NCBI RefSeq assembly: GCF_025950085.1
Contig: NZ_JAPDDS010000015.1
Location: forward strand, 62,001 to 126,000
Length of the DNA: 64,000 nucleotides
Reading direction: 5' to 3'
DNA from: Luteolibacter flavescens
Lineage (GTDB): Bacteria; Verrucomicrobiota; Verrucomicrobiia; Verrucomicrobiales; Akkermansiaceae
The notes beneath the pieces were generated by a model. It was not told the origin of the DNA and searched no databases. It saw nothing but the letters and a program-made list of their open reading frames with translations. Shown here in pieces: positions 1-64,000 of this stretch; position 1 is the stretch's first letter, and the number at the start of each line of letters is the position of its first letter. The position numbers were made by a program, and so were the translations under genes.

Positions 1-627
1 GGACTCCGCAACTCCGGGGTTCGCGCATCGCTCTAACACCGCCAGCCACTCCCGACCCTCCCGGCCGGGATACGCCCGCTCCGGCAGCCGGCCGCCGCGC
101 AGCTCGAACCACGGGGCGAAGAGTGCCACGATCTCCTCGCGGCTGGTGCCAAAGGGCGGCCCGGCCTCCCGCTCCCCGGGGTCCCAGGGCGTGAGGAAAA
201 ACACGCCGACGAGGTGCCCGCCGGGCGGCAGGATCTCCGCCATCGCCCGCACGTAGGCCGGGCGCATGGAGGGATCGATGGCGCAAAAGCACGTGTGCTC
301 CCACACGGCGTCAAATTCACGACCCGCCCGCCAGTCCGCCGAGAAAAGATCCCCACAGACGTAGTCCTCCCCGCCCGCGGGCGGCTCCTGCCGGGCGCGC
401 TCCACGGCGGCGGGCGAGAGATCCAGCCCGGTGGCCGGGATGCCATGGCGGGAGAGCAGCCGGACATCGTGCCCGCTGCCGCAGCCGGGCACCAGCACCC
501 GGCGGGCGCGGTGCAGCTCGGTCGCGGTGGTCGCCCCGGCTTCCAGATACTCGGCCAGCGGGGGCGCGGCGTAGCCTTTTTCCCACGGCGTGTCGCCCTG
601 TCGCCAGCGCTCGTCCCAGTCGGCCAT
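1..627 (-). CDS. SAM-dependent methyltransferase, TPMT-like (3' end beyond window)
   Basis: Reading the minus strand from the ATG at 627 gives an open frame to the window edge with no stop, so the C-terminus lies outside. The start MADWDERWRQGDTPWEKG matches the N-terminus of thiopurine S-methyltransferase-like class I methyltransferases, where the W-x-x-G-x-x-PW segment contacts the substrate. The SAM-binding glycine loop follows as VLVPGCGSGHDV near residue 50, then GLDLSPAAVE (the acidic residue that holds the ribose) and a WEHTCFCAID segment typical of the TPMT group. These enzymes transfer methyl from SAM to thiol, selenol or halide acceptors; the true substrate here cannot be read from sequence. 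It is the last gene before the edge, 16 bases downstream of the TPM-pair genes on the same strand, so it may share their transcript. Confidence 0.85.
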   Translation of the reverse strand, partial: MADWDERWRQGDTPWEKGYAAPPLAEYLEAGATTATELHRARRVLVPGCGSGHDVRLLSRHGIPATGLDLSPAAVERARQEPPAGGEDYVCGDLFSADWRAGREFDAVWEHTCFCAIDPSMRPAYVRAMAEILPPGGHLVGVFFLTPWDPGEREAGPPFGTSREEIVALFAPWFELRGGRLPERAYPGREGREWLAVLERCANPGVAES

Positions 628-643
628 GATGATCTTCGTCGCC

Positions 644-1663
644 TCAGAGTCCGAGGTAGTCGGGCACGTCATTCCGCTGCGAGGACGGGGACTGCGTGGT
701 GCTTCCGAAAGAAATCACAGCACCGATGCCCGCGGCATGCGCGCCACCGAGACGGGGCGCGACCTCGAAGACCGGGAAGCGGTGGCGCGTGCGGCTGCGG
801 GCGAAGGCGAACACTCCCGCGAGGATCAGCACCGCCCCGCCCATGACGCCGGCCATCTGGCCGTACTGGGCACTCCACTCCTTTGCCTGCACCAGCATGG
901 CAGGCTCGGGCTTCACCGCAGGCTCCTGCGATCTCGCACGGCGCGGCAGGGGTGAAGAGGCCGACTCGGTCACCAGCCCGGCGGCCCTTTCCATCCAGTA
1001 GATGCGGATGGAAAGCTGCACGCAGAATGCCTCGAGCTGGGCAAGCGCGTCCGGCTTCTCCAGCGCCTCCTCCACGGAGCTGATGAGTGCCCGCCGCTGC
1101 TCCACCGCCGGGACGGCATCGCTGAGCTGCGGGCTGACGTAGATGTCCGACTTCTGCGGCGCACCGAGGAAGTAATAGACCACCACCGCGGGCTTCCCCT
1201 CGGAGAAGAAGCGCTCGACGATCTCCTCCTCGCGCACTTCCGAGGGGATCACCTGGTGGCCGTCGAAGAGATACACGTAGAGGTCCACCTCCGAGTCGCT
1301 GGAGTGATACTTCAGGAAGCTCTCGCGGTCCCGCTCGTCCTTCGAACTGAGCAGGCCCTGCGGATCGACGATGAAGGTGGACGGGCGCTCGCCGAAGTAT
1401 TCTTCCAGATACTCCTCGGCCACCTCGGTCGAGGCCTTTTCCTTCTCGGCCAGCTCCTCCGCGGTCGGTTGCGGGACGTCCGGCGGATTCGCGGCGGCGT
1501 CCTCTTCCTCCGCATCCATGCCGAGCAGCATCAGGCCGGGCACGAATTCGCCCTTCTCCAGCGCCGCCTTGTCGGCGGCCTCCCACTCGGGGAGCGGCAG
1601 GGGCAGCTTCTGCGCGCCGGCAGCGAGGCCGGCGGAAAGGATCAGGCACGCGAGTGTCCTCAC
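644..1663 (-). CDS. Secreted/membrane-anchored hypothetical protein, TPM-pair partner
   Basis: 339 residues starting with GTG at 1663; the stop of the upstream gene overlaps it by four bases (GTGA), which fixes the start and indicates translational coupling. It has a signal peptide of about 17 residues ending AGLAAGA, an acidic region rich in Glu around residues 50-95, a soluble domain with the pattern VDLYVYLFDGHQVIPSE, and one hydrophobic segment near residues 273-293 (MAGVMGGAVLILAGVFAFA) followed by a basic tail. This suggests a periplasmic domain tethered by a C-terminal helix. The soluble part resembles a TPM-like fold only loosely. The neighbour at 1660-2313 carries the clearer TPM domain, so the two probably act together at the envelope. 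No enzymatic motif is visible and I do not assign a function. Confidence 0.8.
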   Translation of the reverse strand: MRTLACLILSAGLAAGAQKLPLPLPEWEAADKAALEKGEFVPGLMLLGMDAEEEDAAANPPDVPQPTAEELAEKEKASTEVAEEYLEEYFGERPSTFIVDPQGLLSSKDERDRESFLKYHSSDSEVDLYVYLFDGHQVIPSEVREEEIVERFFSEGKPAVVVYYFLGAPQKSDIYVSPQLSDAVPAVEQRRALISSVEEALEKPDALAQLEAFCVQLSIRIYWMERAAGLVTESASSPLPRRARSQEPAVKPEPAMLVQAKEWSAQYGQMAGVMGGAVLILAGVFAFARSRTRHRFPVFEVAPRLGGAHAAGIGAVISFGSTTQSPSSQRNDVPDYLGL

Positions 1664-2313
1664 GGGACCACCTCCGTCGTTTTCACCGGCGACTGGCGAT
1701 GCCCCTCGCGGATGCGGCGGGCGATCTCCCCGGTGCGCGGCGGCGGTGCCACCTTTCGCTCGAAGCGCTCCGGATCCCGGCGGGCCTGCGCGGCTCGCTT
1801 GCGGAGGATCTTCCCGAGCTGCTCGACCAGGCGCACCGTGCCATCCGCGAAGTGGCCCTCGAGGAAATAGGCATGCGCCCGGCTGAGGCAGACGAAGGTA
1901 TCCTCCTCGGTCAGGAAGGCATCGAGCTGGTAGCCCCAGGTCAGCGCGGCGGACTTCGCCTCGGGATCGATCACCAGCAGGATGCCCGCTTCATTCGGGC
2001 GATCCACCGGCACGTCCTCGAAGGCGGCGCGATTCAGCAGCCAGAAGCCGAATTGACGGAGATTTCCCCCGCCCTGCGCCGAGCCGGTGTAGACGGCGAA
2101 AAACAACTGCGGGAAGCGGCGGCAAAATCCATCGAGCGCCGCCTGCACCTTGCCCCGTTCGCGATTCCGCATTAGCCCGGCCAGATCGGCCAGCCGGCGC
2201 AGCGAGACATTGTCGCTGCCATGGCGGGCGTCCATTTCCGCGATGCCAAATCCGCAGTGCGGGCACAGACCCGCCCCTCGGTGGATCACTTGCACGCAGC
2301 GGGGGCACTTCAT
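1660..2313 (-). CDS. Zinc-ribbon plus TPM-domain protein
   Basis: 217 residues. The N-terminus has a CPRC...CPHC zinc ribbon (residues 3-20), followed by a region with the character of a TPM (TLP18.3/Psb32/MOLO-1) domain: FFAVYTGSAQGGGNLRQFGFWLLN and GILLVIDPEAKSAALTWGYQLDAFL, ending with the usual helix LVEQLGKILRK. TPM domains are envelope-associated folds linked to photosystem repair and to membrane protein complexes in bacteria. No signal peptide is present, so this copy appears cytoplasmic. It overlaps the downstream secreted gene by four bases, so both are likely one operon. The TPM assignment rests on the motif pattern only; a profile search would settle it. Upstream lies a cluster of palindromes without genes. 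Confidence 0.75.
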   Translation of the reverse strand: MKCPRCVQVIHRGAGLCPHCGFGIAEMDARHGSDNVSLRRLADLAGLMRNRERGKVQAALDGFCRRFPQLFFAVYTGSAQGGGNLRQFGFWLLNRAAFEDVPVDRPNEAGILLVIDPEAKSAALTWGYQLDAFLTEEDTFVCLSRAHAYFLEGHFADGTVRLVEQLGKILRKRAAQARRDPERFERKVAPPPRTGEIARRIREGHRQSPVKTTEVVP

Positions 2314-2396
2314 GGAACCCGGGGAAGGTAGAAATTCGCGGGTATTTCGTCAAAACGAAATATCAAGGACACCCCGGGAAAGTGAGTCCTTTCTCA

Positions 2397-2745
2397 AAAG
2401 TGGCTCCGGCATCCTGCCGGCAGCATTCCTTGTCCTCGGGTTTCCTTTCCCGACCGCGTAGCGGTCAAGGACGGTAGCCGCGGGCTTCAGCCCGCGGGAC
2501 AGCCGGGCGCGCAGGGTGTCGCAGAGCGACACAGGAACCCGACGGACGCGTGCCTCCACGGAGAACCGCCGCGCACTGGCGAATCCTGTGTCGCCACGCG
2601 ACACCATTCACCGCCGCATGCACCCCGTGGGCTAAAGCCCACGGCTACCCTCCTTGGTCGCTACGCGACCTCAATCCCGGTCTGAAATTTTGCGGGATTT
2701 CGCGTTTTTCGCGGTTCCATCTCTTTCGTTGAAGCCTCCTGAACG
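2397..2745. repeat. Gene-free cluster of short palindromic hairpins
   Basis: The 455 bases between the TPM pair and the S4 gene hold no credible gene. They hold one arm of the GTGGCTCCGGCATCCTGCCGG element (2400-2421), then six small perfect hairpins: GACCGC/GCGGTC (2452-2466), CCGCGGGCT/AGCCCGCGG (2478-2497), GTGTCGC/GCGACAC (2516-2532 and again 2588-2604), CCGTGGGCT/AGCCCACGG (2625-2644) and GGTCGC/GCGACC (2656-2670). One arm of the TTTCGCGTTTTTCGCGG element follows at 2698-2726. Confidence 0.85.
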
Positions 2746-2768
2746 GCTGCACTTCAGAGTGCTCCCTC

Positions 2769-3161
2769 TCACTCGAAAAACCCGCGGTTCTTCTCGATCT
2801 CGCGGCGGTTCTTCTTCGTCGGGCGTCCCTGCTCGCCCACGAGACGATGCATCCGGCTCTCGCTCCAGATCTTCCGCTGCTCGACCACCTCAGGCGGCGT
2901 GATTTCCTCGCAGGCCAGCCGCGCTTCCGGGGCGCCGACGCGCTTTTCGATGAGGCCGAGCACCCGCACCGTCCGCGTGCCGGGGCCTTCCGGATACGGG
3001 ATCTCCAGCAGCTCGCCGCCCTTCAGCTCCGATGCGGGCTTCAGGATCTTCTCGCCGGACTTCACCCGGTTCGCCTCGCACGCCTTCGCCGCCTGGCTGC
3101 GCGTCTTGAAAAGCCGCACCGCCCACAGCCACTTGTCCACACGCACCGCCTCGCTGCTCAT
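2769..3161 (-). CDS. S4-domain RNA-binding protein (Hsp15-like)
   Basis: 130 residues from the ATG at 3161. A longer frame begins upstream at 3224, but the protein family starts at the conserved VRVDKWLWAVRLFKTRSQA segment, so the internal start MSSEAVRVDK is preferred. The S4 fold (residues 6-65) contains the usual RLFKTRSQAAKAC, VKSGEKILKPASELKGGELLEI pattern that binds structured rRNA; the basic C-terminus (GRPTKKNRREIEK) is typical of Hsp15/YlmH-style proteins. Hsp15 in Escherichia coli rescues stalled 50S subunits carrying nascent chains. Length fits (E. coli Hsp15 is 133 residues). Flanked by palindromic repeats on both sides, so it is probably monocistronic. Confidence 0.9.
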   Translation of the reverse strand: MSSEAVRVDKWLWAVRLFKTRSQAAKACEANRVKSGEKILKPASELKGGELLEIPYPEGPGTRTVRVLGLIEKRVGAPEARLACEEITPPEVVEQRKIWSESRMHRLVGEQGRPTKKNRREIEKNRGFFE

Positions 3162-3230
3162 GCGGTGAGGAGAGATTTCCCGGAAGCCATGCCGCGACCC
3201 TAGCCACCGGCAGACGCGGATCAAGGGAGC

Positions 3231-3309
3231 AAAGTGGCTCCGGCATCCTGCCGGAAGCCTGCATCGCCCGCGTCCGCCCCATCTACCGGCTGGAAGCCGG
3301 AGCCACTTT
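3231..3309. repeat. Palindromic GTGGCTCCGG element, complete copy
   Basis: Inverted repeat with outer arms AAAGTGGCTCCGG (3231-3243) and CCGGAGCCACTTT (3297-3309) and an inner CGGCATCCTGCCGG hairpin. The same element recurs at 3850-3926, in part at 2400 and 7059, and in three copies (CTGCGG variant) at 51404-51717. Confidence 0.9.
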
Positions 3310-3327
3310 CAAGACCCACTCACGACC

Positions 3328-3819
3328 TCACAAGGAAGGGCGCGACTCCGCGGGTTCCTCCTCGTCCGGTTTCCTGTAATCAGGATCGTAGCCGACTTTA
3401 TGCTCGTATGCGATATCGTCGGAGGTATTGAGAATTCGATCCCTGCCCGCGCTGCGGAGTTCAAAGCGCCATTGAGGAGTATTCGAGCGCAGGAGTGAGT
3501 AGCCATATGGCGTCCCCCATGGGTCCAAGGGTATCTCATCCCAGACCTTCGACCATCGCCTCGGCTTGGGCCCGGTGGTCGGCATCGCCACCAGCGCCTC
3601 CAGCCCCTGAGCCGATGTCGGGGGCCGACCGTTATTGACGCAATACATCAGGATCGCGCTTACCATCGAGGAGTTGTCGCCATCCAATCGCGCTTCAGGC
3701 GGATGCGATGATATCCCGGATGCGAACCAAACAAAGAAGCCCGTCAAAAGCATCGCCAGCACACCCAGACCCGTGAACGCGTAAAACGTGGACTTCCTCA
3801 CTCCCTCGTAAAGCCGCAC
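3328..3819 (-). CDS. GspG-like (type II secretion pseudopilin family) membrane protein
   Basis: 163 residues. One membrane helix at residues 13-33 (FYAFTGLGVLAMLLTGFFVWFA) is followed by the C-terminal half of the type II secretion GspG core: GRPPTSAQGLEALV, IPLDPWGTPYGY and FELRSAGRDRILNTSDDI. In true GspG these residues surround the calcium-binding site. The prepilin peptidase motif (Gly-Phe-...-Glu at position +5) is absent, so the protein is unlikely to be processed and assembled as a normal pseudopilin. No other type II secretion gene is nearby. A paralogue lies immediately upstream (3972-4427) separated by a palindromic repeat. The tail is acidic and proline-rich (KPDEEEPAESRP). Function unknown; family assignment is sound. 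Confidence 0.85.
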   Translation of the reverse strand: MRLYEGVRKSTFYAFTGLGVLAMLLTGFFVWFASGISSHPPEARLDGDNSSMVSAILMYCVNNGRPPTSAQGLEALVAMPTTGPKPRRWSKVWDEIPLDPWGTPYGYSLLRSNTPQWRFELRSAGRDRILNTSDDIAYEHKVGYDPDYRKPDEEEPAESRPSL

Positions 3820-3849
3820 GCCTCCTCCCTTGCCTGCTCGACCACCGGG

Positions 3850-3926
3850 AAAGTGGCTCCGGCATCTTGCCGGAAGCCTGCACCGTCCAGCCCCGCCCGG
3901 CTACCGGCTGGAAGCCGGAGCCACTT
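3850..3926. repeat. Palindromic GTGGCTCCGG element, complete copy
   Basis: Arms AAAGTGGCTCCGG (3850-3862) and CCGGAGCCACTT (3915-3926) with the inner CGGCATCTTGCCGG hairpin. It sits between the two GspG-like genes and is nearly the same as the copy at 3231-3309. Confidence 0.9.
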
Positions 3927-3971
3927 CCAACGCCCACTCTTGCTTCCGATATGCAACCAACATTCTCGATC

Positions 3972-4427
3972 TCAATACGAAGGTCGTGGTTCGCCAATGA
4001 CTTCTTTCAACTCCGCCGTGGCTTCACCCCATTCATACATCGTCACGATGTCATCGGAAGAGCCGAAAACCATGTCCTTCCCCGCGCTTCTCAGTTCAAA
4101 GCGCCACTTGGAGGTCGAGGGCAATTGCGCGTAGCGATACGGGCTCTGCCAAGGATCCCAGGGCACGCGCTCCATTACGCGGTGCCAACGCCTCGGCTTG
4201 GGTTCCGTCCTGGGCTCATTGACCAAGGCATCCAAGCCTTGGTCAGTCGATGGAGGACGGCCCGCGGAAACGCTGTAAATTTTCAACGCGGCAGCGAGAG
4301 ACGAGTGATCGTTCCCGACTCTGGACCACCTCGCTTGGTCAGCGACGGATGAGTAATTCCCCATGGAAAAAACCAAAGTGAATCCCGCTACCACCACCAG
4401 CGCGCCAATGACCAATTTTTTCACCAT
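3972..4427 (-). CDS. GspG-like membrane protein, second paralogue
   Basis: 151 residues with an N-terminal hydrophobic stretch (LVIGALVVVAGFTLVFSM, about 5-22). It shares the GspG C-terminal pattern with its neighbour: SAGRPPSTDQGLDALV, VPWDPWQSPYRYA and WRFELRSAGKDMVFGSSDDIV. The residue order is the same as in the copy at 3328-3819, so they are a tandem duplication. As there, no prepilin peptidase cleavage site is seen, and in DPWQSPYRY the Gly-Thr of the usual DPWGTPY is replaced. A stand-alone membrane-anchored GspG domain is common in Planctomycetes and Verrucomicrobia; role unknown. Confidence 0.83.
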   Translation of the reverse strand: MVKKLVIGALVVVAGFTLVFSMGNYSSVADQARWSRVGNDHSSLAAALKIYSVSAGRPPSTDQGLDALVNEPRTEPKPRRWHRVMERVPWDPWQSPYRYAQLPSTSKWRFELRSAGKDMVFGSSDDIVTMYEWGEATAELKEVIGEPRPSY

Positions 4428-4579
4428 GTATCCGTTGCTTCGAAATGCATCCCGCAGGCGTTTTTATCCCTTCTTTTTCTCCTGCTACGATTTCCGCGAG
4501 CGACTTACTCCCCCCCCGTTAGGCCGCCCGGCCCGCGTCGTTCTTCCCAAGCGCGGGAATCCGTGCCATCGGTGCGCGC

Positions 4580-7054
<2,475 letters not shown>

Positions 7055-7057
7055 CAA

Positions 7058-7085
7058 AAGTGGCTGCGGCATCTTGCCGCAAGCC
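7058..7085. repeat. Half copy of the GTGGCTGCGG element
   Basis: AAAGTGGCTGCGGCATCTTGCCGCAAGCC directly after the U32 stop codon; only the left arm and inner hairpin are present. The inner CGGCATCTTGCCG hairpin could help terminate the U32 transcript. Confidence 0.75.
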
Positions 7086-7113
7086 TCCCGCCGCCCCCCC
7101 CCCTTGCAGTCAC

Positions 7114-7179
7114 GTCACAAGACATGTGACAAATCCGCTCCTGTCATCTGCTGAAAAAATGTGCTAGTTTTCCAGCACA
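7114..7179. promoter_or_regulatory. Two inverted repeats upstream of the tandem secreted-protein genes
   Basis: GTCACA-N5-TGTGAC at 7114-7130 and TGTGCT-N8-AGCACA at 7160-7179 lie just before the first gene (ATG 7196). Their position suits operator sites. The second one resembles the half-sites near 35683-35745 (TGCTRGAAAA core). No factor can be named. Confidence 0.4.
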
Positions 7180-7195
7180 CCAGCGTATGACTGCC

Positions 7196-8434
7196 ATGCG
7201 ACACACATCCGCCGCCTTCGCCGCCTTCGCCGCCATCCTCGGCGGCCTCACCCTCAGTCTCAGCCTCATCCCCCGCGCCGACGCCACGAACGTGGGCATG
7301 GGCGTCATCGAGCAACCGGTGAACCTGGGTGCCCGCTCCGATCCCGCCGCCATCCCGCTCGGCCCGGTGGCGATGGAGAGCAATTACAACTACGGCATCC
7401 ACGACATCATCACCTCCCCGCGGCCCTGCCTGCACGGCGCGATGGAGTGGAAGGGAGGCACCGAGCTGGACCAGAATCTCGCCCACGTCTTCGGCATCGC
7501 GGTCGAGCCGGAGGACACGACGCAGGTGCCCTATCTCCCCGTGGTCCTGCGCGTGAAGTCCCGGCCCGTCCCGGCCTATAGCCCCTACACCCGCGAGCAG
7601 GTCATGGCCGCCACCCTGCACTGCCTGCTGCGGTCCACCAATCCCACGCCGAAGTACCCGCTGAAGATCAAGATCGTGACCGACGATCCCGCCGACAAGT
7701 CATGGGCCGAGAAATTCGCGGGCGACTATGTCAACCGGCCCGACACGGAAGGCCAGCCGGTCGAGCCCACCCCCGTCCCCGGTGGTGGCCGCATCGAGAC
7801 GGACGCCATGGGCATCGCCCGCCTCGTCTTCCCCGGCGTGACGAAGACAGCGGCCACTCCCTCACGACCACCCGTGCTGGTGCCCACGCGCCTCCATGGC
7901 GGGGCCGAGTCGGATCGCGACTGGATGCTGCTGCCGGTCTGGGCGGGCGACACCTTTGAAAACCCGCTCGACCTTCTCGGCCAGCGCCACCGGCTCTACT
8001 ACGATCGCTTCAATCCCGCCACCTTCGCGAGCCCGGATGGCAACGCGCTCTTCGAGGGCAGCTCATGGCTCACGTGGTCCATCCGCGAGGCCCCCGGCGA
8101 GACGACCGCCCATCTCACCTTCGGCACGATCGACCCGGAGAATCTCGCCGCCTTCCTCCATGCCGTGGTCCTCTCGGTGCGACCCGTCGCCGAAAAGCCC
8201 CTGATCATCCGGCTCATGTCGAGCGGCGATACCCCCGACTACTTCCAGCAGTGCCTGGATGCCGGCGGCTGGAAGATCGAGAAAAATCCCAACAACGAAT
8301 CGCTCGCAGGCACCTTCATCCTCGACCCGAAGACCAACGAACTCGTCAAAGGCAGCATCCCTGGCGTCACCCTCGTCCGCGGCTCCGAGGGTCCCATGCG
8401 ACTGACCGTGCCGGAGAAAAAGGACGGTGAGTGA
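7196..8434 (+). CDS. Secreted hypothetical protein, first of a tandem pair
   Basis: 412 residues from the ATG at 7196 (an in-frame ATG three codons earlier at 7187 is possible). A clear signal peptide, MRHTSAAFAAFAAILGG... ending RADA, directs export. The mature protein has no family I recognise. It contains the strings IEQPVNLGARSDPAAIPLGP, PVPAYSPYTREQVMAATLHC, KIVTDDPADKSWAEKF and PTPVPGGGRIETD, all kept in the next gene, and ends RLTVPEKKDGE. The conserved PAYSPYTREQVMAATLHCLL region looks like a structural core. The gene overlaps the reading frame of its neighbour and the two are certainly duplicates. High GC and codon use match the chromosome. Function unknown. Confidence 0.85.
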   Translation: MRHTSAAFAAFAAILGGLTLSLSLIPRADATNVGMGVIEQPVNLGARSDPAAIPLGPVAMESNYNYGIHDIITSPRPCLHGAMEWKGGTELDQNLAHVFGIAVEPEDTTQVPYLPVVLRVKSRPVPAYSPYTREQVMAATLHCLLRSTNPTPKYPLKIKIVTDDPADKSWAEKFAGDYVNRPDTEGQPVEPTPVPGGGRIETDAMGIARLVFPGVTKTAATPSRPPVLVPTRLHGGAESDRDWMLLPVWAGDTFENPLDLLGQRHRLYYDRFNPATFASPDGNALFEGSSWLTWSIREAPGETTAHLTFGTIDPENLAAFLHAVVLSVRPVAEKPLIIRLMSSGDTPDYFQQCLDAGGWKIEKNPNNESLAGTFILDPKTNELVKGSIPGVTLVRGSEGPMRLTVPEKKDGE

Positions 8435-8468
8435 GCCCGCCATCCCATCACGCGAACGCCCTATCGTC

Positions 8469-9668
8469 ATGCGACTCCTATCCGCGGCAATCGCCGTAGC
8501 CCTCGGCAGCCACCTCCCCCTCGCCGAGGCCACCATCCTGGTGGTGGACACCATCGAGCAACCGGTGAATCTGGGGGCTTTTTCAGACCCCTCCGCCATC
8601 CCACTCGGCCCGGTGCCAGTGGAGAGCAATCATGGATACGATGTCCACAAAGTCATCAGTGCTCCGCGGCCCGTCCAGCACGGAGCCATGGAGTGGAAGC
8701 AGGGGAACCTGCTCGACCAGAATCTGGCCCATGTCTTCGGAATCATGGTAGACCCGCTGGACACGCTACACCCGCTCAGCATGCCCGTTTACCTGCGCGT
8801 GAAAGCGTGGCCTGTCCCAGCCTACAGCCCCTACACGCGGGAGCAGGTCATGGCCGCCACACTGCACTGCCTGCTGCGGTCGACTGGAAGCACGCCAAAG
8901 GCACCACTGAAGATCGAGGTCGTGACCGATGATCCCGCGGACAAGTCATGGTCTGACAAATTCGTCGGCAGCTACTTCACGCATCCCGATTGGGATGGCC
9001 CACAAGTTGAGCCGACCCCCGTCCCCGGTGGAGGACGCATCGAGACCGACCGCTTCGGAGTCGCTTGGGTAATATTCGACCACGTGAAGAAGCCAAAGAC
9101 ACCCCCTTCCCGTCCACCGGTCTTCATCCCGTTCCACCTCGGTGGTGAAAGTAATTCAGGATTGAGCTGGGCCATTCTCCCGGTATGGGCTGGAGACACG
9201 TTCGAGAAGCCCCTCGATATCCTCGGTCAGCCTTACAAGCTCTACTACGATCGCTCCAATCCCGCAGAAGTCGGCACTTCGGACGTCAACGCCCTATTTG
9301 AAGTCAGGACATCAATTTTTTGGTCGACTGAGGAAGGCGCCCATGGGACGTCCGTCAGCCTCGATTTTGGAGATATGGATCCGGGGAATCTGGCGGCATT
9401 TCTCCAAGCCCTCGTCTTCTCGGTTCGACCGACCACGGAAAAGCCGCTGACTGTCACTCTGACTGCACTGAATAAAAGGCCCGCCTATTTTCAGGCATGC
9501 CTGGATGCAGGCGGCTGGAAACAGACAGGATCCAAATTGACCGGGACTTTCGTGCTCGATAGCACAACCACCAAATTGGTCAAAGGCAGCATCCCCGGCG
9601 TCACCTTCCTGACCCACTTGCAGGGTCCCATGCGGCTGACCTTCCCGGAGAAGAAGGACGGCGAGTGA
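8469..9668 (+). CDS. Secreted hypothetical protein, second of a tandem pair
   Basis: 399 residues from the ATG at 8469, chosen because it begins a signal peptide (MRLLSAAIAVALGSHLPLAEA) that matches its sister gene; the open frame itself extends back to a GTG at 8427 inside the upstream stop. Colinear with the upstream protein over its whole length: TIEQPVNLGAFSDPSAIPLGP, PVPAYSPYTREQVMAATLHC, VVTDDPADKSWSDKF, PTPVPGGGRIETD and the end RLTFPEKKDGE. The second half is visibly less GC-rich than the first copy (for example around 9290-9480), suggesting relaxed selection or different age. The spacing of 34 bases after the upstream stop implies one transcript. Confidence 0.85.
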   Translation: MRLLSAAIAVALGSHLPLAEATILVVDTIEQPVNLGAFSDPSAIPLGPVPVESNHGYDVHKVISAPRPVQHGAMEWKQGNLLDQNLAHVFGIMVDPLDTLHPLSMPVYLRVKAWPVPAYSPYTREQVMAATLHCLLRSTGSTPKAPLKIEVVTDDPADKSWSDKFVGSYFTHPDWDGPQVEPTPVPGGGRIETDRFGVAWVIFDHVKKPKTPPSRPPVFIPFHLGGESNSGLSWAILPVWAGDTFEKPLDILGQPYKLYYDRSNPAEVGTSDVNALFEVRTSIFWSTEEGAHGTSVSLDFGDMDPGNLAAFLQALVFSVRPTTEKPLTVTLTALNKRPAYFQACLDAGGWKQTGSKLTGTFVLDSTTTKLVKGSIPGVTFLTHLQGPMRLTFPEKKDGE

Positions 9669-9743
9669 GCTGAGGCCCCGGGAAAATCGCGGGCGCTGAT
9701 TCGAGATCCTTGGTACGGGCTCTTCGCTGGGTGCGGGCTCTTT

Positions 9744-9947
9744 GTGGAACCGCGAAAAACGCGAAACTCCGCGAAATCTGAAAGGCAGGAAGAGATCTTG
9801 GTTCCAGGGCATTTCACTCCGAACTGTAGCCGCCCCGCAGGCAGCGGAGGAATGACGACCGAACCGCGGACTCCCGCGAAATGTTGGGATCGCGATTTTC
9901 TTCCTGCCTTTAGATTTCGCGGAGTTTCGCGTTTTTCGCGGTTCTGT
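9744..9947. repeat. Large inverted repeat, CGCGAAAAACGCGAAA element
   Basis: Left arm at about 9746-9795 (GGAACCGCGAAAAACGCGAA, then ACTCCGCGAAATCTGAAAGG, then CAGGAAGA) and right arm at about 9897-9946 is its reverse complement with a single-base gap. The spacer of about 100 bases has no gene. Relatives: 20645-20745, 24935-25023 and one arm at 2698-2726. The rest of the gap to 10181 holds no gene. Confidence 0.9.
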
Positions 9948-10029
9948 CTTTCTGCTGAAACCTCCGGAACGGCTGCAACTCAAAGTGAAGCCTTCCACCG
10001 AAGGCATCCATCACCCGGCCTCCATCCCA

Positions 10030-10083
10030 TCCCTGCCTTTCATCCGCGTTCATCCCGTTCATCCGCGGTTGAAATTCCTCCAC
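10030..10083. repeat. ACGGATGAACAC-type dispersed repeat, one copy
   Basis: Contains CATCCGCGTTCATCCCGTTC and ATCCGCGGTTGAAAT. The same word-like sequence recurs at 46190-46225, 46291-46414, 46700-46850 and 48067-48225. Confidence 0.8.
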
Positions 10084-10181
10084 CCCGGCAAAGAAATCGC
10101 CCGGCACGGATCGTGGGATCCATGCCGGGCGGGATGCGCAAATAAACTTGGCTTTGCTAAGATCGATCCGCGGGAAATCGG

Positions 10182-11591
10182 TCAGCGCTTCTTCGGGTCC
10201 ACCGGGGCCACGGGCATGGCGCGCTGGATGAGGAAGATGCGGTTCTCGCGGTAGGTGATGACGGCTTCCAGCTCGCGCATGAAGTCCGCACCGAAGAGGC
10301 CGACATGGTCCATCTCATCGTCGCGACCGCGGTTCAGGTCGGTGGCGAGGATCTTGCGGTTCGTCAGGACGGCGTCACCCATGGTGAGCTTGTGGATGGT
10401 GGTGACGGCGGCGGGTGCCTTGCCACCGATGCCATAGACCCACTGGTCCAGCGGACCGACGTCGCAGCCGTTTTTCTCCGCGGCGGCGAGGTGGAGGCAG
10501 GTGCCGTCCGCGCCGGTGTCGATCATGTAGGTCACGGCATTGTCATTCAGCGTGCCGTCCACGAAGATGTGATTGCCACGGCGCTCGTACTCGAAGGACT
10601 GGTACTTCCGCAGCTCCAGCAGCTCCTGCACGGTGAGGCTCTGGCAGTGCTGGAGGAAGAAGGCACCGGCCTCGGTCCAGTTCGAGACGAATTCGGCATC
10701 GGCCGGGACCAGCTTCGACACGGGGACCTGGACCGTCTTCCCACCGACGAGGGTGAGCGTGGCCACGGTCGGAGTCTTCGACGTCACCTTGCCGCGGTAG
10801 GTCTGGTTGTCCTTCGTCTTGAAGATGCGGAAGGTCACGTTCTCATCGCCTTCCTGGGCATTGCCCACGCCTTCAACAGCGGCCTCGTCGGACTTGTCCG
10901 GGCGGAGGAAGATGCGGCGCTCCGGGTAGGAGATCACGGCATCGAGCTGGCTCATGATGTCGGCGCCGAGGATCGCGTCCTTGTTCACCTTCGCGCCTTC
11001 CGGCAGGCCATTGCCCAGGTCGGTCGCGAGGATCTTGCGGCCCTTGAAGACGGACTCGCCGAAGGAGATGGTGGGCACGTCCGTCCAGCCGGCCGGGGCA
11101 TCGCCCGCCACGCCGTAGATCTTCTCATCCATCGGTCCCACCTCGCAATTCGCCGTCTTCGCGAAGGGGATGTGGAGCAGGCTGGTGCCCGCGCCTGTGT
11201 CGATGAGGAACTTGCCGGGCGTGCCGTTCAGCTTGCCATCGATGTAGATGGAATTGCTCTCGAAACGGAAGACGAAGGACTCGTAGCCGCGCAGCTCCAG
11301 GAGCTGGCGGATGCTCAGGTTCTTGCATTTCTGCAGGAAGACGGCCTTCTCCTTGTTCCAGGAGGAGATGTACTCGCGGTCCTTGTCGCTCAACTTGTCG
11401 AGCGGCACGGTGGTGCGCTTGCCGGTCTTCAGGAGAAGGATGACCTGGGTATCGTTCTTGTCCACGACCACCGCCGAGATCGGCGCGCCGCCGGGGCCGG
11501 TGAAGTCGCGATACTCGATGCCGGCCGTATCCTGCGCGCGGGTCAGCGGCGAGAGGGCGAGCAGCAGGGAAAGTGCTAGGGTGCGTTTCAT
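10182..11591 (-). CDS. Secreted protein with two SHD1 + retropepsin-like aspartic protease modules
   Basis: 469 residues with a signal peptide (MKRTLALSLLLALSPLTRAQ). Two homologous modules follow. Module 1 (about 25-235): an SHD1/SLA1-like domain (YRDFTGPGG, TTVPLDKLSDKDREYISSW) then a clan AA aspartic protease with FLIDTGAGTSLLH (Asp131), VAGDAPAG flap region and ILGADIMSQLDAVISY. Module 2 (about 250-462): TFRIFKTKDNQTYRGKV, VPVSKLVPADAEFVSNW, then YMIDTGADGTCLH (Asp358), GIGGKAPA and LFGADFMRELEAVITY. Retropepsins are active as dimers with one Asp from each half, so both active-site halves here are on one chain, as in pepsin but from a tandem duplication. Likely periplasmic. It lies 20 bases downstream of another SHD1 gene on the same strand, probably one operon. 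Confidence 0.9.
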   Translation of the reverse strand: MKRTLALSLLLALSPLTRAQDTAGIEYRDFTGPGGAPISAVVVDKNDTQVILLLKTGKRTTVPLDKLSDKDREYISSWNKEKAVFLQKCKNLSIRQLLELRGYESFVFRFESNSIYIDGKLNGTPGKFLIDTGAGTSLLHIPFAKTANCEVGPMDEKIYGVAGDAPAGWTDVPTISFGESVFKGRKILATDLGNGLPEGAKVNKDAILGADIMSQLDAVISYPERRIFLRPDKSDEAAVEGVGNAQEGDENVTFRIFKTKDNQTYRGKVTSKTPTVATLTLVGGKTVQVPVSKLVPADAEFVSNWTEAGAFFLQHCQSLTVQELLELRKYQSFEYERRGNHIFVDGTLNDNAVTYMIDTGADGTCLHLAAAEKNGCDVGPLDQWVYGIGGKAPAAVTTIHKLTMGDAVLTNRKILATDLNRGRDDEMDHVGLFGADFMRELEAVITYRENRIFLIQRAMPVAPVDPKKR

Positions 11592-11611
11592 TCTATCGGA
11601 AAAATTCTATC

Positions 11612-12862
11612 TTACTTGAAGGGGCCTTCCTTGATGAACTTGAGCCACTCCGCATTGAATGCCTCGACGGTGTCGAAGCCGAAGAGATTCGCGATCTCGA
11701 TCGGTGCGGGCACCTGCTTGGAAGTCTCGATGCGGCGGACCATGGCGGCGAAGCTGTTCAGGCGGGCCGGGGTGCTCTCCATGAAGTAAGCGAAGGCATA
11801 CATCATGACGAGCTGCTCGGGCTTCAGGTTCTCGGCCGTCCACTTCAGCATGGGCTCCAGCTCGGGCTTGATGTCGCCCTTGCGGACCATCGACTTCAGC
11901 TCGCGTGCCCACGAGGTACCGTCCTCGAAGCCCTTCTTTGTCTCAAGACCTTCGCCGTCCGTGCCGGTGGAGGTCAGGAGGTTCGTCTCGCTCTTCCCTG
12001 CCAGCGAGATCTCCTTGTAGAAGGAGTGGCCGGTGATCACCGCGAAGTAGCCCTCGTCGCCGTAGGAGCTGACGCCACCCATCTGCTTCGCCAGCAGGCT
12101 CTGCGAGAGGGTATTGATCAGGAAGGGCGTCATCGGCTTCTTGTACGAGCTGCTGTCCTTCACATTGAAGACGAGCGCGCGGGGGAAGAGCTTGAAGCGC
12201 TCCATGATCGTATCATCCAGATTGATCGTGGTGGAGCCGGTCTTTTCCCAGCTCGCGGCGACCCGCACGGCCACGTCGCCGGCGTCCTTCGTGCGGAGGA
12301 ATTCCTGATACCAATTCCCCAGCGCGGTGTAGGCCTCGCGCTTCTCGGCCAGGATGATGAGCATCTTGCCATCGCCCCAGTCGCGGCGGAAATTCATGTG
12401 CTGGAAGGCCATGCCGTGCCAGACGCGCTCGGCGGTCTCCGCGGCGGCATTCGGCCGCACGTCACCGGCGCTCGCGATGAGGAAGTGCGTGCTCTCCGTG
12501 AGCTCGAAGGAGGCCTCGCTCTCCGACCCGAAGTCGAGGAACTGGTCCTTCAGCTTCTTGATGGTGGCGGCGTCGATGCGGACCTGCTTCTCGGGCTCGC
12601 CGAGCTCGCCGGTGACGAGGATCTTCTCGTCCGCGCCGGCATTTTCCACCAGGAACTGGCGGTCGGCCAGGCTGAGGTCGTCCAGCTTCAGGACGATCTG
12701 CTTGCCGTCCTTCGGGAGCAGGGTGGCATTGACGCCGTCCTGCTTCACGAGCTCGGCCTCGATGGTGCTGCCCTTGCGGGAGGTCCAGACCCGGGCCTCG
12801 GCCGCGTGGAGGACCGGCAAGCACAGGGTGGATAGGAGCGCTAGTGCGATTTTTCTTTTCAC
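11612..12862 (-). CDS. Secreted SHD1-domain protein
   Basis: 416 residues. Signal peptide MKRKIALALLSTLCLPVLHAA. An SHD1-like domain at about 22-72 (RVWTSRKGSTIEAELVKQDG, LKLDDLSLADRQFLVENA) is the same type as in the neighbouring aspartic protease; in Verrucomicrobia and Planctomycetes these domains are found at the N-termini of exported proteins. The rest (about 90-416) has the layout of a peptidase-like or DUF1570-type domain: STHFLIASAGD, AERVWHGMAFQHMNFR, MLIILAEKREAYTALGNWY and, near the end, MMYAFAYFMES and FNAEWLKFI. However, I see no HExxH zinc motif, so catalytic activity is doubtful. Same strand and 20 bases from the aspartic protease gene. Confidence 0.8.
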   Translation of the reverse strand: MKRKIALALLSTLCLPVLHAAEARVWTSRKGSTIEAELVKQDGVNATLLPKDGKQIVLKLDDLSLADRQFLVENAGADEKILVTGELGEPEKQVRIDAATIKKLKDQFLDFGSESEASFELTESTHFLIASAGDVRPNAAAETAERVWHGMAFQHMNFRRDWGDGKMLIILAEKREAYTALGNWYQEFLRTKDAGDVAVRVAASWEKTGSTTINLDDTIMERFKLFPRALVFNVKDSSSYKKPMTPFLINTLSQSLLAKQMGGVSSYGDEGYFAVITGHSFYKEISLAGKSETNLLTSTGTDGEGLETKKGFEDGTSWARELKSMVRKGDIKPELEPMLKWTAENLKPEQLVMMYAFAYFMESTPARLNSFAAMVRRIETSKQVPAPIEIANLFGFDTVEAFNAEWLKFIKEGPFK

Positions 12863-12992
12863 GAATTATCTGCTAAGCGACTACCCCCCCGGCTCCAATC
12901 TAAATCAGGAGAAATTGACGAAGGATTCCACTCTTGTGACGAATCCGGTCAAGTGAGGGGCGGGGAATTTCGGCCAAACCGGCTGCCAGTCA

Positions 12993-13442
12993 CTATTTCG
13001 GAGGTCGTTCCGGCCGGAGGTATCCCAAGACCCGAATGGCATCTCCGGCCTCCTCGAACCGCGCCCTCTGCTCCCGCAGAGCCGCCGCGATTTCTTCCTT
13101 ACGATCCACGCGCCGGGGAGAAACCAAGCGCCCCTGTTCCTGCACCTCGACGCACTCGACCTCGATCCACTCGATGAATTTCATCTGATCCAGGCCACCT
13201 CCACACTCGACGAAGTTCCCGTGTGGCCGCCACAGGCCCACCTCCCATCGCGAAGGTTCCTCCACGTCGATCCACTTCACCCGCTTCCGACAAGGAATCC
13301 CGGACACCGCATCAAGGACGCGGTGCCACTTCGTATTGCTCGAGACACTGCAAAGACCTTCGCGCGCTATCAACCGAATCGCTGTCTCCGGAGTTCTCAT
13401 GCGGACCGTAACTATCAACAGATCGTGGAAAGTCGAAGTCAT
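12993..13442 (-). CDS. Hypothetical protein, possibly DUF6678-like
   Basis: 149 residues from the ATG at 13442; the frame continues to 13514 but the extra N-terminus (GHRSADRGRGGEG) is of low complexity. The core NTKWHRVLDAVSG (about 45-60), RKRVKWIDVEEPSRW and FIEWIEVE resembles a small family of uncharacterised cytosolic proteins that begin with an NNTKW motif (DUF6678). That match is from memory and uncertain. The gene is on the same strand as the macroglobulin (which ends at 13567) and lies 124 bases downstream of it. No other feature explains it. Confidence 0.55.
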   Translation of the reverse strand: MTSTFHDLLIVTVRMRTPETAIRLIAREGLCSVSSNTKWHRVLDAVSGIPCRKRVKWIDVEEPSRWEVGLWRPHGNFVECGGGLDQMKFIEWIEVECVEVQEQGRLVSPRRVDRKEEIAAALREQRARFEEAGDAIRVLGYLRPERPPK

Positions 13443-13566
13443 CTCCCGGAAGCCCCCGGAGCCTTCTCCGCCCCGGCCGCGGTCTGCCGACCGGTGACCG
13501 TGTCGCGGCCCCACGCGGAGGCATGGGGCCCGGACACGAGCAGCACGGCGGCGGCGGCAGTCAGGA

Positions 13567-16500
13567 TCACTCCACCGTCACCTCCACGCTGCCGCTGTGG
13601 GCGTTGAATTCCGGGGCATACATGCAGCGGATCTCGGCGATGCCGGTCTGGTACTTTCCGGCGTGCTGGACGCGCACGCTGGTCTCGAAGACGTGCGTGC
13701 CGGGCGGCAGGCGGTCGATGAAGAAGTGGCTGGCGGTGTCCCGCGTCACCTCGTAGTAGCCAAAGCCATCCTGCCAGCGGTAGCCGCTGAGCACGTTCAC
13801 CGGCTCGGTGCCGCTGCCGCGGAGGTCCTTCAGGTGGACGTATTCCATGGCGCGGTCGTTCTTCAGGATCACGCGGGTGACGAGCTCGTCGCCCACCTTC
13901 ACCGGTCCGGCGAGGGGCTCGAGCACCGGGCCCTTGTCGGTGTTCTTGCGGAGGAAGAGCGCTTTCTCCAGCGTCATCGCGCTCTGGCCGTGGGACGTGA
14001 CCTTCGCCATGTCCTCCAGGTATTGCCAGTGGACGCTGGCCCAGCTCACGCCCTGGTCCTCTTTCTTCAGCTCGATCTTCCCGAGCTCCGGCTTCACGGC
14101 CTCGCCGGCGAAGCGGCTCTCATAGAAGCCAGTGCCCGCCTCCACGTCCGCGGGCTTCACCTCCGTGCCGCCGAGTGAGATCTTCACCAGCGCATCCGAG
14201 GCGAGCCAGTTTTGCCCGCCGCGCAGGATGGAATACACCGCGTCCGCCGTGCCCTTCGTGGTCTTCCAGTTCGAGACCTGCTTCTGCTTCAGCAGCCAGA
14301 CCTGGCAATCCTCCACCGCCTTCGCGTCGGCATCGATCTCGCGGAAGGCCTCGATCATCATGGCCTGCGTCTCCACCGGGGCCTGCCACCACCACCAGCC
14401 CTCGCCCTCGCTGTCCTTCCAATACATGCCCTGCTCGTCATTCACCGTCGCGTGCTCCTTCAGCGAGCGGGTCACCAGTGCGGGCACTTCCTTCTCGCCC
14501 ATGCGGTGCAGCGCGAGCGCGGCGTGGGCGCGGGACATGCGGCTGCCCAGCTTCGTCCAGTGCTTGCGCGCCTGGCCGGCGAAGTAGTCGAAGGCCACCT
14601 TGTCCTCCGCCTTCAGCGCCTTGTCCTTCAGGAAGAAGGTCCGCATGTACAGGTGGTAGGCGATCCACGGGTGGACGTTCTCTCCATCGAGCAGCTTGTG
14701 CTTCTTCAGCTCCTCGTAGTGCCTCGTCATCGCGGCATCCAGCGGGTCCAGCGCATTGAGCGCCGGGGAAATGTCCGTCTCCACGCCCAGCGCGCGCAGC
14801 CGGGCGAAGCCGGTGGCGATGTAGGTGGTGATGTAGGTATCGCCGCGGCCGCCGGGGAACCACGGCCACAGGCCATCCCCCATCTGCATGGCGGCCAGCT
14901 TCGCCAGCGACTTCTCCTGCTCGCGGTCCATGTGGTTCGCGTCGAAGAGCAGGCCGATCTTCCGGCGGGCCCCGGACTCATCCTTCGCCTCGCGCAGCCA
15001 TGGCGTCTCGTCGAGCAGGATGCCCTTGAGGTCCGCGTTCTTTTCCAGCGGGCTGTCCAGCGCGGTGCCGCCCGCCTTCCAGCGGTCAAAGATGCGGCGG
15101 ATCTTCGGATCGGACCCGGCGATATTCCTCGCCAGCGCATTCGCATAGTAGCGGTTGAAGGTCTGCTCCGCGCACTCGTGCGGGAACTCCATGAGATACG
15201 GCAGCGACATCACCGCATACCACGCGGGCTGCGAGGCCACCTGCACGTGGACGAAGCGATTCTCCAGCGTGGGCGAGCCGCCGCTCTGCGAGAGCTTCGT
15301 GAAGTCGAAGTCCTTCGTCCCCGCATTCCGGATCGGCAGGGAAAGCGACTCCGTCACCAGGATGCGGCGCGGGATGACCGGCAGCCAGCCTTCCTCGCCA
15401 TCGCTGAGCGCGCCGCTGGTGGCCACCGCCTTGTAGCGGAGGAAGCCCGCGCCATCCGGCACGGTCAGCTTCCACTTCACGCTGCGGCTCTCCTTCGCCG
15501 GCACGGTGAAGGGCAGGTCCGCGGTGGTCACGCCGAGCGCGGCGGTCTGGTCGGCATCGGTGGCGGCGTCATTCAGCGTGAGGCGTGCGGTGCCGCTCTG
15601 CTCCTTGTCGCTGGTATTGGTGATCTTCACCGAGAACCACAGCTCGTCGCCCTCGCGGAGGAAGCGCGGTGGATTCGGCTGCACCATCAGGTCCTTCGCC
15701 GTGACGGTCTCGCCCTCCAGCAGGCCGCTGCGCAGGTCCTTGTCATGGGCCAGGCCGAGGAAGCGCCACTTCGTCAGCGCCTCCGGCATGGTGAAGGTCA
15801 TGCGCACCTTGCCATCCTCGCCGCTGACGAGGTCCGGGAAGAAGAATGCGGTCTCCTGCAGGTTCGCACGCGCCGTCACCTGCGAGGGATCGACCGGGGC
15901 CGCGGCTCCGGCGTCCTGCTCGCGGACTTCGCCACCGCCGCCTGGAAGGAAACCATCGGCTGCCAATTCGGAGCGTGCCGCCTTCATCATCGGCGCGGCT
16001 GCCACGGCCGGGGCTCTCATAGCAAGAGTGCTGCTTTCTCCCACTGCATCGGCGAACGGATCGTCAGATCTCATACGAAGTCCACGCCCCCCACCGATAC
16101 CGCCGTAGCCCACACGGATCTCGCCAAAATCCAGCCCGTCGCGAAAGCGCCGGAAGGGCTCGTCCATCTGGAAGAATTCCGGATACGGGAAATTCCGATG
16201 CACCTCGAAGTTCCGAGTCTCCGCGCTGAATTGCCAGTACGGCGGACTCGACCACTCGCGGCGCAGCAGGCTCGCCAGCCCGCGGAAGGCATGCGGGGCA
16301 AAGGCATCCAGCGAGGCATCGTAAAGCGTGGCCACCATCTCCGCGGCCGCCGCTTCGCCTCCTGCGCCCTCGATCACGGCGGTCCACGTCTCCTTCGAGC
16401 CGGGCTCCAGCTTCGAGACCAGGTGCTCCCAGCGCAGCTTGAGTTCCTTGTTCGTCCACGGTACCTGCGCGATGTGGCTCGTCTGGTTCAGGCGGTTCAT

Positions 16501-19500
16501 CGTCACCTGCGTGATGGCCACGGAGATGCCGCCGCGGTGCTTCTCCTCGACGGGGAAGCGGAAGGCCTGCTGCGTGCGGCCCTCGGCGGACCACTCGCGC
16601 TTCAGCACGCGGTCGCCCATGCGCCACTCGATGCACGCGCGCGCCTTCTCATGGCCGCTGCCCCACACCAGCACCACCTCCTGCCCCGGCTGCACCGAGT
16701 CGGCGATGAAGGTGGTGTAGAAGGGCATCATGGTCGGGAAGTCCGCGGCGTCCGGTGCCACCACCTGGATGCCCAGGATGGCCTTCACGTCGCGGCCGTT
16801 CGCGTCCTTCGTCTCGTAGATCAGGCGATACGCACCGGCATCCAGCGCGCGCTTCACGCCGCCCTTGCCATCCGCCGCGGTCTCCACCGGCAGCTCCGCC
16901 ACCATCTCGCCGGGCTCCCACTTGTCCGGGTCCGGCGACGGGCGCGAGGGATCATTCTCCTCTGCCACACCGCGGCGACGCCATGGGGCGAAATTCTCTT
17001 CCGGCCGCGGGCAGACGGCGGGCTCCTTCAGGCGATGGATCTTGATGACGCCCTTCGCCGGGCGGCCCTCGCCATCGTGCGACATCGTCTTGAGCCGCAG
17101 GTCCAGCTCCTTGCCCGCCTCCAGCCAGCGGTCGGCCTCCAGCTCCGCCTTCAGCGCGGTGTAGGCCACGGAGACGGTGCGGGTGGCAGAGCGAGTCTCG
17201 CCATTCGCGTCCGTCACGTCCGCCGTGATCTGGAAGTCGAAGACCGGCTCCACATCCTCGCGCACCGTCGTGTCAGGCTTCGCGGTGAATTCCACCATGA
17301 TCGAGCCGTCCGCCGCGGTCTCCGCGATGCCGTGGGCGATCTCCTCGGACTCCTCCGCGATCGGCGGGCACCACCAGCACCAGCGCATCCACACCGGCAG
17401 GCGGGTCATGCGGGTGACGCGCCACGAGACCTGCGCGCCATCGACGGGAGCGCCCGTGTACGATTCCCCTCGTACTTTGACCCGCACGACCTTCCCCAGC
17501 GCGGCGGGGTCCGCGGGCGGATCGATCTCGGTGTAGAATTTCGGGCGCTTGTACTCCTCCACGCGCACCACGGCGACGCCAGGCGTTCCTGCGAACTGGA
17601 GCGTGCACTGGCCGAGCACGCTGCCCTCCGGTGCGGGGAAGCTGCCGGAAAAGGAGCCGTGCTCGTTGGTCTTCACCTCCAGCTTGCCCACCTCTTTCCC
17701 ATTCGGGTCGCGCAGGATCACGCTGCCACTTTGCCCGGCGAGGGTGCGGTAGTTCCCGCCCTCCGCATCGGCCTCGCACCAGATGCCCTTGAACTGGATC
17801 GTCTGCCCCGGCCGGTAGATCGCGCGGTCGGTGAAGAAGACCGCCGAGCGGCGCACCGGCACGTCCCGGTCGCGACCGCCACCGCCCCAGCCGCGGGCCA
17901 CGGCGCGCTCCTTGCCACGCTCCGCCATCACGAGATAGCGCGAGCCGCTGATATCTGGGAATTTGAAGAAGCCCTCCGCATCCGTCTTCGTGGATACCTT
18001 GCGGGTCACCGGCAGGGTCCCCCGGTCCATCCACGCGCCGACATCGATGCCTGCCAGCGGTGCGCCGCTCACGGCATCCACCACATGGCCCTCGATGCCA
18101 CCCGCACGCGCGATGCGGACGACCACGGCCAACTGCGTGACGTGGATGCCAGCGGATGCCAGCACGCTCTCCTTCGCCGAGAAGTCCGCATCGCTGCTCG
18201 CGGTGAGCACGTAGAAGCCGGGCGGCACGTCGGCGGGTGCCTGCACCCAGGTGGTGCGCCTGCGGAAGTCCCCGTCATCCGGCAGCTCCGCCTCCCACGC
18301 CCTCACCGGCGCGGCATCCGCTCCCATGCGGGGCCGCGGGTCCTCGCTCAGCGTCGCCTTCGATGGCGTGAAGGTGGCGGCATGGAGGCGGAACCAGACG
18401 CGCTTCACGTTCTTGTGCGTCACGCGGATCTCCTCGCCCGCGGGCGTCCAGTGGGAGGTGGTCTGCAGCGTGAGCTCGCGCTGCTCCAGCATCTGCACGC
18501 CATTCTGGCAGAGCCTGCCAAAGGCGTGCTGCGGGAAGGCGGCGACGCCCCCCTTGAGAATCTCGTGCGAGTCCTTCAGCGCGCCCCGCTGCTCCAGCAG
18601 GCCGGACAGATAGACGCGTGCCCAGGCGCTCACCGGGCTGGCGGCGTGCTCCGCGATGAAGCGCCGCAGCGCGGCCTCATGGCGGGCGTCACGACCCTCG
18701 ATGCCCGCCGTCTTCCCCGCCCAGGCGATGCGCTCCAGATCGACAAGCAGGAAGGCATCGCGCGCGGCATCCGCCTGGTGGAAGGCGAGCAGGTCCTGAT
18801 AGAGGCGCAGCGCGCGCACCCGCGGCTCCGAGGCATCCGCCACCTCCGGCTTCCACGCGAGGAACTCCGCCGCGGTGCCGAGCGCCGGGGAATCCGCCGC
18901 GATCTGGAAGCTATCCTGCGGTCGCGACACCGCCACCTCCTCCGAGGAATAGAATTCCAGCGCGAGGTGCGTAATGAAGTCATACATGGTGGGCCGCAGC
19001 TCATCGCCCAGCGAGCCCGCCTCCAGCAGCTCCGCGAAATCCGCCACCGGCACCTTTTTCAGCGCCTCGGCATCGGCCAGGGACGTCTGGAATCGCGCAT
19101 CGATCTCCGTGAGCATCCGCGCCAGATCCCAGGTCTCCATGTCATCCCCCACCGGCTGGCCGGTCGAGCTGCGGCTCATGAAGCGCCACTGATTCACCTG
19201 ATAATAGCGGTGCAGCCAGCGCGCCGTGAGCGCCCGCAGCAAGGGCTTCGCCTGCTCCGGCGCGGTCCCGATGGCGGCTTCCAGATCCTTCACTGGCTTG
19301 GCCTTCCCGTCGATGGCCGCCCCCTCCGCGATCCGCGAGACGAGCGCGCGCGTGCCCTCCGCCCACGATCCATCGGCGAAGGCCGCCTTCTCGATCCCCG
19401 CCAGCAGCTCGATCGCCGTCTGCGGCTGATCCTTCTCGCGAGCTTCGGCGACCTTCTTCCACTCCTCGTCACGGGGTCCAGCCATGGCCATGGTGGCAGA

Positions 19501-19554
19501 TAACAGACAGGTCCCTATGACCCGCAACAGAGTTCGGATGGATTTCGGCATCAT
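13567..19554 (-). CDS. Alpha-2-macroglobulin family protein with intact thioester motif
   Basis: About 1995 residues from the ATG at 19554 (or the adjacent one at 19551), chosen because it starts a signal peptide (MPKSIRTLLRVIGTCLLS...AMAG); the frame runs further upstream without signal character. Bacterial alpha-2-macroglobulins are periplasmic protease traps. Visible domains: helical N-terminus, MG-type beta domains with the Carboxypeptidase-regulatory-like linker (IEGHVVDAVSGAPLAGIDVG), the MG3/MG4 region with RSAVFFTDRAIYRPGQTIQFKG, the A2M domain (RMTFTMPEALTKWRFLGLAHD), and the thioester-containing alpha-helical domain with CAEQ encoded at 15163-15174. The Cys and Gln of CxEQ form the thioester that captures attacking proteases. 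No lipobox cysteine is present, so it is probably soluble rather than a lipoprotein. No penicillin-binding protein 1C gene, the usual partner, is adjacent. Very long compared with E. coli YfhM (1653). Confidence 0.93.
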   Translation of the reverse strand: MMPKSIRTLLRVIGTCLLSATMAMAGPRDEEWKKVAEAREKDQPQTAIELLAGIEKAAFADGSWAEGTRALVSRIAEGAAIDGKAKPVKDLEAAIGTAPEQAKPLLRALTARWLHRYYQVNQWRFMSRSSTGQPVGDDMETWDLARMLTEIDARFQTSLADAEALKKVPVADFAELLEAGSLGDELRPTMYDFITHLALEFYSSEEVAVSRPQDSFQIAADSPALGTAAEFLAWKPEVADASEPRVRALRLYQDLLAFHQADAARDAFLLVDLERIAWAGKTAGIEGRDARHEAALRRFIAEHAASPVSAWARVYLSGLLEQRGALKDSHEILKGGVAAFPQHAFGRLCQNGVQMLEQRELTLQTTSHWTPAGEEIRVTHKNVKRVWFRLHAATFTPSKATLSEDPRPRMGADAAPVRAWEAELPDDGDFRRRTTWVQAPADVPPGFYVLTASSDADFSAKESVLASAGIHVTQLAVVVRIARAGGIEGHVVDAVSGAPLAGIDVGAWMDRGTLPVTRKVSTKTDAEGFFKFPDISGSRYLVMAERGKERAVARGWGGGGRDRDVPVRRSAVFFTDRAIYRPGQTIQFKGIWCEADAEGGNYRTLAGQSGSVILRDPNGKEVGKLEVKTNEHGSFSGSFPAPEGSVLGQCTLQFAGTPGVAVVRVEEYKRPKFYTEIDPPADPAALGKVVRVKVRGESYTGAPVDGAQVSWRVTRMTRLPVWMRWCWWCPPIAEESEEIAHGIAETAADGSIMVEFTAKPDTTVREDVEPVFDFQITADVTDANGETRSATRTVSVAYTALKAELEADRWLEAGKELDLRLKTMSHDGEGRPAKGVIKIHRLKEPAVCPRPEENFAPWRRRGVAEENDPSRPSPDPDKWEPGEMVAELPVETAADGKGGVKRALDAGAYRLIYETKDANGRDVKAILGIQVVAPDAADFPTMMPFYTTFIADSVQPGQEVVLVWGSGHEKARACIEWRMGDRVLKREWSAEGRTQQAFRFPVEEKHRGGISVAITQVTMNRLNQTSHIAQVPWTNKELKLRWEHLVSKLEPGSKETWTAVIEGAGGEAAAAEMVATLYDASLDAFAPHAFRGLASLLRREWSSPPYWQFSAETRNFEVHRNFPYPEFFQMDEPFRRFRDGLDFGEIRVGYGGIGGGRGLRMRSDDPFADAVGESSTLAMRAPAVAAAPMMKAARSELAADGFLPGGGGEVREQDAGAAAPVDPSQVTARANLQETAFFFPDLVSGEDGKVRMTFTMPEALTKWRFLGLAHDKDLRSGLLEGETVTAKDLMVQPNPPRFLREGDELWFSVKITNTSDKEQSGTARLTLNDAATDADQTAALGVTTADLPFTVPAKESRSVKWKLTVPDGAGFLRYKAVATSGALSDGEEGWLPVIPRRILVTESLSLPIRNAGTKDFDFTKLSQSGGSPTLENRFVHVQVASQPAWYAVMSLPYLMEFPHECAEQTFNRYYANALARNIAGSDPKIRRIFDRWKAGGTALDSPLEKNADLKGILLDETPWLREAKDESGARRKIGLLFDANHMDREQEKSLAKLAAMQMGDGLWPWFPGGRGDTYITTYIATGFARLRALGVETDISPALNALDPLDAAMTRHYEELKKHKLLDGENVHPWIAYHLYMRTFFLKDKALKAEDKVAFDYFAGQARKHWTKLGSRMSRAHAALALHRMGEKEVPALVTRSLKEHATVNDEQGMYWKDSEGEGWWWWQAPVETQAMMIEAFREIDADAKAVEDCQVWLLKQKQVSNWKTTKGTADAVYSILRGGQNWLASDALVKISLGGTEVKPADVEAGTGFYESRFAGEAVKPELGKIELKKEDQGVSWASVHWQYLEDMAKVTSHGQSAMTLEKALFLRKNTDKGPVLEPLAGPVKVGDELVTRVILKNDRAMEYVHLKDLRGSGTEPVNVLSGYRWQDGFGYYEVTRDTASHFFIDRLPPGTHVFETSVRVQHAGKYQTGIAEIRCMYAPEFNAHSGSVEVTVE

Positions 19555-19667
19555 GATCGGAGCGTGAGGGTTCCTCTTACCTTGCATCGGGCGGCACATA
19601 GTGTGACACGCGAAATCGGGAAATCTTGGGGATTTCTTCGTCAAATGAGTCACAGGCACCCGCGAAC

Positions 19668-19696
19668 TTGCCATAACCCACTGAGAATGATATACG
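19668..19696 (+). promoter_or_regulatory. Candidate sigma-70-type promoter for the gene at 19722
   Basis: TTGCCA (19668-19673), 17-base spacer, TATACG (19691-19696), ending 26 bases before the ATG at 19722. The gene is divergent from the macroglobulin and the shared gap is 167 bases. Confidence 0.4.
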
Positions 19697-19721
19697 CACC
19701 CCAACCCGGGAAAGATCCGTC

Positions 19722-20561
19722 ATGGCCAAGCTGACCACCACCACATGCCCGCACTGCGGCGCGGAGATGGACGCCTTTCACTTCACCCGCTGGGACCGGC
19801 TGTCCCCGGGAGATCCCTCCGGCCTGGAGATATGCCCCGCGTGTGACAAGCCGCTGAATCCGGAGCGCTACGGCTGGCAGGAGGCGCTGGGGTCCGGCGT
19901 GCTGCGGCGCGAGACGGTCTCTTGGCTCGCCGTCGTGGCGGCCACGGCCACCACCATCGCCATCGTGGGCTTCGCCGCGCGGTGCCTCCACACCGGTGAC
20001 AGCACCGCCGGGTTGGTGGCGCTCGGGCTGCTGGCAGGTCTCGCCCTCTGCCTGATATGGCACCGCATGCAGCAGCCGGCGAAGCCACCCGCGCTGGTGG
20101 AGCTGGAACTTTTCCCCCACGCGACGACCGCCACGGCCCCTGCCCCGCCGCCCGAGTGGGACATGGACCCGCCGGGGGAAGGCGTCCCCGCCATCGTCCC
20201 GCAGCCGCGGGAGAGGCACCAGCCGCCGGTGGCCGCGTCCACCGCCCCGCCGCTGGGGAAGGCGCTGCCGCTGGAGGAGATCACCCGCCGCATCGCCCTC
20301 GCCTGGCTGGAGCCCCGGGGTGACCACCCCATCCGTCGACAGGTCGTCCTCGTTTCCGAAAAAATCACCCGATGGCCCCGCATGAGCGCGGAGGACGCCG
20401 ACCGGAAATTCGGCACGCCCGTGGCCGTCGGCAGCGACGGCACCCGCGCCTACGGCAGCGTCCGCGCGGACGGACGCGCCTCGCTCAGCCTGCTCGGCAA
20501 GGACGGAGCGGAGCGGGTGCTGCGGCTCTACGTGAAGTGGCGGAAGCCGCAGCTCCCCTGA
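19722..20561 (+). CDS. Zinc-ribbon membrane protein, hypothetical
   Basis: 279 residues. The N-terminus has two Cys pairs, CPHC (residues 8-11) and CPAC (38-41), forming a probable zinc ribbon. Two hydrophobic helices follow at about 66-86 (SWLAVVAATATTIAIVGFAA) and 95-112 (TAGLVALGLLAGLALCLIW), then a proline-rich linker (about 130-175) and a basic soluble end with TRRIALAWLEPRGDHPIRR and YGSVRADGRASLSLLG. The layout suggests cytoplasmic zinc ribbon and C-terminus with a membrane hairpin. Function unknown. It is divergently transcribed from the giant macroglobulin gene, sharing its 167-base regulatory region. Confidence 0.75.
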   Translation: MAKLTTTTCPHCGAEMDAFHFTRWDRLSPGDPSGLEICPACDKPLNPERYGWQEALGSGVLRRETVSWLAVVAATATTIAIVGFAARCLHTGDSTAGLVALGLLAGLALCLIWHRMQQPAKPPALVELELFPHATTATAPAPPPEWDMDPPGEGVPAIVPQPRERHQPPVAASTAPPLGKALPLEEITRRIALAWLEPRGDHPIRRQVVLVSEKITRWPRMSAEDADRKFGTPVAVGSDGTRAYGSVRADGRASLSLLGKDGAERVLRLYVKWRKPQLP

Positions 20562-20644
20562 ACCCGCGCCTCTCCTTCAGGGCGTTTCACGCAAAGTCGT
20601 AGCCTCTAGTGAGATCGGAGGTCAGTCGATGAGTCGGGCTTGGG

Positions 20645-20745
20645 ATGGAACCGCGAAAGGACGCGAAAAGGCGCGAAATCTAAAGGCAGGAAGAAAATCC
20701 CGATCCAAAAATTTCGCGGGATTTCGCGTTTTTCGCGGTTCGATC
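20645..20745. repeat. CGCGAAAAACGCGAAA element, second large copy
   Basis: Left arm from GGAACCGCGAAAGGACGCGA (20646) and right arm ending TTCGCGTTTTTCGCGGTTC (about 20739). Same family as 9744-9947 but with a short spacer, so the arms could form one long hairpin. The rest of the gap (20562-20783) holds no gene. Confidence 0.88.
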
Positions 20746-20783
20746 TTCTTGTCCCTGATGCCTACGCGGCGGCTACAGTTCCG

Positions 20784-21356
20784 CTAAAAGGGCGACACAT
20801 GCACCGGCAGGCCCGCGAGGAACGCCGGCGAGCAGCCCTTCACCCGGAACCAGTCGTCACGGAACTTCACGACCTTGATCGGATTCGCGATGATGAAGAG
20901 GATCAGCGACACGATCAGCGACACGATGCCCGTCAGGCCGAACACCGGATCCGGACCATCCTCCGCGGCAAAAAACAGGATGATCAACGCCACCGAGGCG
21001 ACGAGCAGAACGCCACCGACCGACTGCTTCCAGACGATCGCCCGCCGGACCGGAGCGGAAAGGGTGTAGGTGATCTTCGCCCTCTTCTGCACGAACAACA
21101 TTACCACGATCAACACGATCAGATTGATCAGGAGGAGAAAGAAGACCCACGGAGGGGTCCATGCGAGCGTCACCCTTTTCCGCCAAGAGCCCGCATCCGC
21201 CGGGGCATTCGTCCGCATGCAGGTCGGTGGAAGTTCCGCCCCGTCCCGGACCACGAGGAAATCACCATCGCGGAAATAATAGGCGGAGTTGAATGGATTG
21301 TATAAATCCGGCGGCGGACTGGTCTCTGCCGGGGGTGCGTAGGGATTCTCGTCCAT
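20784..21356 (-). CDS. NPYAPP membrane protein, paralogue 1
   Basis: 190 residues beginning MDENPYAPP, a start shared by many uncharacterised membrane proteins of Planctomycetes and Verrucomicrobia. After it comes YYFRDGDFLVVRDGAELPPTCMRTNAPA, in which a single Cys is conserved in all three copies here, then three to four hydrophobic helices (WVFFLLLINLIVLIVVMLFV, GVLLVASVALIILFF, VSLIVSLILFIIA) and the end FRVKGCSPAFLAGLPVH, where a second Cys is conserved. The protein probably lies in the inner membrane with both ends cytosolic. The last third is nearly identical to the copy at 22085-22681, while the start differs from both others. Tandem arrangement and lack of a known domain leave the function unknown. 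Confidence 0.85.
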   Translation of the reverse strand: MDENPYAPPAETSPPPDLYNPFNSAYYFRDGDFLVVRDGAELPPTCMRTNAPADAGSWRKRVTLAWTPPWVFFLLLINLIVLIVVMLFVQKRAKITYTLSAPVRRAIVWKQSVGGVLLVASVALIILFFAAEDGPDPVFGLTGIVSLIVSLILFIIANPIKVVKFRDDWFRVKGCSPAFLAGLPVHVSPF

Positions 21357-21412
21357 GGCAATTTGTAGGGCCGCCCTCTAACTGAACGGCACCCGCATGG
21401 CCAGAGCGTCCT

Positions 21413-22018
21413 TCAAAAGGGCGACCCATGCACCGGCAGGCTCGCGAGAAACGCCGGCGAGCAGCCCTTCAAGCGAAACCACCCGTTGCTAACCGACACG
21501 ATCCGGAGCGGGCTCGCTCTCAGGATGATCGTCACGGCAGAGATCATGATCACCACTCCGCCCAAGCCAACGATCCACCAGGGATCGCCAGAGAAATTCC
21601 TTTGCATGGGGCTGACGAATGCCGCGATCAGGACGATGCCGACGAGGAAAAGGAAACTCCCCGCCGCCCGCTTCCTCAAGACGACGGCACGGGACTCCGC
21701 ACTGAGCGAGTAGGTGACCCTCACCGTATTCGCGACGATCCTCATCACGATCAGGATCGCAATCGCGGCAAGGAATGAATTCATGATGAAGGCGGCCAGC
21801 GGAATCAGGTAGGTCCACCGGGGTGCCCAGCGCATGGCCACCTTTCCCCGCCACGAGGTCCCGGTCTCCGGGGCATTCGTCCGCACGCAGACCGGCGGCA
21901 GCTCCGCCCCATTGCGGACCACGAGAAATTCACCGTCGCGAAAATAGAGGGCATCCCCGGCCACCGGCGGTGTCAGGGAGCCATCTTCAAACGGGGGCGC
22001 ATACGGATTCTCTTCCAT
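21413..22018 (-). CDS. NPYAPP membrane protein, paralogue 2 (diverged)
   Basis: 201 residues from the ATG at 22018 (MEENPYAPPFEDG); the frame begins at 22039 but the NPYAPP start is favoured. It shares LYFRDGEFLVVRNGAELPPVC and RTNAPETGTSW with its neighbours and ends WFRLKGCSPAFLASLPVHGS. The membrane part differs: AFIMNSFLAAIAILIVMRIV, FLFLVGIVLIAAFVS and WWIVGLGGVVIMISAV. Of the three paralogues it is the most diverged in the second half, although its N-terminus is close to paralogue 3. Confidence 0.85.
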   Translation of the reverse strand: MEENPYAPPFEDGSLTPPVAGDALYFRDGEFLVVRNGAELPPVCVRTNAPETGTSWRGKVAMRWAPRWTYLIPLAAFIMNSFLAAIAILIVMRIVANTVRVTYSLSAESRAVVLRKRAAGSFLFLVGIVLIAAFVSPMQRNFSGDPWWIVGLGGVVIMISAVTIILRASPLRIVSVSNGWFRLKGCSPAFLASLPVHGSPF

Positions 22019-22084
22019 GACAACTTGCCGGGCTGCCATCTAACCGACCGGCACCCGCATAGCCAGAGCGTCCTTCAGTCGTCG

Positions 22085-22681
22085 TCAGAATGGCGACCGA
22101 TGCACTGGCAGGCTCGCGAGGAACTCCGGCGAGCAGCCCTTCACCCGGAACCAGTCGTCACGGAACTTCACGACCTTGATCGGATTCGCGATGATTAAAA
22201 GGATCAGCGAGACGACCAGCGACACGATGCCCGTCACGCCGAACACCGGATCCGGACCATCCTCCGCGGCAAAAAACAGGATGATCAACGCCACGGCGGC
22301 AACGAGCAGAACGCCACCGGCCGACTGCTTCCAGACGATCGCCCGCCGGACCGGGGCCGAAAGGGTGTAGGTGATCTTCGCCCTCTTCTGCACGAACCAC
22401 ATCACCACGAGAAACACGATCAGTTTGATCAGGATGAAAGTGGAAACCCACGAAGGGATCAGCATGATAAGGAAAACCCACGGAGGGGTCCATGCGATCC
22501 TCACCCTTTTCCGCCATGAGTCCGCATCCGCCGGGGCATTTGATCGCATGCAAACCGGTGGCAGTTCCGCCCCGTCCCGGACCACGAGAAATTCACCGTC
22601 CCGGAAATAGAGGGCATCCCCGGCCAGCGGCGGTGCCAGCGAGCCATCCTCAACCGGGGGCGCATACGGATTCTCTTCCAT
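22085..22681 (-). CDS. NPYAPP membrane protein, paralogue 3 (mosaic)
   Basis: 198 residues from the ATG at 22681. Its first 55 residues (MEENPYAPPVEDGSLAPP, ALYFRDGEFLVVRDGAEL) follow paralogue 2, whereas from about residue 90 onward (FVQKRAKITYTLSAPVRRA, AAEDGPDPVFGVTG, ANPIKVVKFRDDWFRVKG) it is almost identical to paralogue 1. It therefore looks like a gene-conversion mosaic. It has an additional hydrophobic stretch VFLIMLIPSWVSTFILIKLI. Four probable helices. It ends next to repeat-like flanks shared with its neighbours. Confidence 0.85.
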   Translation of the reverse strand: MEENPYAPPVEDGSLAPPLAGDALYFRDGEFLVVRDGAELPPVCMRSNAPADADSWRKRVRIAWTPPWVFLIMLIPSWVSTFILIKLIVFLVVMWFVQKRAKITYTLSAPVRRAIVWKQSAGGVLLVAAVALIILFFAAEDGPDPVFGVTGIVSLVVSLILLIIANPIKVVKFRDDWFRVKGCSPEFLASLPVHRSPF

Positions 22682-22714
22682 GACAACTTGCCGGGCTGCC
22701 ACCTGATTCACAGG

Positions 22715-24049
22715 TCAATTCTTCACCAGTGTTTCCTCGCCCTCGCTGCGGGCGACGAGGACGGCCACGCAGGTATCGCCGAAGACATTCACCGCGGTGC
22801 GGCTCATGTCGAGGAAGCGGTCCACGGCGAGCAGCACGCCCATGGCTGCCTCCGCTCCCTGGATGCCGGAGTTCTTCAAGATGAGCAGGATGGCCACCAG
22901 GCTGGCGTGCGGCACCCCCGCGATGCCCACGCTGGTGAGCAGCGCGGCCAGCACCACGAAGAACATCTCCGCAAAGCCCATGTGCACTCCCATGACCTGC
23001 GCGACGAACATCACCGCCACGCACTCGTAGAGCGCCGTGCCGTCCGTATTGATCGACGTGCCGATGGGCAGCGTGAAGGACGTCACGCGCGAGGAGACGC
23101 CCACGCGATCCCTCACCGACTCCATCGTCAGCGGCAGCGTGGCGGCGGAGGAGGCCGTGGAGAAGGCCATGATGAGCGCCTGCTTCACCGCGGAGAAATG
23201 CCGCATCGGATTCACCCGCGCCACCAGCATCAGCACCAGCGGCATGGTGACGAAGAGGTGCAGCCCCAGCGCCAGCAGCACGGTCACGACGTACTTCCCG
23301 AGATTTGCAAACAGCCCGAAGCCCGTGGAATAGATGACCGGCAGGATGAGCGCATAGACGCCGATGGGCGCGAAGGCCATGATCCAGTGGACGATGGTGC
23401 CCACCGCCTCCGAGGCCGCGACGAAGAACTCGCGCAGGGACTTCCCCTGCTGCTCCGGCAGCTTCGTCACGGCCGCGGCAAAGAGCAGGCTGAAGATCAG
23501 CACGCCCAGCACCGACTCATTCGATGCGGCGGCGGCGAAGATATTCTCCGGCAGCATCGAGCGGAAGATCCCCGAGATGCTCTCCCAGATGCCCTTGCCC
23601 TCCGGCACGCTACCGGATGCCGCGGCGATCTTTTCCATGTCCGCCGGATTCACGCCGGTCCCCTGCGCGAAGGCATTCCGGATCGACTCATTCGGCTGGC
23701 CGTCCGTCAGGCCCGGCGCGATGACGCTGACGAGCACGAGGCCGAGCAGGATGGCGAGCAAGCCGGTGCCCATGTAGAAGCCGATCGTCTTCAGCCCCAG
23801 CCGGCCAAAGCCCTGCGCGTCCTTCAGCCCCGCGATGCCGCCGACCACCGAGGTGACGATGAGCGGGATGATGATCATCTTCAGCGCCCGCAGGAAGAGA
23901 TCCCCCACCAGCTTGCAGCCCTCCAGCGCCGCATTCACGAAGGACGACTCCGAGGCCTCGCCGAAGATGCCGCGGAAGCTGGCAGCGGTGAGCGTGGCGA
24001 GGAGCAGCGCGGCAAGGATCTGCCAGTGGAGGGCGAGGCGGTTTTTCAT
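22715..24049 (-). CDS. Dicarboxylate/amino acid:cation symporter (DAACS family)
   Basis: 444 residues from the ATG at 24049 (MKNRLALHWQILAALLLATL); the frame reaches 24094 but this start matches the family. Secondary transporters of this family (GltP, DctA) import glutamate, aspartate or C4-dicarboxylates with protons or sodium ions. Family hallmarks: serine-rich re-entrant loop AFSTASSAATLPLTMESV, the second-loop motif GTSINTDGTALYECVAVMF (a variant of NMDGTA), and VDRFLDMSRTAVNVFGDTCV in the last helices. About eight helices. A conventional, complete gene. It is followed by NPYAPP paralogues and preceded by a toxin-antitoxin pair. The exact substrate cannot be read. Confidence 0.93.
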   Translation of the reverse strand: MKNRLALHWQILAALLLATLTAASFRGIFGEASESSFVNAALEGCKLVGDLFLRALKMIIIPLIVTSVVGGIAGLKDAQGFGRLGLKTIGFYMGTGLLAILLGLVLVSVIAPGLTDGQPNESIRNAFAQGTGVNPADMEKIAAASGSVPEGKGIWESISGIFRSMLPENIFAAAASNESVLGVLIFSLLFAAAVTKLPEQQGKSLREFFVAASEAVGTIVHWIMAFAPIGVYALILPVIYSTGFGLFANLGKYVVTVLLALGLHLFVTMPLVLMLVARVNPMRHFSAVKQALIMAFSTASSAATLPLTMESVRDRVGVSSRVTSFTLPIGTSINTDGTALYECVAVMFVAQVMGVHMGFAEMFFVVLAALLTSVGIAGVPHASLVAILLILKNSGIQGAEAAMGVLLAVDRFLDMSRTAVNVFGDTCVAVLVARSEGEETLVKN

Positions 24050-24173
24050 CAGGGCAAGCAGGAAAATGGGGTGCGTGGCGGACTGCGCGAGCACGCCGGG
24101 TACCGGTTACACAAGGGACTGCCGGATGGCGGGGCAAGCATCATCGCCCCCGCGGTCGCTCCGCTCCGCCGCC

Positions 24174-24629
24174 TCACACCGGCACGGCCATCCCCTCCGC
24201 CTCCGCCAGCCGCCGCTGGTTCGCATCGAAGGTGAGGAATTCCGCCGCGCCCAGGTGCAGCGCCGTGGCCACGTGGAGGATGTCATTCAGCCGGTGCCCG
24301 CCCGCCGCCGTGTGCTTCGCGCTCAGCGACTCCGCCAGGCGATGCACGTCCGCCCAATCCACCGCCGTCACCTCCAGGATGCCGGTGGAAAGGTCCGCCT
24401 GCAGGTCGCGCAGCATCCGCGTGGCCTCGGCAGGCGGGTAGCCCTTGCTGCGGTCCAGCGAAAAGAGCCGCCCCTGGAACCGCACCGACTGGCGGAACTC
24501 CAGGAGGAGGTAGGAGGACGCGGCCAAAGGCCCGGAACGCGCCAGCATCCACGCGTCCGCCCGGTCCGAATTGTCCTGCGTGCGGTAGATCGCGCACAGG
24601 AAAGAGGTATCGGGGAAGGCGCTCATCAT
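24174..24629 (-). CDS. PIN-domain ribonuclease toxin (VapC-like)
   Basis: 151 residues. The PIN-fold acidic residues that bind magnesium are visible: Asp7 (FPDTSFLCAIY), Glu44 (LLLEFRQ), Asp116 (LNDILHVATAL) and Asp135 (FLTFDANQ). PIN toxins cleave tRNA or rRNA and are held inactive by a small antitoxin. Start ATG at 24629 overlaps the antitoxin stop by four bases, showing coupling. Complete, no sign of decay. The partner is the upstream 84-residue protein. Confidence 0.93.
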   Translation of the reverse strand: MMSAFPDTSFLCAIYRTQDNSDRADAWMLARSGPLAASSYLLLEFRQSVRFQGRLFSLDRSKGYPPAEATRMLRDLQADLSTGILEVTAVDWADVHRLAESLSAKHTAAGGHRLNDILHVATALHLGAAEFLTFDANQRRLAEAEGMAVPV

Positions 24630-24880
24630 CCGCGGTCGCCCAGCTCCTCCTCACGCATCGCCTTCACCTCCTCCTCGGTGAAGACGCGGTCGCCCCAGAT
24701 CGCACGACGCCTCGCCGCGAAATCCGGCATCTGGATCTTCTTCCCCTCCACCGGCTTCACCGGTTTAAGCACCGCGATCGGCTCGCCGCGGCGCTCGATC
24801 TGGATTTCCTCCCCCTCGCCCAGCCACGCCTCGAGCTTCGCAAAGTCATTCCGCAGATCACGGACGGTCGCCGTCTTCAT
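24626..24880 (-). CDS. Phd/YefM-type antitoxin
   Basis: 84 residues from the ATG at 24880 (MKTATVRDLRNDFAKLEAWL); upstream frame to 24901 overlaps the operator and is unlikely. The N-terminus has the DNA-binding Phd/YefM pattern of MKTATVRDLRN...GEEIQIERRGEPIAVLKPVKP. The C-terminal half is rich in charges (RRRAIWGDRVFTEEEVKAMREEE) and presumably occupies the toxin active site. It lies first in the module, as usual. A 9-bp palindrome overlaps its start codon and probably mediates auto-repression. Confidence 0.9.
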   Translation of the reverse strand: MKTATVRDLRNDFAKLEAWLGEGEEIQIERRGEPIAVLKPVKPVEGKKIQMPDFAARRRAIWGDRVFTEEEVKAMREEELGDRG

Positions 24881-24901
24881 GTGGACAAAATATGTCCACA
24901 T
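24879..24901. promoter_or_regulatory. Operator palindrome of the toxin-antitoxin module
   Basis: Perfect inverted repeat ATGTGGACA (24879-24887), AAATA spacer, TGTCCACAT (24893-24901), overlapping the antitoxin start codon. This is a standard place for Phd/YefM autoregulation. Confidence 0.8.
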
Positions 24902-24934
24902 CGCTCCGAGATCAAGCTCGCTTCGTTCTTATCG

Positions 24935-25023
24935 ACAACGAAAAGGACGAAATAGACGAAAAGGAAGAAACTGGCGATAGGCCCTACCTTTCTTTCGCGG
25001 AATTTCGCCCCTTTCGTTGTCCC
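24935..25023. repeat. GACAACGAAA inverted repeat, diverged member of the CGCGAAA family
   Basis: Arms GACAACGAAAAGGACGAAAT (from 24935) and the reverse-complement-like TTTCGCCCCTTTCGTTGTC (to 25021). The inner AATTTCGC words tie it to the elements at 9744 and 20645. The remaining bases to 25073 contain TTGGCACTTGGCACTTCCC, another dispersed word (see 33988). Confidence 0.75.
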
Positions 25024-25073
25024 AAAGACTTCCACCGTCCCCCCACCGCGTCTTGGCACTTGGCACTTCCCGC

Positions 25074-26093
25074 ATGGAACTTACCTTCCCCCTCGTGCTC
25101 CCTTGGTTCCAAAACGGCGCTTTCCCCCTCTACCTCGCCCCCATGGCCGGGGTGACGGACCTGGTCTTCCGCCAGATCTGCAAGGAACTCGGCGCGGACG
25201 TCATGGTCACCGAATTCGTCTCCGCCGAGGGCATCATGCAGGCCGACGAGCGCACGCGGAAGTACACCGAATTCACCGACGAGCAGCGCCCCGTGGGCGT
25301 GCAGCTCTTCGGCGGCGATGGCGAGCGCATGGGCGAGGCCGCGAAGAAAATCATCGGCTGGAAGCAGCCCGACTTCATCGACATCAACTTCGGCTGCCCC
25401 GTGAACAAGGTCGTCGCCAAGAACGGCGGCTCCTCCCTGCTCAAGGACTGCCCCACCCTCGCCTCCGTCGCCTCCGGCGTGAAAAAGGGCGTCGCGGGAG
25501 AAGTCCCCGTCACCGCGAAGATGCGCATCGGCTGGGACGACAAGACCATCAATGCCGTGGAAGTCTGCCGCATCCTCGAGGACTGCGGCATGGAAGCCAT
25601 CGCCGTCCACGGCCGCACCCGCTCCCAGGGCTACTCCGGCGAGGCGAATTGGGACGTCATCCACGCATGCGCCCAGGCCGTGAAGATCCCCGTCATCGGG
25701 AATGGCGACATCTCCACCGGTGCCGACCTGGAGCGGCGGAAGCGCGAGACCGCCGTCTCCGGCGTCATGATCGGCCGCGCCGCCATGCAGAATCCCTGGG
25801 TCTTCCGCGAGGCAAAGCACTACCTCCAGACCGGCCAGGCCCTCCCGCCCGTGCCCCTCGAGGACCGCTGGGCGCTCGTCCTCAGGCACTGCCGCCTCGC
25901 CGTCAGCAGCGCCCGCTACGGCGCCGAGAAGCACGCCATGATGTCCATGCGCGCCCGCCTCATGGCCTACTGCAAGGGCTTCCCCGGGGCAAAGGAGCTG
26001 CGCCAGCGCCTCGCCCAGGTGCAATCCGTCGCCGAGGTGGAAGACATTGCCGCTCTGTCACTCGCCACCGCTGCAGATATGGCGTCCGCCTGA
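25074..26093 (+). CDS. dus: tRNA-dihydrouridine synthase (DusB-like)
   Basis: 339 residues from the ATG at 25074; the open frame begins at a TTG (25017) inside a repeat and is rejected. The TIM-barrel flavoenzyme reduces uridines in the D-loop of tRNA with NADPH and FMN. Signature residues: LAPMAGVTDLVFRQICKELG at the start, DINFGCPVNKVVAKNGGSSLL with the catalytic Cys, VTAKMRIGWD, IAVHGRTRSQGYSG, and VIGNGDISTGADLE with SGVMIGRAAMQNPWVF for FMN-phosphate binding. The layout and length match DusB-type proteins. Not in an obvious operon. One of four RNA-modification genes in this window. Confidence 0.95.
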   Translation: MELTFPLVLPWFQNGAFPLYLAPMAGVTDLVFRQICKELGADVMVTEFVSAEGIMQADERTRKYTEFTDEQRPVGVQLFGGDGERMGEAAKKIIGWKQPDFIDINFGCPVNKVVAKNGGSSLLKDCPTLASVASGVKKGVAGEVPVTAKMRIGWDDKTINAVEVCRILEDCGMEAIAVHGRTRSQGYSGEANWDVIHACAQAVKIPVIGNGDISTGADLERRKRETAVSGVMIGRAAMQNPWVFREAKHYLQTGQALPPVPLEDRWALVLRHCRLAVSSARYGAEKHAMMSMRARLMAYCKGFPGAKELRQRLAQVQSVAEVEDIAALSLATAADMASA

Positions 26094-26145
26094 GTGATTA
26101 CAATTTCGCATTTGCACCACGCGCGCACCTGCTAGCGTCACGCGC

Positions 26146-26646
26146 ATGGAAAGCCACGAAGTGCTTCGCAACGCGTTCGCAAAGACCAGCCCCAAGGCCG
26201 TCGCAGCGGACCTCGGCATCTCCCTCTCGCTGGTATACAAGTGGGCGGAGAAGCAGAGCGAGGACGGCAGCGGCAGCCGCAATCCCCTCGACCGCCTGAT
26301 GAAGATCATCGAGCTCAGCGGCGACCTCCGCATCGTCGAGTGGCTCTGCCAGCAGACCGGCGGCTACTTCGTGCGGAATCCCCAGAGCTCCTGCGAAAAG
26401 GGCTTCCAGGTCCTCCCCGCGACCAATGAGATCGTCGGCCAGTTTTCCGTGCTCCTCCAGCAGATCTCCACCGCCGCCCTCGACCACTCCATCAACAAGG
26501 ACGAGGCCCGCGAGATCCGCGAATGCTGGGACAAGCTCAAGAGCTACGCCGAAGGCTTCGTCCGCTGCTGCGAGGAAGGCGACTACGACCAGCTCATCCA
26601 CATCCCCAAGCCCTCCGAAGGGCCGTCGCGGTATCAGGTGAAGTGA
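26146..26646 (+). CDS. CII-like DNA-binding protein, host-encoded
   Basis: 166 residues. A helix-turn-helix in residues 15-35 (SPKAVAADLGISLSLVYKW) is followed by NPLDRLMKIIELSGDLRIVEWLCQQTGGYFV, the pattern of phage regulatory protein CII-like proteins (PF06892). In this phylum such genes are chromosomal and widespread, not part of an evident prophage here. The C-terminal half (residues 85-150) is helical and acidic and probably oligomerises. No phage neighbours are seen. Its target genes are unknown. Confidence 0.75.
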   Translation: MESHEVLRNAFAKTSPKAVAADLGISLSLVYKWAEKQSEDGSGSRNPLDRLMKIIELSGDLRIVEWLCQQTGGYFVRNPQSSCEKGFQVLPATNEIVGQFSVLLQQISTAALDHSINKDEAREIRECWDKLKSYAEGFVRCCEEGDYDQLIHIPKPSEGPSRYQVK

Positions 26647-26680
26647 GGCCCGGGACGGGTGATCCGTGATCGATCCCAAC

Positions 26681-26710
26681 TGGGAACGCGGAATTCATTC
26701 CGCCCGAGTC
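26681..26710. repeat. GCGGAATTCATTCCGC dispersed palindrome
   Basis: TGGGAACGCGGAATTCATTC followed by CGCCCGAGTC; the stem GCGGAAT/ATTCCGC is at 26688-26703. A match lies at 46144-46176, and an inverted version at about 46509-46552. A 69-residue open frame across it is an artefact of the repeat. Confidence 0.85.
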
Positions 26711-26909
26711 ATCCCTCCCAAGCCCGCCCCACCCGAGGCCATCGTGGTCCGCATCGCTCCGCGTGCGGCCAAAGCAGTTCTGCAAGCAGACTTCACCCCC
26801 AGCCCCCGCTGGGAGCGCGTGCCACCGACTCGCTTAGCGGAAGCCGACGGCCATAAGCTAAGCGACGAACTCTGAGGTCCTGGACGGACTCGGACTGAAG
26901 GCATCCGCT

Positions 26910-27055
26910 GCGGGCGGGGGAGGCCACCCCCGCCCGCATTCTCCCGGAGCGTTGGCGAAGGAAGCACAAAGGGGTGCTTCCGGCGATCCGCCGCGGGTGA
27001 CTTCCTCCGACGAGCTTTGTAAGGGCCCATTCTCGGAAGCCACCCGCGGCGGATC
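26910..27055. other. Structured non-coding region with nested hairpins
   Basis: The 700 bases between 26647 and 27348 hold no credible gene. Within it are GCGGGCGGGGG/CCCCCGCCCGC (26910-26937), GAAGCA/TGCTTC (26960-26980) and a 15-bp perfect inverted repeat GATCCGCCGCGGGTG/CACCCGCGGCGGATC (26985-26999 and 27041-27055) separated by 41 bases. Could be a mobile repeat or an RNA; no T-run follows. Confidence 0.55.
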
Positions 27056-27363
27056 AGGGGTTTTGGGGTGGCATTTCTGAACATACAGGACGGATGGCGA
27101 AGCGACCAAATACGCACGCCTCTCGGATATCCCGTGCGAGCGGCTTCTACCTTTGCTTCGCCGGTCTTTCCAAGCGGGCCAGTGGCCGCGCGCTCCCAGG
27201 ATCACCGGATCTAGATGGACCGTGCATCCTTGTCCCGGCAGCCCCTCCGGACCTCAGCCGGAGGCGTCACCACCCGACCCCATCGGCAAAGCAGAACCCT
27301 CTCCAAAAGTCTCATTGCATAACTCCGACCCATCCTCTCCACTCGCGGATGACACCTCCCGTC

Positions 27364-28158
27364 ATGAGAACAGCACTGGTGATATCGGCCCTCCTCATCG
27401 GATTGGCCTCCGGGTCGGAATGGTCCGATAGCTATCTGGCGAAGATCGAAGAAATGGGAGATCCTCCCTCATCCGAGGAAATTGCGCTGTTGGCCGTGCT
27501 TGCTTCAAATGAAGTGCCTAAGGAGGAGGTTCAACTTGTTCGAGCCGAAGCTTGGAAGGTTTTGAGAAATTCAGATGGCTTTCCAGACGCTCTTTTCGCG
27601 CGGATCGAAGAGTTCAGAAAGGAATGGAAAAGAACGGGAATCTCGAATTCCTACGATTTTGAACGCCTCAAAATCCTCAGCTCGATGGGAGAGCTTCAGG
27701 ACGTCCGCGTGGTGGACCGGTTGGGCTCCCTTCTCCATGACATGGAATGGAGTGAAGATCCGGTCGAGCACATGGCGAAAGGTGCTGACTACGGCCTTAC
27801 CCAACCCAACGGAAAACTGTCTGCCCAAGCTCTTGCAAACCTGGTCGAGAATCCCCCGCTGAAGAAGGATCCGGAGTCGTATCTGGAAAGCGACATCGAA
27901 CCTTGGCGGCTGTGGTATGAGCAGTTGAAGGCGGGCAACCGGACGTTCCGCTTTAAAGGCGACCCTCAGGAATACAGCCTCACCGGCCCCGTCGCCCAAT
28001 CGCTCGAACCCAAGAGCGTGAGCCCACCCGAAATCTCCGAAGGATCTTCGGAGTCGGTTGAGGAAACCCGCCCGTCGATCTGGCCGCTCGCTTTCGCCGT
28101 CCTCCTTCTGGTGGTCGCGATCAGGTTCGCATCAAGACGGAAGCCCGCCAGCCCCTGA
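27364..28158 (+). CDS. Secreted or membrane hypothetical protein
   Basis: 264 residues from the ATG at 27364 (an in-frame ATG at 27349 would add five residues). Short hydrophobic start MRTALVISALLIGLASGSEW serves as a signal sequence. The body (residues 20-200) is charged, largely helical and has no domain I recognise; SSMGELQDVRVVDRLGSLLH and ALANLVENPPLKKDPESYLE are visible. Near the end SIWPLAFAVLLLVVAIRF is a transmembrane helix followed by a basic tail, so the protein is anchored at its C-terminus with the bulk outside. GC lower than neighbours in its first half. Function unknown. Confidence 0.7.
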   Translation: MRTALVISALLIGLASGSEWSDSYLAKIEEMGDPPSSEEIALLAVLASNEVPKEEVQLVRAEAWKVLRNSDGFPDALFARIEEFRKEWKRTGISNSYDFERLKILSSMGELQDVRVVDRLGSLLHDMEWSEDPVEHMAKGADYGLTQPNGKLSAQALANLVENPPLKKDPESYLESDIEPWRLWYEQLKAGNRTFRFKGDPQEYSLTGPVAQSLEPKSVSPPEISEGSSESVEETRPSIWPLAFAVLLLVVAIRFASRRKPASP

Positions 28159-28178
28159 ACCGGAGCCGACGCTCTCCC

Positions 28179-28781
28179 TCACCCCTCCGCGCGAAACGCG
28201 AGCTGGTCCAGCCCCTCCCGCTCCAGCTTCGCGAATGCCGCGGCTTCTCCTTCCAGGCCACCCAGCCGGATCGCCCGGAGCACGCTGGTCCACACGGTGG
28301 TCCGCGCGCAGGGATCGGCGGCACCTTCCAGATGCTGGATCGCCTGGTTCAGGTTGCCCGCGCGGGCCTTGGCCAGCGCTTGGGAAAGCACGTCCTCGCC
28401 GGGATTCAGCACGTGCTCGATGACCCCGCGCAGCTCCGCAGGGCGCACCGGTTTGAGAAGGAAGTCCACCACGTTGCCCGTGATCGCCCGCAGGGCAGAG
28501 CTGGGCGTCAGCGCGGCGCTGCACAGCACCACCGGCAGCGGATTGTCCTGGCGGCGCAGCATCTCGATGACCTGCAGCCCGTCGATGTCCGGCATGCGGA
28601 GATCCAGTATGACCACGTCGAAGTCCTGCTCGCCGATGCGGATCAGCGCCTCGCGCCCACCCGCCGCGGTCTCCGTATCGTGCTCTGCCAGTGCGTAGGA
28701 AAACCCCAGCCGCAGGGTAGGCTCGTCATCCACGACGAGCACCTTGAAGCGGCGGGCGGCGGTATCAGGCGAGAGGGACAT
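28179..28781 (-). CDS. Response regulator receiver protein (no output domain)
   Basis: 200 residues from the ATG at 28781; the frame runs upstream into the kinase gene in another frame, but the receiver domain begins just after this start. Receiver features: VLVVDDEPTLRLGFSYAL with acidic pair Asp18-Asp19, phospho-acceptor Asp60 (VVILDLRMPDIDGLQV), and Lys110 (FLLKPVRP). The last 70 residues (NPGEDVLSQALAKARAGNLN...REGLDQLAF) are helical with repeat-like character, not a DNA-binding fold, so this is a relay or protein-binding output. Start overlaps the sensor kinase end (28765) by 17 bases: one operon with the kinase and sigma-54 activator upstream. Confidence 0.88.
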   Translation of the reverse strand: MSLSPDTAARRFKVLVVDDEPTLRLGFSYALAEHDTETAAGGREALIRIGEQDFDVVILDLRMPDIDGLQVIEMLRRQDNPLPVVLCSAALTPSSALRAITGNVVDFLLKPVRPAELRGVIEHVLNPGEDVLSQALAKARAGNLNQAIQHLEGAADPCARTTVWTSVLRAIRLGGLEGEAAAFAKLEREGLDQLAFRAEG

Positions 28782-30579
28782 CGATGTAGAATTCCGTTTT
28801 CTTGTCCGCCCGATCCAGCAGCCCGATCTTCCCCTCGTGGGCGCGCATGATCTCCCGCGAAATGAAGAGTCCGAGGCCCACGCCATCCGCACTCTGGCCG
28901 GGCGCGCGGAAGAAGCGCTCGAAGATGCGGCCCTGGGCAGAGAGCGGCACACCGGCGCCCTCGTCGATGATGGACGCGCGCAGGTGATCGCTGTTCGGAC
29001 GGGTTATCTTCAGCGTGATCTTCCCGCCGGCCGGGCTGTGCTTGATGGCGTTTGAGACCAGATTGTTCACCACTTCGTCCAACCGCAGAGGGTCGGCGCA
29101 GACCTCGGGCTGCCCCTCCTCGATCTCGCGATGGAAGGTGACTCCCTTTTCCCCCGCCTTTGAGAAGAAAAGCCGCTCGGCACGTCCCAGCGCCTCCGGC
29201 AGAGAGGTGCTCACCAGCTCCAGATGGGTGGTGCCGCTCTCGGCGCGGGAGAGGTCCAGCAGTGTGTTCAGCGTTTCCAGCAGGCGCTCGCAGTCCTCGT
29301 TCGCGGAGGCCACCATGGTGCGCTGGCGGTCGGAGAGATTGCCCGCGCGATCCTCCAGCATCAGGTGCAGCACCATGCGGATGCCGGTGAGGGGCGTCTT
29401 GATCTCGTGGCTGACGGTGGAGAGCAGGTTCGTCTTCATGTCGTCCAGCCAGCGGATGCGCGTCACATTGTGCAGCAGCACCGCGCGGCCCGAGTGGACG
29501 CCGTCTTCCGAGGTGAAGCGGAAGATACGGGGAAGGTAGTAGAATTCGCGCTCGTCGATGCGGAAGAGCAGCGCCTCGCGCGGGTCCTCCGGCAGGTGGT
29601 TCGACTCGGAAATATCGGTATCATCCAGGATGCGCTGGATCTTCGCCGGCAGGCGGCCCGCCACGCCGAGCCCCTCGGTCAGGCGCTCCGCCGCGGGATT
29701 GATCTGGAGGATGCGGCCGTCCTTCCCGAGCACGAAGACCGGCGAAGGGATGGCCTCCAGGATCGCGCGGTTCACCAGGTGCGTGCGGATCAGGCGGTCA
29801 TCCGTCTCGCCGCGGCGCTGGCGCAGTTCCGCCGCCATGTCATTGAAGGCGGTGGCCACCCCGCGGAATTCACTGTCGGAAGATGGCTCCGGCAGGGTGA
29901 GCTCGAAATTCCCCCGGCGGATCTCGTCGATCGAGCGCTTCAGCCCGACCACCGGGTCCACCATCTGGCGCACGAGTTGGAAATAGATCAGCACGGCGAT
30001 GGCCGTGCCGAGCGAGACCAGCGTGACGACGAAGAGCGTGTTCTTCGACTTCTCGGCCCCCAGTTGCGCGATCCCTTGGTTCAGCCTCACCTCGGCGATC
30101 GACAGAACCGTCTCCGAGATGTCCGTGATGCGCTGGGTCTGCGAGCTGAGATGCTGCAGCAAATCCGCCCGCTGGGTCTGGTCCACGATGGGCGCGCCGA
30201 AGAGACGCTCGTAGCCCTCCTTGTAGATCTTGATCGCTCCATCGAGGCTGGCGATGGCCTCCTTCCACCGGGGCTCATCGCTGCCACGGCTGCTCAGGAA
30301 TGCCAGCCGGGCATCGAGGTCCTTGCTCCGCTCGTCGAAGAAACTCCGTCCCACCGGCTCCGCGCCCGATTGCGAAGCAAGAGCGGGAAGATAATAGCTG
30401 TTCAGCGTGGAGGTGGCCGTCCGTACTCCCCGCGCCGACTGGATCACCGGGAAGCTCTCCTCCATCAGCGTGGCGAAGCGCTTGTTCGCATCCTGCACCA
30501 GCAGCAGCGCCGCCGCACCCACGCTCCACAGGAGCAGGATGAGGGTGACGAGTCCGTAGAGCAGGCGGGTGCGGAGCAT
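28765..30579 (-). CDS. Sensor histidine kinase, KinB-like
   Basis: 604 residues. Layout: transmembrane helix 10-28, periplasmic sensor about 30-182 (helical, probably four-helix bundle), second helix 183-203, HAMP (about 205-258), PAS (about 275-375 with IPSPVFVLGKDGRILQINPA), HisKA with His391 (STVSHEIKTPLTGIRM), and HATPase (about 490-600: DEVVNNLVSNAIKHSP, DEGAGVPLSAQGRIFERFF, VGLGLFISREIM). This is the architecture of Pseudomonas KinB. The neighbour upstream is an AlgB-like activator, the usual partner, so the pair probably controls an envelope or exopolysaccharide response. The gene lies 12 bases downstream of the activator. Signal unknown. Confidence 0.92.
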   Translation of the reverse strand: MLRTRLLYGLVTLILLLWSVGAAALLLVQDANKRFATLMEESFPVIQSARGVRTATSTLNSYYLPALASQSGAEPVGRSFFDERSKDLDARLAFLSSRGSDEPRWKEAIASLDGAIKIYKEGYERLFGAPIVDQTQRADLLQHLSSQTQRITDISETVLSIAEVRLNQGIAQLGAEKSKNTLFVVTLVSLGTAIAVLIYFQLVRQMVDPVVGLKRSIDEIRRGNFELTLPEPSSDSEFRGVATAFNDMAAELRQRRGETDDRLIRTHLVNRAILEAIPSPVFVLGKDGRILQINPAAERLTEGLGVAGRLPAKIQRILDDTDISESNHLPEDPREALLFRIDEREFYYLPRIFRFTSEDGVHSGRAVLLHNVTRIRWLDDMKTNLLSTVSHEIKTPLTGIRMVLHLMLEDRAGNLSDRQRTMVASANEDCERLLETLNTLLDLSRAESGTTHLELVSTSLPEALGRAERLFFSKAGEKGVTFHREIEEGQPEVCADPLRLDEVVNNLVSNAIKHSPAGGKITLKITRPNSDHLRASIIDEGAGVPLSAQGRIFERFFRAPGQSADGVGLGLFISREIMRAHEGKIGLLDRADKKTEFYIDVPLA

Positions 30580-30591
30580 GGGGCGGAAGCG

Positions 30592-31962
30592 TCAGTCCAT
30601 GCCGAAGCGCTTCCGCTTGCGGTAGAGGGTTGCCTTGTCGATGCCGAGGATGGCGGCGGCGTCTTGAAGTGTGGGCGCCCAGCGCAGCACCTCGCGCATG
30701 TGGGCTTGTTCCAGATCGTCCAGGCTGTGCTCTCCGCCGATCATCGGCAGGGCGGAGCCGTTGTTCGCTCCCTCCACCGCCCCCACCGGGGTCGGCAGGT
30801 CCACGGCCTCCACCTGCGGACCATGGGAAAGGATGGTCGCGCGCTCGATCGCATTCCGCAGCTCGCGGAGATTGCCCGGCCACGCGTGGCGCAGCAGCGT
30901 CTGGCGTCCGCTTTCCGAGAAGCCATCGAGCTTCCGGCCCATCTGGCTGGAGAAGAAATTGAGGTAGTCCTCCGCGAAGTGGACCAGGTCCGTGCGGCGG
31001 TCGCGCAGCGGCGGCACCGTCACGCTGATCACGTTCAGGCGGTAGTAGAGGTCTTCGCGGAAGGTGCCGGCGGCCACGCAGGCGGCGAGGTCGCGGTTGG
31101 TCGCGGCGATCACGCGGACATTGCTCTCGCGCACCTTGTTTTCGCCGAGGCGCTCGTATTCGCGCTCTTGCAGCAGGCGCAGCAGCTTCGGCTGGATCTC
31201 CATCGGCAGCTCGCCGATCTCGTCGAGGAAGAGCGTGCCGCCCTCGGCCGCGTGGACCTTCCCCCAGGTGTCCTTGATGGCACCGGTGAAGGACCCCTTC
31301 ATATGGCCGAAGAGCACGCTCTCGAGCAGTTCCTTGGAAAGGCTGGGGCAGCTCACCGTGACGAATGGCTTGTCGCGCAGATGGCTGCGATCGTGCACCT
31401 CGCGGGCGATGACGCTCTTGCCGGTGCCGCTCTCGCCAAGGATCAGCACGGAGGCAGGCGACGCCGCCGCGCGGAAAAGGGTCTCGATCTCGGCGCTCGT
31501 CTTCGGATCGTCCGACTGGAAGCGCATCGGCGGCGCACCGTGGCGCACCTCCGTCTTCAGCTCCTTCACGGTCTCCTCCAGCCTCACCACCTCGTGCTTC
31601 GTCTGGAGCGCGCGGTGCGCCTTCGCCAAGATCGCCCGGAGTTGGTCCGGCGTGAAGGGCTTCTCAAGGTAGTCGAAGGCACCGAATTGCGTCGCCTTCA
31701 CCGCCGTCGCCACGGAGGCGTGCGCGGTGAAGATGGTGATGAGCTGCCTCGGGCGGACCTTCAGCATTTGCTGGAGGATCTCCAGGCCGTCCTCGTCGCC
31801 GAGCCGCAGGTCGAGGAAGACGAGGTCGAAATTCTCCTCCTTGATCCGCCTCGTCGCGGATTCCCCATCCTCAGCCGTTTCGACGTAGTGGCCTTCCCCT
31901 TCCAAGGCGAGGGAAGTGGTGAGGCGAATCGATTTTTCGTCGTCAACGATGAGGATGTCCAT
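30592..31962 (-). CDS. Sigma-54-dependent response regulator, AlgB-like
   Basis: 456 residues from the ATG at 31962 ([14 protein letters not shown]). Receiver domain (1-120) with Asp51 ([13 protein letters not shown]) and the Lys in [11 protein letters not shown]+ domain with Walker [22 protein letters not shown] in place of the usual GAFTGA, Walker [14 protein letters not shown] and the arginine-finger region. C-terminal HTH ([24 protein letters not shown]) matches AlgB/NtrC-type. The activator contacts RNA polymerase with sigma-54 through the GAFTGA loop; the Ala-to-Ser change is at a tolerated site, since Phe and Thr are kept. Divergent from the Hsp70 gene with a strong palindrome between them. 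Confidence 0.93.
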
Positions 31963-32069
31963 GGGGCTAGCGATATCTCCTAACAATCTGCATGCCTTCC
32001 CGTGCGAAACGCGAAGTCGTATTGAACCTCATGGACTTGGAGAATGATCTCCGACCCGGAAAATCGGCC

Positions 32070-32131
32070 AGCATCGTGCATAAAGTCATGCATTCAGAAT
32101 CGGAGGTGCAATTTGCAATATGCACGATGCT
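32070..32131. promoter_or_regulatory. 13-bp perfect inverted repeat between activator and Hsp70 genes
   Basis: Left arm AGCATCGTGCATA (32070-32082) and right arm TATGCACGATGCT (32119-32131), with a 36-base AT-richer spacer. It lies in the 235-base divergent region between the sigma-54 activator (starts 31962) and the Hsp70 (starts 32198). It could be a binding site for a regulator of both or a cruciform-forming element. Confidence 0.6.
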
Positions 32132-32197
32132 CACATCAAGAGCGGATTGCCCGGAAAAATTGACCTGCTCCCGGTGCCGGAACAGCTTCCCCGCGTG

Positions 32198-33973
32198 ATG
32201 AGCGAGCTGATTCTGGGGATCGATCTGGGGACCACCAATTCCGCCGTGGGGGCGGTCGAGTCCGGCTTCCCCATCCTGCTCGCCGATGCCGAGGGCCGCC
32301 GCATCACGCCGAGCGCCGTGTGGTTCGGTGCGGACGGCTCGGTGGAGGTGGGCCGGAAGTCCCTGCGCCGCCGCGCCAGCGAGCCGGGCCGGGTGATCAC
32401 CAGCATCAAGCGCCTGATGGGCCGACGCCATGGCGAGGAGACGGAATTCTGCGTGCCGATGGAGCGCGCCGCGGATGGCGGCGTCGCCGTGCTGGGACGC
32501 AGCCCGGAAGAAGTGAGCGCGGAGATCCTGCGCGAGCTGAAAGGCATCGCCGAATTCCGCCTCGGCCGCACAGCGGAAAAGGCCGTCATCACCGTGCCCG
32601 CTTATTTCAATGACGCCCAGCGCGCCGCCACCAAGCGCGCCGGGGAGATCGCCGGGCTTGAAGTGGTCCGCATCGTCAGCGAGCCCACCGCCGCCGCGCT
32701 GGCCTACGGGCTGGACAAGCTGGGCGAGCGCTCACGCGTCGCCGTCTATGACCTCGGCGGCGGGACCTTCGATCTCTCGGTGCTGGAAATGCAGGACGGC
32801 GTTTTCCAGGTGCTGGCCACCCGCGGCGATACCCGGCTCGGCGGCGATGACCTCGACGCCACCCTCGCACGGCATTGCATGGAGGACTTCGACTCGCTGG
32901 ACCCCGCCGCGAAGGTCCGCCTGCTGGCCGAGGCCGAGCGCGTGAAGTGCGCGCTGTCCGACCGGGAGTCGGAAATCTTCCGCGCACCCTTCTACGACGG
33001 CGCGCTCAGCCTGGAGAAGGAAGTCACCCGGGCGGATCTGGAAAAGCTCGCGAAGCCGTTGATCGCCCGCACGCTCACCTGCTGCCGCCAGGCGCTGGCC
33101 GACGCGAATGTGGCGGCGGCCGATCTGGATGCCGTGGTGCTGGTGGGTGGCAGCACGCGCATCCCCGCGGTGCGTGGCGCGGTGGCGGATCTCTTCGGCC
33201 GCGAACCGGATCTTTCCCAGCATCCCGACGAGGCCGTGGCGCTCGGCGCAACCATCCAGGCCGGCGTGCTGGCAGGCACGCTGAGGAAGATGGTGCTGCT
33301 CGATGTGACGCCGCTCAGCCTGGGCATCGAGACCTTCGGCGGGCTGATGAACGTGCTCATCCCGCGGAATACCACCATCCCCTGCAAGGCGGGCGAGATG
33401 TTCACGAATGCCGCCGCCGGGCAGGCATCCATGCGCCTGCGCGTGCTGCAGGGCGAGCGCGAGATGGCGCGCGACAATTGGGAGCTGGGGAATTTCGACG
33501 TGCCCTTCGAGCCCGCGCCGAAAGGCCAGGCGCGCGTCGGCGTGCAATTCCGCATCGATGAAAACGGCATCCTCGAGGTGCTCGCGCGCGACGTCACCAC
33601 CGGCCTCGACACCGTGGTGGAGATCCGCAGCGCCGCGGTGAACGTGGACGACGAGGCCGTGGAAAAGATGGTGGGCGAGTCCGTGGAATTCGCCTTTGAG
33701 GACATGGCCGAGCGCATCTTCACCGAGGCGAAGATGAAGGCGGAAGAACTTCTTCCCGCCGTGGAGCAGGCCCTCGCCGAAGCCGGCGACCTGGTCTCCG
33801 CCGACGAGCGCGGCGAGATCGAAGCCGCAGCCGCAGCCGTGAAGGACGCCCTCGCCGCCGGACTGCCAAATCCCTTGAAAGCCGCCGTCCAGCGCCTCGA
33901 CAAGGCCACCGAAGCCTTCGCCGCCGCCCTCGTGGAAAAGGCAATGATGGACGCCCTCGAACGCCGCCTCTGA
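32198..33973 (+). CDS. Hsp70 family chaperone (DnaK/HscA-like)
   Basis: 591 residues from the ATG at 32198 ([20 protein letters not shown]), the correct N-terminus of the family; the frame itself reaches 32120 inside the palindrome. Nucleotide-binding domain: GIDLGTTNS phosphate loop, [69 protein letters not shown]. Substrate-binding domain: [44 protein letters not shown], then a shortened helical lid. Length is nearer to HscA than DnaK, and no EEVD-type tail is present. No J-domain partner is adjacent. Divergent from the sigma-54 activator, so it may belong to that stress response. Could be a specialised DnaK paralogue. Confidence 0.93.
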
Positions 33974-33987
33974 CCGCCTGCCTAAAA

Positions 33988-34020
33988 TTGGCACTTGGAA
34001 CTTCCCCACTTGGAACTTCC
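33988..34020. repeat. TTGGCACTTGGAACTTCC word repeat
   Basis: TTGGCACTTGGAACTTCCCC followed by ACTTGGAACTTCC, two tandem TTGGAACTTCC words; a similar TTGGCACTTGGCACTTCCC is at 25054-25071. It lies between the Hsp70 stop and tRNA-Val. Confidence 0.6.
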
Positions 34021-34033
34021 GGAAACCGGCACG

Positions 34034-34105
34034 TACACGAGGACGGGATCGAACCGCCGACCAACCCGGTGTAAGCGGGCCGCTCTACCGCTGAGCTACT
34101 CGTGC
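34034..34105 (-). tRNA. trnV: tRNA-Val (anticodon TAC)
   Basis: On the minus strand the sequence begins GCACGAG and ends CTCGTGTA, giving a seven-pair acceptor stem with a G-U at the first pair. The D-arm is GCTCAGCGGTAGAGC; the anticodon arm is GCCCG-CTTACAC-CGGGT with TAC at positions 34-36; the T-arm is GGCGG-TTCGATC-CCGTC. CCA is not encoded. 72 bases. Confidence 0.93.
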
Positions 34106-34215
34106 GTTTTCCGTGCGGACGGGCGCAGTCTTCCCGGATGCCGCGCGCGGTGCAAGCGCGGAGTCGCTGAGAGCTTGCGGGCCGGAGGAAGCGGTGATTC
34201 TCTCCCGCCCCCGAC

Positions 34216-34680
34216 ATGCACCTGCGTTTCACGGAAGAAGAACTCGGCACCCTGGTCGAGATGGTCAGCCTGGCCGCCGAAGTCGCCTCCTGGAACGAGC
34301 GTCCCGGAGCGGAGGAAGGCCTATCCGCCTACGAGGCACTGGAAGACAAGGTCTTGGAAAAGGCGAAGCACGCGGGCCTCGGCGAGCATGTCCACTTCGA
34401 CGAGGAGAAGCAGCGCCACCACCTCTCACCGGAATTCCAGGACGGCTCCTTCTTCCAGCAGTGCTACGATGAGTTCCGCAACGAGTCCTTCTGGGAAGAA
34501 TTGGTCGTCCGCCTGGCCGACCGCGACCTCGTCCGCGTGATCGGCATGCCTGCCTGGCAAAAGATGAGCGAGGAGGACCGCCGCGCGCAGACCCGCGACA
34601 TCGAGAAGCGCTACTGGGATGAATTCTCGAAGAACGGCATCGACCGCGTGGCGGTGATTTTCCCGCACGTGGAAGGCTGA
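34216..34680 (+). CDS. Hypothetical acidic protein
   Basis: 154 residues. Highly charged and probably all-helical: FTEEELGTLVEMVSLAAEVA, AYEALEDKVLEKAKHAG, FDEEKQRHHLSPEFQDG, SFWEELVVRLADRDLVR and RRAQTRDIEKRYWDEF. No signal peptide or membrane helix; cytosolic. No family recognised, although the compact size and clean codon use point to a real gene. It lies downstream of tRNA-Val and upstream of a coiled-coil gene on the same strand. Confidence 0.75.
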   Translation: MHLRFTEEELGTLVEMVSLAAEVASWNERPGAEEGLSAYEALEDKVLEKAKHAGLGEHVHFDEEKQRHHLSPEFQDGSFFQQCYDEFRNESFWEELVVRLADRDLVRVIGMPAWQKMSEEDRRAQTRDIEKRYWDEFSKNGIDRVAVIFPHVEG

Positions 34681-34750
34681 TTGCGAAAAAGGCGTGGAGA
34701 ACCGCCCGGAAAGGCGTTAGGTTGAAGGGTAGACGTATTTTGTCCGACCC

Positions 34751-35230
34751 ATGAATACCGTGAACCTTTCCCCATTAGCCGAAAAGATCGCCGAAGTGGA
34801 TGCGAAGCTCGACGCCCTCGGTCGCGAGATCGAGGAGATCGGTATGCCCGCCGCCTACGACCTGAAACGTCGCTACGACGCCCTGCGGGTGGAAGACAAC
34901 GCGCTGAAGCGGAACTTCGAGGAATCCGTCGCCCGCGGCGAGCCGGATGCCGTGCGTCTGGGGAAGATCGAGGCGCTGCTCCATCACATCGAGACCGAGG
35001 AAGCGAGCGTGGAGCGCGAGGCGCACTTCCTCCACCAGTCGAATCCGTCCTCGGTGACCCTCGCGGCCCAGGCGGCGAACCAGATGGTGGAGCTGTGGCG
35101 GCGCGCGCTAAAGAAGGTGCTCGGCGACTCCCACCCGCTCGGCCAGTCGGTCTTCGTGAATCACACCCACGAGAACCTTGCTGACGACTACGGTCTGGAG
35201 CGGGAGAAGCCTCAGGAGACGAAGCACTGA
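34751..35230 (+). CDS. Hypothetical coiled-coil protein
   Basis: 159 residues with heptad-like pattern in residues 8-75 (LAEKIAEVDAKLDALGREIEEIG, DLKRRYDALRVEDNALKRNF) and a second helix HHIETEEASVEREAHFLH. The C-terminal 50 residues are compact (ANQMVELWRRALKKVLGD, VNHTHENLADDYG). Cytosolic. It lies 70 bases after the acidic gene and ends ten bases before the convergent lipoprotein gene. No known domain. Confidence 0.78.
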   Translation: MNTVNLSPLAEKIAEVDAKLDALGREIEEIGMPAAYDLKRRYDALRVEDNALKRNFEESVARGEPDAVRLGKIEALLHHIETEEASVEREAHFLHQSNPSSVTLAAQAANQMVELWRRALKKVLGDSHPLGQSVFVNHTHENLADDYGLEREKPQETKH

Positions 35231-35240
35231 CCGCACCGGC

Positions 35241-35684
35241 TCACGGGACGCGGAAGTACATTCTCTCCTCTGCGGGGTAGTGCGGATCCGCGACCAGCCT
35301 GCCACTTTGCATTCCTTCCACGTCGATCAGCTTGTTATTGAAGGGGCTGAAGACGAATCCCGGCTTGCCCGGTACCGGCCTCGCGGTCGGGACGGGCGGC
35401 TTGGGGGCTGGCTTGGGATTCGGCTGAGGCTGAGGCTGGGGTTCCGGCTCGGGGCGCGGATTCGGACCGGGAATGGGCTCGGGATTCGGCTTAGGAAGCT
35501 CGTCAGGGTTTCTGGATGGTGGCGGCCTCCTCGTGGGCGGTTCGGCGTGGCCTCCGCCATTGCGTCCCGGATTGCCCATCACGGCACCGGGACCCTTGAA
35601 GATGTCGGCGAGCCACGCGCAGCTCGTGAACTGCGACGCCACCAGCAACACACCCACCACCCGGAAAAGCAGCACCAACTTCAT
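35241..35684 (-). CDS. Proline-rich lipoprotein
   Basis: 147 residues. The signal peptide MKLVLLFRVVGVLLVASQFTSC ends in a lipobox-like FTSC, so the Cys is probably lipidated. Next is a long Pro/Glu/Asn-rich spacer (about 50-100), built of short repeats such as PNPEP and PQPQP that should be extended like a stalk, then a short globular end (GKPGFVFSPFNNKLIDVEG, YPAEERMYFRVP). Stalks of this type span the peptidoglycan. Minus strand; the start is bounded by an unusual set of CAGCAT half-sites. Confidence 0.8.
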   Translation of the reverse strand: MKLVLLFRVVGVLLVASQFTSCAWLADIFKGPGAVMGNPGRNGGGHAEPPTRRPPPSRNPDELPKPNPEPIPGPNPRPEPEPQPQPQPNPKPAPKPPVPTARPVPGKPGFVFSPFNNKLIDVEGMQSGRLVADPHYPAEERMYFRVP

Positions 35685-35745
35685 GCTAGAAAAACAGCAT
35701 AAAGCCGGATCACCTGCAAGCGGATTAATGCTGTTTTAGCAGCAT
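35683..35745. promoter_or_regulatory. Cluster of CAGCAT/ATGCTG half-sites before the lipoprotein gene
   Basis: AAAACAGCAT (35691-35700) and ATGCTGTTTT (35728-35737) form a 10-bp perfect inverted repeat; ATGCTG-N6-CAGCAT (35728-35745) forms a second one sharing an arm; ATGCT at 35683 repeats the half-site. They sit between the ACP-fusion stop and the lipoprotein start. Could be an operator or a terminator. Confidence 0.5.
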
Positions 35746-35746
35746 T

Positions 35747-36718
35747 TCACTCCGCTTCCACGCGTGGCTTCTCCAGCCAGATAATCAGATCGCCCACGGT
35801 GCGGAGATTCGCGGCCTCCTCGTCAGGGATGGGGAGGTCGAATTCCTCTTCCACCGCCATCACGAGTTCCACCGTATCGAGGCTGTCGGCTCCGAGGTCT
35901 TCCACGAAGCGCGATTCCGGCTTCACGGTCTCCGGATTGAGGCCGAGCTGCTCGATGACGATGGCCACCACGCGCTCCTGCACCGTGGCATTCGCTGGAA
36001 AGCGGGGTGCCTTGGGAGCCGGGGGGCCGTCGTCGGAAGTGAAGCTCTCGATGACCTCGCGGAAAACCGGCTCGGCCGTGCTTTCCTTCGAAAACAGCGT
36101 CCACGTGAGCACTTGATAATACGCAGTGTCCGTCTCGATCGAGGCGACGTGATAGACCACGCGAATCTTTTCCACCGTGCCGGCCATCCGGCGGTGGATC
36201 GCGGGGTAGGAGCCCACGGGGCGCATCTCCGGCTCGGAGGATTTCACATCGGGCATGCTTTCCAGCATCTGCCCGATGACCAACTCGTCGAACTCCGCGA
36301 GATCGAAGAGCAAGTCGGCCTTGGGACTCTCGAGCACCACCACGTACTGCTCCTGGAGAGCATTCCCCGCCTTGATCTCCGCATCTTCATGGAGTTCCGG
36401 GAGATCGCGCCATGAAGACGGGACCTCCAGGCGGAATCGTCCGTCCTTTGACGCGACCGTCTTCCTCTTGTCCTTCTGGGTCTTCGCGATCTTCGCGATG
36501 GCATTCGCCGTCACCCCGATGAGCCCCACGACCCCGGCCATGGCCACCACGCCGGAGACGATGGTGCCGATGACCCAGCCCTTGTTCCTCCGGCTCATGG
36601 ACTTGATCAGGCCGATGATGAAGAAGATACCGCCGCCCACGATCGAGAGCCCTATCAGGACATAGACGAGGATGCGGCCAAAGGCTTGGCCTGCTTCATA
36701 GGCAGAGGTTGGCTCCAT
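35747..36718 (-). CDS. Membrane-anchored protein with C-terminal acyl carrier protein domain
   Basis: 323 residues from the ATG at 36718 ([14 protein letters not shown]; the frame extends to 36766). Two membrane helices at about 14-37 and 46-69, with the basic loop SMSRRNKG between them. Then a soluble domain (about 90-225) of beta-rich character ([47 protein letters not shown]) resembling DcrB/PsbP-type domains. From about 243 to 318 there is a full acyl carrier protein: [37 protein letters not shown] with the phosphopantetheine Ser279, and [16 protein letters not shown]. An ACP fused to a membrane protein is unusual. No fatty acid or polyketide genes are near. Positive-inside analysis is ambiguous about the ACP side. 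Confidence 0.88.
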
Positions 36719-36827
36719 GGCCTGCAATCGAAAGCGGATGCAGGTATCCCGGACAAGCCAATTCATGAGCCGGTCATGGCCAACTCACGGCCCAATCCAT
36801 GGGCCGGACTTGCCCCCGGAAGCCCGG

Positions 36828-37034
36828 ATGCCCAGCCTCCGCCGCGTGGATCTCTCGAACTATCTCCGCATGGACCCCCACCTGCTGCTAGGCCTGCTCA
36901 ATACCGAGCTGAGAAACAACTGCGACTCGCTGGAGGACCTGCTGAAAACCCACGGGCTGGATGAAAAGAAGCTGACCGACAAGATGACGAAGGCCGGCTA
37001 CGACTACATGGCCGCCCAGAATCAATTCCGCTGA
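36828..37034 (+). CDS. DUF4250-type small protein
   Basis: 68 residues from the ATG at 36828, or 54 from the ATG at 36870. The core MDPHLLLGLLNTELRNNCDS, then LEDLLKTHGLDEKKLTDKM, and AGYDYMAAQNQF match the short DUF4250 family, which has DPxxLLxxxN-KLRD at the start and NQF at the end. Cytosolic, helical. Function unknown. It lies divergent from the ACP-fusion gene and five bases from the convergent DUF1992 stop. Confidence 0.78.
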   Translation: MPSLRRVDLSNYLRMDPHLLLGLLNTELRNNCDSLEDLLKTHGLDEKKLTDKMTKAGYDYMAAQNQFR

Positions 37035-37039
37035 ATCCC

Positions 37040-37360
37040 TCAGCCACCGGCGCGCATTCTCTCCAGCGCCATCCGGAAGCGCACGCGCAGCTCATCGATC
37101 TCCCTCCGCAGCCGGATGCGCTCGGCGGGGTCCCGGCAATCGCCGAGCTGGCTTTCCAGACGGTCCGCCTGCTTCAGCAGCTCCACCTCGGGCGGCGCGA
37201 AGCCATTGCCCCGGAGCATCGAGAAGGCCTGCCGCCACTCGGCCGGTGCCTGGAAATACGCCTCCAAGTCCAGCTCGGTGCCCGGCGCGGGCGGGGTCAA
37301 CTCGCCCGAGGCGATGGCCTCGTCGATGCGCGCTTCGCCGAGCTTCGATAGGGCGGACAT
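37040..37360 (-). CDS. DUF1992 (DnaJ homologue subfamily C member 28-like) protein
   Basis: 106 residues from the ATG at 37360. The signature GEARIDEAIASGEL, then NGFAPPEVELLKQ at about 57, and LRREIDELRVRFRMALERMR match DUF1992, a short helical family also found as the conserved domain of the DNAJC28 proteins. There is no J-domain here. Cytosolic. Divergent from truA; nothing suggests co-regulation. Function of the family is unknown. Confidence 0.85.
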   Translation of the reverse strand: MSALSKLGEARIDEAIASGELTPPAPGTELDLEAYFQAPAEWRQAFSMLRGNGFAPPEVELLKQADRLESQLGDCRDPAERIRLRREIDELRVRFRMALERMRAGG

Positions 37361-37438
37361 GCGCGGGGAAGATACGGGAGGTCCGCGCGATTCCAAGCCG
37401 CCGTTGCTTTCGCCGTCGCGGTGGTGTTTCAAGGCGGG

Positions 37439-38200
37439 GTGCGACTGCTGAAATTCAAGCTGACCCTCGCCTTCGATGGCGCGGCCTGGCAGGGCTGGCA
37501 GTCGCAGCGCTCCGGCCTCGGCGTGCAGGATCAGGTGGAGGCCGCGTTGGCGAAGCTCTTCCCGGCGGCCCCGCAGGTGGAAAGCTCCAGCCGCACGGAT
37601 GCCGGGGTGCATGCCCGCGGGATGGTCGCGCACTTCGAGATCCCCGCGGGGCAATTCCGCATGCCGGCGCGGCATCTGGCGCTGGCCATCAATGCCTTGC
37701 TCCCGGAGGACATCCGGGTGATGGCCGCGGTGAAGGCCCCGGCCTCCTTCCACGCCCGCTTTGACGCCACCAGGAAGCAGTACCGCTACCGGGTCTGGAA
37801 TGATGCCGTGATGAATCCGCTGCTGCGGACGCAGGCCTGGCACGCCCCCCGCCCGCTCGACCTCGCCGCCATGCGGGAAGCGGCCGCCCATTTCCCCGGC
37901 AGGCAGGATTTCCGCGCCTTCACCGCGAACCGTGGCGACGTCCTGGAGGACGCCGTCCGCACCCTGACCCGCTGCGACATCGTCCGCTCGGGCCGGGAGC
38001 TGACCTTCGTCATCGAGGGCAGCGGCTTCCTTTATAAGATGTGCCGCGGCATCGTCGGCACCCTCGTGCAGGTCGGCTACGGGCGCTTTCCCGCGGACGG
38101 GGTGAAGCTGATGCTGGAGGGGAAGGACCGCCGTTTTTCCGGGATGAATGCCCCCGCCCACGGGCTCGTCCTGTGGCGGGTGACCTACCCGCGCCGGTAG
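37439..38200 (+). CDS. truA: tRNA pseudouridine synthase A
   Basis: 253 residues taken from the GTG at 37439; GTGs at 37421 and 37424 are possible but the VRLLKFKLTLAFDGAAWQGWQ segment is the family's usual beginning. TruA converts uridines 38-40 in the anticodon arm of tRNAs to pseudouridine. Visible motifs: the catalytic SSRTDAGVHARGMVAHF with Asp, NALLPEDIRV, FHARFDATRKQYRYRV and FLYKMCRGIVGTLVQVG. Complete and conventional. It stands alone after DUF1992. Confidence 0.94.
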   Translation: MRLLKFKLTLAFDGAAWQGWQSQRSGLGVQDQVEAALAKLFPAAPQVESSSRTDAGVHARGMVAHFEIPAGQFRMPARHLALAINALLPEDIRVMAAVKAPASFHARFDATRKQYRYRVWNDAVMNPLLRTQAWHAPRPLDLAAMREAAAHFPGRQDFRAFTANRGDVLEDAVRTLTRCDIVRSGRELTFVIEGSGFLYKMCRGIVGTLVQVGYGRFPADGVKLMLEGKDRRFSGMNAPAHGLVLWRVTYPRR

Positions 38201-38258
38201 GAAAACCGTAACTCCCGAAGGGGGGGGAAATCGGACATTATAGGCTCGTTGCGATTTT

Positions 38259-38403
38259 AATGCCAAGTCATGGCATTGATTTCCAAGAGCCACCGGTCCG
38301 AGTCACCGGATGCGGCTGAAATACCCTTGCGGCGCAATAAATGCGGAGGAAGATGCTCATGGAATACCCCGAACTCCCGGAAAGACATTCATGCATCATG
38401 AAT
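38259..38403. promoter_or_regulatory. Gap with two short inverted repeats before the M48 gene
   Basis: The 280 bases between truA and the M48 gene contain AATGCCA-N5-TGGCATT (38259-38277) and ATTCATG-CAT-CATGAAT (38387-38403). The second lies 78 bases before the ATG. Both could be operators; neither is followed by a T-run. No gene seen. Confidence 0.4.
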
Positions 38404-38480
38404 CATGCTTTTCGCCCTATCTTTTTGTGTTGTCCCATGATGCCCGTTAGATTAATCGACCACACACATTTCCCCCACTG

Positions 38481-40328
38481 ATGTCGCAAACACGCTTCGA
38501 GTCCCTGGTTCACCGGCTTGAGATCGCCTGGAGCGATCGGCCGGAGGGATTGCTGAAGCGCACGGTCGGCTGGGTGAGCCTCGGCTACGGCGCACTGGCC
38601 GCCCCGGTGCTCGCCGGGGTCATGCTGGTGATCACCGGCGTGGTGATGGCGGTCCTTTATAATACGCCCGGGGCTATCCTGCTCGCCGGGGCGATCGCGC
38701 TGGCCGGCCTGAGCCTGATTTCCTTCATGCTGGGCTGCCTGTGGGTGCGCTTCGAGCCCCCGGCCGGGCTGCCACTGAAGCCAAAGGACCACCCGGAGCT
38801 CCACCGGCTGCTGCGCGACCTCGGCGATCTCGCGGGCGGCGTCCGCTTTCATCAAGTAACGCTGAATGCGGAAATGAACGCCTCGGTGGTGCAGAATCCG
38901 CGCATCGGCTTCTTCGGCTGGTATCGTGCCCACCTCGTCATCGGGGTGCCGCTGCTGGAGGCCCTGCCGCTCGACGAGCTGCGGGCGGTGCTCGCCCACG
39001 AGATGGGCCATCTCACCCGCGCGGACGGGAAGACCTGCACCTGGCTCTACCGCACCCGCGAAACGTGGGAGCGCGTGATGGAGCGGCTGACGCGGAATGG
39101 CGACGTCCCGGTGGTGGGCGAGTTCTTCCAGTGGTTCTGGCTGCATTTCAATTCGCGGGTGCTCGTCCTGTCGCGCTTCAGCGAGCTGGCTGCGGATCAA
39201 TTCGCCGCCCGGGCCGTCTCCCCGGAGACACTGGCGTCCGGCCTGCGCCGCCTGGCGATCCTCGGGAAGCACACCGGCTGCGTCTTCTGGGAGCCGCTGG
39301 ACCTCGCCATGCAGAAAAATGGCGACTTCCCGACCGATGTGATGGACCGGCTTTCAAAGGCGATCCGCCAGCCGGTGGAGCCACGGCAGGCGGCCCTGTG
39401 GCTGGCCGAGGCCATGGCCGTCGGCACCGGCCCGACCGAGAGCCATCCGGGCCTCGCGAGGCGACTGGCCGCGCTGGGCATCCCGGAGTCCGCCGCCTGC
39501 GAACTCCCCCAGCCCCTGCCTGACGGTACCTCGGCTGCCGACCGGCTTTTCGCCCCGGGCTTCCTCGACCGGTCCCGCCGCCACTTCAGCAGCATGTGGG
39601 TGGAGGAGTCGAAGAAGACCCACGACGAGCGGACCCACCAGCAGGAGCTGGAGCAGGTCGCGGGTGTGCGCAAGGCCTGGGACCGGATCGCCGCGCTGGT
39701 CCGCCTCGACGGGCTGGAAAAGGTGCAGCCCGAGGTAATGGCGCTGCTGGAGCGCCAGCCCGCCCACTCCGGCGCCCTCTACCTGCGCGGCAGCCATCTG
39801 GCGGAAAAGTCCGACCCCACGGCCTGCGATTTCCTCGAGCGCGCGACCAGCGACCCTGCGATCGCCAGCCAGGCATACGAGGCGCTGGAGAGATTTCACG
39901 CGAACCAGGGCCGGGTGCTGGAAGCGGCCCTCATCAAGGACCGGGCGCACCAGCACGATCTGGAATTGCGCGCCGCCCTGATGGAGCGGAGCCAGCTCAA
40001 GGCAACCGACAGCTTCCTCCCTCACGAACTGTGCAGCAACGATCTGCAGGCGCTCCGCGACCTGCTCGATGCCTCATCCGGGGTGAAACGGGCTCTGATG
40101 GTGTCGAAGGAAGTCGAGCACTTCCGTGGCTGGCCATTCGTGGTCATCGCCTTGGAACTCACCTACGATCTGACCGACCACTCCCGCCGGAAGCTGGAGA
40201 CGGATATCGTACGGGCCTGGGGCGGAGAGGCCTACGTGATGGTCTTCTCGGTGGACGAGGAGACGCGGCAGGTGTTGCGAGCCCTGCGCCGGGCCGTGCC
40301 GGAGAGCGAGGTCTACCGCCGGAAATAA
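38481..40328 (+). CDS. M48-family zinc metalloprotease with membrane helices
   Basis: 615 residues. Two hydrophobic helices at about 34-60 and 63-86 (GYGALAAPVLAGVMLVITGVV, AILLAGAIALAGLSLISFML) anchor it; the active site follows with HEMGH (His173, Glu174, His177) and the third ligand Glu235 in SRFSELAADQFA, exactly as in HtpX/Ste24-type M48 proteases. The C-terminal half (about 330-600) is a helical region with TPR-like character (ERQPAHSGALYLRGSHLAEK, AIASQAYEALERFHANQG). This architecture resembles M48 proteases involved in membrane or outer-membrane protein quality control. The start is the ATG at 38481. A strong terminator lies about 150 bases downstream. Confidence 0.9.
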   Translation: MSQTRFESLVHRLEIAWSDRPEGLLKRTVGWVSLGYGALAAPVLAGVMLVITGVVMAVLYNTPGAILLAGAIALAGLSLISFMLGCLWVRFEPPAGLPLKPKDHPELHRLLRDLGDLAGGVRFHQVTLNAEMNASVVQNPRIGFFGWYRAHLVIGVPLLEALPLDELRAVLAHEMGHLTRADGKTCTWLYRTRETWERVMERLTRNGDVPVVGEFFQWFWLHFNSRVLVLSRFSELAADQFAARAVSPETLASGLRRLAILGKHTGCVFWEPLDLAMQKNGDFPTDVMDRLSKAIRQPVEPRQAALWLAEAMAVGTGPTESHPGLARRLAALGIPESAACELPQPLPDGTSAADRLFAPGFLDRSRRHFSSMWVEESKKTHDERTHQQELEQVAGVRKAWDRIAALVRLDGLEKVQPEVMALLERQPAHSGALYLRGSHLAEKSDPTACDFLERATSDPAIASQAYEALERFHANQGRVLEAALIKDRAHQHDLELRAALMERSQLKATDSFLPHELCSNDLQALRDLLDASSGVKRALMVSKEVEHFRGWPFVVIALELTYDLTDHSRRKLETDIVRAWGGEAYVMVFSVDEETRQVLRALRRAVPESEVYRRK

Positions 40329-40477
40329 GATCCGGGAAAAAAGTTTCAGAACTTTTGAACGTCCACCCGCCCCAAGGGTCTATCCCTATGAAGACCACGT
40401 TCTGCGTGGTGTTCATGTAAGGGTGAACAGCACATTGTCAGCCGAATGACCCCCCGGTCGGACGGATGATGATTTTA

Positions 40478-40511
40478 GCCGCCGGGGGTGGGACCCCGGC
40501 GGCAATTTTTT
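40478..40511 (+). terminator. Rho-independent terminator after the M48 gene
   Basis: Stem GCCGCCGGGG (40478-40487), loop GTGGGA, stem CCCCGGCGGC (40494-40503), then AATTTTTTT. A perfect 10-bp GC stem with a seven-T tail on the plus strand. Confidence 0.88.
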
Positions 40512-40542
40512 TGCCCGGATGCCTCATCCCGCCGCCCGCGGC

Positions 40543-40983
40543 TCAACGGCGACGGCCCAGCGAGGCCATCGCTGCGGCGACCGCCCCCGGGAGATTCACC
40601 CCGCCATTCCCACCCAGCCGGTGGTCGATATCCTCCAGCCGCTGGATCAGGTCGCGGACTTCCTTCCGCGTGGCCGGGCCTCCCGCCGCATCGCAGAAAT
40701 GGGTTCGGCAGCCAAAGGGCCGGCCCTCGTAGATCTGGCAGCGGTTGTTCTTCAGGAAAGGGCACGCCCCGTCCGGCGAGGCTGGCACCTCGGTCCGCCC
40801 CGCAGCCCGCCATGCGAGCGCGGCGACGAGTGCCTCGCCCTTCGTGAGGAACGGCGTCCGCCCGGTCGCCCGGAAGCGGCAGCAGTCCCCGCTGCCGGTG
40901 CAGGAGCGCTCCAGCGGGCGCTGCTCCCACTCGCGATAGACGGCGCGGACCTCGGTGGCGATGGTTCGCGGGTCCGGGGTCAC
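40543..40983 (-). CDS. YkgJ family cysteine cluster protein
   Basis: 146 residues from a GTG at 40983. The conserved cysteines of the zinc/iron-chelating YkgJ family are all present: CTGSGDCCR (about 28-36), CPFLKNNRCQIYEGRPFGCRTHFC (split here as CPFLKNNRCQIYEG then RPFGCRTHFC). Function is uncertain, but such proteins bind a metal or iron-sulfur cluster, often linked to methylation or flagella. The start overlaps the DUF1080 stop (40980) by four bases, coupling the two genes. Confidence 0.9.
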   Translation of the reverse strand: MTPDPRTIATEVRAVYREWEQRPLERSCTGSGDCCRFRATGRTPFLTKGEALVAALAWRAAGRTEVPASPDGACPFLKNNRCQIYEGRPFGCRTHFCDAAGGPATRKEVRDLIQRLEDIDHRLGGNGGVNLPGAVAAAMASLGRRR

Positions 40984-41534
40984 GGCAGGCCCAGCTTGCG
41001 GATGCGGATGCCGCGGAATTCCACCCGTCCCTCGCGGAATTGCAGGCCGATGTGCCCGCCTTCCAGCGGCTTGCGGTCCTTGTAGTCGATGATCTGCTTG
41101 TCACCCAGCCAGACGAGTACCCGGCCGCTCTCCACCTTCATCCTCAGCTTCCGCCACTCCGGGGCCTCCCCGCCATCGTGGCGGCTGCGGCCCACCAGGC
41201 TGCCTGTGGGAAAAGGATTCGAGGCCGGGGCGATATTCACCTCGTAGCACTCGTTCGCCGGGTCGGTGACGGTCTTCGGCGTCGAGAGGAAAATGCCGCT
41301 GTTCGTCCCGTCGGGCGCGCGGAATTCCACCTCCAGCTCATAGTCCCGGTAGGTCTCGCGGGTGGTCAGCAGCCCGTCGGCCCCCTTCGTGGCGACGATC
41401 GCGCCGTCCTTCACCTGCCAGTCCACCTTGGTCTGCGGCTCCCAGCCGGTGAGATCCCGGCCATTGAAAAGCTCCTGCCACTCGGCTCCGGCGGCCGCGC
41501 CGGCGAGCAGCAGTCCGGCGGCGAGCGCTTGCAT
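40980..41534 (-). CDS. Secreted DUF1080 (3-keto-disaccharide hydrolase-like) protein
   Basis: 184 residues from the ATG at 41534 (MQALAAGLLLAGAAAGAEWQ), a signal peptide; a much longer frame upstream is a shadow of the dehydrogenase gene. Core motif of DUF1080: EWQELFNGRDLTGWE, DYELEVEFRAPDGTNSGIF, WRKLRMKVESGRVLVWLGD and GHIGLQFREGRVEFRGIRI. The family, abundant in Planctomycetes and Verrucomicrobia, contains enzymes that hydrolyse 3-keto-glycosides in the periplasm. Divergent from the PVC dehydrogenase and coupled to the YkgJ gene. Confidence 0.92.
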   Translation of the reverse strand: MQALAAGLLLAGAAAGAEWQELFNGRDLTGWEPQTKVDWQVKDGAIVATKGADGLLTTRETYRDYELEVEFRAPDGTNSGIFLSTPKTVTDPANECYEVNIAPASNPFPTGSLVGRSRHDGGEAPEWRKLRMKVESGRVLVWLGDKQIIDYKDRKPLEGGHIGLQFREGRVEFRGIRIRKLGLP

Positions 41535-41684
41535 GATGGTTTTCACGTTTCCAGATTGGCCCGTCCCGGCCAGCCCCGCAAGCGCCCGCTGCCAAACAAA
41601 ACCAAGCAGACTTTTCCGGACGAAAAGACAGATTCCCGCCTCTGGTCGGCTATTCCAGCAAGTCGCCCACCGACAGCACCCGTC

Positions 41685-44600
41685 ATGAAAGCCCGAGTTT
41701 TCGCCATCGCCGCCGTCCTCCTCTCGTCCCCGCTGCACGCGGCCCCGCTTTTCAAGGAGCCGCAGAAGAACGAGCGCATCGTCATGCTCGGGAATGGCCT
41801 CGGCGAGCGCATGCAGTACTACGGAGGCTTCGAGATGCAGCTCCTCCTGCGCTTCCCGGAGCAGGACCTGACGCTCCGGAACATGTGCTACCCCGGCGAC
41901 ACCCCGGCCTACCGCCCGCGCGCGGGACGGAGCACCCCATGGGCCTTCCCCGGCGGCGAGGCGCTGCGCCCCGAGCTGAACCAGCACAAGGGCGAGGGCC
42001 ACTACCCGTCCGAGGACGAGTGGCTGGCGATCTGCAAGGCGGACACCATCCTCGCCTTCTTCGGCTACAACGAGTCCTTCGACGGCCCGGAGGGCGTGGA
42101 GAAGTACCGCAAGGAGCTGACCGCCTTCGTCACCCACACGCTCGCGCAGAAGTACAACGGCAAGTCCGCACCGAAGCTCGTGCTGGTTTCCCCGATCGCC
42201 TTCGAGGATCTCACCCGATTCTTCGACCTGCCGGATGGCACGAAGGAAAACGAGAATCTCGCCCGCTACACGCAGGTGATGGCGGAGGTGGCCAAAGACC
42301 AGAAGGTCGGCTTCATCGATCTCTTCACCGCGACGAAGAAGGCCTACGCGGAGACGAAGCAGCCCTTCACCATGAATGGCTTTTCCCTGAATGAATACGG
42401 GGACAGCCAGATCGGGGACATCCTCGCCGGGGAACTCTACGAACCGAAGGCGATCCTGCTGGAAAGCAATCCGAGCGAGGTGCTCCGGCTGGTGAAGGAG
42501 AAGTCGTGGTTCTGGCAAAACGACCACCGCATGCTGAATGGCGTCCATGCCTACGGCCGCCGCTTCCAGCCCTACGGCGACTTCAACTACCCGCAGGAGG
42601 TCGAGAAGATCCGAGGGATGACCGTGAACCGCGACCAGGCGATCTGGGCCGCGCTGCGCGGAAAGACCACCGACCTGAAGGCCGCGGACGAGAAGACCCG
42701 TCCGCTGGACGAGGTGAAGACGAACTTCGACCGCCCCATCCAGTACCTCCGCGAGAAGAAGGCGCTGGAGTCCTTCAAGATGATGGATGGCTTCGAGATC
42801 AGCGTCTTCGCCAGCGAGGAGGATTTCCCGGATCTGGCGAATCCGATGCAGATGACCTTCGACAACCGCGGCCGCCTCTGGGTCTGCACCATGCCGAGCT
42901 ATCCGCACTACCGGCCCGGCGATGAGATGCCGAACGACAAGATCCTCATCCTGGAAGACACCGACGGGGACAACCGGGCGGACAAGCAAACCGTCTTCGC
43001 CGACGGCCTGCACCTGCCCATCGGCATCGAGCTCGCGCCGGAGGGCGTGTACGTTTCCCAGGAGCCGAACCTGATGCTGCTGCGCGACATCAATGGCGAC
43101 GACAAGGCGGACCAGCGCGAATACATCCTGCACGGCTTCGACCCGCACGACACGCATCACGCGATCCACGCCTTCTCCACGGACTCCGCGGGCGCGATCT
43201 ACATGGGCGAAGGTGTCTTCCTCCACTCGCAGGTGGAGACGCCCTATGGCCCGCAGCGATGCACGGGCGGCGGCATCTGGCGCTTCGATCCGAAGACGTG
43301 GCGGCTCGACCGCTACGTGCAGACGTACTTCAACAATCCATGGGGCATCGCCTTCGATGACTGGCAGCAGTGCTTCATCGCGGACGCCTCGGGCGGGAAC
43401 AACTACTGGGGCCTGCCGATCTCGATCAAGGCACCCTTCAGCTACGAGACCGGCAAGATCGGTGAATTCGCGCCGAAGCGAGCCCGCCCCACCGCAGGTG
43501 CGGAATTCATCTCGTCGCGGCATTTCCCGGACGAGCTGCAGGGCGGCTTCATGACGAACAACTCGATCGGCTTCCTCGGCACCAGCATCCACCAGGTGTG
43601 GGAGGACCGCGGTGGCTTCTCCGGAAAGCACCTCGGCGACCTCGTCACCTCGTCGGATCCGAATTTCCGCCCGTGCGACCTGGAGTTCGCGCCGGATGGC
43701 TCGCTCTACATCGTGGACTGGCACAATGCGCTGATCGGCCACATGCAGCACTCGGCGCGCGATCCGAAGCGCGACAAGGAGCATGGCCGCATCTACCGCA
43801 TCACGCACAAGACGCGCCCGCTGGTGAAGCCCGCGAACATCGTGGACAGCTCCGTCGCCGGTCTCTTCAACCTGCTGAAGGAGCCCGAGTATCGCACCCG
43901 CTACCGCACGCGCCGCGAGCTGCGCGGCCACCCGGCCGACGTGGTGACCGCCGCGGCGAAGGCGTGGATCACCACGCTGGACAAGTCCGACGCGCGCTAT
44001 GAGCACCACCTCTGCGAAGCGCTGTGGGCCACGTGGGCGCAGAACCAGGTGGACCGCGAGATCCTCGGCCTATGCCTCGGGGCGAAGGCGCACCAGGCAC
44101 GCGCCGCTGCCGTGGAGGTGGTGCGCCATGCGTGGAGGAAGATCCCCGACCACAAGGACATCCTCATGAAAGCGGCGGCAGACCCCGAGCCGCTCGTGCG
44201 TCTCCAGGCACTCGCGGCCGCGTCATGGCTGGATAATACCGACGGCGCGCTGATCGCTCTGGAGGTGATGAAGCATCCGATCGAGAAGTGGATGCCGGAA
44301 GCGGTGAAGACCGCCTTCCTCACGCTGGGCGACGACATCGAGACGCTGAAGAAAGACGGCAAGCTCGACCTGAGCGCGAACCCGCAAGCCGCCGACTACC
44401 TCTCTGGCAAGCTGAAGCTGCAGCCCGAGGAAGCCACCGCGGCACCCGCCGAGCCGAAGCTGCCCGCCGATGAACTGGAGCTCTGGAGACTCGGCAAGGA
44501 AGTCTTCGCACGCGAGGCACACTGCGCGACCTGCCACCAGGCGGACGGCAAGGGACAGGAGAAGATCTACCCGCCGCTCGACGGCAGCGAGTGGGTCACC

Positions 44601-44882
44601 GGCAATGAAGAGCGCCTGATCAAACTCACGCTGAAGGGCCTCTATGGACCCATCACGGTGAAGGGCACGAAATTCGACCCGACCACCGGTGTGCCTCCCA
44701 TGATGGGCTTCGGGCCGCTTCTCAATGACAAGGAAGTGGCGGGCGTGCTGACGTACGTGCGCAACAGCTTCGGCAACCAGGCACCCGCGGTGAAGCCGGA
44801 AACCGTCGCGAAGATCCGCGAGGCGACGAAGGAGAAGATCGATTTCTACACTCCTGACGAGCTGCTGAAGGACCACCCGTGA
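41685..44882 (+). CDS. PVC-type dehydrogenase with SGNH-like N-terminus and C-terminal cytochrome c
   Basis: 1065 residues from the ATG at 41685 (signal peptide MKARVFAIAAVLLSSPLHAA). Domains: an SGNH/GDSL-like region (about 20-280; GNGLGERMQYYGGFE, IVDLFTATKK-like VGFIDLFTATKK, NEYGDSQIGDIL); a six-bladed propeller of PVC-type glucose/sugar dehydrogenase (about 360-720; DGFEISVFASEEDFPDLANP, GRLWVCTMPSYPH, ILEDTDGDNRADKQTVFADG, DHALIGHM-like WHNALIGHMQH); a HEAT-repeat-like helical region; and a cytochrome c domain with heme motif CATCH at 44523-44537 and a distal MMGFGPLL. It probably oxidises a sugar in the periplasm and passes electrons to heme c. Divergent from DUF1080, matching a carbohydrate catabolism locus. 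Confidence 0.9.
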   Translation: MKARVFAIAAVLLSSPLHAAPLFKEPQKNERIVMLGNGLGERMQYYGGFEMQLLLRFPEQDLTLRNMCYPGDTPAYRPRAGRSTPWAFPGGEALRPELNQHKGEGHYPSEDEWLAICKADTILAFFGYNESFDGPEGVEKYRKELTAFVTHTLAQKYNGKSAPKLVLVSPIAFEDLTRFFDLPDGTKENENLARYTQVMAEVAKDQKVGFIDLFTATKKAYAETKQPFTMNGFSLNEYGDSQIGDILAGELYEPKAILLESNPSEVLRLVKEKSWFWQNDHRMLNGVHAYGRRFQPYGDFNYPQEVEKIRGMTVNRDQAIWAALRGKTTDLKAADEKTRPLDEVKTNFDRPIQYLREKKALESFKMMDGFEISVFASEEDFPDLANPMQMTFDNRGRLWVCTMPSYPHYRPGDEMPNDKILILEDTDGDNRADKQTVFADGLHLPIGIELAPEGVYVSQEPNLMLLRDINGDDKADQREYILHGFDPHDTHHAIHAFSTDSAGAIYMGEGVFLHSQVETPYGPQRCTGGGIWRFDPKTWRLDRYVQTYFNNPWGIAFDDWQQCFIADASGGNNYWGLPISIKAPFSYETGKIGEFAPKRARPTAGAEFISSRHFPDELQGGFMTNNSIGFLGTSIHQVWEDRGGFSGKHLGDLVTSSDPNFRPCDLEFAPDGSLYIVDWHNALIGHMQHSARDPKRDKEHGRIYRITHKTRPLVKPANIVDSSVAGLFNLLKEPEYRTRYRTRRELRGHPADVVTAAAKAWITTLDKSDARYEHHLCEALWATWAQNQVDREILGLCLGAKAHQARAAAVEVVRHAWRKIPDHKDILMKAAADPEPLVRLQALAAASWLDNTDGALIALEVMKHPIEKWMPEAVKTAFLTLGDDIETLKKDGKLDLSANPQAADYLSGKLKLQPEEATAAPAEPKLPADELELWRLGKEVFAREAHCATCHQADGKGQEKIYPPLDGSEWVTGNEERLIKLTLKGLYGPITVKGTKFDPTTGVPPMMGFGPLLNDKEVAGVLTYVRNSFGNQAPAVKPETVAKIREATKEKIDFYTPDELLKDHP

Positions 44883-45039
44883 CGGGATCGCCACACGGCT
44901 GACCGATTTCAGAGGTCCCGTTGATTGAATCGGCCAAACATTCAAGAGGATCACCCGGACCGCTTCGCGGCATGAGGGCGCTTCAGGGCGCTTTCTGCTG
45001 CGGGCCACCCGGTGGCATGCCAGCCGCTAGGTTCGTGGC

Positions 45040-45840
45040 ATGGCAACCGTTGGCTTCTTACTCGACATGGATGGCGTCATTTACCGGGGATCGCGGTTGA
45101 TCCCCGGAGCGTCCGACTTCATCACACGACTGCGGAATCACGGCATTCCCTTTCGTTTCCTCACGAACAATTCGCAGCGCGCACGCCGTGACGTCGCGCT
45201 GAAGCTGCGCCGTCTCGGCATCGAGGCGAGCGAGAACGAGGTCTTCACCTGCGCGATGGCCACCGCCCGCTTCCTGGCTTCCCAGAAGCCGAATGGCACG
45301 GCCTACGTCATCGGCGAGCACGGCCTGGCCGCCGCCCTCCACCGCAACGGCCTCACCGTGGTGGATGATGATCCGGACTTCGTGGTCGTCGGCGAAGGCC
45401 GCACCATGACCTTCGAGATGATCGAGCGTGGTGTCCGCCTCGTGGAAAAAGGTGCACGCCTCATCGCCACGAATCCCGACCCGAACTGCCCGACCGACCA
45501 GGGCACCCGCCCCGGCTGCGGCGCGATCGTCGCCATGATCGAAAAGGCGACCGGCGTGGAAGCCTTCTCGGTCGGCAAGCCGAGCCCGGTCATGATGCGA
45601 GCCGCCCGCAAGGAAATGGGCCTCCGCACCGATGATGTCATCATGGTGGGAGACACCATGGAGACCGACATCCTCGGTGCGGTGCAGATGGGCTACCGCA
45701 GCGTGCTCGTGCTCAGCGGCGGCACCCGCCGGCAGGACCTGAAGAAGTTCGCCTATGAGCCGGATTTGATCGTCGATCACATCGGGATGATTCCCGATTC
45801 ATACATTTTTGGAAAAAGGGAGCCCGTGTTGGCACCGTGA
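45040..45840 (+). CDS. HAD-IIA family phosphatase (NagD-like)
   Basis: 266 residues. HAD motifs: FLLDMDGVIYRGSRLIPGA (motif I with Asp), FRFLTNNSQRARRDV (motif II), SVGKPSPVMMRAARKEMG (motif III Lys) and VIMVGDTMETDILGAVQMG (motif IV Asp). NagD-type enzymes dephosphorylate nucleotides or sugar phosphates in the cytosol. Length is typical. The gene ends at a repeat-dense gene-poor region. It is 157 bases after the PVC dehydrogenase, not clearly co-transcribed. Confidence 0.93.
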   Translation: MATVGFLLDMDGVIYRGSRLIPGASDFITRLRNHGIPFRFLTNNSQRARRDVALKLRRLGIEASENEVFTCAMATARFLASQKPNGTAYVIGEHGLAAALHRNGLTVVDDDPDFVVVGEGRTMTFEMIERGVRLVEKGARLIATNPDPNCPTDQGTRPGCGAIVAMIEKATGVEAFSVGKPSPVMMRAARKEMGLRTDDVIMVGDTMETDILGAVQMGYRSVLVLSGGTRRQDLKKFAYEPDLIVDHIGMIPDSYIFGKREPVLAP

Positions 45841-46064
45841 AAGCTCTTCCTGGTTAGCGGATGGTCCGCGGTGGAGGAAGGTTTCTTGGGTTTAACTGAC
45901 CTCCATCGCGGTGCACCACGGCGGGTGCGGGATTTCTTGGGTTTACTCCCGTGCCCGCCGCGGTCATTCGCAGAAGGACGACGAAAGGCGGTGGCTGAAA
46001 GGGCTGCCGCCTTTTTGCATTTCTACCCCCGTGGAGCACCGCCCCTTGGCAGCGCCGTCCCCCA

Positions 46065-46177
46065 CCTGGGAGCGCCGGTCATTAGACCGGCCCGAGTGGT
46101 CCCTCATCGCCCGCCCCCACCACGGACGCCCGCATCGCCCCCCACTGGGAACGCGGAATTCATTCCGCCCGAGTCCT
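46065..46177. repeat. Two dispersed palindromes: CCGGTC..GACCGG and GCGGAATTCATTCCGC
   Basis: TGGGAGCGCCGGTCATTAGA then CCGGCCCGAGT (about 46068-46098) and TGGGAACGCGGAATTCATTC then CGCCCGAGT (46144-46172). Both carry the same frame words TGGGA.CGC and CCCGAGT. The second matches 26681-26710. The whole gap 45841-46926 holds no gene I can support. Confidence 0.82.
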
Positions 46178-46189
46178 CTCTCACTGCCG

Positions 46190-46415
46190 CATTCATCAAC
46201 CACGGATGAACCCAGATGAACTGCACGGCTCAGCATCAGGACGGATGGGATAAAGAGGCCAGACGCTGTTGCCTCTGACGGATGGAGTTTTCAACCGCAG
46301 ATGAACACGATGGACACAGATAAACAGCCGGATTCCGATCATATCCCATCCATCCCATCCATCCTGGTCCCGATCCCCTCCTCATCTGCGTTCATCATGT
46401 CCATCTGCGGTTGAA
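46190..46415. repeat. ACGGATGAACAC element, copies at 46190 and 46291
   Basis: ACCACGGATGAACCCAGATG at 46198, then a palindromic copy with outer arms TCAACCGCAGATG (46291-46303) and CATCTGCGGTTGA (46402-46414), inner words CACGATGGACAC and GTTCATCATG, and about two ATCCCATCC units. Confidence 0.82.
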
Positions 46416-46504
46416 AGGCTGCTCTTGAGAATGCTCGGGCGAGTTCATGGTTTCAGATCGTTCTTCTGCCCGAAATCATCTTCGGCGGATGGAACTCAAC
46501 CACA

Positions 46505-46850
46505 GCAGCAGTGGTGACTCGCGCGAGATGAATTCCGCGTTCCCGGTGGGAGACTGCCGGGGAGAGCTTGAGGTTACGACCGGCTTTACTCGGAGCCATG
46601 TTGAAGCTTTTTGGGGAGCGGGCGGGGCGCGGGGTGAGGCGGGCCGGTCTGATGACCGGCGCTCCCAGGGGCCCGATCTCTCGGCAACGCAAGCACTCCA
46701 TCGCTTCTTCATCTGTGTCTATCCGTGTTCATCCGTGGTCGATAAATGCAGGATGAACTCAAATAAGTAGCCGCGTTCCGATCATATCCCATCCATCCCA
46801 TCCATCCTGGCCCCAATCCCTTCTTCATCTGCGTTCATTCGCGTGCTTAC
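46505..46850. repeat. Mixed dispersed repeats in inverted orientation
   Basis: GACTCGCGCGAGATGAATTC then CGCGTTCCCGGTGGGAGAC (46519-46556) is the inverted GCGGAATTC element; GGCCGGTCTGATGACCGGCG (46642-46663) is the inverted CCGGTC element; TCATCTGTGTCTATCCGTGT then TCATCCGTGGTCG and a CATCCCATC pair (46709-46830) belong to the ATGAACAC family. Confidence 0.78.
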
Positions 46851-46926
46851 GACGAGAGGCGAAGGCTCAAAGGGGTTCGGTGCTTTTGGATTCCTGCTCC
46901 ATTCGCCGGAAGCCTAGGGTTCCTTC

Positions 46927-47369
46927 ATGAAAGGCAGTCCGCCCCGTTTCCGTCTGCTCCGTTCCCGCGCCTTTTGGTTCGGCGTGCCGGGACTGATATT
47001 CCTGCTATGGGCGTGGGTGGATTCGATGAAGTTCTCCACTAGTGCGGCCATCTCATCTTCCGGGGATCGATTTCCTATTCCGATAGGCTACACCACCACG
47101 CGGGCTCGTTGATGTTCGTCCACTCGCCGGATCCCTTGGGCGGTTCGCGTTGGCCCACAAAGTGTCGATCTGACCGACGACGGAACGACGCCCAAGACTG
47201 GCTCCCCGTGCCCGAATATATTAATTGGGGCCACATTGGATCTTACAAATCGCAATTAGTCATTCCGCATTGGTGCGTCGCATCTCTCTATTTCATCTCC
47301 TGGGGTGGTCTGGTGGGTTGGCGCTGGAGGAGCACCAGAAGCGCCAGCCGGCTCGGCACCATCGCTTGA
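46927..47369 (+). pseudogene. Frameshifted small membrane protein gene
   Basis: The reading frame from the ATG at 46927 gives MKGSPPRFRLLRSRAFWFGV and a transmembrane helix (PGLIFLLWAWVDS), then stops at 47112 after GYTTTRAR. In the frame beginning near 47103 the text continues as SLMFVHSPDPLGGSRWPTKC and later IPHWCVASLYFISWGGLVGW, a second helix with a basic end, to the stop at 47369. Together these make about 147 residues with helices at both ends, the layout of a repeated family of small membrane proteins in Verrucomicrobia (start near RSRAFWFGVPGL, end PHWCVASLYF). The simplest explanation is a small deletion in the CGCGGGCTCG stretch around 47099-47108. Could also be a sequence error. 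Confidence 0.65.
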
Positions 47370-47384
47370 CGGAAAGCCCTCCGC

Positions 47385-47966
47385 TCAAATCCGCAGCAGT
47401 TCCTTCCTCAACTCGCGATCGAAGCGACCTGCCTGCGCAAGCCGGTGCAAATTCGTCGCCTGGCTTTTGAGAAGCGAATCCAAGGAACTCTTCTCACTCT
47501 CCACATGCGGTGGCTCCTGATAGCGGGGATCGTCCGCGGGCAATCGCGACCGCTCCATCCAGTCCACGCATTGCTGGAGATCCTCCGTAGTGCCGGAGCA
47601 CCAGAAGGCGCATCCCTTCTCGATGACCGACCTCCTCATCGCGAAAGCCGCGTCCACCATCTGGCGGTGCACTTTCACGGGATCTTCTGCGTCGCCCTTC
47701 AGGGAGACCAGCATCTGCTCCGAGTGACGCAGGAGCAGGAGCACGACTTCCTGAATCACATACAAGAACACCCGCGGATCGCAGCTCTCGACCGTTCCCT
47801 CGTGGTCGATCCTGCAATAGATAATCCAGACGTCGCGATGGCTGTAGTCCGCGTCCCACGAATCGCTGCTATCGAGAAGCTCGGCCAAGCCGGCCAAACT
47901 CCAACTGGCGCCCCAAGCCGGCATCAGCTCGCCATTGAAATAAAAATCCGCAGGTTCGTAGCGCAT
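47385..47966 (-). CDS. Hypothetical protein
   Basis: 193 residues. Begins MRYEPADFYFNGELMPAWGA and has a mixed helical body (DVWIIYCRIDHEGTVESCDP, FLYVIQEVVLLLLRHSEQM, HRQMVDAAFAMRRSVIEKG) and an acidic middle. No signal peptide, no transmembrane helix beyond the hydrophobic VVLLLL stretch, and no recognised domain. Lower G+C in part than its surroundings. It is convergent with the broken membrane-protein gene and separated from it by 15 bases. A real but uncharacterised gene. Confidence 0.68.
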   Translation of the reverse strand: MRYEPADFYFNGELMPAWGASWSLAGLAELLDSSDSWDADYSHRDVWIIYCRIDHEGTVESCDPRVFLYVIQEVVLLLLRHSEQMLVSLKGDAEDPVKVHRQMVDAAFAMRRSVIEKGCAFWCSGTTEDLQQCVDWMERSRLPADDPRYQEPPHVESEKSSLDSLLKSQATNLHRLAQAGRFDRELRKELLRI

Positions 47967-48066
47967 GGTGAAATCAGGAGAGCCGACGCTTCATCCTAAC
48001 GACATGCCATGATCGTCGCCAAGCAGGTATATTAAGGCAGCCAGATATGATTGAGGTATACCCATC

Positions 48067-48225
48067 CAACCACGGATGAACACGATGGACACGGATAATC
48101 AGCCGGATTCCGATCACATCCCATCCATCCCATCCATCCCATCCATCCCATCCATCCCATCCATCCCATCCATCCTGGTCCCGATCACCTCTTCATCTGC
48201 GTTCATCGTGTCCATCTGCGGTTGA
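48067..48225. repeat. ACGGATGAACAC palindrome with expanded 9-bp tandem repeat
   Basis: Same element as 46291-46414: arms CAACCACGGATGAACACGAT (48067) and CGTGTCCATCTGCGGTTGA (about 48206-48225). Between them six full CATCCCATC units plus a partial one (48117-48175), against about two in the other copies: a variable-number tandem repeat. No gene in 47967-48294. Confidence 0.88.
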
Positions 48226-48294
48226 ATGGCTGTTCTTCACAGTGACTTTTTTCCACTTCCCCGCATGGCAGGTTTCAGGCCCCATGGCGGTGGC

Positions 48295-50118
48295 ATGGAA
48301 GACGCCATCCAAGCACTGCTCGACCGCATCGAACGCCAGCATGGCGTGACGATCCCCTATGCCTGCGAGTCCGGGAGCCGCGCATGGGGCTTCGCCTCGC
48401 CGGACAGCGACTACGATATCCGCTTCATCTTCGTGCGGCAGGAGCAGACCTATCTCTCCGTGCTGGATGGCATGGAGTCGATCGACCTGCCGCTGGAGGA
48501 GGGCGATCTGGATGCCGGAGGGTGGGACGTGCGGAAGGCAGTGCGGCTGCTGGGGAGGAGCAATGGCGCGCTGGTCGAGTGGCTGCACTCGCCGGTGGTG
48601 TATCGCTGCGAGCCCGGCTTCCGCGAGCGCTGGCAAAGTACGGCACGCGCCGTATTTTCACCCCGGGCCTCGCGGGACCACTACCACGGCCTGGCACGGC
48701 AGATGGTGCTGGGAAAGCTGGCGGACGAGCAGGTGCGGGCAAAGGACTACCTCTACGCGCTGCGGGCCACGCTGTGCGCCCGCTGGATCGCCGCGGGAAA
48801 GGGCATCCCTCCCGTGGCATTCGCGGAGCTGGTGCCGGACGCTCCGGAGGAGATCCGCGCGCTGATCCCCGCACTGCTGGAGCACAAGGCGCGGACCTCC
48901 GAGGGCGAGCGGATGCCGCGACTGCCGGCGCTGGATGATTTCCTCACGGCCTCGCTGGCCGAGCAGGTCCACACGCCCGGGAAGCCCGTGGATACGGAGC
49001 CGCTGGATGCGCTGCTGCGCGCGGAGATCCGCCGCCCGTCGCACGTGATGAAGCCCGCGGACTTCACTCTGGAGCGCGTGCGCGGGCACGATCTGCTGCT
49101 GCTCGACACGGTGGCAGGCAGCCACGCCTACGGCACCGCCATCGCGGGCTCCGACGAGGACCGGCGCGGGGTCTTCGCGGCACCGCGGTCATTCCTGCTC
49201 GGGCTGGACGAGATCGAGCAGGTGGCCGACGAGCGCAGCGACCAGGTTTACTACGAGCTCGGGCACTTCGTCTCGCTGCTGCTGAAGAACAATCCGAACG
49301 CGCTGGAGCTGCTCGCGATGCCGGACGATTGCATCCGCCACCGGCACCCGCTCTTCGGGTGGCTGGAGCCGGAGATCTTCCTGTCGAAACTGTGTGCGAA
49401 GACCTTCGGCGAATACGCCATGGGCCAGATCCGCAAGGCGCGCGGGCTGAACAAGAAGATCGTGAACCCCGAGCCGGAACAGCGGCGCGCGATGCTGGAC
49501 TTCTGCCACGTGCCGGAGGGCCAGGGCAGCACGCCCGTGCTCGACTGGCTGGCGGCACGCGGGATGAGCCCGCGCGAATGCGGCATCACCGCGGTGCAAC
49601 ACGCGGCGGGGATGTTCGCGATCTACCATGAACCTAGTAGCAGCGATCCGCGCGGCATCGTTTCTCCGCGGGATCCCGACACGCTCATCTTCAGCAGCGT
49701 GCCGAGGGAGGCCGTGCCGGTCGGGTGGATGCACTTCAACCGCGATGCCTTCCAGGCGCACTGCAAGGCCCACCGCGAATACTGGGAGTGGGTGGGCCAG
49801 CGGAATGAGGAGCGCTATGCGACGAATGCCAGCCACGGCCGCGGCTATGACTCGAAGAACCTGATGCACACGCTGCGCCTGCTCGACATGGCCGGGGAGA
49901 TCGCGACGGAAGGCGTGCTGCGCATCCGCCGGCCGAACCGCGAGTATCTGCTGCGGGTGCGGTCGGGCGAATTTGCCTACGAGGACCTGGTGGCACGGGC
50001 CGAGGAGCAATTGGCCGGGGTGCAGGCGGCATTTGAAAAGAGTGACCTGCCCGATCAGCCGGACCGGGCGCGGGTGGAGGCCCTGCTGGTGGCGATCCGC
50101 GAGGGATTCCACGGATGA
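48295..50118 (+). CDS. Tandem double nucleotidyltransferase (COG3541/RlaP-like)
   Basis: 607 residues from the ATG at 48295 (MEDAIQALLDRIERQHGV); earlier ATGs at 48226 and 48265 sit in repeat sequence. Two nucleotidyltransferase domains in one chain. Domain 1: SGSRAWGFASPDSDYDIRFI with Gly27-Ser28 and Asp39/Asp41. Domain 2: AGSHAYGTAIAGSDEDRRGV with Gly275-Ser276 and Asp287/Asp289. Each holds the polymerase-beta fold GS...SDxD that binds magnesium and NTP. The family (YcgL/COG3541, PF10127) includes RlaP, tied to bacterial RNA repair by gene context; those are usually single-domain. The middle region SKLCAKTFGEYAMGQIRKA and GRGYDSKNLMHTLRLLDMA is typical of the second type. No RNA ligase gene is adjacent. 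Substrate unknown. Confidence 0.85.
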   Translation: MEDAIQALLDRIERQHGVTIPYACESGSRAWGFASPDSDYDIRFIFVRQEQTYLSVLDGMESIDLPLEEGDLDAGGWDVRKAVRLLGRSNGALVEWLHSPVVYRCEPGFRERWQSTARAVFSPRASRDHYHGLARQMVLGKLADEQVRAKDYLYALRATLCARWIAAGKGIPPVAFAELVPDAPEEIRALIPALLEHKARTSEGERMPRLPALDDFLTASLAEQVHTPGKPVDTEPLDALLRAEIRRPSHVMKPADFTLERVRGHDLLLLDTVAGSHAYGTAIAGSDEDRRGVFAAPRSFLLGLDEIEQVADERSDQVYYELGHFVSLLLKNNPNALELLAMPDDCIRHRHPLFGWLEPEIFLSKLCAKTFGEYAMGQIRKARGLNKKIVNPEPEQRRAMLDFCHVPEGQGSTPVLDWLAARGMSPRECGITAVQHAAGMFAIYHEPSSSDPRGIVSPRDPDTLIFSSVPREAVPVGWMHFNRDAFQAHCKAHREYWEWVGQRNEERYATNASHGRGYDSKNLMHTLRLLDMAGEIATEGVLRIRRPNREYLLRVRSGEFAYEDLVARAEEQLAGVQAAFEKSDLPDQPDRARVEALLVAIREGFHG

Positions 50119-50188
50119 AGGGCACATCTCACCTGCGGGCGTGACTGCGGCGTGACATCTCCCGTGCGGCGGCCCAAGGTAGTCCCAT

Positions 50189-51397
50189 ATGGCATGGCGC
50201 ATCGATGAGCACGTGATCCGCGGGGAGATCGACAACCGCACGCGCGGGAAGGTCACGGGGCGGATCTGGTTCGTGGATCGCGAGGAGCCGGTGACGCTGG
50301 AGCTGGAGGGGAATGCGTGGCGAGATCTCGCGGGGCACCTGCTGCGCTTCACGAATCCGGAGCCGAAGCCGGGCCTCCGCGACGGCTTCGCCACGCTGCA
50401 AGACGGCGTGGCCGGGGACATCACCGCGTCGCGGAAGGTGAAGGTGCCGGATGTCTCGATGGAGGAGCTGCTGGTCTGCTACGAGAAGAAGCAGCCCTTC
50501 CCCTGGCACTGGGGGAACTCGCTCTACCTGGAGTGGTTCAGCCAATACAACGGCCGCGTGGTGATCGAGACGGCGGGCTTCACGCTGGAGCTGGACGATA
50601 CCGCGGTGTGGACGATGAGCGAGGAGGAAGAAGTCGCGCAACGCCAGGCGAATGCCGAGGCGATGACCACCTTCATGGACCGCATGCTGGCCGCGACCGT
50701 GGCCGGTGCCGGAGACGAGGATGATGACGATGCCCCGCAGAGCAAGGCCGAGGCGGAAGCCGATGCCGAGGCGGCCCGCATGGACCTGCTGCTGGATCGC
50801 GTGCAGGCACGGCTCGAGCGCGAGGGGCACGAGGATTTCGAGCGGGTCTTCGACGAGGAACGCGAGCGCCTGAAGCGCGAACGCGGCGAGGTGGAGCCGG
50901 AGCTGACGCCCGAGGAAAAGGAGGAACGCCAGCGCTGGATCGAGGAGATGAACCAGATCTGCGCCGAGGCGATCGAGGAGGCGAAGTCCGATGACTGGAA
51001 GGAGCCCGAGAGTCACCCGCTGGTGGAGCGCTGCATGGAGCTGGGCATCCGCATGCACCACGAGGTGGGCGAGTGGCTGGACGAGCCCGCCACGCAGGAG
51101 CACCCGCTGCTGGAAGTGATCTACGGCACGCAGACCGCCGCAGCCAAGCTCTCCGGCGCACTCGCCACCACGGACGAGTGGCCGCCGGAAGACTGGATCG
51201 CCGGGAGCGTGCTGGTGCGGCTGAAGAAGGTGCGCGAATGCCTGCGCGATGCCCTGAGCGGACTCGACTCCGCGGATCAGGAAGGACTGGCGACACCGAT
51301 ATGGCGCGCCTTCTCGCGGAAGGAGCTCGATGAAATCCTCGGCGAAGTCGAAGGGATGATCGTCGAGGTCCGCGACGTGCTGAAAGAGGGCGAGTAG
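50189..51397 (+). CDS. Hypothetical acidic protein with duplicated 3' end
   Basis: 402 residues. N-terminal half (1-145) is beta-rich (GKVTGRIWFVDREEPVTLEL, YLEWFSQYNGRVVIETAGF); then a highly acidic, coiled-coil-rich middle (DEDDDDAPQSKAEAEADAEA, FDEERERLKRERGEVEPEL) and a helical end (ARIWRAFSRKELD-like; actual IWRAFSRKELDEILGEVEG, MIVEVRDVLKEGE). No signal peptide. No domain recognised. It starts 70 bases after the double nucleotidyltransferase on the same strand, so they may be linked. The last 45 bases are repeated twice just downstream, each time with a palindromic element. The gene's own end seems intact. Confidence 0.75.
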   Translation: MAWRIDEHVIRGEIDNRTRGKVTGRIWFVDREEPVTLELEGNAWRDLAGHLLRFTNPEPKPGLRDGFATLQDGVAGDITASRKVKVPDVSMEELLVCYEKKQPFPWHWGNSLYLEWFSQYNGRVVIETAGFTLELDDTAVWTMSEEEEVAQRQANAEAMTTFMDRMLAATVAGAGDEDDDDAPQSKAEAEADAEAARMDLLLDRVQARLEREGHEDFERVFDEERERLKRERGEVEPELTPEEKEERQRWIEEMNQICAEAIEEAKSDDWKEPESHPLVERCMELGIRMHHEVGEWLDEPATQEHPLLEVIYGTQTAAAKLSGALATTDEWPPEDWIAGSVLVRLKKVRECLRDALSGLDSADQEGLATPIWRAFSRKELDEILGEVEGMIVEVRDVLKEGE

Positions 51398-51721
51398 GTG
51401 AATGTGGCTGCGGCATCTTGCCGCAAGCCCTCCCCCTGCCCGGCTTGCGGCAGGATGCCGCAGCCACTTTTCAGCGGGATGATCGTGGAGGCCCGCGAGG
51501 TGCTGAAGGAGGGCGATTAGGCGAAAGTGGCTGCGGCATCTTGCCGCTAGCCTTCCCCTTGCCCGGCTTGCGGCAGGATGCCGCGGCCACTTTTCAGCGG
51601 GATGATCGTGGAGGTCCGCGAGGTGCTGAAGGAGGGCGAGTAGGCGAAAGTGGCTGCGGCATCTTGCCGCTAGCCTTCCCCTGCCCGGCTTGCGGCAGGA
51701 TGCCGCAGCCACTTTTCAGCG
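51353..51721. repeat. Three 123-bp tandem units, each a gene end plus palindrome
   Basis: Units begin at 51353, 51476 and 51599. Each starts GGGATGATCGT(C/G)GAGG and contains a copy of the final codons of the hypothetical gene (MIVE.REVLKEG then stop), then the GTGGCTGCGGCATCTTGCCG palindrome and GGCTTGCGGCAGGATGCCG. Only the first is inside the real gene. The third runs into the rlmN stop codon (51716-51718). Confidence 0.9.
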
Positions 51722-52837
51722 GACCTTCATGGGGGCCTCGATGATGCCTTCCTCGGTCTCCTGCTTCAGGCGGAGCTGGCCGCAGGCGGCGGCGATGTCG
51801 TGGCCTTTTTCCAGGCGCAGCGTCGCGGCGACGCCGGCGTTCTTCAGGATGTCGCGGAAGGCGCGGCACTGCGCTTCGGACGGACGCTTCCAGTCGAGGC
51901 CATCGACCGTGTTGTAAGGGATCAGATTCACCTTCGCCTTCAGACGGCGCGCGTGGCTCGCGAGGATGCGTGCCTGCTCGAGATCGTCATTCACGCCCTC
52001 GATGAGGATGTACTCCAGCGTGAGGTGCTGCTTCTTCCGGGAGTTCCAGTAGTCGAGCGCGTCGAAGAGTTCGGCGGTGCCCCACTTCTTGTTCACCGGC
52101 ATGATCTGGCCGCGCACGTCATCGGTGGCGCCGTGCAGCGAGATCGCGAGGCGGATCTGCTGCGGGTGCTCGGCCAGCCTGCGGATCTGCGGGACGAGGC
52201 CGGAGGTGGAGATCGTGAGGTGCCGCGCGCCGAGGTGCAGGCCCCACGGCGAGGTGATGATGGAGATGGCGGCGAGCAGGTTGTCCAGATTCGCCAGCGG
52301 CTCGCCCATGCCCATGAAGACGAGATTGTCCACGCGCTCGCCGGAGAGGCGCTCGGCCATCAGGACCTGCCCGGCGATCTCCGCGGGCTCCAGATTCCGC
52401 GAGAATCCCGCGAGGCCCGAGGCGCAGAACTTGCACCCGTAAGCGCAGCCCACCTGCGAGGAGACGCACAGCGTCCGGCGGTCCGACTTCTCGCCATAGA
52501 GCGCCGGATTCGCCGGGATGAGCACGCTCTCGACGTAGCGGCCGTCGTGGAGCTTGAAGAGGAACTTCCGCGTGGTGTCCGCGCTGCCATTTGTGATCGC
52601 ATGCTCCAGCGCGTGCAGGCGAAAGCCGGAGGTGAGCTTCTCGCGCAGGGCCGCGGGCAGATTGCTCATGGCATCGACCGAGGCGGCCTTCTTCTTCCAG
52701 ATCCAGTCGAGGATCTGCCCGGCGCGGAATGCAGGTTGGCCCTCGGCGGCCAGATAGGCCTCCAGGGCGGCGGGGTCGTAGCCGGTCAGCGCGGGGAGCA
52801 CGCGGGGAAGATGCTTCGCGCCGGGCCCCGCGTCCAA
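51716..52837 (-). CDS. rlmN: 23S rRNA (adenine2503-C2)-methyltransferase
   Basis: 373 residues; the longest start is a TTG at 52837, with a GTG twelve codons later (52801) also possible, no ATG nearby. Radical SAM enzyme that methylates A2503 of 23S rRNA and A37 of some tRNAs. Cys131-Cys135-Cys138 (VGCAYGCKFCASG) binds the 4Fe-4S cluster; NLVFMGMGEPLANLDNLL, ISTSGLVPQIRRLAEH, LAISLHGATDDVRGQIMPVN and LEYILIEGVNDDLEQA are canonical. The mechanistic second Cys is in AAACGQLR near the end. Stop lies within the last bases of the adjacent palindromic repeat. Downstream of the phosphoesterase, same strand, 15 bases apart. Confidence 0.95.
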   Translation of the reverse strand: MDAGPGAKHLPRVLPALTGYDPAALEAYLAAEGQPAFRAGQILDWIWKKKAASVDAMSNLPAALREKLTSGFRLHALEHAITNGSADTTRKFLFKLHDGRYVESVLIPANPALYGEKSDRRTLCVSSQVGCAYGCKFCASGLAGFSRNLEPAEIAGQVLMAERLSGERVDNLVFMGMGEPLANLDNLLAAISIITSPWGLHLGARHLTISTSGLVPQIRRLAEHPQQIRLAISLHGATDDVRGQIMPVNKKWGTAELFDALDYWNSRKKQHLTLEYILIEGVNDDLEQARILASHARRLKAKVNLIPYNTVDGLDWKRPSEAQCRAFRDILKNAGVAATLRLEKGHDIAAACGQLRLKQETEEGIIEAPMKVR

Positions 52838-52852
52838 CCTGATTATCGGGCG

Positions 52853-53821
52853 TCAGGCCAGGTCCCACTTCCCCGCCGTGATCGAGGGGCGCGCCCAGGC
52901 ACCCACCTCGTTCTCCCGCGTGGGGGCGATCTCCTTCGGCGACTTGCCGCGCCATGCCGACTCCATCCCGCGGAGGGTGAAGGTGCCCGCCGCGGGATCG
53001 ATCTCCAGCACGGTGTAGAGCGGGCCTTCGTAATTCGCGCTCACGGTGAGGATGGGGAATTTCTTGGCGAGCTCGGGATCGACCGAGTCATTCTTCACGC
53101 CGCCCATGTAGAAGTAAGACGCGGAATTGATGTGGATGTACGGGATGCCGCCGATCTCGCGGGCGTGGTCGATGTGCCAGTGGCCATTGAAGCATCCGGC
53201 GACCTTCCGCTTGCCGTCCGGGGTCTTCGCGGCCTCCAGCACGACGCGCACGTCCTGCTGGTTCGTGATGCAGTTCGGCCGCTCCAGGCTCTGGTGGGAA
53301 AAGACGAAGGTATTCAGCCGCGTGGCTTCGAGGTCCTTCCGCAGCCACTCGATCTGGTCCGCGGCGATGGACCGCGGGTAGCCGCTCTTCCAATCCGCCG
53401 GACGGTCATTCGCATCCAGCACGATGAAGTGATATCCGCCGAGGTCGAAGGAGTAATGGCGGCTCTCCATCCCCCAGAAGGCCACCGTATGGTCCCGGGT
53501 GAATCCACCGTCCGTATCGTGATTTCCCATCACGTGGTAGTGCGGGCCGCGGAAGGAGTGGAAGAGATCGAGGAATCCCTGGTTCGCCGGCTTCGGCGTG
53601 CAGAAGTCGCCGAGCTGCATCACCGCGTCCACGGACTCCGCGTTCATCTTGTCGATGAAGGCCTTCAGGCGCTCGTCCGCGTCCGGTACGAGGTCCTTGT
53701 GGACATCGGAGATGAGGCCGATGCGGAGTTTCTTCCCGGCCTTCTCCTCCGCCTGCAGGGGCAGGGCAAAGGCGGAAGCGGCGAGTGCGGAATTTTTCAG
53801 GAGCGTGCGGCGGGTGATCAT
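52853..53821 (-). CDS. Exported metallophosphoesterase
   Basis: 322 residues. The start MITRRTLLKNSALAASAFALP has twin arginines and looks like a Tat signal. Calcineurin-like motifs: RIGLISDVHKD (Asp-x-His), VMQLGDFCTP (Gly-Asp), VMGNHDTDGG (Gly-Asn-His-Asp), FVFSHQSLE (His), and FNGHWHIDHAREI (Gly-His-x-His). These bind a dinuclear metal centre and hydrolyse phosphoesters. Probably periplasmic. It ends 15 bases before rlmN, so the two may share a transcript, but functions appear unrelated. Alternative: purple acid phosphatase-like enzyme. Confidence 0.93.
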   Translation of the reverse strand: MITRRTLLKNSALAASAFALPLQAEEKAGKKLRIGLISDVHKDLVPDADERLKAFIDKMNAESVDAVMQLGDFCTPKPANQGFLDLFHSFRGPHYHVMGNHDTDGGFTRDHTVAFWGMESRHYSFDLGGYHFIVLDANDRPADWKSGYPRSIAADQIEWLRKDLEATRLNTFVFSHQSLERPNCITNQQDVRVVLEAAKTPDGKRKVAGCFNGHWHIDHAREIGGIPYIHINSASYFYMGGVKNDSVDPELAKKFPILTVSANYEGPLYTVLEIDPAAGTFTLRGMESAWRGKSPKEIAPTRENEVGAWARPSITAGKWDLA

Positions 53822-53915
53822 GGGAAGAGCTTTCCCGATTCAACGCCACTGCCCCTCTTTTCCTTGCTGCGATTTCGCCACGCAATAATGACGAAATCGC
53901 CAGCATGAAAAAGGA

Positions 53916-53949
53916 CACGGGCCGTACTCTCGGAAGAGGACGGCCCGTG
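53916..53949 (-). terminator. Rho-independent terminator of typA
   Basis: Read on the minus strand, CACGGGCCGT (53949-53940), 14-base loop, ACGGCCCGTG (53925-53916), then TCCTTTTTC. Perfect 10-bp stem with five T's, about 50 bases after the typA stop. Confidence 0.85.
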
Positions 53950-53997
53950 CAGGGAAGGATAGGAGGGAAAACGTGGGTTTCTCTCTCTTACTTGGGA

Positions 53998-55842
53998 TCA
54001 GCCGCGGTTGCTGCGGTCCTCGTAGTTGAGGCCCTTGGCGGCGCGCTTGCGGGCATTCGCATCGAGGATGCGCTTGCGCAGGCGGATATTCTGCGGCGTG
54101 GCTTCCACGAGCTCGTCGGCGTCGATGTATTCGATCGCGCGCTCGAGCGAGAAGCGGATGGCCGGGGTGAGCTTCGAGGTCTTGTCCTTGCCGGAGGAGC
54201 GCATGTTGTCTAGGTGCTTCTCCTTCACCGGGTTCACCGGCAGGTCGCCGACGCGGGGGTTTTCACCCACCAGCATGCCTTCATAGACGGCATCGCCGGG
54301 AGCGACGAAGAGCACACCGCGCTCCTCGAGCATCTGCAGCGAGTAGGGCGTGGCGGCACCGGAATCCATCGAGACCAGCGTGCCGGTCGTGCGGTTCTGG
54401 ATTTCGCCGGCGTGCGGGGCGTACTCCTTGAAGAGGTGGCTCATGATGCCGTGGCCGGAGGTCAGGTTGACCAGCTCGGTCTCGAAGCCGATGAGGCCAC
54501 GGGTGGGGATGCATGCCTGGATGAAGACGCGGCCGCTGGCCTCGGTATCCATGTGCTCCATCATGCCCTTGCGGTTCATGAGGATCTTCAGGATGCCCTG
54601 GGTGTAGTCGCCGGGAGCCTCGACGTAGAGGGTCTCGAAGGGCTCGAGGATCTTGCCATTGTCATCCTTGCGGAAGATCACGACCGGGCGGGAGACGAGG
54701 ACTTCGAAGCCCTCGCGGCGCATCTGCTCGACCAGCACCGCGATCTGCATCGCGCCACGGGCGGAGACATTGAAGACGCCGGACGTATCGGTGTCTTCCA
54801 CGGTGATGGAGATGTTCGTCTTCAGCTCGCGCATCAGGCGGTCGCGGATGGCGCGGGACGTGACGTGCTTGCCTTCCTTGCCGGCCAGCGGGCCGTCATT
54901 GATGGAGAACTGCATCGACACGGTCGGCGGGTCGATGGCGACGAAGGGAAGCGGCTCCTGGTCCGAGGTGCCGGCGATGGTTTCGCCGATGTTCACGTTG
55001 TCGATGCCTGCGGCGACACCCACGATGCCACCGGCGCTGCAGCCTTCGGAGTCGGTGGTGGCGAGACCGGAGTAGCTGAAGGTCTTCATCACCTTCGACT
55101 GCTGCTTGGTGCCGTCCTCGCGGAGCAGCCAGACGGTGTCGCCCTTCTTCACGCTGCCGCCGAGGACCTTGCCCACGGCGACGCGGCCGACGTAGTCGTC
55201 CCACTCGATGTTCGAGACGAGCATGAGGAAAGGAGCATCCGGATCGGCCTTTGGCGCGGGGATGTGCTCGATGATCTTCTTGAGAAGAGGCACGCAGTCC
55301 TTCCGCTCGTCATCGGGGCTGTCCATGAAGTAACCGTCACGGGCGGAGCCGTAGCTGAAGGGAGCATTGAACTGCTCTTCATCGGCATCGAGGTCGAGAA
55401 GGAGCTCCAGCACCTGGTCGTGCACCTTCATCGGGGTGGCGAGCGGGCGGTCGATCTTGTTGACCACCACGATCGGCTTGAGGCCTTCCTGCATCGCCTT
55501 GCGCAGCACGAAGCGGGTCTGCGCCTGCGGGCCGCCGGAGGCGTCCACCACGAGGAGCACGCCGTCCACCATCTTCATCACGCGCTCCACCTCGGCGCCG
55601 AAGTCGGCGTGGCCCGGGGTATCGACGATGTTGATCGTGTAGCCTTCCCAGTGAATGGAGGTGTTCTTGGCCTTGATGGTGATGCCCTTTTCCTTTTCGA
55701 GGTCCATCGAGTCCATCGCGCGCTCCTGCTGCGCCTGGTTGTCGCGGTAGGTACCGCCGGCTTGGAGGAGCTGATCGACGAGGGTGGTTTTCCCGTGGTC
55801 AACGTGGGCGATAATGGCGAGGTTGCGGATCTTCAGGGACAT
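53998..55842 (-). CDS. typA: Translational GTPase TypA/BipA
   Basis: 614 residues. Ribosome-binding GTPase of the elongation factor family, involved in 50S assembly at low temperature and stress. G1 AHVDHGKTTLVDQLL, G2 region EKGITIKAKNTSI, G3 DTPGHADFGAEVERV, G4 VVNKIDRP, then domains with GTLVSMDSGAATPYSLQMLE and VGENPRVGDLPVNPVKEKHLDN and the C-terminal signature SLERAIEYIDADELVEATPQNIR. Length equal to E. coli (607). Clear terminator downstream. Confidence 0.97.
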   Translation of the reverse strand: MSLKIRNLAIIAHVDHGKTTLVDQLLQAGGTYRDNQAQQERAMDSMDLEKEKGITIKAKNTSIHWEGYTINIVDTPGHADFGAEVERVMKMVDGVLLVVDASGGPQAQTRFVLRKAMQEGLKPIVVVNKIDRPLATPMKVHDQVLELLLDLDADEEQFNAPFSYGSARDGYFMDSPDDERKDCVPLLKKIIEHIPAPKADPDAPFLMLVSNIEWDDYVGRVAVGKVLGGSVKKGDTVWLLREDGTKQQSKVMKTFSYSGLATTDSEGCSAGGIVGVAAGIDNVNIGETIAGTSDQEPLPFVAIDPPTVSMQFSINDGPLAGKEGKHVTSRAIRDRLMRELKTNISITVEDTDTSGVFNVSARGAMQIAVLVEQMRREGFEVLVSRPVVIFRKDDNGKILEPFETLYVEAPGDYTQGILKILMNRKGMMEHMDTEASGRVFIQACIPTRGLIGFETELVNLTSGHGIMSHLFKEYAPHAGEIQNRTTGTLVSMDSGAATPYSLQMLEERGVLFVAPGDAVYEGMLVGENPRVGDLPVNPVKEKHLDNMRSSGKDKTSKLTPAIRFSLERAIEYIDADELVEATPQNIRLRKRILDANARKRAAKGLNYEDRSNRG

Positions 55843-55962
55843 GGCGGCGTTGGCCCGGGCGCGGGCGGGGCGGGGCTATGGACGCTTTTGCCCCGCTTGG
55901 CAAGGGGTAAGCACGTGGCGTTCCTGCCACGGACCGCTAAAAATCAGTCCCGGAGGGCGGAT

Positions 55963-56571
55963 TCAGGTCGGCCAGGCCTCCATCGCCTGCTCGGCGACGC
56001 CCCTCAGCTCGCACCCGGTCGCCCGGCTCGCGGCCTGCACCGCCAGCCCCTGGATCACCGTGGAAACGTAGCGGGCCAGCCGCTTCGTGTCCACGCTGGC
56101 AAGGAATTCCCCCTCCTCCTTCGCCCTCGCGAATCGCTCCTCGATCGACCGCAGGGTCTCGCACCGCACCGTCACCAGCTCCTGCTTCACGGACGTCGCC
56201 TCGTCACCGCAGGCGAGCGCGCTCTGGATGGAAAGGCATCCGCAGGGATTCTCCGGATCGCTCAAAAGATTCACCGCACCCGCCAGCAGCTTTTCCGCCG
56301 CCTCCCGCGCCGTCGAGGCTTCCAGCGCCAATGCCACATACGAGGCCGGGCCTTCGCAGTAGCGGATCAGTGCCTTCCGGAAGAGCGCCTCCTTGTTCCC
56401 GAAGGCCGCGTAGAGACTGGGGCGGTTGATGCCCATCGCTTCCGTCAGGTCGGCCATGGATGCCCCCTCGTAGCCCTTTTCCCAAAAGACACGCAGCGCC
56501 CGGTCCAGCGCCACGTCGGCGTCGAACGCGCGCGGGCGACCGATGGGCGATGGGGTCTCACTGGGTTTCAT
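55963..56571 (-). CDS. TetR/AcrR family transcriptional regulator
   Basis: 202 residues. N-terminal HTH (about 17-55: DADVALDRALRVFWEKGYEG, then ASMADLTEAMGINRPSLYAAFGNKEALF) is the TetR pattern; the remaining domain is helical and small, with CGCLSIQSAL as in members that sense quinones, aromatics or drugs. Divergent from trxA, with a shared 93-base gap holding a promoter and a TACCGT repeat pair. Together with thioredoxin and the MFS exporter it forms a probable stress/efflux locus. Confidence 0.93.
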   Translation of the reverse strand: MKPSETPSPIGRPRAFDADVALDRALRVFWEKGYEGASMADLTEAMGINRPSLYAAFGNKEALFRKALIRYCEGPASYVALALEASTAREAAEKLLAGAVNLLSDPENPCGCLSIQSALACGDEATSVKQELVTVRCETLRSIEERFARAKEEGEFLASVDTKRLARYVSTVIQGLAVQAASRATGCELRGVAEQAMEAWPT

Positions 56572-56572
56572 A

Positions 56573-56630
56573 CCTGACGGTAAAAAATGTCGCTTGACCC
56601 CGGCTTGTCCAGCGGATAGATATATACCGT
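56573..56630 (+). promoter_or_regulatory. Promoter and putative TetR operator before trxA
   Basis: Candidate promoter TTGACC (56594-56599), 17-base spacer, TAGATA (56617-56622). TGACGGTA (about 56574-56581) and TACCGTTC (56625-56632) give an inverted TACCGT core flanking it, suited to binding the divergent TetR protein. Confidence 0.55.
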
Positions 56631-56664
56631 TCGTTACATAAACCCCTCATCGAAGGGGCACGAT

Positions 56665-56979
56665 ATGAAAACCATCGAACTCAACAGCGACACCTTCGAT
56701 GCCGCGCTTGCCGGCACCGACCAGCCCGTGCTTGTGGACTTCTGGGCCTCATGGTGCGGCCCTTGTAAAATGATCGGCCCCGTGGTCGACCAGATCGCCA
56801 CCGAGCAGGAAGGCAAGGCCCTCGTCGCCAAGGTGGACGTGGATGCCCACCCCGAGCTTGCCCGGCGCTTCGGCGTCAAGGCGATCCCCACCCTGATCGT
56901 CTTCAAGAACGGCGAGGCGGTGAATGTCTTCCGCGGCGTGCAGGACAAGGCGGTTCTTCTGGCCGCATTGGCCGCCTGA
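56665..56979 (+). CDS. trxA: Thioredoxin
   Basis: 104 residues. Classic thioredoxin: FWASWCGPCKMIGPVVDQI with the redox WCGPC (Cys31-Cys34), VDVDAHPELARRFGVKAIPTL with the cis-Pro, and FKNGEAVNVFRG. Cytosolic disulfide reductase. An RBS-like AGGGGC lies upstream of the ATG. First gene after the divergent TetR regulator. Possibly supports the exporter's stress function; main cellular thioredoxin could be elsewhere. Confidence 0.95.
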   Translation: MKTIELNSDTFDAALAGTDQPVLVDFWASWCGPCKMIGPVVDQIATEQEGKALVAKVDVDAHPELARRFGVKAIPTLIVFKNGEAVNVFRGVQDKAVLLAALAA

Positions 56980-56989
56980 TTGCTTCTCC

Positions 56990-57040
56990 GGAGCGTGGTG
57001 CCCTTCCCCTTCATTTGAAGGCGAGTGCCACGCTCCTTTC
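56990..57040 (+). terminator. Hairpin between trxA and the MFS gene
   Basis: GGAGCGTGG (56990-56998) pairs with CCACGCTCC (57028-57036) followed by TTTCATTTT. The inner CCTTC-ATTT-GAAGG makes a nested hairpin. Probably attenuates readthrough into the MFS gene, which starts 15 bases later. Confidence 0.65.
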
Positions 57041-57050
57041 ATTTTCCATC

Positions 57051-58250
57051 ATGACGGATTCATCCCGGGGCGAACGCTCGATCCTGCCCATCATACTTCT
57101 CTCCGCCGCCGGGTTCACCGTGCTGACCACCGAGTTCGTGATCGTGGGCCTGCTGCCCGCGATGGCTCGCGATCTCGGGGTCAGCGTGTCTCGCGCGGGA
57201 CTGCTGGTGACCTTGTTCGCCTTCACCGTGGCCGTGGTCGGACCGCCGCTCACGGCGTCGTTTTCGCGCTTCGAGAGGAAGCGGCTTTTCGTCACCACGC
57301 TGCTGCTGTTCGCGTTGTCGAACCTGCTCGCGGCGACCGCGCCGAACTTCGGCATCATGGCCTTCGCCCGCTTCATTCCTGCGGTGATGCTGCCCGTCTT
57401 CTGGGCGCTGGCCAGTGAAACGGCCGTCGCCATCACGGGTCCCGAACGCGCGGGGAAAGCGATCTCGATGGTGTCCTTCGGCATCGTGGCCGCGACCATT
57501 TTTGGCATTCCCATCGGCACCTTGGTCGCGGATGCCTTCGGCTGGCGTATTGCCTTTGCTTCACTGGCGGTGCTTTCCTTGATCAAGGCAGCCCTGCTTT
57601 TCTTCGTCCTTCCCGTGATCGAGGGGAAGAAAGAGTCCGCCCCGGTCACCTCGCAACTGGGCATCCTGCGGGATCCGATCGTCAGCGGCCATGTGTTGCT
57701 CTCGCTCCTCGTCTTCGCCGGGATGTTCACGGCCTACACCTACCTCGCCGATATCCTCGAGCGCCTCGGTGGCTTCGATGGCACCACGGTCGGCTGGATC
57801 CTGATGGGCTTCGGCGGCGTGGGAATGATCGGCAACTGGCTCGGCGGTCGCCTCGTGGACCGCAGCCCGCTCGGAGCCTCGATCGCCTTCAGCGCGCCGA
57901 TTGCACTCGCGATGATCCTGCTGGTGCCTGTCGTGAAGTCTTACGCGATGCTCGCCCTGGTCCTCGCGGTCTGGGGCATCGCACAGGCGGCGCTCTTCAC
58001 CGTGTCCCACGTCCGGGTCATGAAGTCCGCTTCCGCCAATGCAGCTCTCGGGGCGTCCCTCAATATCTCGGGCGCGAACATGGGCATCGGCCTCGGAGCG
58101 ATCATCGGAGGGCGCGTGATCGATGGCTTTGGGCTCCAGCATGTGGGCTGGGCCGCGGCCGGCGTCATCGGCCTTTCCATCGCCGCCGCCTTCGTGCTGA
58201 TGACGACGCGGTCGCCCGGCGTTGTTGCCCCCTGCCCCGAGGCCGAGTGA
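57051..58250 (+). CDS. MFS efflux transporter (AraJ-like)
   Basis: 399 residues from the ATG at 57051 (MTDSSRGERSILPIILLSAA); the frame starts at a TTG (57015) inside a hairpin and is rejected. About twelve helices; motif-like FERKRLFVTTLLLFALSNLL (loop 2-3), ARFIPAVMLPVFWALASETA, and MGFGGVGMIGNWLGGRLVDRS. This matches the drug:H+ antiporter group that exports sugars, arabinose or drugs. The thioredoxin and divergent TetR gene suggest inducible detoxification. Stop is only two bases from the convergent LRR-kinase stop. Confidence 0.92.
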   Translation: MTDSSRGERSILPIILLSAAGFTVLTTEFVIVGLLPAMARDLGVSVSRAGLLVTLFAFTVAVVGPPLTASFSRFERKRLFVTTLLLFALSNLLAATAPNFGIMAFARFIPAVMLPVFWALASETAVAITGPERAGKAISMVSFGIVAATIFGIPIGTLVADAFGWRIAFASLAVLSLIKAALLFFVLPVIEGKKESAPVTSQLGILRDPIVSGHVLLSLLVFAGMFTAYTYLADILERLGGFDGTTVGWILMGFGGVGMIGNWLGGRLVDRSPLGASIAFSAPIALAMILLVPVVKSYAMLALVLAVWGIAQAALFTVSHVRVMKSASANAALGASLNISGANMGIGLGAIIGGRVIDGFGLQHVGWAAAGVIGLSIAAAFVLMTTRSPGVVAPCPEAE

Positions 58251-58252
58251 CC

Positions 58253-59524
58253 CTACACCAGCGCGGCCAGTTTCCGGAGCACTTCAGAAAACGACGGACG
58301 CAGCGTGGGTTCCACCGAGAGGCAGTGTTCCTGCAGCCTCCTCAGACATGCGGATTCCGAATCGCAGTGATCTAACAATTCCCCGAGCAGGCGACCGAAG
58401 GCCAGCACCTCGATCTTCTCGAACCTCGCATCGCCCGCCGGATAAAACGACGCCGCGCCGAAGTCTCCCAGCATCGCGTGGCCATCCGCATCCCGCAGGA
58501 CATTGTGCGCGTAGAAGTCGCCGTGGAGGATTCCCTTCGCATGCAGTGCCGCCCCCGCGGAGGCGAGGCCGCGAGCGATCTTTCCCACCACGGGCAGGCT
58601 GAACGATTCCCCGGGCGCATAGACATCACGACTGCAAGTGGCGAAGTCGGGCGGCCCGGCAAGCGGACGATACTCCGGCCCAATGCGATCTATGACCAAT
58701 CCCGCCGCACCCGCGGGATGCCCCGCCAGATCCCCGAGGACCGGGATGAAGCCCGGATGGCTCCCGGCGGCGAGACTGGCGCGGCGCTCGCTATCCGGCA
58801 GGCCGTCGCTGGTGATGCTGCCCTTGAAGATTTTCAGGGCAACGGAGCGACCATCGGAAATCCTCCGGGCCGCATGAATCACCCCGGACGCGCCCTCGCC
58901 AAGCTTTTCATCGATCCGGAGATCCGCCCAAGGAATCGTGGCGGCCCCGGTGGCCTCCGGCGAAGGCGCACACGGGTTTCCCGCGAAGGCGAGCCACGCG
59001 AGACTCGGCATCTCCAGCAGCCACGGCGGCAGTGACTCGAAGCGATTCGCCGCGAGCCGGATGAGTTCCAGATTCGTGCAGGCGGCCATTTCTTCCGGCA
59101 GGCCCGCGAGGCGGTTGCCGGAAAGCATGAGCTTCTGGAGCGGTCGGCAATTTCCAATCGAGGCGGGCAGCGCTTCGATCCGGTTGTCGGTCAGGATCAG
59201 CCACCGCAGCGAGGGCGGCAGCGCCTCCACCCGCGCGATGCTGTTCGACTTGAAGCCGACCATGGAAAGCCCCGCGCACTCCGCGATGACCGACGGGACG
59301 TGACTGAAGTCATTCTCCGAGCAAAAGAGGATGCGGAGCTTCCCCAGCCGCGGCAGGTCATCGGGGAGATCGGCGAGGCGATTCCCGGAGAGATTCAGCA
59401 CCTCCAGCGAGTCCGCGAGGTCGAAGATCTCCCGCGGGAACTCCCTCAGCCCGCAGGAAAGATCGAGCCGCGTGGCCCCGGCGAGCTGGCCAGCGCGGAG
59501 GAGGGTGAGGGTGTCGGAAGACAT
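58253..59524 (-). CDS. Leucine-rich-repeat protein kinase
   Basis: 423 residues. Residues about 15-200 hold seven or eight LRR units (LEVLNLSGNRLADLPDDLPR, LRWLILTDNRIEALPASIGN, LQKLMLSGNRLAGLPEEMAA). Then a kinase domain (about 205-420): glycine loop KLGEGASGVIH, SVALKIFKGS with the ATP-binding Lys, catalytic loop HGDFYAHNVL (Gly instead of Arg, as in non-RD kinases) and GDFGAAS (DFG). No signal peptide or membrane helix, so cytosolic. The LRR part resembles plant receptor-type repeats (PxxLxxLxxLxxLxLxxNxL). Targets unknown. Convergent with the MFS gene. Confidence 0.92.
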   Translation of the reverse strand: MSSDTLTLLRAGQLAGATRLDLSCGLREFPREIFDLADSLEVLNLSGNRLADLPDDLPRLGKLRILFCSENDFSHVPSVIAECAGLSMVGFKSNSIARVEALPPSLRWLILTDNRIEALPASIGNCRPLQKLMLSGNRLAGLPEEMAACTNLELIRLAANRFESLPPWLLEMPSLAWLAFAGNPCAPSPEATGAATIPWADLRIDEKLGEGASGVIHAARRISDGRSVALKIFKGSITSDGLPDSERRASLAAGSHPGFIPVLGDLAGHPAGAAGLVIDRIGPEYRPLAGPPDFATCSRDVYAPGESFSLPVVGKIARGLASAGAALHAKGILHGDFYAHNVLRDADGHAMLGDFGAASFYPAGDARFEKIEVLAFGRLLGELLDHCDSESACLRRLQEHCLSVEPTLRPSFSEVLRKLAALV

Positions 59525-59609
59525 GGTGATTCAAATGAGCCTTCGCAGCAGCAGCTACCCTTACGAACGGGATCAATGTTCCTTGGAATGCCTCACGCCA
59601 AAATGCAGC

Positions 59610-60368
59610 TCAGCCAACCGGAAACGCGCCAATGGCTCGTATACCTTGGTCGGAAGCCTCGTAAACTTCGGTCGAGACTGGATAAGCTGAATTCGAGTAT
59701 TCCCTGACAACCACACGTCCAAGACGACCTGTGAGGGCCACATGCTCGGCTGCCCAGAGGTAAATGAAATCCCGATCCGGCACGACGGCAAGCAGAGGCC
59801 AACCTAGCCTCGGCCCCAAAACGTCTTTCAAATTGGGCGCGAGCAGGAGAGCAGCCTTGAAAGGAAGCGTGGTCTCCAAATAGCCGAGTGGCACCCCATC
59901 GATGTCCGACACTTGGAAGGTGGCTGACTCCAATGCCTTTGCGAGGTTTTCAAATGCTCGTTCCCCCGCCTCGATCTCGCTCAAGACGAGCGTATCCAGC
60001 ATGTCAGCCGTCACCCAACTGATCAGCCGGTCGTCGGAAGAGACGTGGACTAGCACTCGGTCGACCCGGTCACTGAGCGCCTCACGGATCTCGGCGCATT
60101 CCTCGTAATCATTTGGCTCCAGACTCCAGAAAAGCCGATCCGCCGATAAATCTGTATCGGACTCCGGCGAAGCCGCGAGGACAGCATCCACGAAGCGCGA
60201 GATGCGCCCGATATCGCCGTCACTCTTCACATCACGCTGCAGGTTTTCCAAGCTCACCAGGAGCTGGCCATCTCCGACTTTTATCGAATGTCGCATGGAC
60301 TCCGGGTCGATGGTGAAAGCGACACCCCTGCTCCTCAGTTCGTCTTCAAACCTCTCCCTGACGTCCAT
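59610..60368 (-). CDS. Hypothetical protein (DUF1444-like layout)
   Basis: 252 residues. Begins MDVRERFEDELRSRGVAFTI. Mixed alpha/beta content without signal peptide or transmembrane segment: LLVSLENLQRDVKSDGDIG, VLVHVSSDDRLISWVTADML, LPFKAALLLAPNLKDVLGP and WPLLAVVPDRDFIYLWAAEH. The general outline (short N-terminal domain, then a long domain ending in VVPDRDFIYLW) is reminiscent of DUF1444 but I cannot confirm this. Lower GC than neighbours. Isolated between the kinase and the thioesterase operon. Confidence 0.7.
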   Translation of the reverse strand: MDVRERFEDELRSRGVAFTIDPESMRHSIKVGDGQLLVSLENLQRDVKSDGDIGRISRFVDAVLAASPESDTDLSADRLFWSLEPNDYEECAEIREALSDRVDRVLVHVSSDDRLISWVTADMLDTLVLSEIEAGERAFENLAKALESATFQVSDIDGVPLGYLETTLPFKAALLLAPNLKDVLGPRLGWPLLAVVPDRDFIYLWAAEHVALTGRLGRVVVREYSNSAYPVSTEVYEASDQGIRAIGAFPVG

Positions 60369-60410
60369 GATGATAGAGAATGACCTTTTGCCCGGGTTCG
60401 CAAAACAAAG

Positions 60411-60845
60411 CTACCGCACCGCCACGAAGTCCCCGCGGAAGTGCAGGCAGATCCGGCCGGCTTCCTCCATCTCCACCTCCAGGCTGATCCTTGCCTTGCC
60501 CGCCTTGGCAAAGGTCGCGCGGAAGTCCGCGAGCTTGCGCTCGTCTGGTCGCCGGCAGATCGCGCGCAGCGTGCCGGTCACGGGGTGGCGGTAGTCCAGC
60601 TCGCTGCGGCGGATCACCACGTGCGCGTCGCGGTCATCGAGCGAATGCCAGAGGCACGCGTAGCCAGTGAGGGTCGCGAGCGCGGCGAGGCTGCCGCCGA
60701 ATGCCGTGCCGAGGTGGTTGTGATTCGGCTCCAGCGGCGCGGTGAGGATGAAGGTCTCGGCGTCCGACGACTCCACCCGCACTCCCATCGCGCGGGCGAG
60801 CGGGATCTTCTCGTGCAAGAAGGCCTCGATCTCGGCGGGGCTCAT
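60411..60845 (-). CDS. Hotdog thioesterase (YiiD C-terminal-like)
   Basis: 144 residues. Hotdog fold with NHNHLGTAFGGSLAALATLTGYACLWHSL, the central helix and catalytic pattern of YiiD_C/PaaI-type thioesterases, then HVVIRRSELDYRHPVTGTLRA. They hydrolyse acyl-CoA thioesters. Stop of the following rpiB overlaps its start by four bases (ATGA at 60842-60845), so the two are translationally coupled: rpiB first, thioesterase second. Cytosolic. Exact substrate unknown. Confidence 0.9.
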   Translation of the reverse strand: MSPAEIEAFLHEKIPLARAMGVRVESSDAETFILTAPLEPNHNHLGTAFGGSLAALATLTGYACLWHSLDDRDAHVVIRRSELDYRHPVTGTLRAICRRPDERKLADFRATFAKAGKARISLEVEMEEAGRICLHFRGDFVAVR

Positions 60846-61270
60846 GCGTCGAGTTCGTGGATGCGCTCCACGTGCCGGCCACCCTCGAAGTGCGTGGCGA
60901 GGAAAGTATCAACGATGGCAAGGGCGGTGCGCAGGTCGATCACACGCTCGCCGAGCGAGAGGACATTCGCGTCGTTGTGCTGGCGGGCCAGCTTCGCGGT
61001 CTCGACATTCCAGCACAGCGCGCAGCGGACGCCCTTGATGCGGTTCGCGGCCATCGCCTCACCATTGCCGGAGCCGCCGAGCACGATGCCGCAGCTATAC
61101 TTCCCCTCGGCCACGCCCAGCGCGACCTCGCGGATGAAGGGCACGTAGGAAACAGGGGCCTCGGAGTCGGTGCCGACATCGATGACGGTGATGTCCCGGG
61201 CTCGGAGCTGGGCGATGATTTCCCGCTTGTACGAGAAACCGGCGTGGTCGGATCCAATGGCGATTTTCAT
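60842..61270 (-). CDS. rpiB: Ribose 5-phosphate isomerase B
   Basis: 142 residues from the ATG at 61270 (MKIAIGSDHAGFSYKREIIA), the family's fixed N-terminus; the longer frame to 61495 lies in untranslated DNA. RpiB interconverts ribose 5-phosphate and ribulose 5-phosphate in the pentose phosphate pathway. The RpiB/LacAB family signature ICGSGNG-like VLGGSGNGEAMAANRIKGVR, CALCWNVETAKLARQHNDAN, and NVLSLGERVI are present. The usual Cys in CGTG is replaced by Gly here (GGSGNG), as in some family members using another residue; activity still plausible. Confidence 0.93.
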   Translation of the reverse strand: MKIAIGSDHAGFSYKREIIAQLRARDITVIDVGTDSEAPVSYVPFIREVALGVAEGKYSCGIVLGGSGNGEAMAANRIKGVRCALCWNVETAKLARQHNDANVLSLGERVIDLRTALAIVDTFLATHFEGGRHVERIHELDA

Positions 61271-61564
61271 GTGTGTGGACAGCAGTGCACGGGCACGCCC
61301 TACCCTCACGGGCGGCGACTCCCGACTCCTCAACTTGCACGCCACCGCCCGGCTTGCCAAGCCGCCATCCCACCATCCGTACATAGGCCGCACCGGCACC
61401 CCCGTCAGATTACATGTCCCCCCCGGGCCAGAGGTGATGAGACGGGTGATGCCAGTGCTGATGAAATCATGCACCTTCACACGGCCCGCGTCCATCCGAC
61501 CGCGGCCCGATTTCCTCCGCCGAACACCCGGACAATCCTGTAAGGCACCACCCCTACGCCACCC

Positions 61565-62233
61565 TCACTCGTTCGGATGATCGCGCCGCCATGCAATGGC
61601 CTGGCGCAGGAGCTCGGAGGCGTCCTTCAGCTCCAGCTTCTCCTTGATGCGGGTGCGGTAGGTCTCGACCGTCTTCACGTCGAGGCCCAGTTGCTCCGCG
61701 ATCTGGCGCGTGCCGAAGCCCTCGCCGACGAGGCCGAAGACCTGCAACTCCCGGTCCGAGAGGACATCCAGCGAACGCACCGCGCCCTTCGTCTTCCCCA
61801 GCATGCGGGACAGGATCTCGGCGGAAAGCTCCTCGCTCAGGAAAACCTTTCCCGCCATGACCTGGCGGATCGCATCGAGGATCTTGCGGGTGGCTTCCTG
61901 CTTCGTGATGTAGCCGTGTGCCCCGGCGCGGATCACGCGCTCGGCGTAGAGATTCTCATCCTGCATCGACAGCACCAGGATCAGCAGATCCGGGTACATC
62001 ACGCGCAGGTCCTTGATGAGGTCGAGGCCGTTCGAGCGCTTCAGCGTGAGATCCACGATGGCCAGCTTCGGATTCACCCGGCCCACCAGCTCCAGCGCAC
62101 CGGCACGGTCCTCTGCCTCGCCGCAGACGGAGAGGTCGGGCTCGCGATTGATGACTTCCGCGAGGCGCTCGCGGACCATCGGATGATCGTCCACCAGGAC
62201 GATCGTGGCATGGGCATTCGCTGTGGAGGTCAT
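61565..62233 (-). CDS. LuxR-family response regulator
   Basis: 222 residues from the ATG at 62233, fixed by a four-base overlap with the stop of the sensor kinase (62230-62233). Receiver domain with VLVDDHPMVRERLAEVINRE, Asp61 (AIVDLTLKRSNGL), and Lys in GYITKQEATRKI; the LuxR HTH LSDRELQVFGLVGEGFGTRQ then IAEQLGLDVKTVETYRTRIK. NarL-type. It completes the phosphatase-kinase-regulator operon. Its targets are unknown. Confidence 0.95.
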   Translation of the reverse strand: MTSTANAHATIVLVDDHPMVRERLAEVINREPDLSVCGEAEDRAGALELVGRVNPKLAIVDLTLKRSNGLDLIKDLRVMYPDLLILVLSMQDENLYAERVIRAGAHGYITKQEATRKILDAIRQVMAGKVFLSEELSAEILSRMLGKTKGAVRSLDVLSDRELQVFGLVGEGFGTRQIAEQLGLDVKTVETYRTRIKEKLELKDASELLRQAIAWRRDHPNE

Positions 62234-63261
62234 CGGACGATCGGGGCTGAGGGAGATGAAACACAACGCACGCGGGTGCCGCCATCTTTTCCCGCGGAGA
62301 TGTCGATTTCCGCGCCGATCGCCCGCGCGCGGTAGTCCATGATGTGCAGGCCCATGCCGCCGCCGCGGGTATCGCGGGTGATGCCCGCGCCATCGTCCTC
62401 CACCACCAGCTCGAAGTCGCCGTCACGGGTGAAGAAGCGGATCGCGATCATCGAGGCGGACGCGTGCTTGATCGCATTGTTCAGCGCCTCCTGGGCGATG
62501 CGGTAGAGATGGATCGCGGCCGCCTTGTCGAGGCCGGACGGATTTCCCGAGACCTCCGCGATGCAGCGGACACCGGTGTGGCGCGAGGTGCTGCGGGCCA
62601 GGTCGCGCAGCGCGGTCTCCAGGCCCTCCTCCTCCAGCGGCACCGGGTGGAGGCCCTTCGCGATGTCACGCGCCTGGCCGATGGACTCGTCGATGGACTT
62701 CGCGATGCGCTCGGCATCCGCAGCTTCCGGCGCGGACTTTTCCTCCAGCGTGCGCTGGAGCAGACCGGCGGAGAAGGCGGTGGCCACGAGTTGCTGGCAC
62801 AGCCCATCGTGCAGGTCCTGGCCGATGCGTGCCTGCTCCGACTCGCGGGCGTCGAGAATGCGGCGCTCCAGCTTCAGGCGGGTGCGCACCTCGTCCTCCA
62901 GCCGCGCGGTGCGATCATGCACGCGGGCTTCCAGCGTTTCATTCAGCCTGCGCAGCGAGGTGACCAGCCACACGGCCACCAGCAGGACGCCGAGGCGCAG
63001 GGTGGAATTCCAGTAGGGCAGGTACTTCGGGATCAGAGGCCCGGACGTCACCAGGTCGGCATACAGCGAGACGGCCGTGGCGAAGATGGAGAAGAGGATG
63101 CTCGTCCGCGTCCGCGCGTGCCGCGTGACGAGCAGCACCGGCAGCAGGTAGAAGAAGGCACTGCTGAGCTGCGGCTCGATGTGCGTGTCCACGGAGCCGA
63201 TGAGCAGGACCATGAGGGTCCCGATCACCACCACCTGCCAGGGCCTTGAGGGGAGAGTCAC
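62230..63261 (-). CDS. Sensor histidine kinase, HisKA_3 (NarX/DegS-type)
   Basis: 343 residues from a GTG at 63261, which overlaps the phosphatase stop by four bases (GTGA at 63258-63261). Four hydrophobic helices span residues 10-110, so the sensor is a small membrane domain. HisKA_3 with His151 in ARIGQDLHDGLCQQLVAT, and a HATPase with IYRIAQEALNNAIKHASA-like LYRIAQEALNNAIKHASASM, VEDDGAGI and GGGMGLHIMDYRARAIGAEI. Its partner is the NarL-type regulator directly downstream. Confidence 0.93.
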   Translation of the reverse strand: MTLPSRPWQVVVIGTLMVLLIGSVDTHIEPQLSSAFFYLLPVLLVTRHARTRTSILFSIFATAVSLYADLVTSGPLIPKYLPYWNSTLRLGVLLVAVWLVTSLRRLNETLEARVHDRTARLEDEVRTRLKLERRILDARESEQARIGQDLHDGLCQQLVATAFSAGLLQRTLEEKSAPEAADAERIAKSIDESIGQARDIAKGLHPVPLEEEGLETALRDLARSTSRHTGVRCIAEVSGNPSGLDKAAAIHLYRIAQEALNNAIKHASASMIAIRFFTRDGDFELVVEDDGAGITRDTRGGGMGLHIMDYRARAIGAEIDISAGKDGGTRVRCVSSPSAPIVR

Positions 63262-63962
63262 TGACCTCCCTTATCCGATGCGGCTTCCGCAGACCACCAT
63301 TTCGAGAGGCAGGCCCCGGCGATGCCCGGGATGGCCAGGCCGGACTCGGAATAGTGCGAGCTGTCATTGAAGAGCATCAGCCGCGCCCGCACCGGGTCCT
63401 TGAAATCGACGATGTTCAGCGCCGCGGGATCCTGGTCGAGATTGTCGCGATAGCGCCGGGGATCGAAGCCGAGCAGCGAGCTGAGCAGCAGGCGGATGGT
63501 CGCCTTGTGCGAGACGACGATGACCGGCTTGCCCTGGTGATTCTTCACGATGTCGAGCAGCGCGGGCAGCGCGCGGGCGGTGACCTCCAGGCCCGTCTCG
63601 CCTCCCGGCGGCGCGTAGGTGAAGGGATCGCGATCCCACGCCGTGACTTCTTCCGGGTAGGCGGTCTCCACCTCGTCCCGCGTCATCTGCTCCCAGTGGC
63701 CGTGGGAGATTTCCTTCAGCCCGTCCCGCGCGATCACCTTGCTGCCATGCGGCGCGGCGAGGATGCTGGCGGTCTCCATCGTGCGGCCCAGCGGTGAGGC
63801 ATAGACGGCATCCACGGGGATGAGGCTGAGCCGCTCGGCCAGGCGGCGGACCTGTGCCCTGCCCTCCTCGGACAGCTCGACATCGGTCGAGCCGGCGAAG
63901 CGGTCTTCGGCAGTGAGCACGGTCGCGCCGTGGCGGATGAGGAAAATGCGGGTGACGGACAT
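63258..63962 (-). CDS. Histidine phosphatase family protein
   Basis: 234 residues. Phosphoglycerate mutase-like branch: RIFLIRHGATVLTAEDRFAG with the catalytic RHG, VYASPLGRTMETASIL, EISHGHWEQMTRDE and VIVVSHKATIRLLLSSLLG (second His). Cytosolic. Members include cobalamin-pathway phosphatases and generic sugar-phosphatases; this one cannot be resolved. Its stop overlaps the kinase GTG start, so the three genes form one operon. The link of a phosphatase to a two-component system is worth noting. Confidence 0.92.
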   Translation of the reverse strand: MSVTRIFLIRHGATVLTAEDRFAGSTDVELSEEGRAQVRRLAERLSLIPVDAVYASPLGRTMETASILAAPHGSKVIARDGLKEISHGHWEQMTRDEVETAYPEEVTAWDRDPFTYAPPGGETGLEVTARALPALLDIVKNHQGKPVIVVSHKATIRLLLSSLLGFDPRRYRDNLDQDPAALNIVDFKDPVRARLMLFNDSSHYSESGLAIPGIAGACLSKWWSAEAASDKGGQ

Positions 63963-63981
63963 GCGCGTCGAAGGGAAGCGA

Positions 63982-64000
63982 TCAGGCGTCCTTCTTCCAG
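63982..64000 (-). CDS. Possible 3' end of a further gene (edge fragment)
   Basis: Read from the window's right edge on the minus strand, the sequence gives Trp-Lys-Lys-Asp-Ala followed by TGA (stop at 63982-63984), 19 bases before the phosphatase start. This would fit the end of a fourth gene in the same operon. Too short to be sure. Confidence 0.3.

Follow-up and report, generated by a model that had tools for sequence, protein, structure and literature searches.

Within the 64,000 nucleotides of Luteolibacter flavescens DNA analysed here (the window), one gene encodes a membrane-anchored protein in which a two-helix hairpin and a domain of the PsbP/DcrB fold are fused to a complete acyl carrier protein (ACP). 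At the level of sequence, the architecture, its conservation in relatives, the loss of the cofactor serine from most of the fusions and the constraint that nevertheless acts on the domain are established. The reading that we prefer, and to which we give about an even chance, is that an exported ACP fold has been reused as an acidic docking module that works without the phosphopantetheine cofactor.

The fusion protein and its locus

The features of the locus are collected in Table 1. The reading frame of the fusion gene contains no internal stops. Its likely start is position 36718 and not the beginning of a longer frame at 36766, because the N-terminus MEPTSAYE is kept in relatives (as MEPSSAYE in G009, G006 and G011). 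In an AlphaFold2 model built on 22 aligned sequences (mean pLDDT 90.2, pTM 0.63), helices at residues 4-43 and 46-81 are followed by the beta domain and by the ACP helices within residues 246-322; the positively charged loop KSMSRRNKG joins the two hairpin helices. The two membrane helices, the beta-rich domain and the complete ACP with Ser279 of the original prediction are thus borne out by Pfam, NCBIfam and the model.

Table 1. Features of the fusion gene and its flanking genes (window coordinates).
Feature	Position	Strand	Remarks or basis
Whole fusion gene	35747..36718	-	323 aa: two TM helices, PsbP/DcrB-fold domain, ACP
Two-helix membrane hairpin, residues 4-81 (predicted)	36476..36709	-	AlphaFold2 model; loop charges
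PsbP/DcrB/LpqN-fold domain, residues 83-229	36032..36472	-	Model and structure comparison
Pro/Ala-rich linker, residues 230-243	35990..36031	-	Sequence
ACP domain, residues 244-320	35759..35989	-	PF00550; TIGR00517; 9ka6
Ser279 codon AGC, expected phosphopantetheine site	35882..35884	-	Translation; homologue alignment
DUF4250 gene, divergent from the fusion gene	36717-37034	+	Pfam; domain at 36864..37028
Proline-rich probable lipoprotein, downstream of the fusion	35241..35684	-	Locus comparison

The DcrB/PsbP-like character proposed for the middle domain held by fold and not by profile. A Pfam scan of residues 1-231 gave nothing above cutoff, while comparison of residues 83-229 with solved structures matched them to PsbP (2xb3; Z 16.7, rmsd 2.6, 146 residues aligned), the secreted protein MTC28 (4pws; Z 15.2), LpqN (6e5d; Z 14.6, rmsd 2.6, 138 residues aligned) and EagT6 (6xrf; Z 13.9). 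Several relatives with the PsbP/DcrB fold are envelope or lumen proteins. The fold itself leaves the side of the membrane undecided, because EagT6, which we take to be a cytoplasmic chaperone, has it as well.

A match of the PP-binding profile to residues 243-318 had been set beforehand as the test of the ACP assignment, and PF00550 indeed matched residues 248-314 (E 3.6e-14, 53.2 bits, cutoff 20.8). The NCBIfam acyl carrier protein model TIGR00517 matched residues 244-316 with 98 bits (cutoff 70.45), and residues 242-319 could be superimposed on the ACP 9ka6 with Z 15.2 and rmsd 0.7 over 76 aligned residues. In the window protein, Ser279 is present and the DSLD motif is perfect. Its ACP shares 53% identity with the AcpP of its own genome and 56-60% with E. 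coli ACP chains; to judge by this similarity, it probably derives from the housekeeping AcpP type. That AcpP is a separate, free protein encoded on another contig (G000:C24), and free AcpP with 88-100% identity to it is kept in all 15 genomes examined, which indicates that the fused ACP is an addition and not the housekeeping carrier.

The statement that no fatty acid genes are adjacent also stood. Pfam identified DUF4250, DJC28_CD, tRNA pseudouridine synthase, M48 peptidase, HSP70 and CxxCxxCC families among nine neighbours; the remaining three gave one low-complexity match below cutoff and two blanks, and no fatty acid synthesis family was present among the nine that would have pointed to a fatty acid, polyketide or acyltransferase context. 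In six of the ten fusion genomes a DUF4250 gene is found no more than 1.8 kb from the fusion, and the two are linked in both genera that carry the fusion (g1, the window's genus, and g13). In G003, the unfused hairpin-PsbP gene likewise occupies this neighbourhood, at a distance of about 5 kb from the DUF4250 gene. No paper on DUF4250 was found in the literature searched. A relative of the downstream lipoprotein is encoded no more than about 1 kb from the fusion in all five g1 fusion genomes and was not found at the five g13 loci, and a 159-aa protein is found near the fusion in the window's genus only. A conserved operon partner was not found across the fusion loci. The gap between the fusion and lipoprotein genes (35685-35746) contains an inverted repeat, AAAACAGCAT ... 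ATGCTGTTTT; the longer motif TGCTGTTTTTCTAGC occurs in one of seven loci scanned, the window's own.

Distribution, serine loss and constraint

When a single N-terminal sequence was used as query no relative was found; with an alignment as query, relatives were detected. Of the genomes searched, 8 of 18 in the genus, 17 of 260 in the family and 35 of 386 in a sample of the order contain the N-terminal part (hairpin and PsbP fold); 15 of the last 35 are family members. Whether the fusion is conserved was to be checked in related genomes, and it is: ten of the 17 family genomes with the N-terminal part have it, five in each of the two genera, while six lack the ACP and one (G008) has a truncated gene. 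Outside the family, none of 17 genomes read from 20 positives has an ACP on the hairpin-PsbP protein, a count that leaves out G337, G369 and G373 (frames of 162-212 aa) and second matches in G370 and G377. A scan of 84,980 genomes, one per species, with one conserved motif yielded 40 loci, seven of them with an ACP; all seven belong to this group and include Luteolibacter pohnpeiensis KCTC 22041.

In a tree of the N-terminal part, from which the truncated G008 was omitted, the unfused proteins of G015 and G003 are nested in the fused group (81/95, 12 rows, long branches), and the fused rows alone as a clade were rejected (AU p 0.021). These sequences would be most simply explained if the ACP had been gained once and lost once, the loss falling in the ancestor that G003 and G015 share. 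A tree of the ACP itself was set aside for claims of origin; the domain is too short to resolve and long branches meet.

In the genus, lipoprotein-type ACPs were seen in two genomes, G015 and G003, whose hairpin-PsbP protein lacks an ACP. There the separate ACP follows a lipoprotein-like signal and a Pro/Ala-rich linker, and its serine is kept (G015) or replaced by Asp (G003). Near-full-length matches to the G015 protein were found in at least two of 288 order genomes, namely these two, among the matches listed; matches in G290 and G202 reach into the linker part and proved on reading to be free ACPs. In the genus, an anchored ACP accompanies the intact hairpin-PsbP protein in seven of seven genomes and was seen in none of the other 11, with the provisos that these genomes are related and not independent cases, that for G004, G005, G007, G008 and G012 the best ACP match was counted unread as a free AcpP, and that G005 is 61% complete.

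Further anchored ACPs occur elsewhere in the order. Two genomes of another family, G330 and G051, encode ACPs behind lipoprotein-like signals, that of G330 with a lipobox imperfect relative to the consensus. In both (L224, G330:C317; L232, G051:C61) Asp takes the place of the serine, so that DDLD replaces DSLD, and both are extended at the C-terminus by a conserved stretch of about 100 aa with no Pfam match. Of 286 class genomes, one matched this type (f4) over its full length: G051, which had supplied one of the source sequences; the other source, G330, lies outside that sample, and the other 27 matching genomes match in the ACP part only and were left unread. In G291, a 599-aa frame (L190, G291:C268:1500-7000, frame 1) joins DUF4062, one helix and Amidase_2 to an ACP at the C-terminus in which DSLD is retained. 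The ACP of this protein follows a peptidoglycan amidase domain that is probably extracytoplasmic. DUF4062 is often met in conflict systems.

Two other arrangements came to light. Four frames of genus g23 (L228, L229, L230 and L231 in G336, G334, G330 and G339) have the second half of an ACP near their start, MGLDSVELVMAFEE or MGLDAVELVLAFEE, and carry the first half at their end (..QLGL...DLGLD or a close variant, followed by a stop). Judged from these sequences, the ACP looks circularly permuted at the cofactor motif, with more than 100 aa between the halves. A 415-aa frame of G011 (L153, G011:C148) has an ACP followed by another domain, by its look presumably a FabA/FabZ-type dehydratase.

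Loss of the serine in homologues had been named beforehand as a refutation of the original prediction. It has occurred in six of the ten fusions, the serine being replaced by Asp in G171, G168 and G172, by Gly in G010, by Ala in G139 and by Glu in G140; it is present in four (the window's G000, G009, G006 and, as TDSLD, G011). Since G168, G171 and G172 are closely related, the six losses represent fewer events, two by hand count on the N-terminal-part tree if the serine is ancestral. Among all 15 anchored ACPs, six have the serine (four fusions, one lipoprotein-type protein of the four and the amidase fusion), and 14 have an acid at both +5 and +11 in helix II. The PF00550 cutoff is passed by ten of the 11 anchored ACP proteins scanned, including seven of the eight without serine; G010 just misses it (20.5 against 20.8 bits). 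The Ser-to-Ala member from Luteolibacter pohnpeiensis KCTC 22041 (L090) yields an ACP model with block confidence 88-96, from an alignment that includes Ser-bearing ACPs, and the model matches ACPs with Z 13.0-14.7, where about 13 is near noise for helical bundles.

Constraint was assessed by dN/dS, in pairwise estimates that carry no error bars. The Asp-bearing pair G171/G168 gave 0.157 for the ACP, 0.145 for the PsbP domain, 0.453 for the linker and 0.976 for the membrane hairpin; for G171/G172 (partial, 45 ACP codons) the values were 0.245 for the ACP and 0.318 for the linker. In the Ser-keeping pairs the ACP value was 0.130 for G000/G009, where none could be computed for the linker, and 0.233 for G006/G011, whose linker gave 0.273. 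For the two lipoprotein-type ACPs the value was 0.317. Constraint shows less clearly in this last pair, in G006/G011 and in G171/G172 than in G171/G168.

Membrane side and probable role

The original prediction described a positive loop between the helices and a basic patch after the second, and left the side of the ACP uncertain. Both charge features were found again, and the side is most likely periplasmic. Every one of the 32 rows, of which 31 are distinct and one is truncated, has a net positive inter-helix loop (mean +3.2), although this sign is partly built in because the loop was located by a Trp preceded by a net charge of at least +2, a condition that no row failed. The N-terminus is net zero or negative in all 32 rows (31 distinct; mean -1.3); the rows for G015 and G179 in this charge table begin at non-start codons. 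After helix 2 the charge averages +0.7 over all rows and ranges from 0 to +5 in the ten fusions, with +5 in the window protein, so that the positive-inside argument is weaker for the fusions than for the other rows. By the positive-inside rule the hairpin is most likely N-out and C-out, less clearly so in the fusions. Among distant relatives of the middle domain, a lipoprotein-like signal opens 11 of 12 Bacteroidetes loci, and in eight of eight actinobacterial loci the domain follows a basic stretch and a single helix (both judged by eye). It is the loop and N-terminal charges together with these lipoprotein-like or N-in relatives that make a periplasmic ACP most likely; the charge after helix 2 lends it no support. 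We infer that all 15 anchored ACPs lie outside the cytoplasm.

The hairpin would then hold the protein in the cytoplasmic membrane with both ends outside, as the charge pattern and the relatives suggest, which would put the PsbP/DcrB-fold domain and the C-terminal ACP in the periplasm. There the ACP may have been retained as an acidic helical docking module in which the acids of helix II are kept and the cofactor serine is dispensable; most likely unmodified, it could recruit or stabilise an envelope protein beside the PsbP-like domain. As the serine is lost in many relatives, the domain has probably been reused for protein docking and not for fatty acid carriage. The split in G003 and G015 into an ACP-less hairpin-PsbP protein and a lipoprotein-like ACP suggests that the two parts work jointly on the outer side of the membrane. 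The main reservation concerns Ser279, which the window protein itself retains, so that a carrier role is conceivable in this species.

Presentation of an acyl group at the membrane, as first suggested, is unsupported for the family, given the missing serines and a topology that points outside. We know of no CoA or holo-ACP synthase outside the cytoplasm. A tethered true ACP facing the cytoplasm, which would transfer a thioester or acyl group to a lipid or protein and of which the Ser-less homologues would be secondary losses, is favoured by the perfect DSLD motif, the identities to AcpP and E. coli ACP, the strong positive charge after helix 2 and the shared fold of EagT6, a cytoplasmic chaperone. 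We nevertheless consider it unlikely, since loop, N-terminus and relatives favour the outside, the serine is gone from six of ten fusions and yet the fold is predicted and the tested pair constrained, and the nine neighbours include no acyltransferase or fatty acid synthesis family. Less probable still would be a functionless, dispensable C-terminal appendage in slow decay. The long branches and low Pfam scores of the G010 and G140 ACPs, the missing ACP of G003 and G015 and the truncated gene of G008 would fit such decay; the ACP dN/dS values of the four fusion pairs, of which two lack the serine, and of the lipoprotein-type pair argue against it, as do the separate lipoprotein-type ACPs of G003 and G015. 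Export of an ACP loaded with phosphopantetheine beforehand in the Ser-keepers, to display a periplasmic thiol or acyl group, would suit the six proteins that have the serine and is the most doubtful reading, for their relatives do without it and Sec export of an already folded, modified protein is hard to square with known mechanisms.

Relation to known systems

ACPs are usually viewed as cytosolic cofactor carriers. The preferred docking reading can be extended, more tentatively and at somewhat less than an even chance, to the proposal that the Verrucomicrobiales have exported ACP folds several times, on the hairpin-PsbP protein, as lipoproteins and on a membrane-bound amidase, as cofactor-free extracytoplasmic docking modules. 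If this is true, they would be an extracytoplasmic bacterial counterpart of the cofactor-free ACP of Plasmodium, with the Ser-keepers as members in transition, and the docking surface of an ACP could be selected by itself, outside the membrane, after loss of the cofactor serine. A PP-binding match in Pfam would be no proof of carrier function, as the Ser-less proteins above the PF00550 cutoff illustrate. The fusion architecture had been called unfamiliar, and the matches listed from the openly licensed PMC literature include no description of it and no report of a bacterial ACP that is exported or anchored in a membrane.

With ACPs of the AcpP type (PF00550, TIGR00517) the window protein has in common the sequence of the whole domain, the fold, the acidic helix II and DSLD. 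It differs in that its ACP forms the C-terminal part of a membrane protein and probably lies outside the cytoplasm, that most of the fusions lack the serine and that the genome has a free AcpP besides. With PsbP, CyanoP, DcrB, LpqN and Mog1-like proteins it shares the fold of residues 83-229, at a sequence identity of 10-16% to the solved PsbP-fold chains compared; a two-helix anchor replaces the signal peptide, and an ACP is fused.

The mitochondrial ACP of Plasmodium is a close precedent. According to the report on it (PMC8547962), this ACP is essential without the serine and binds Isd11, whose LYR motif is reportedly contacted by the acids at +5 and +11; with that study's own query, such divergent ACPs were found only in Apicomplexa and one chromerid. 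The Plasmodium protein binds a partner without phosphopantetheine, and the acids at +5 and +11 are kept there as in the proteins described here. The Plasmodium ACP, however, is mitochondrial, free and eukaryotic, whereas the fusion ACP is bacterial, membrane-anchored and probably periplasmic, and some of its members have the serine.
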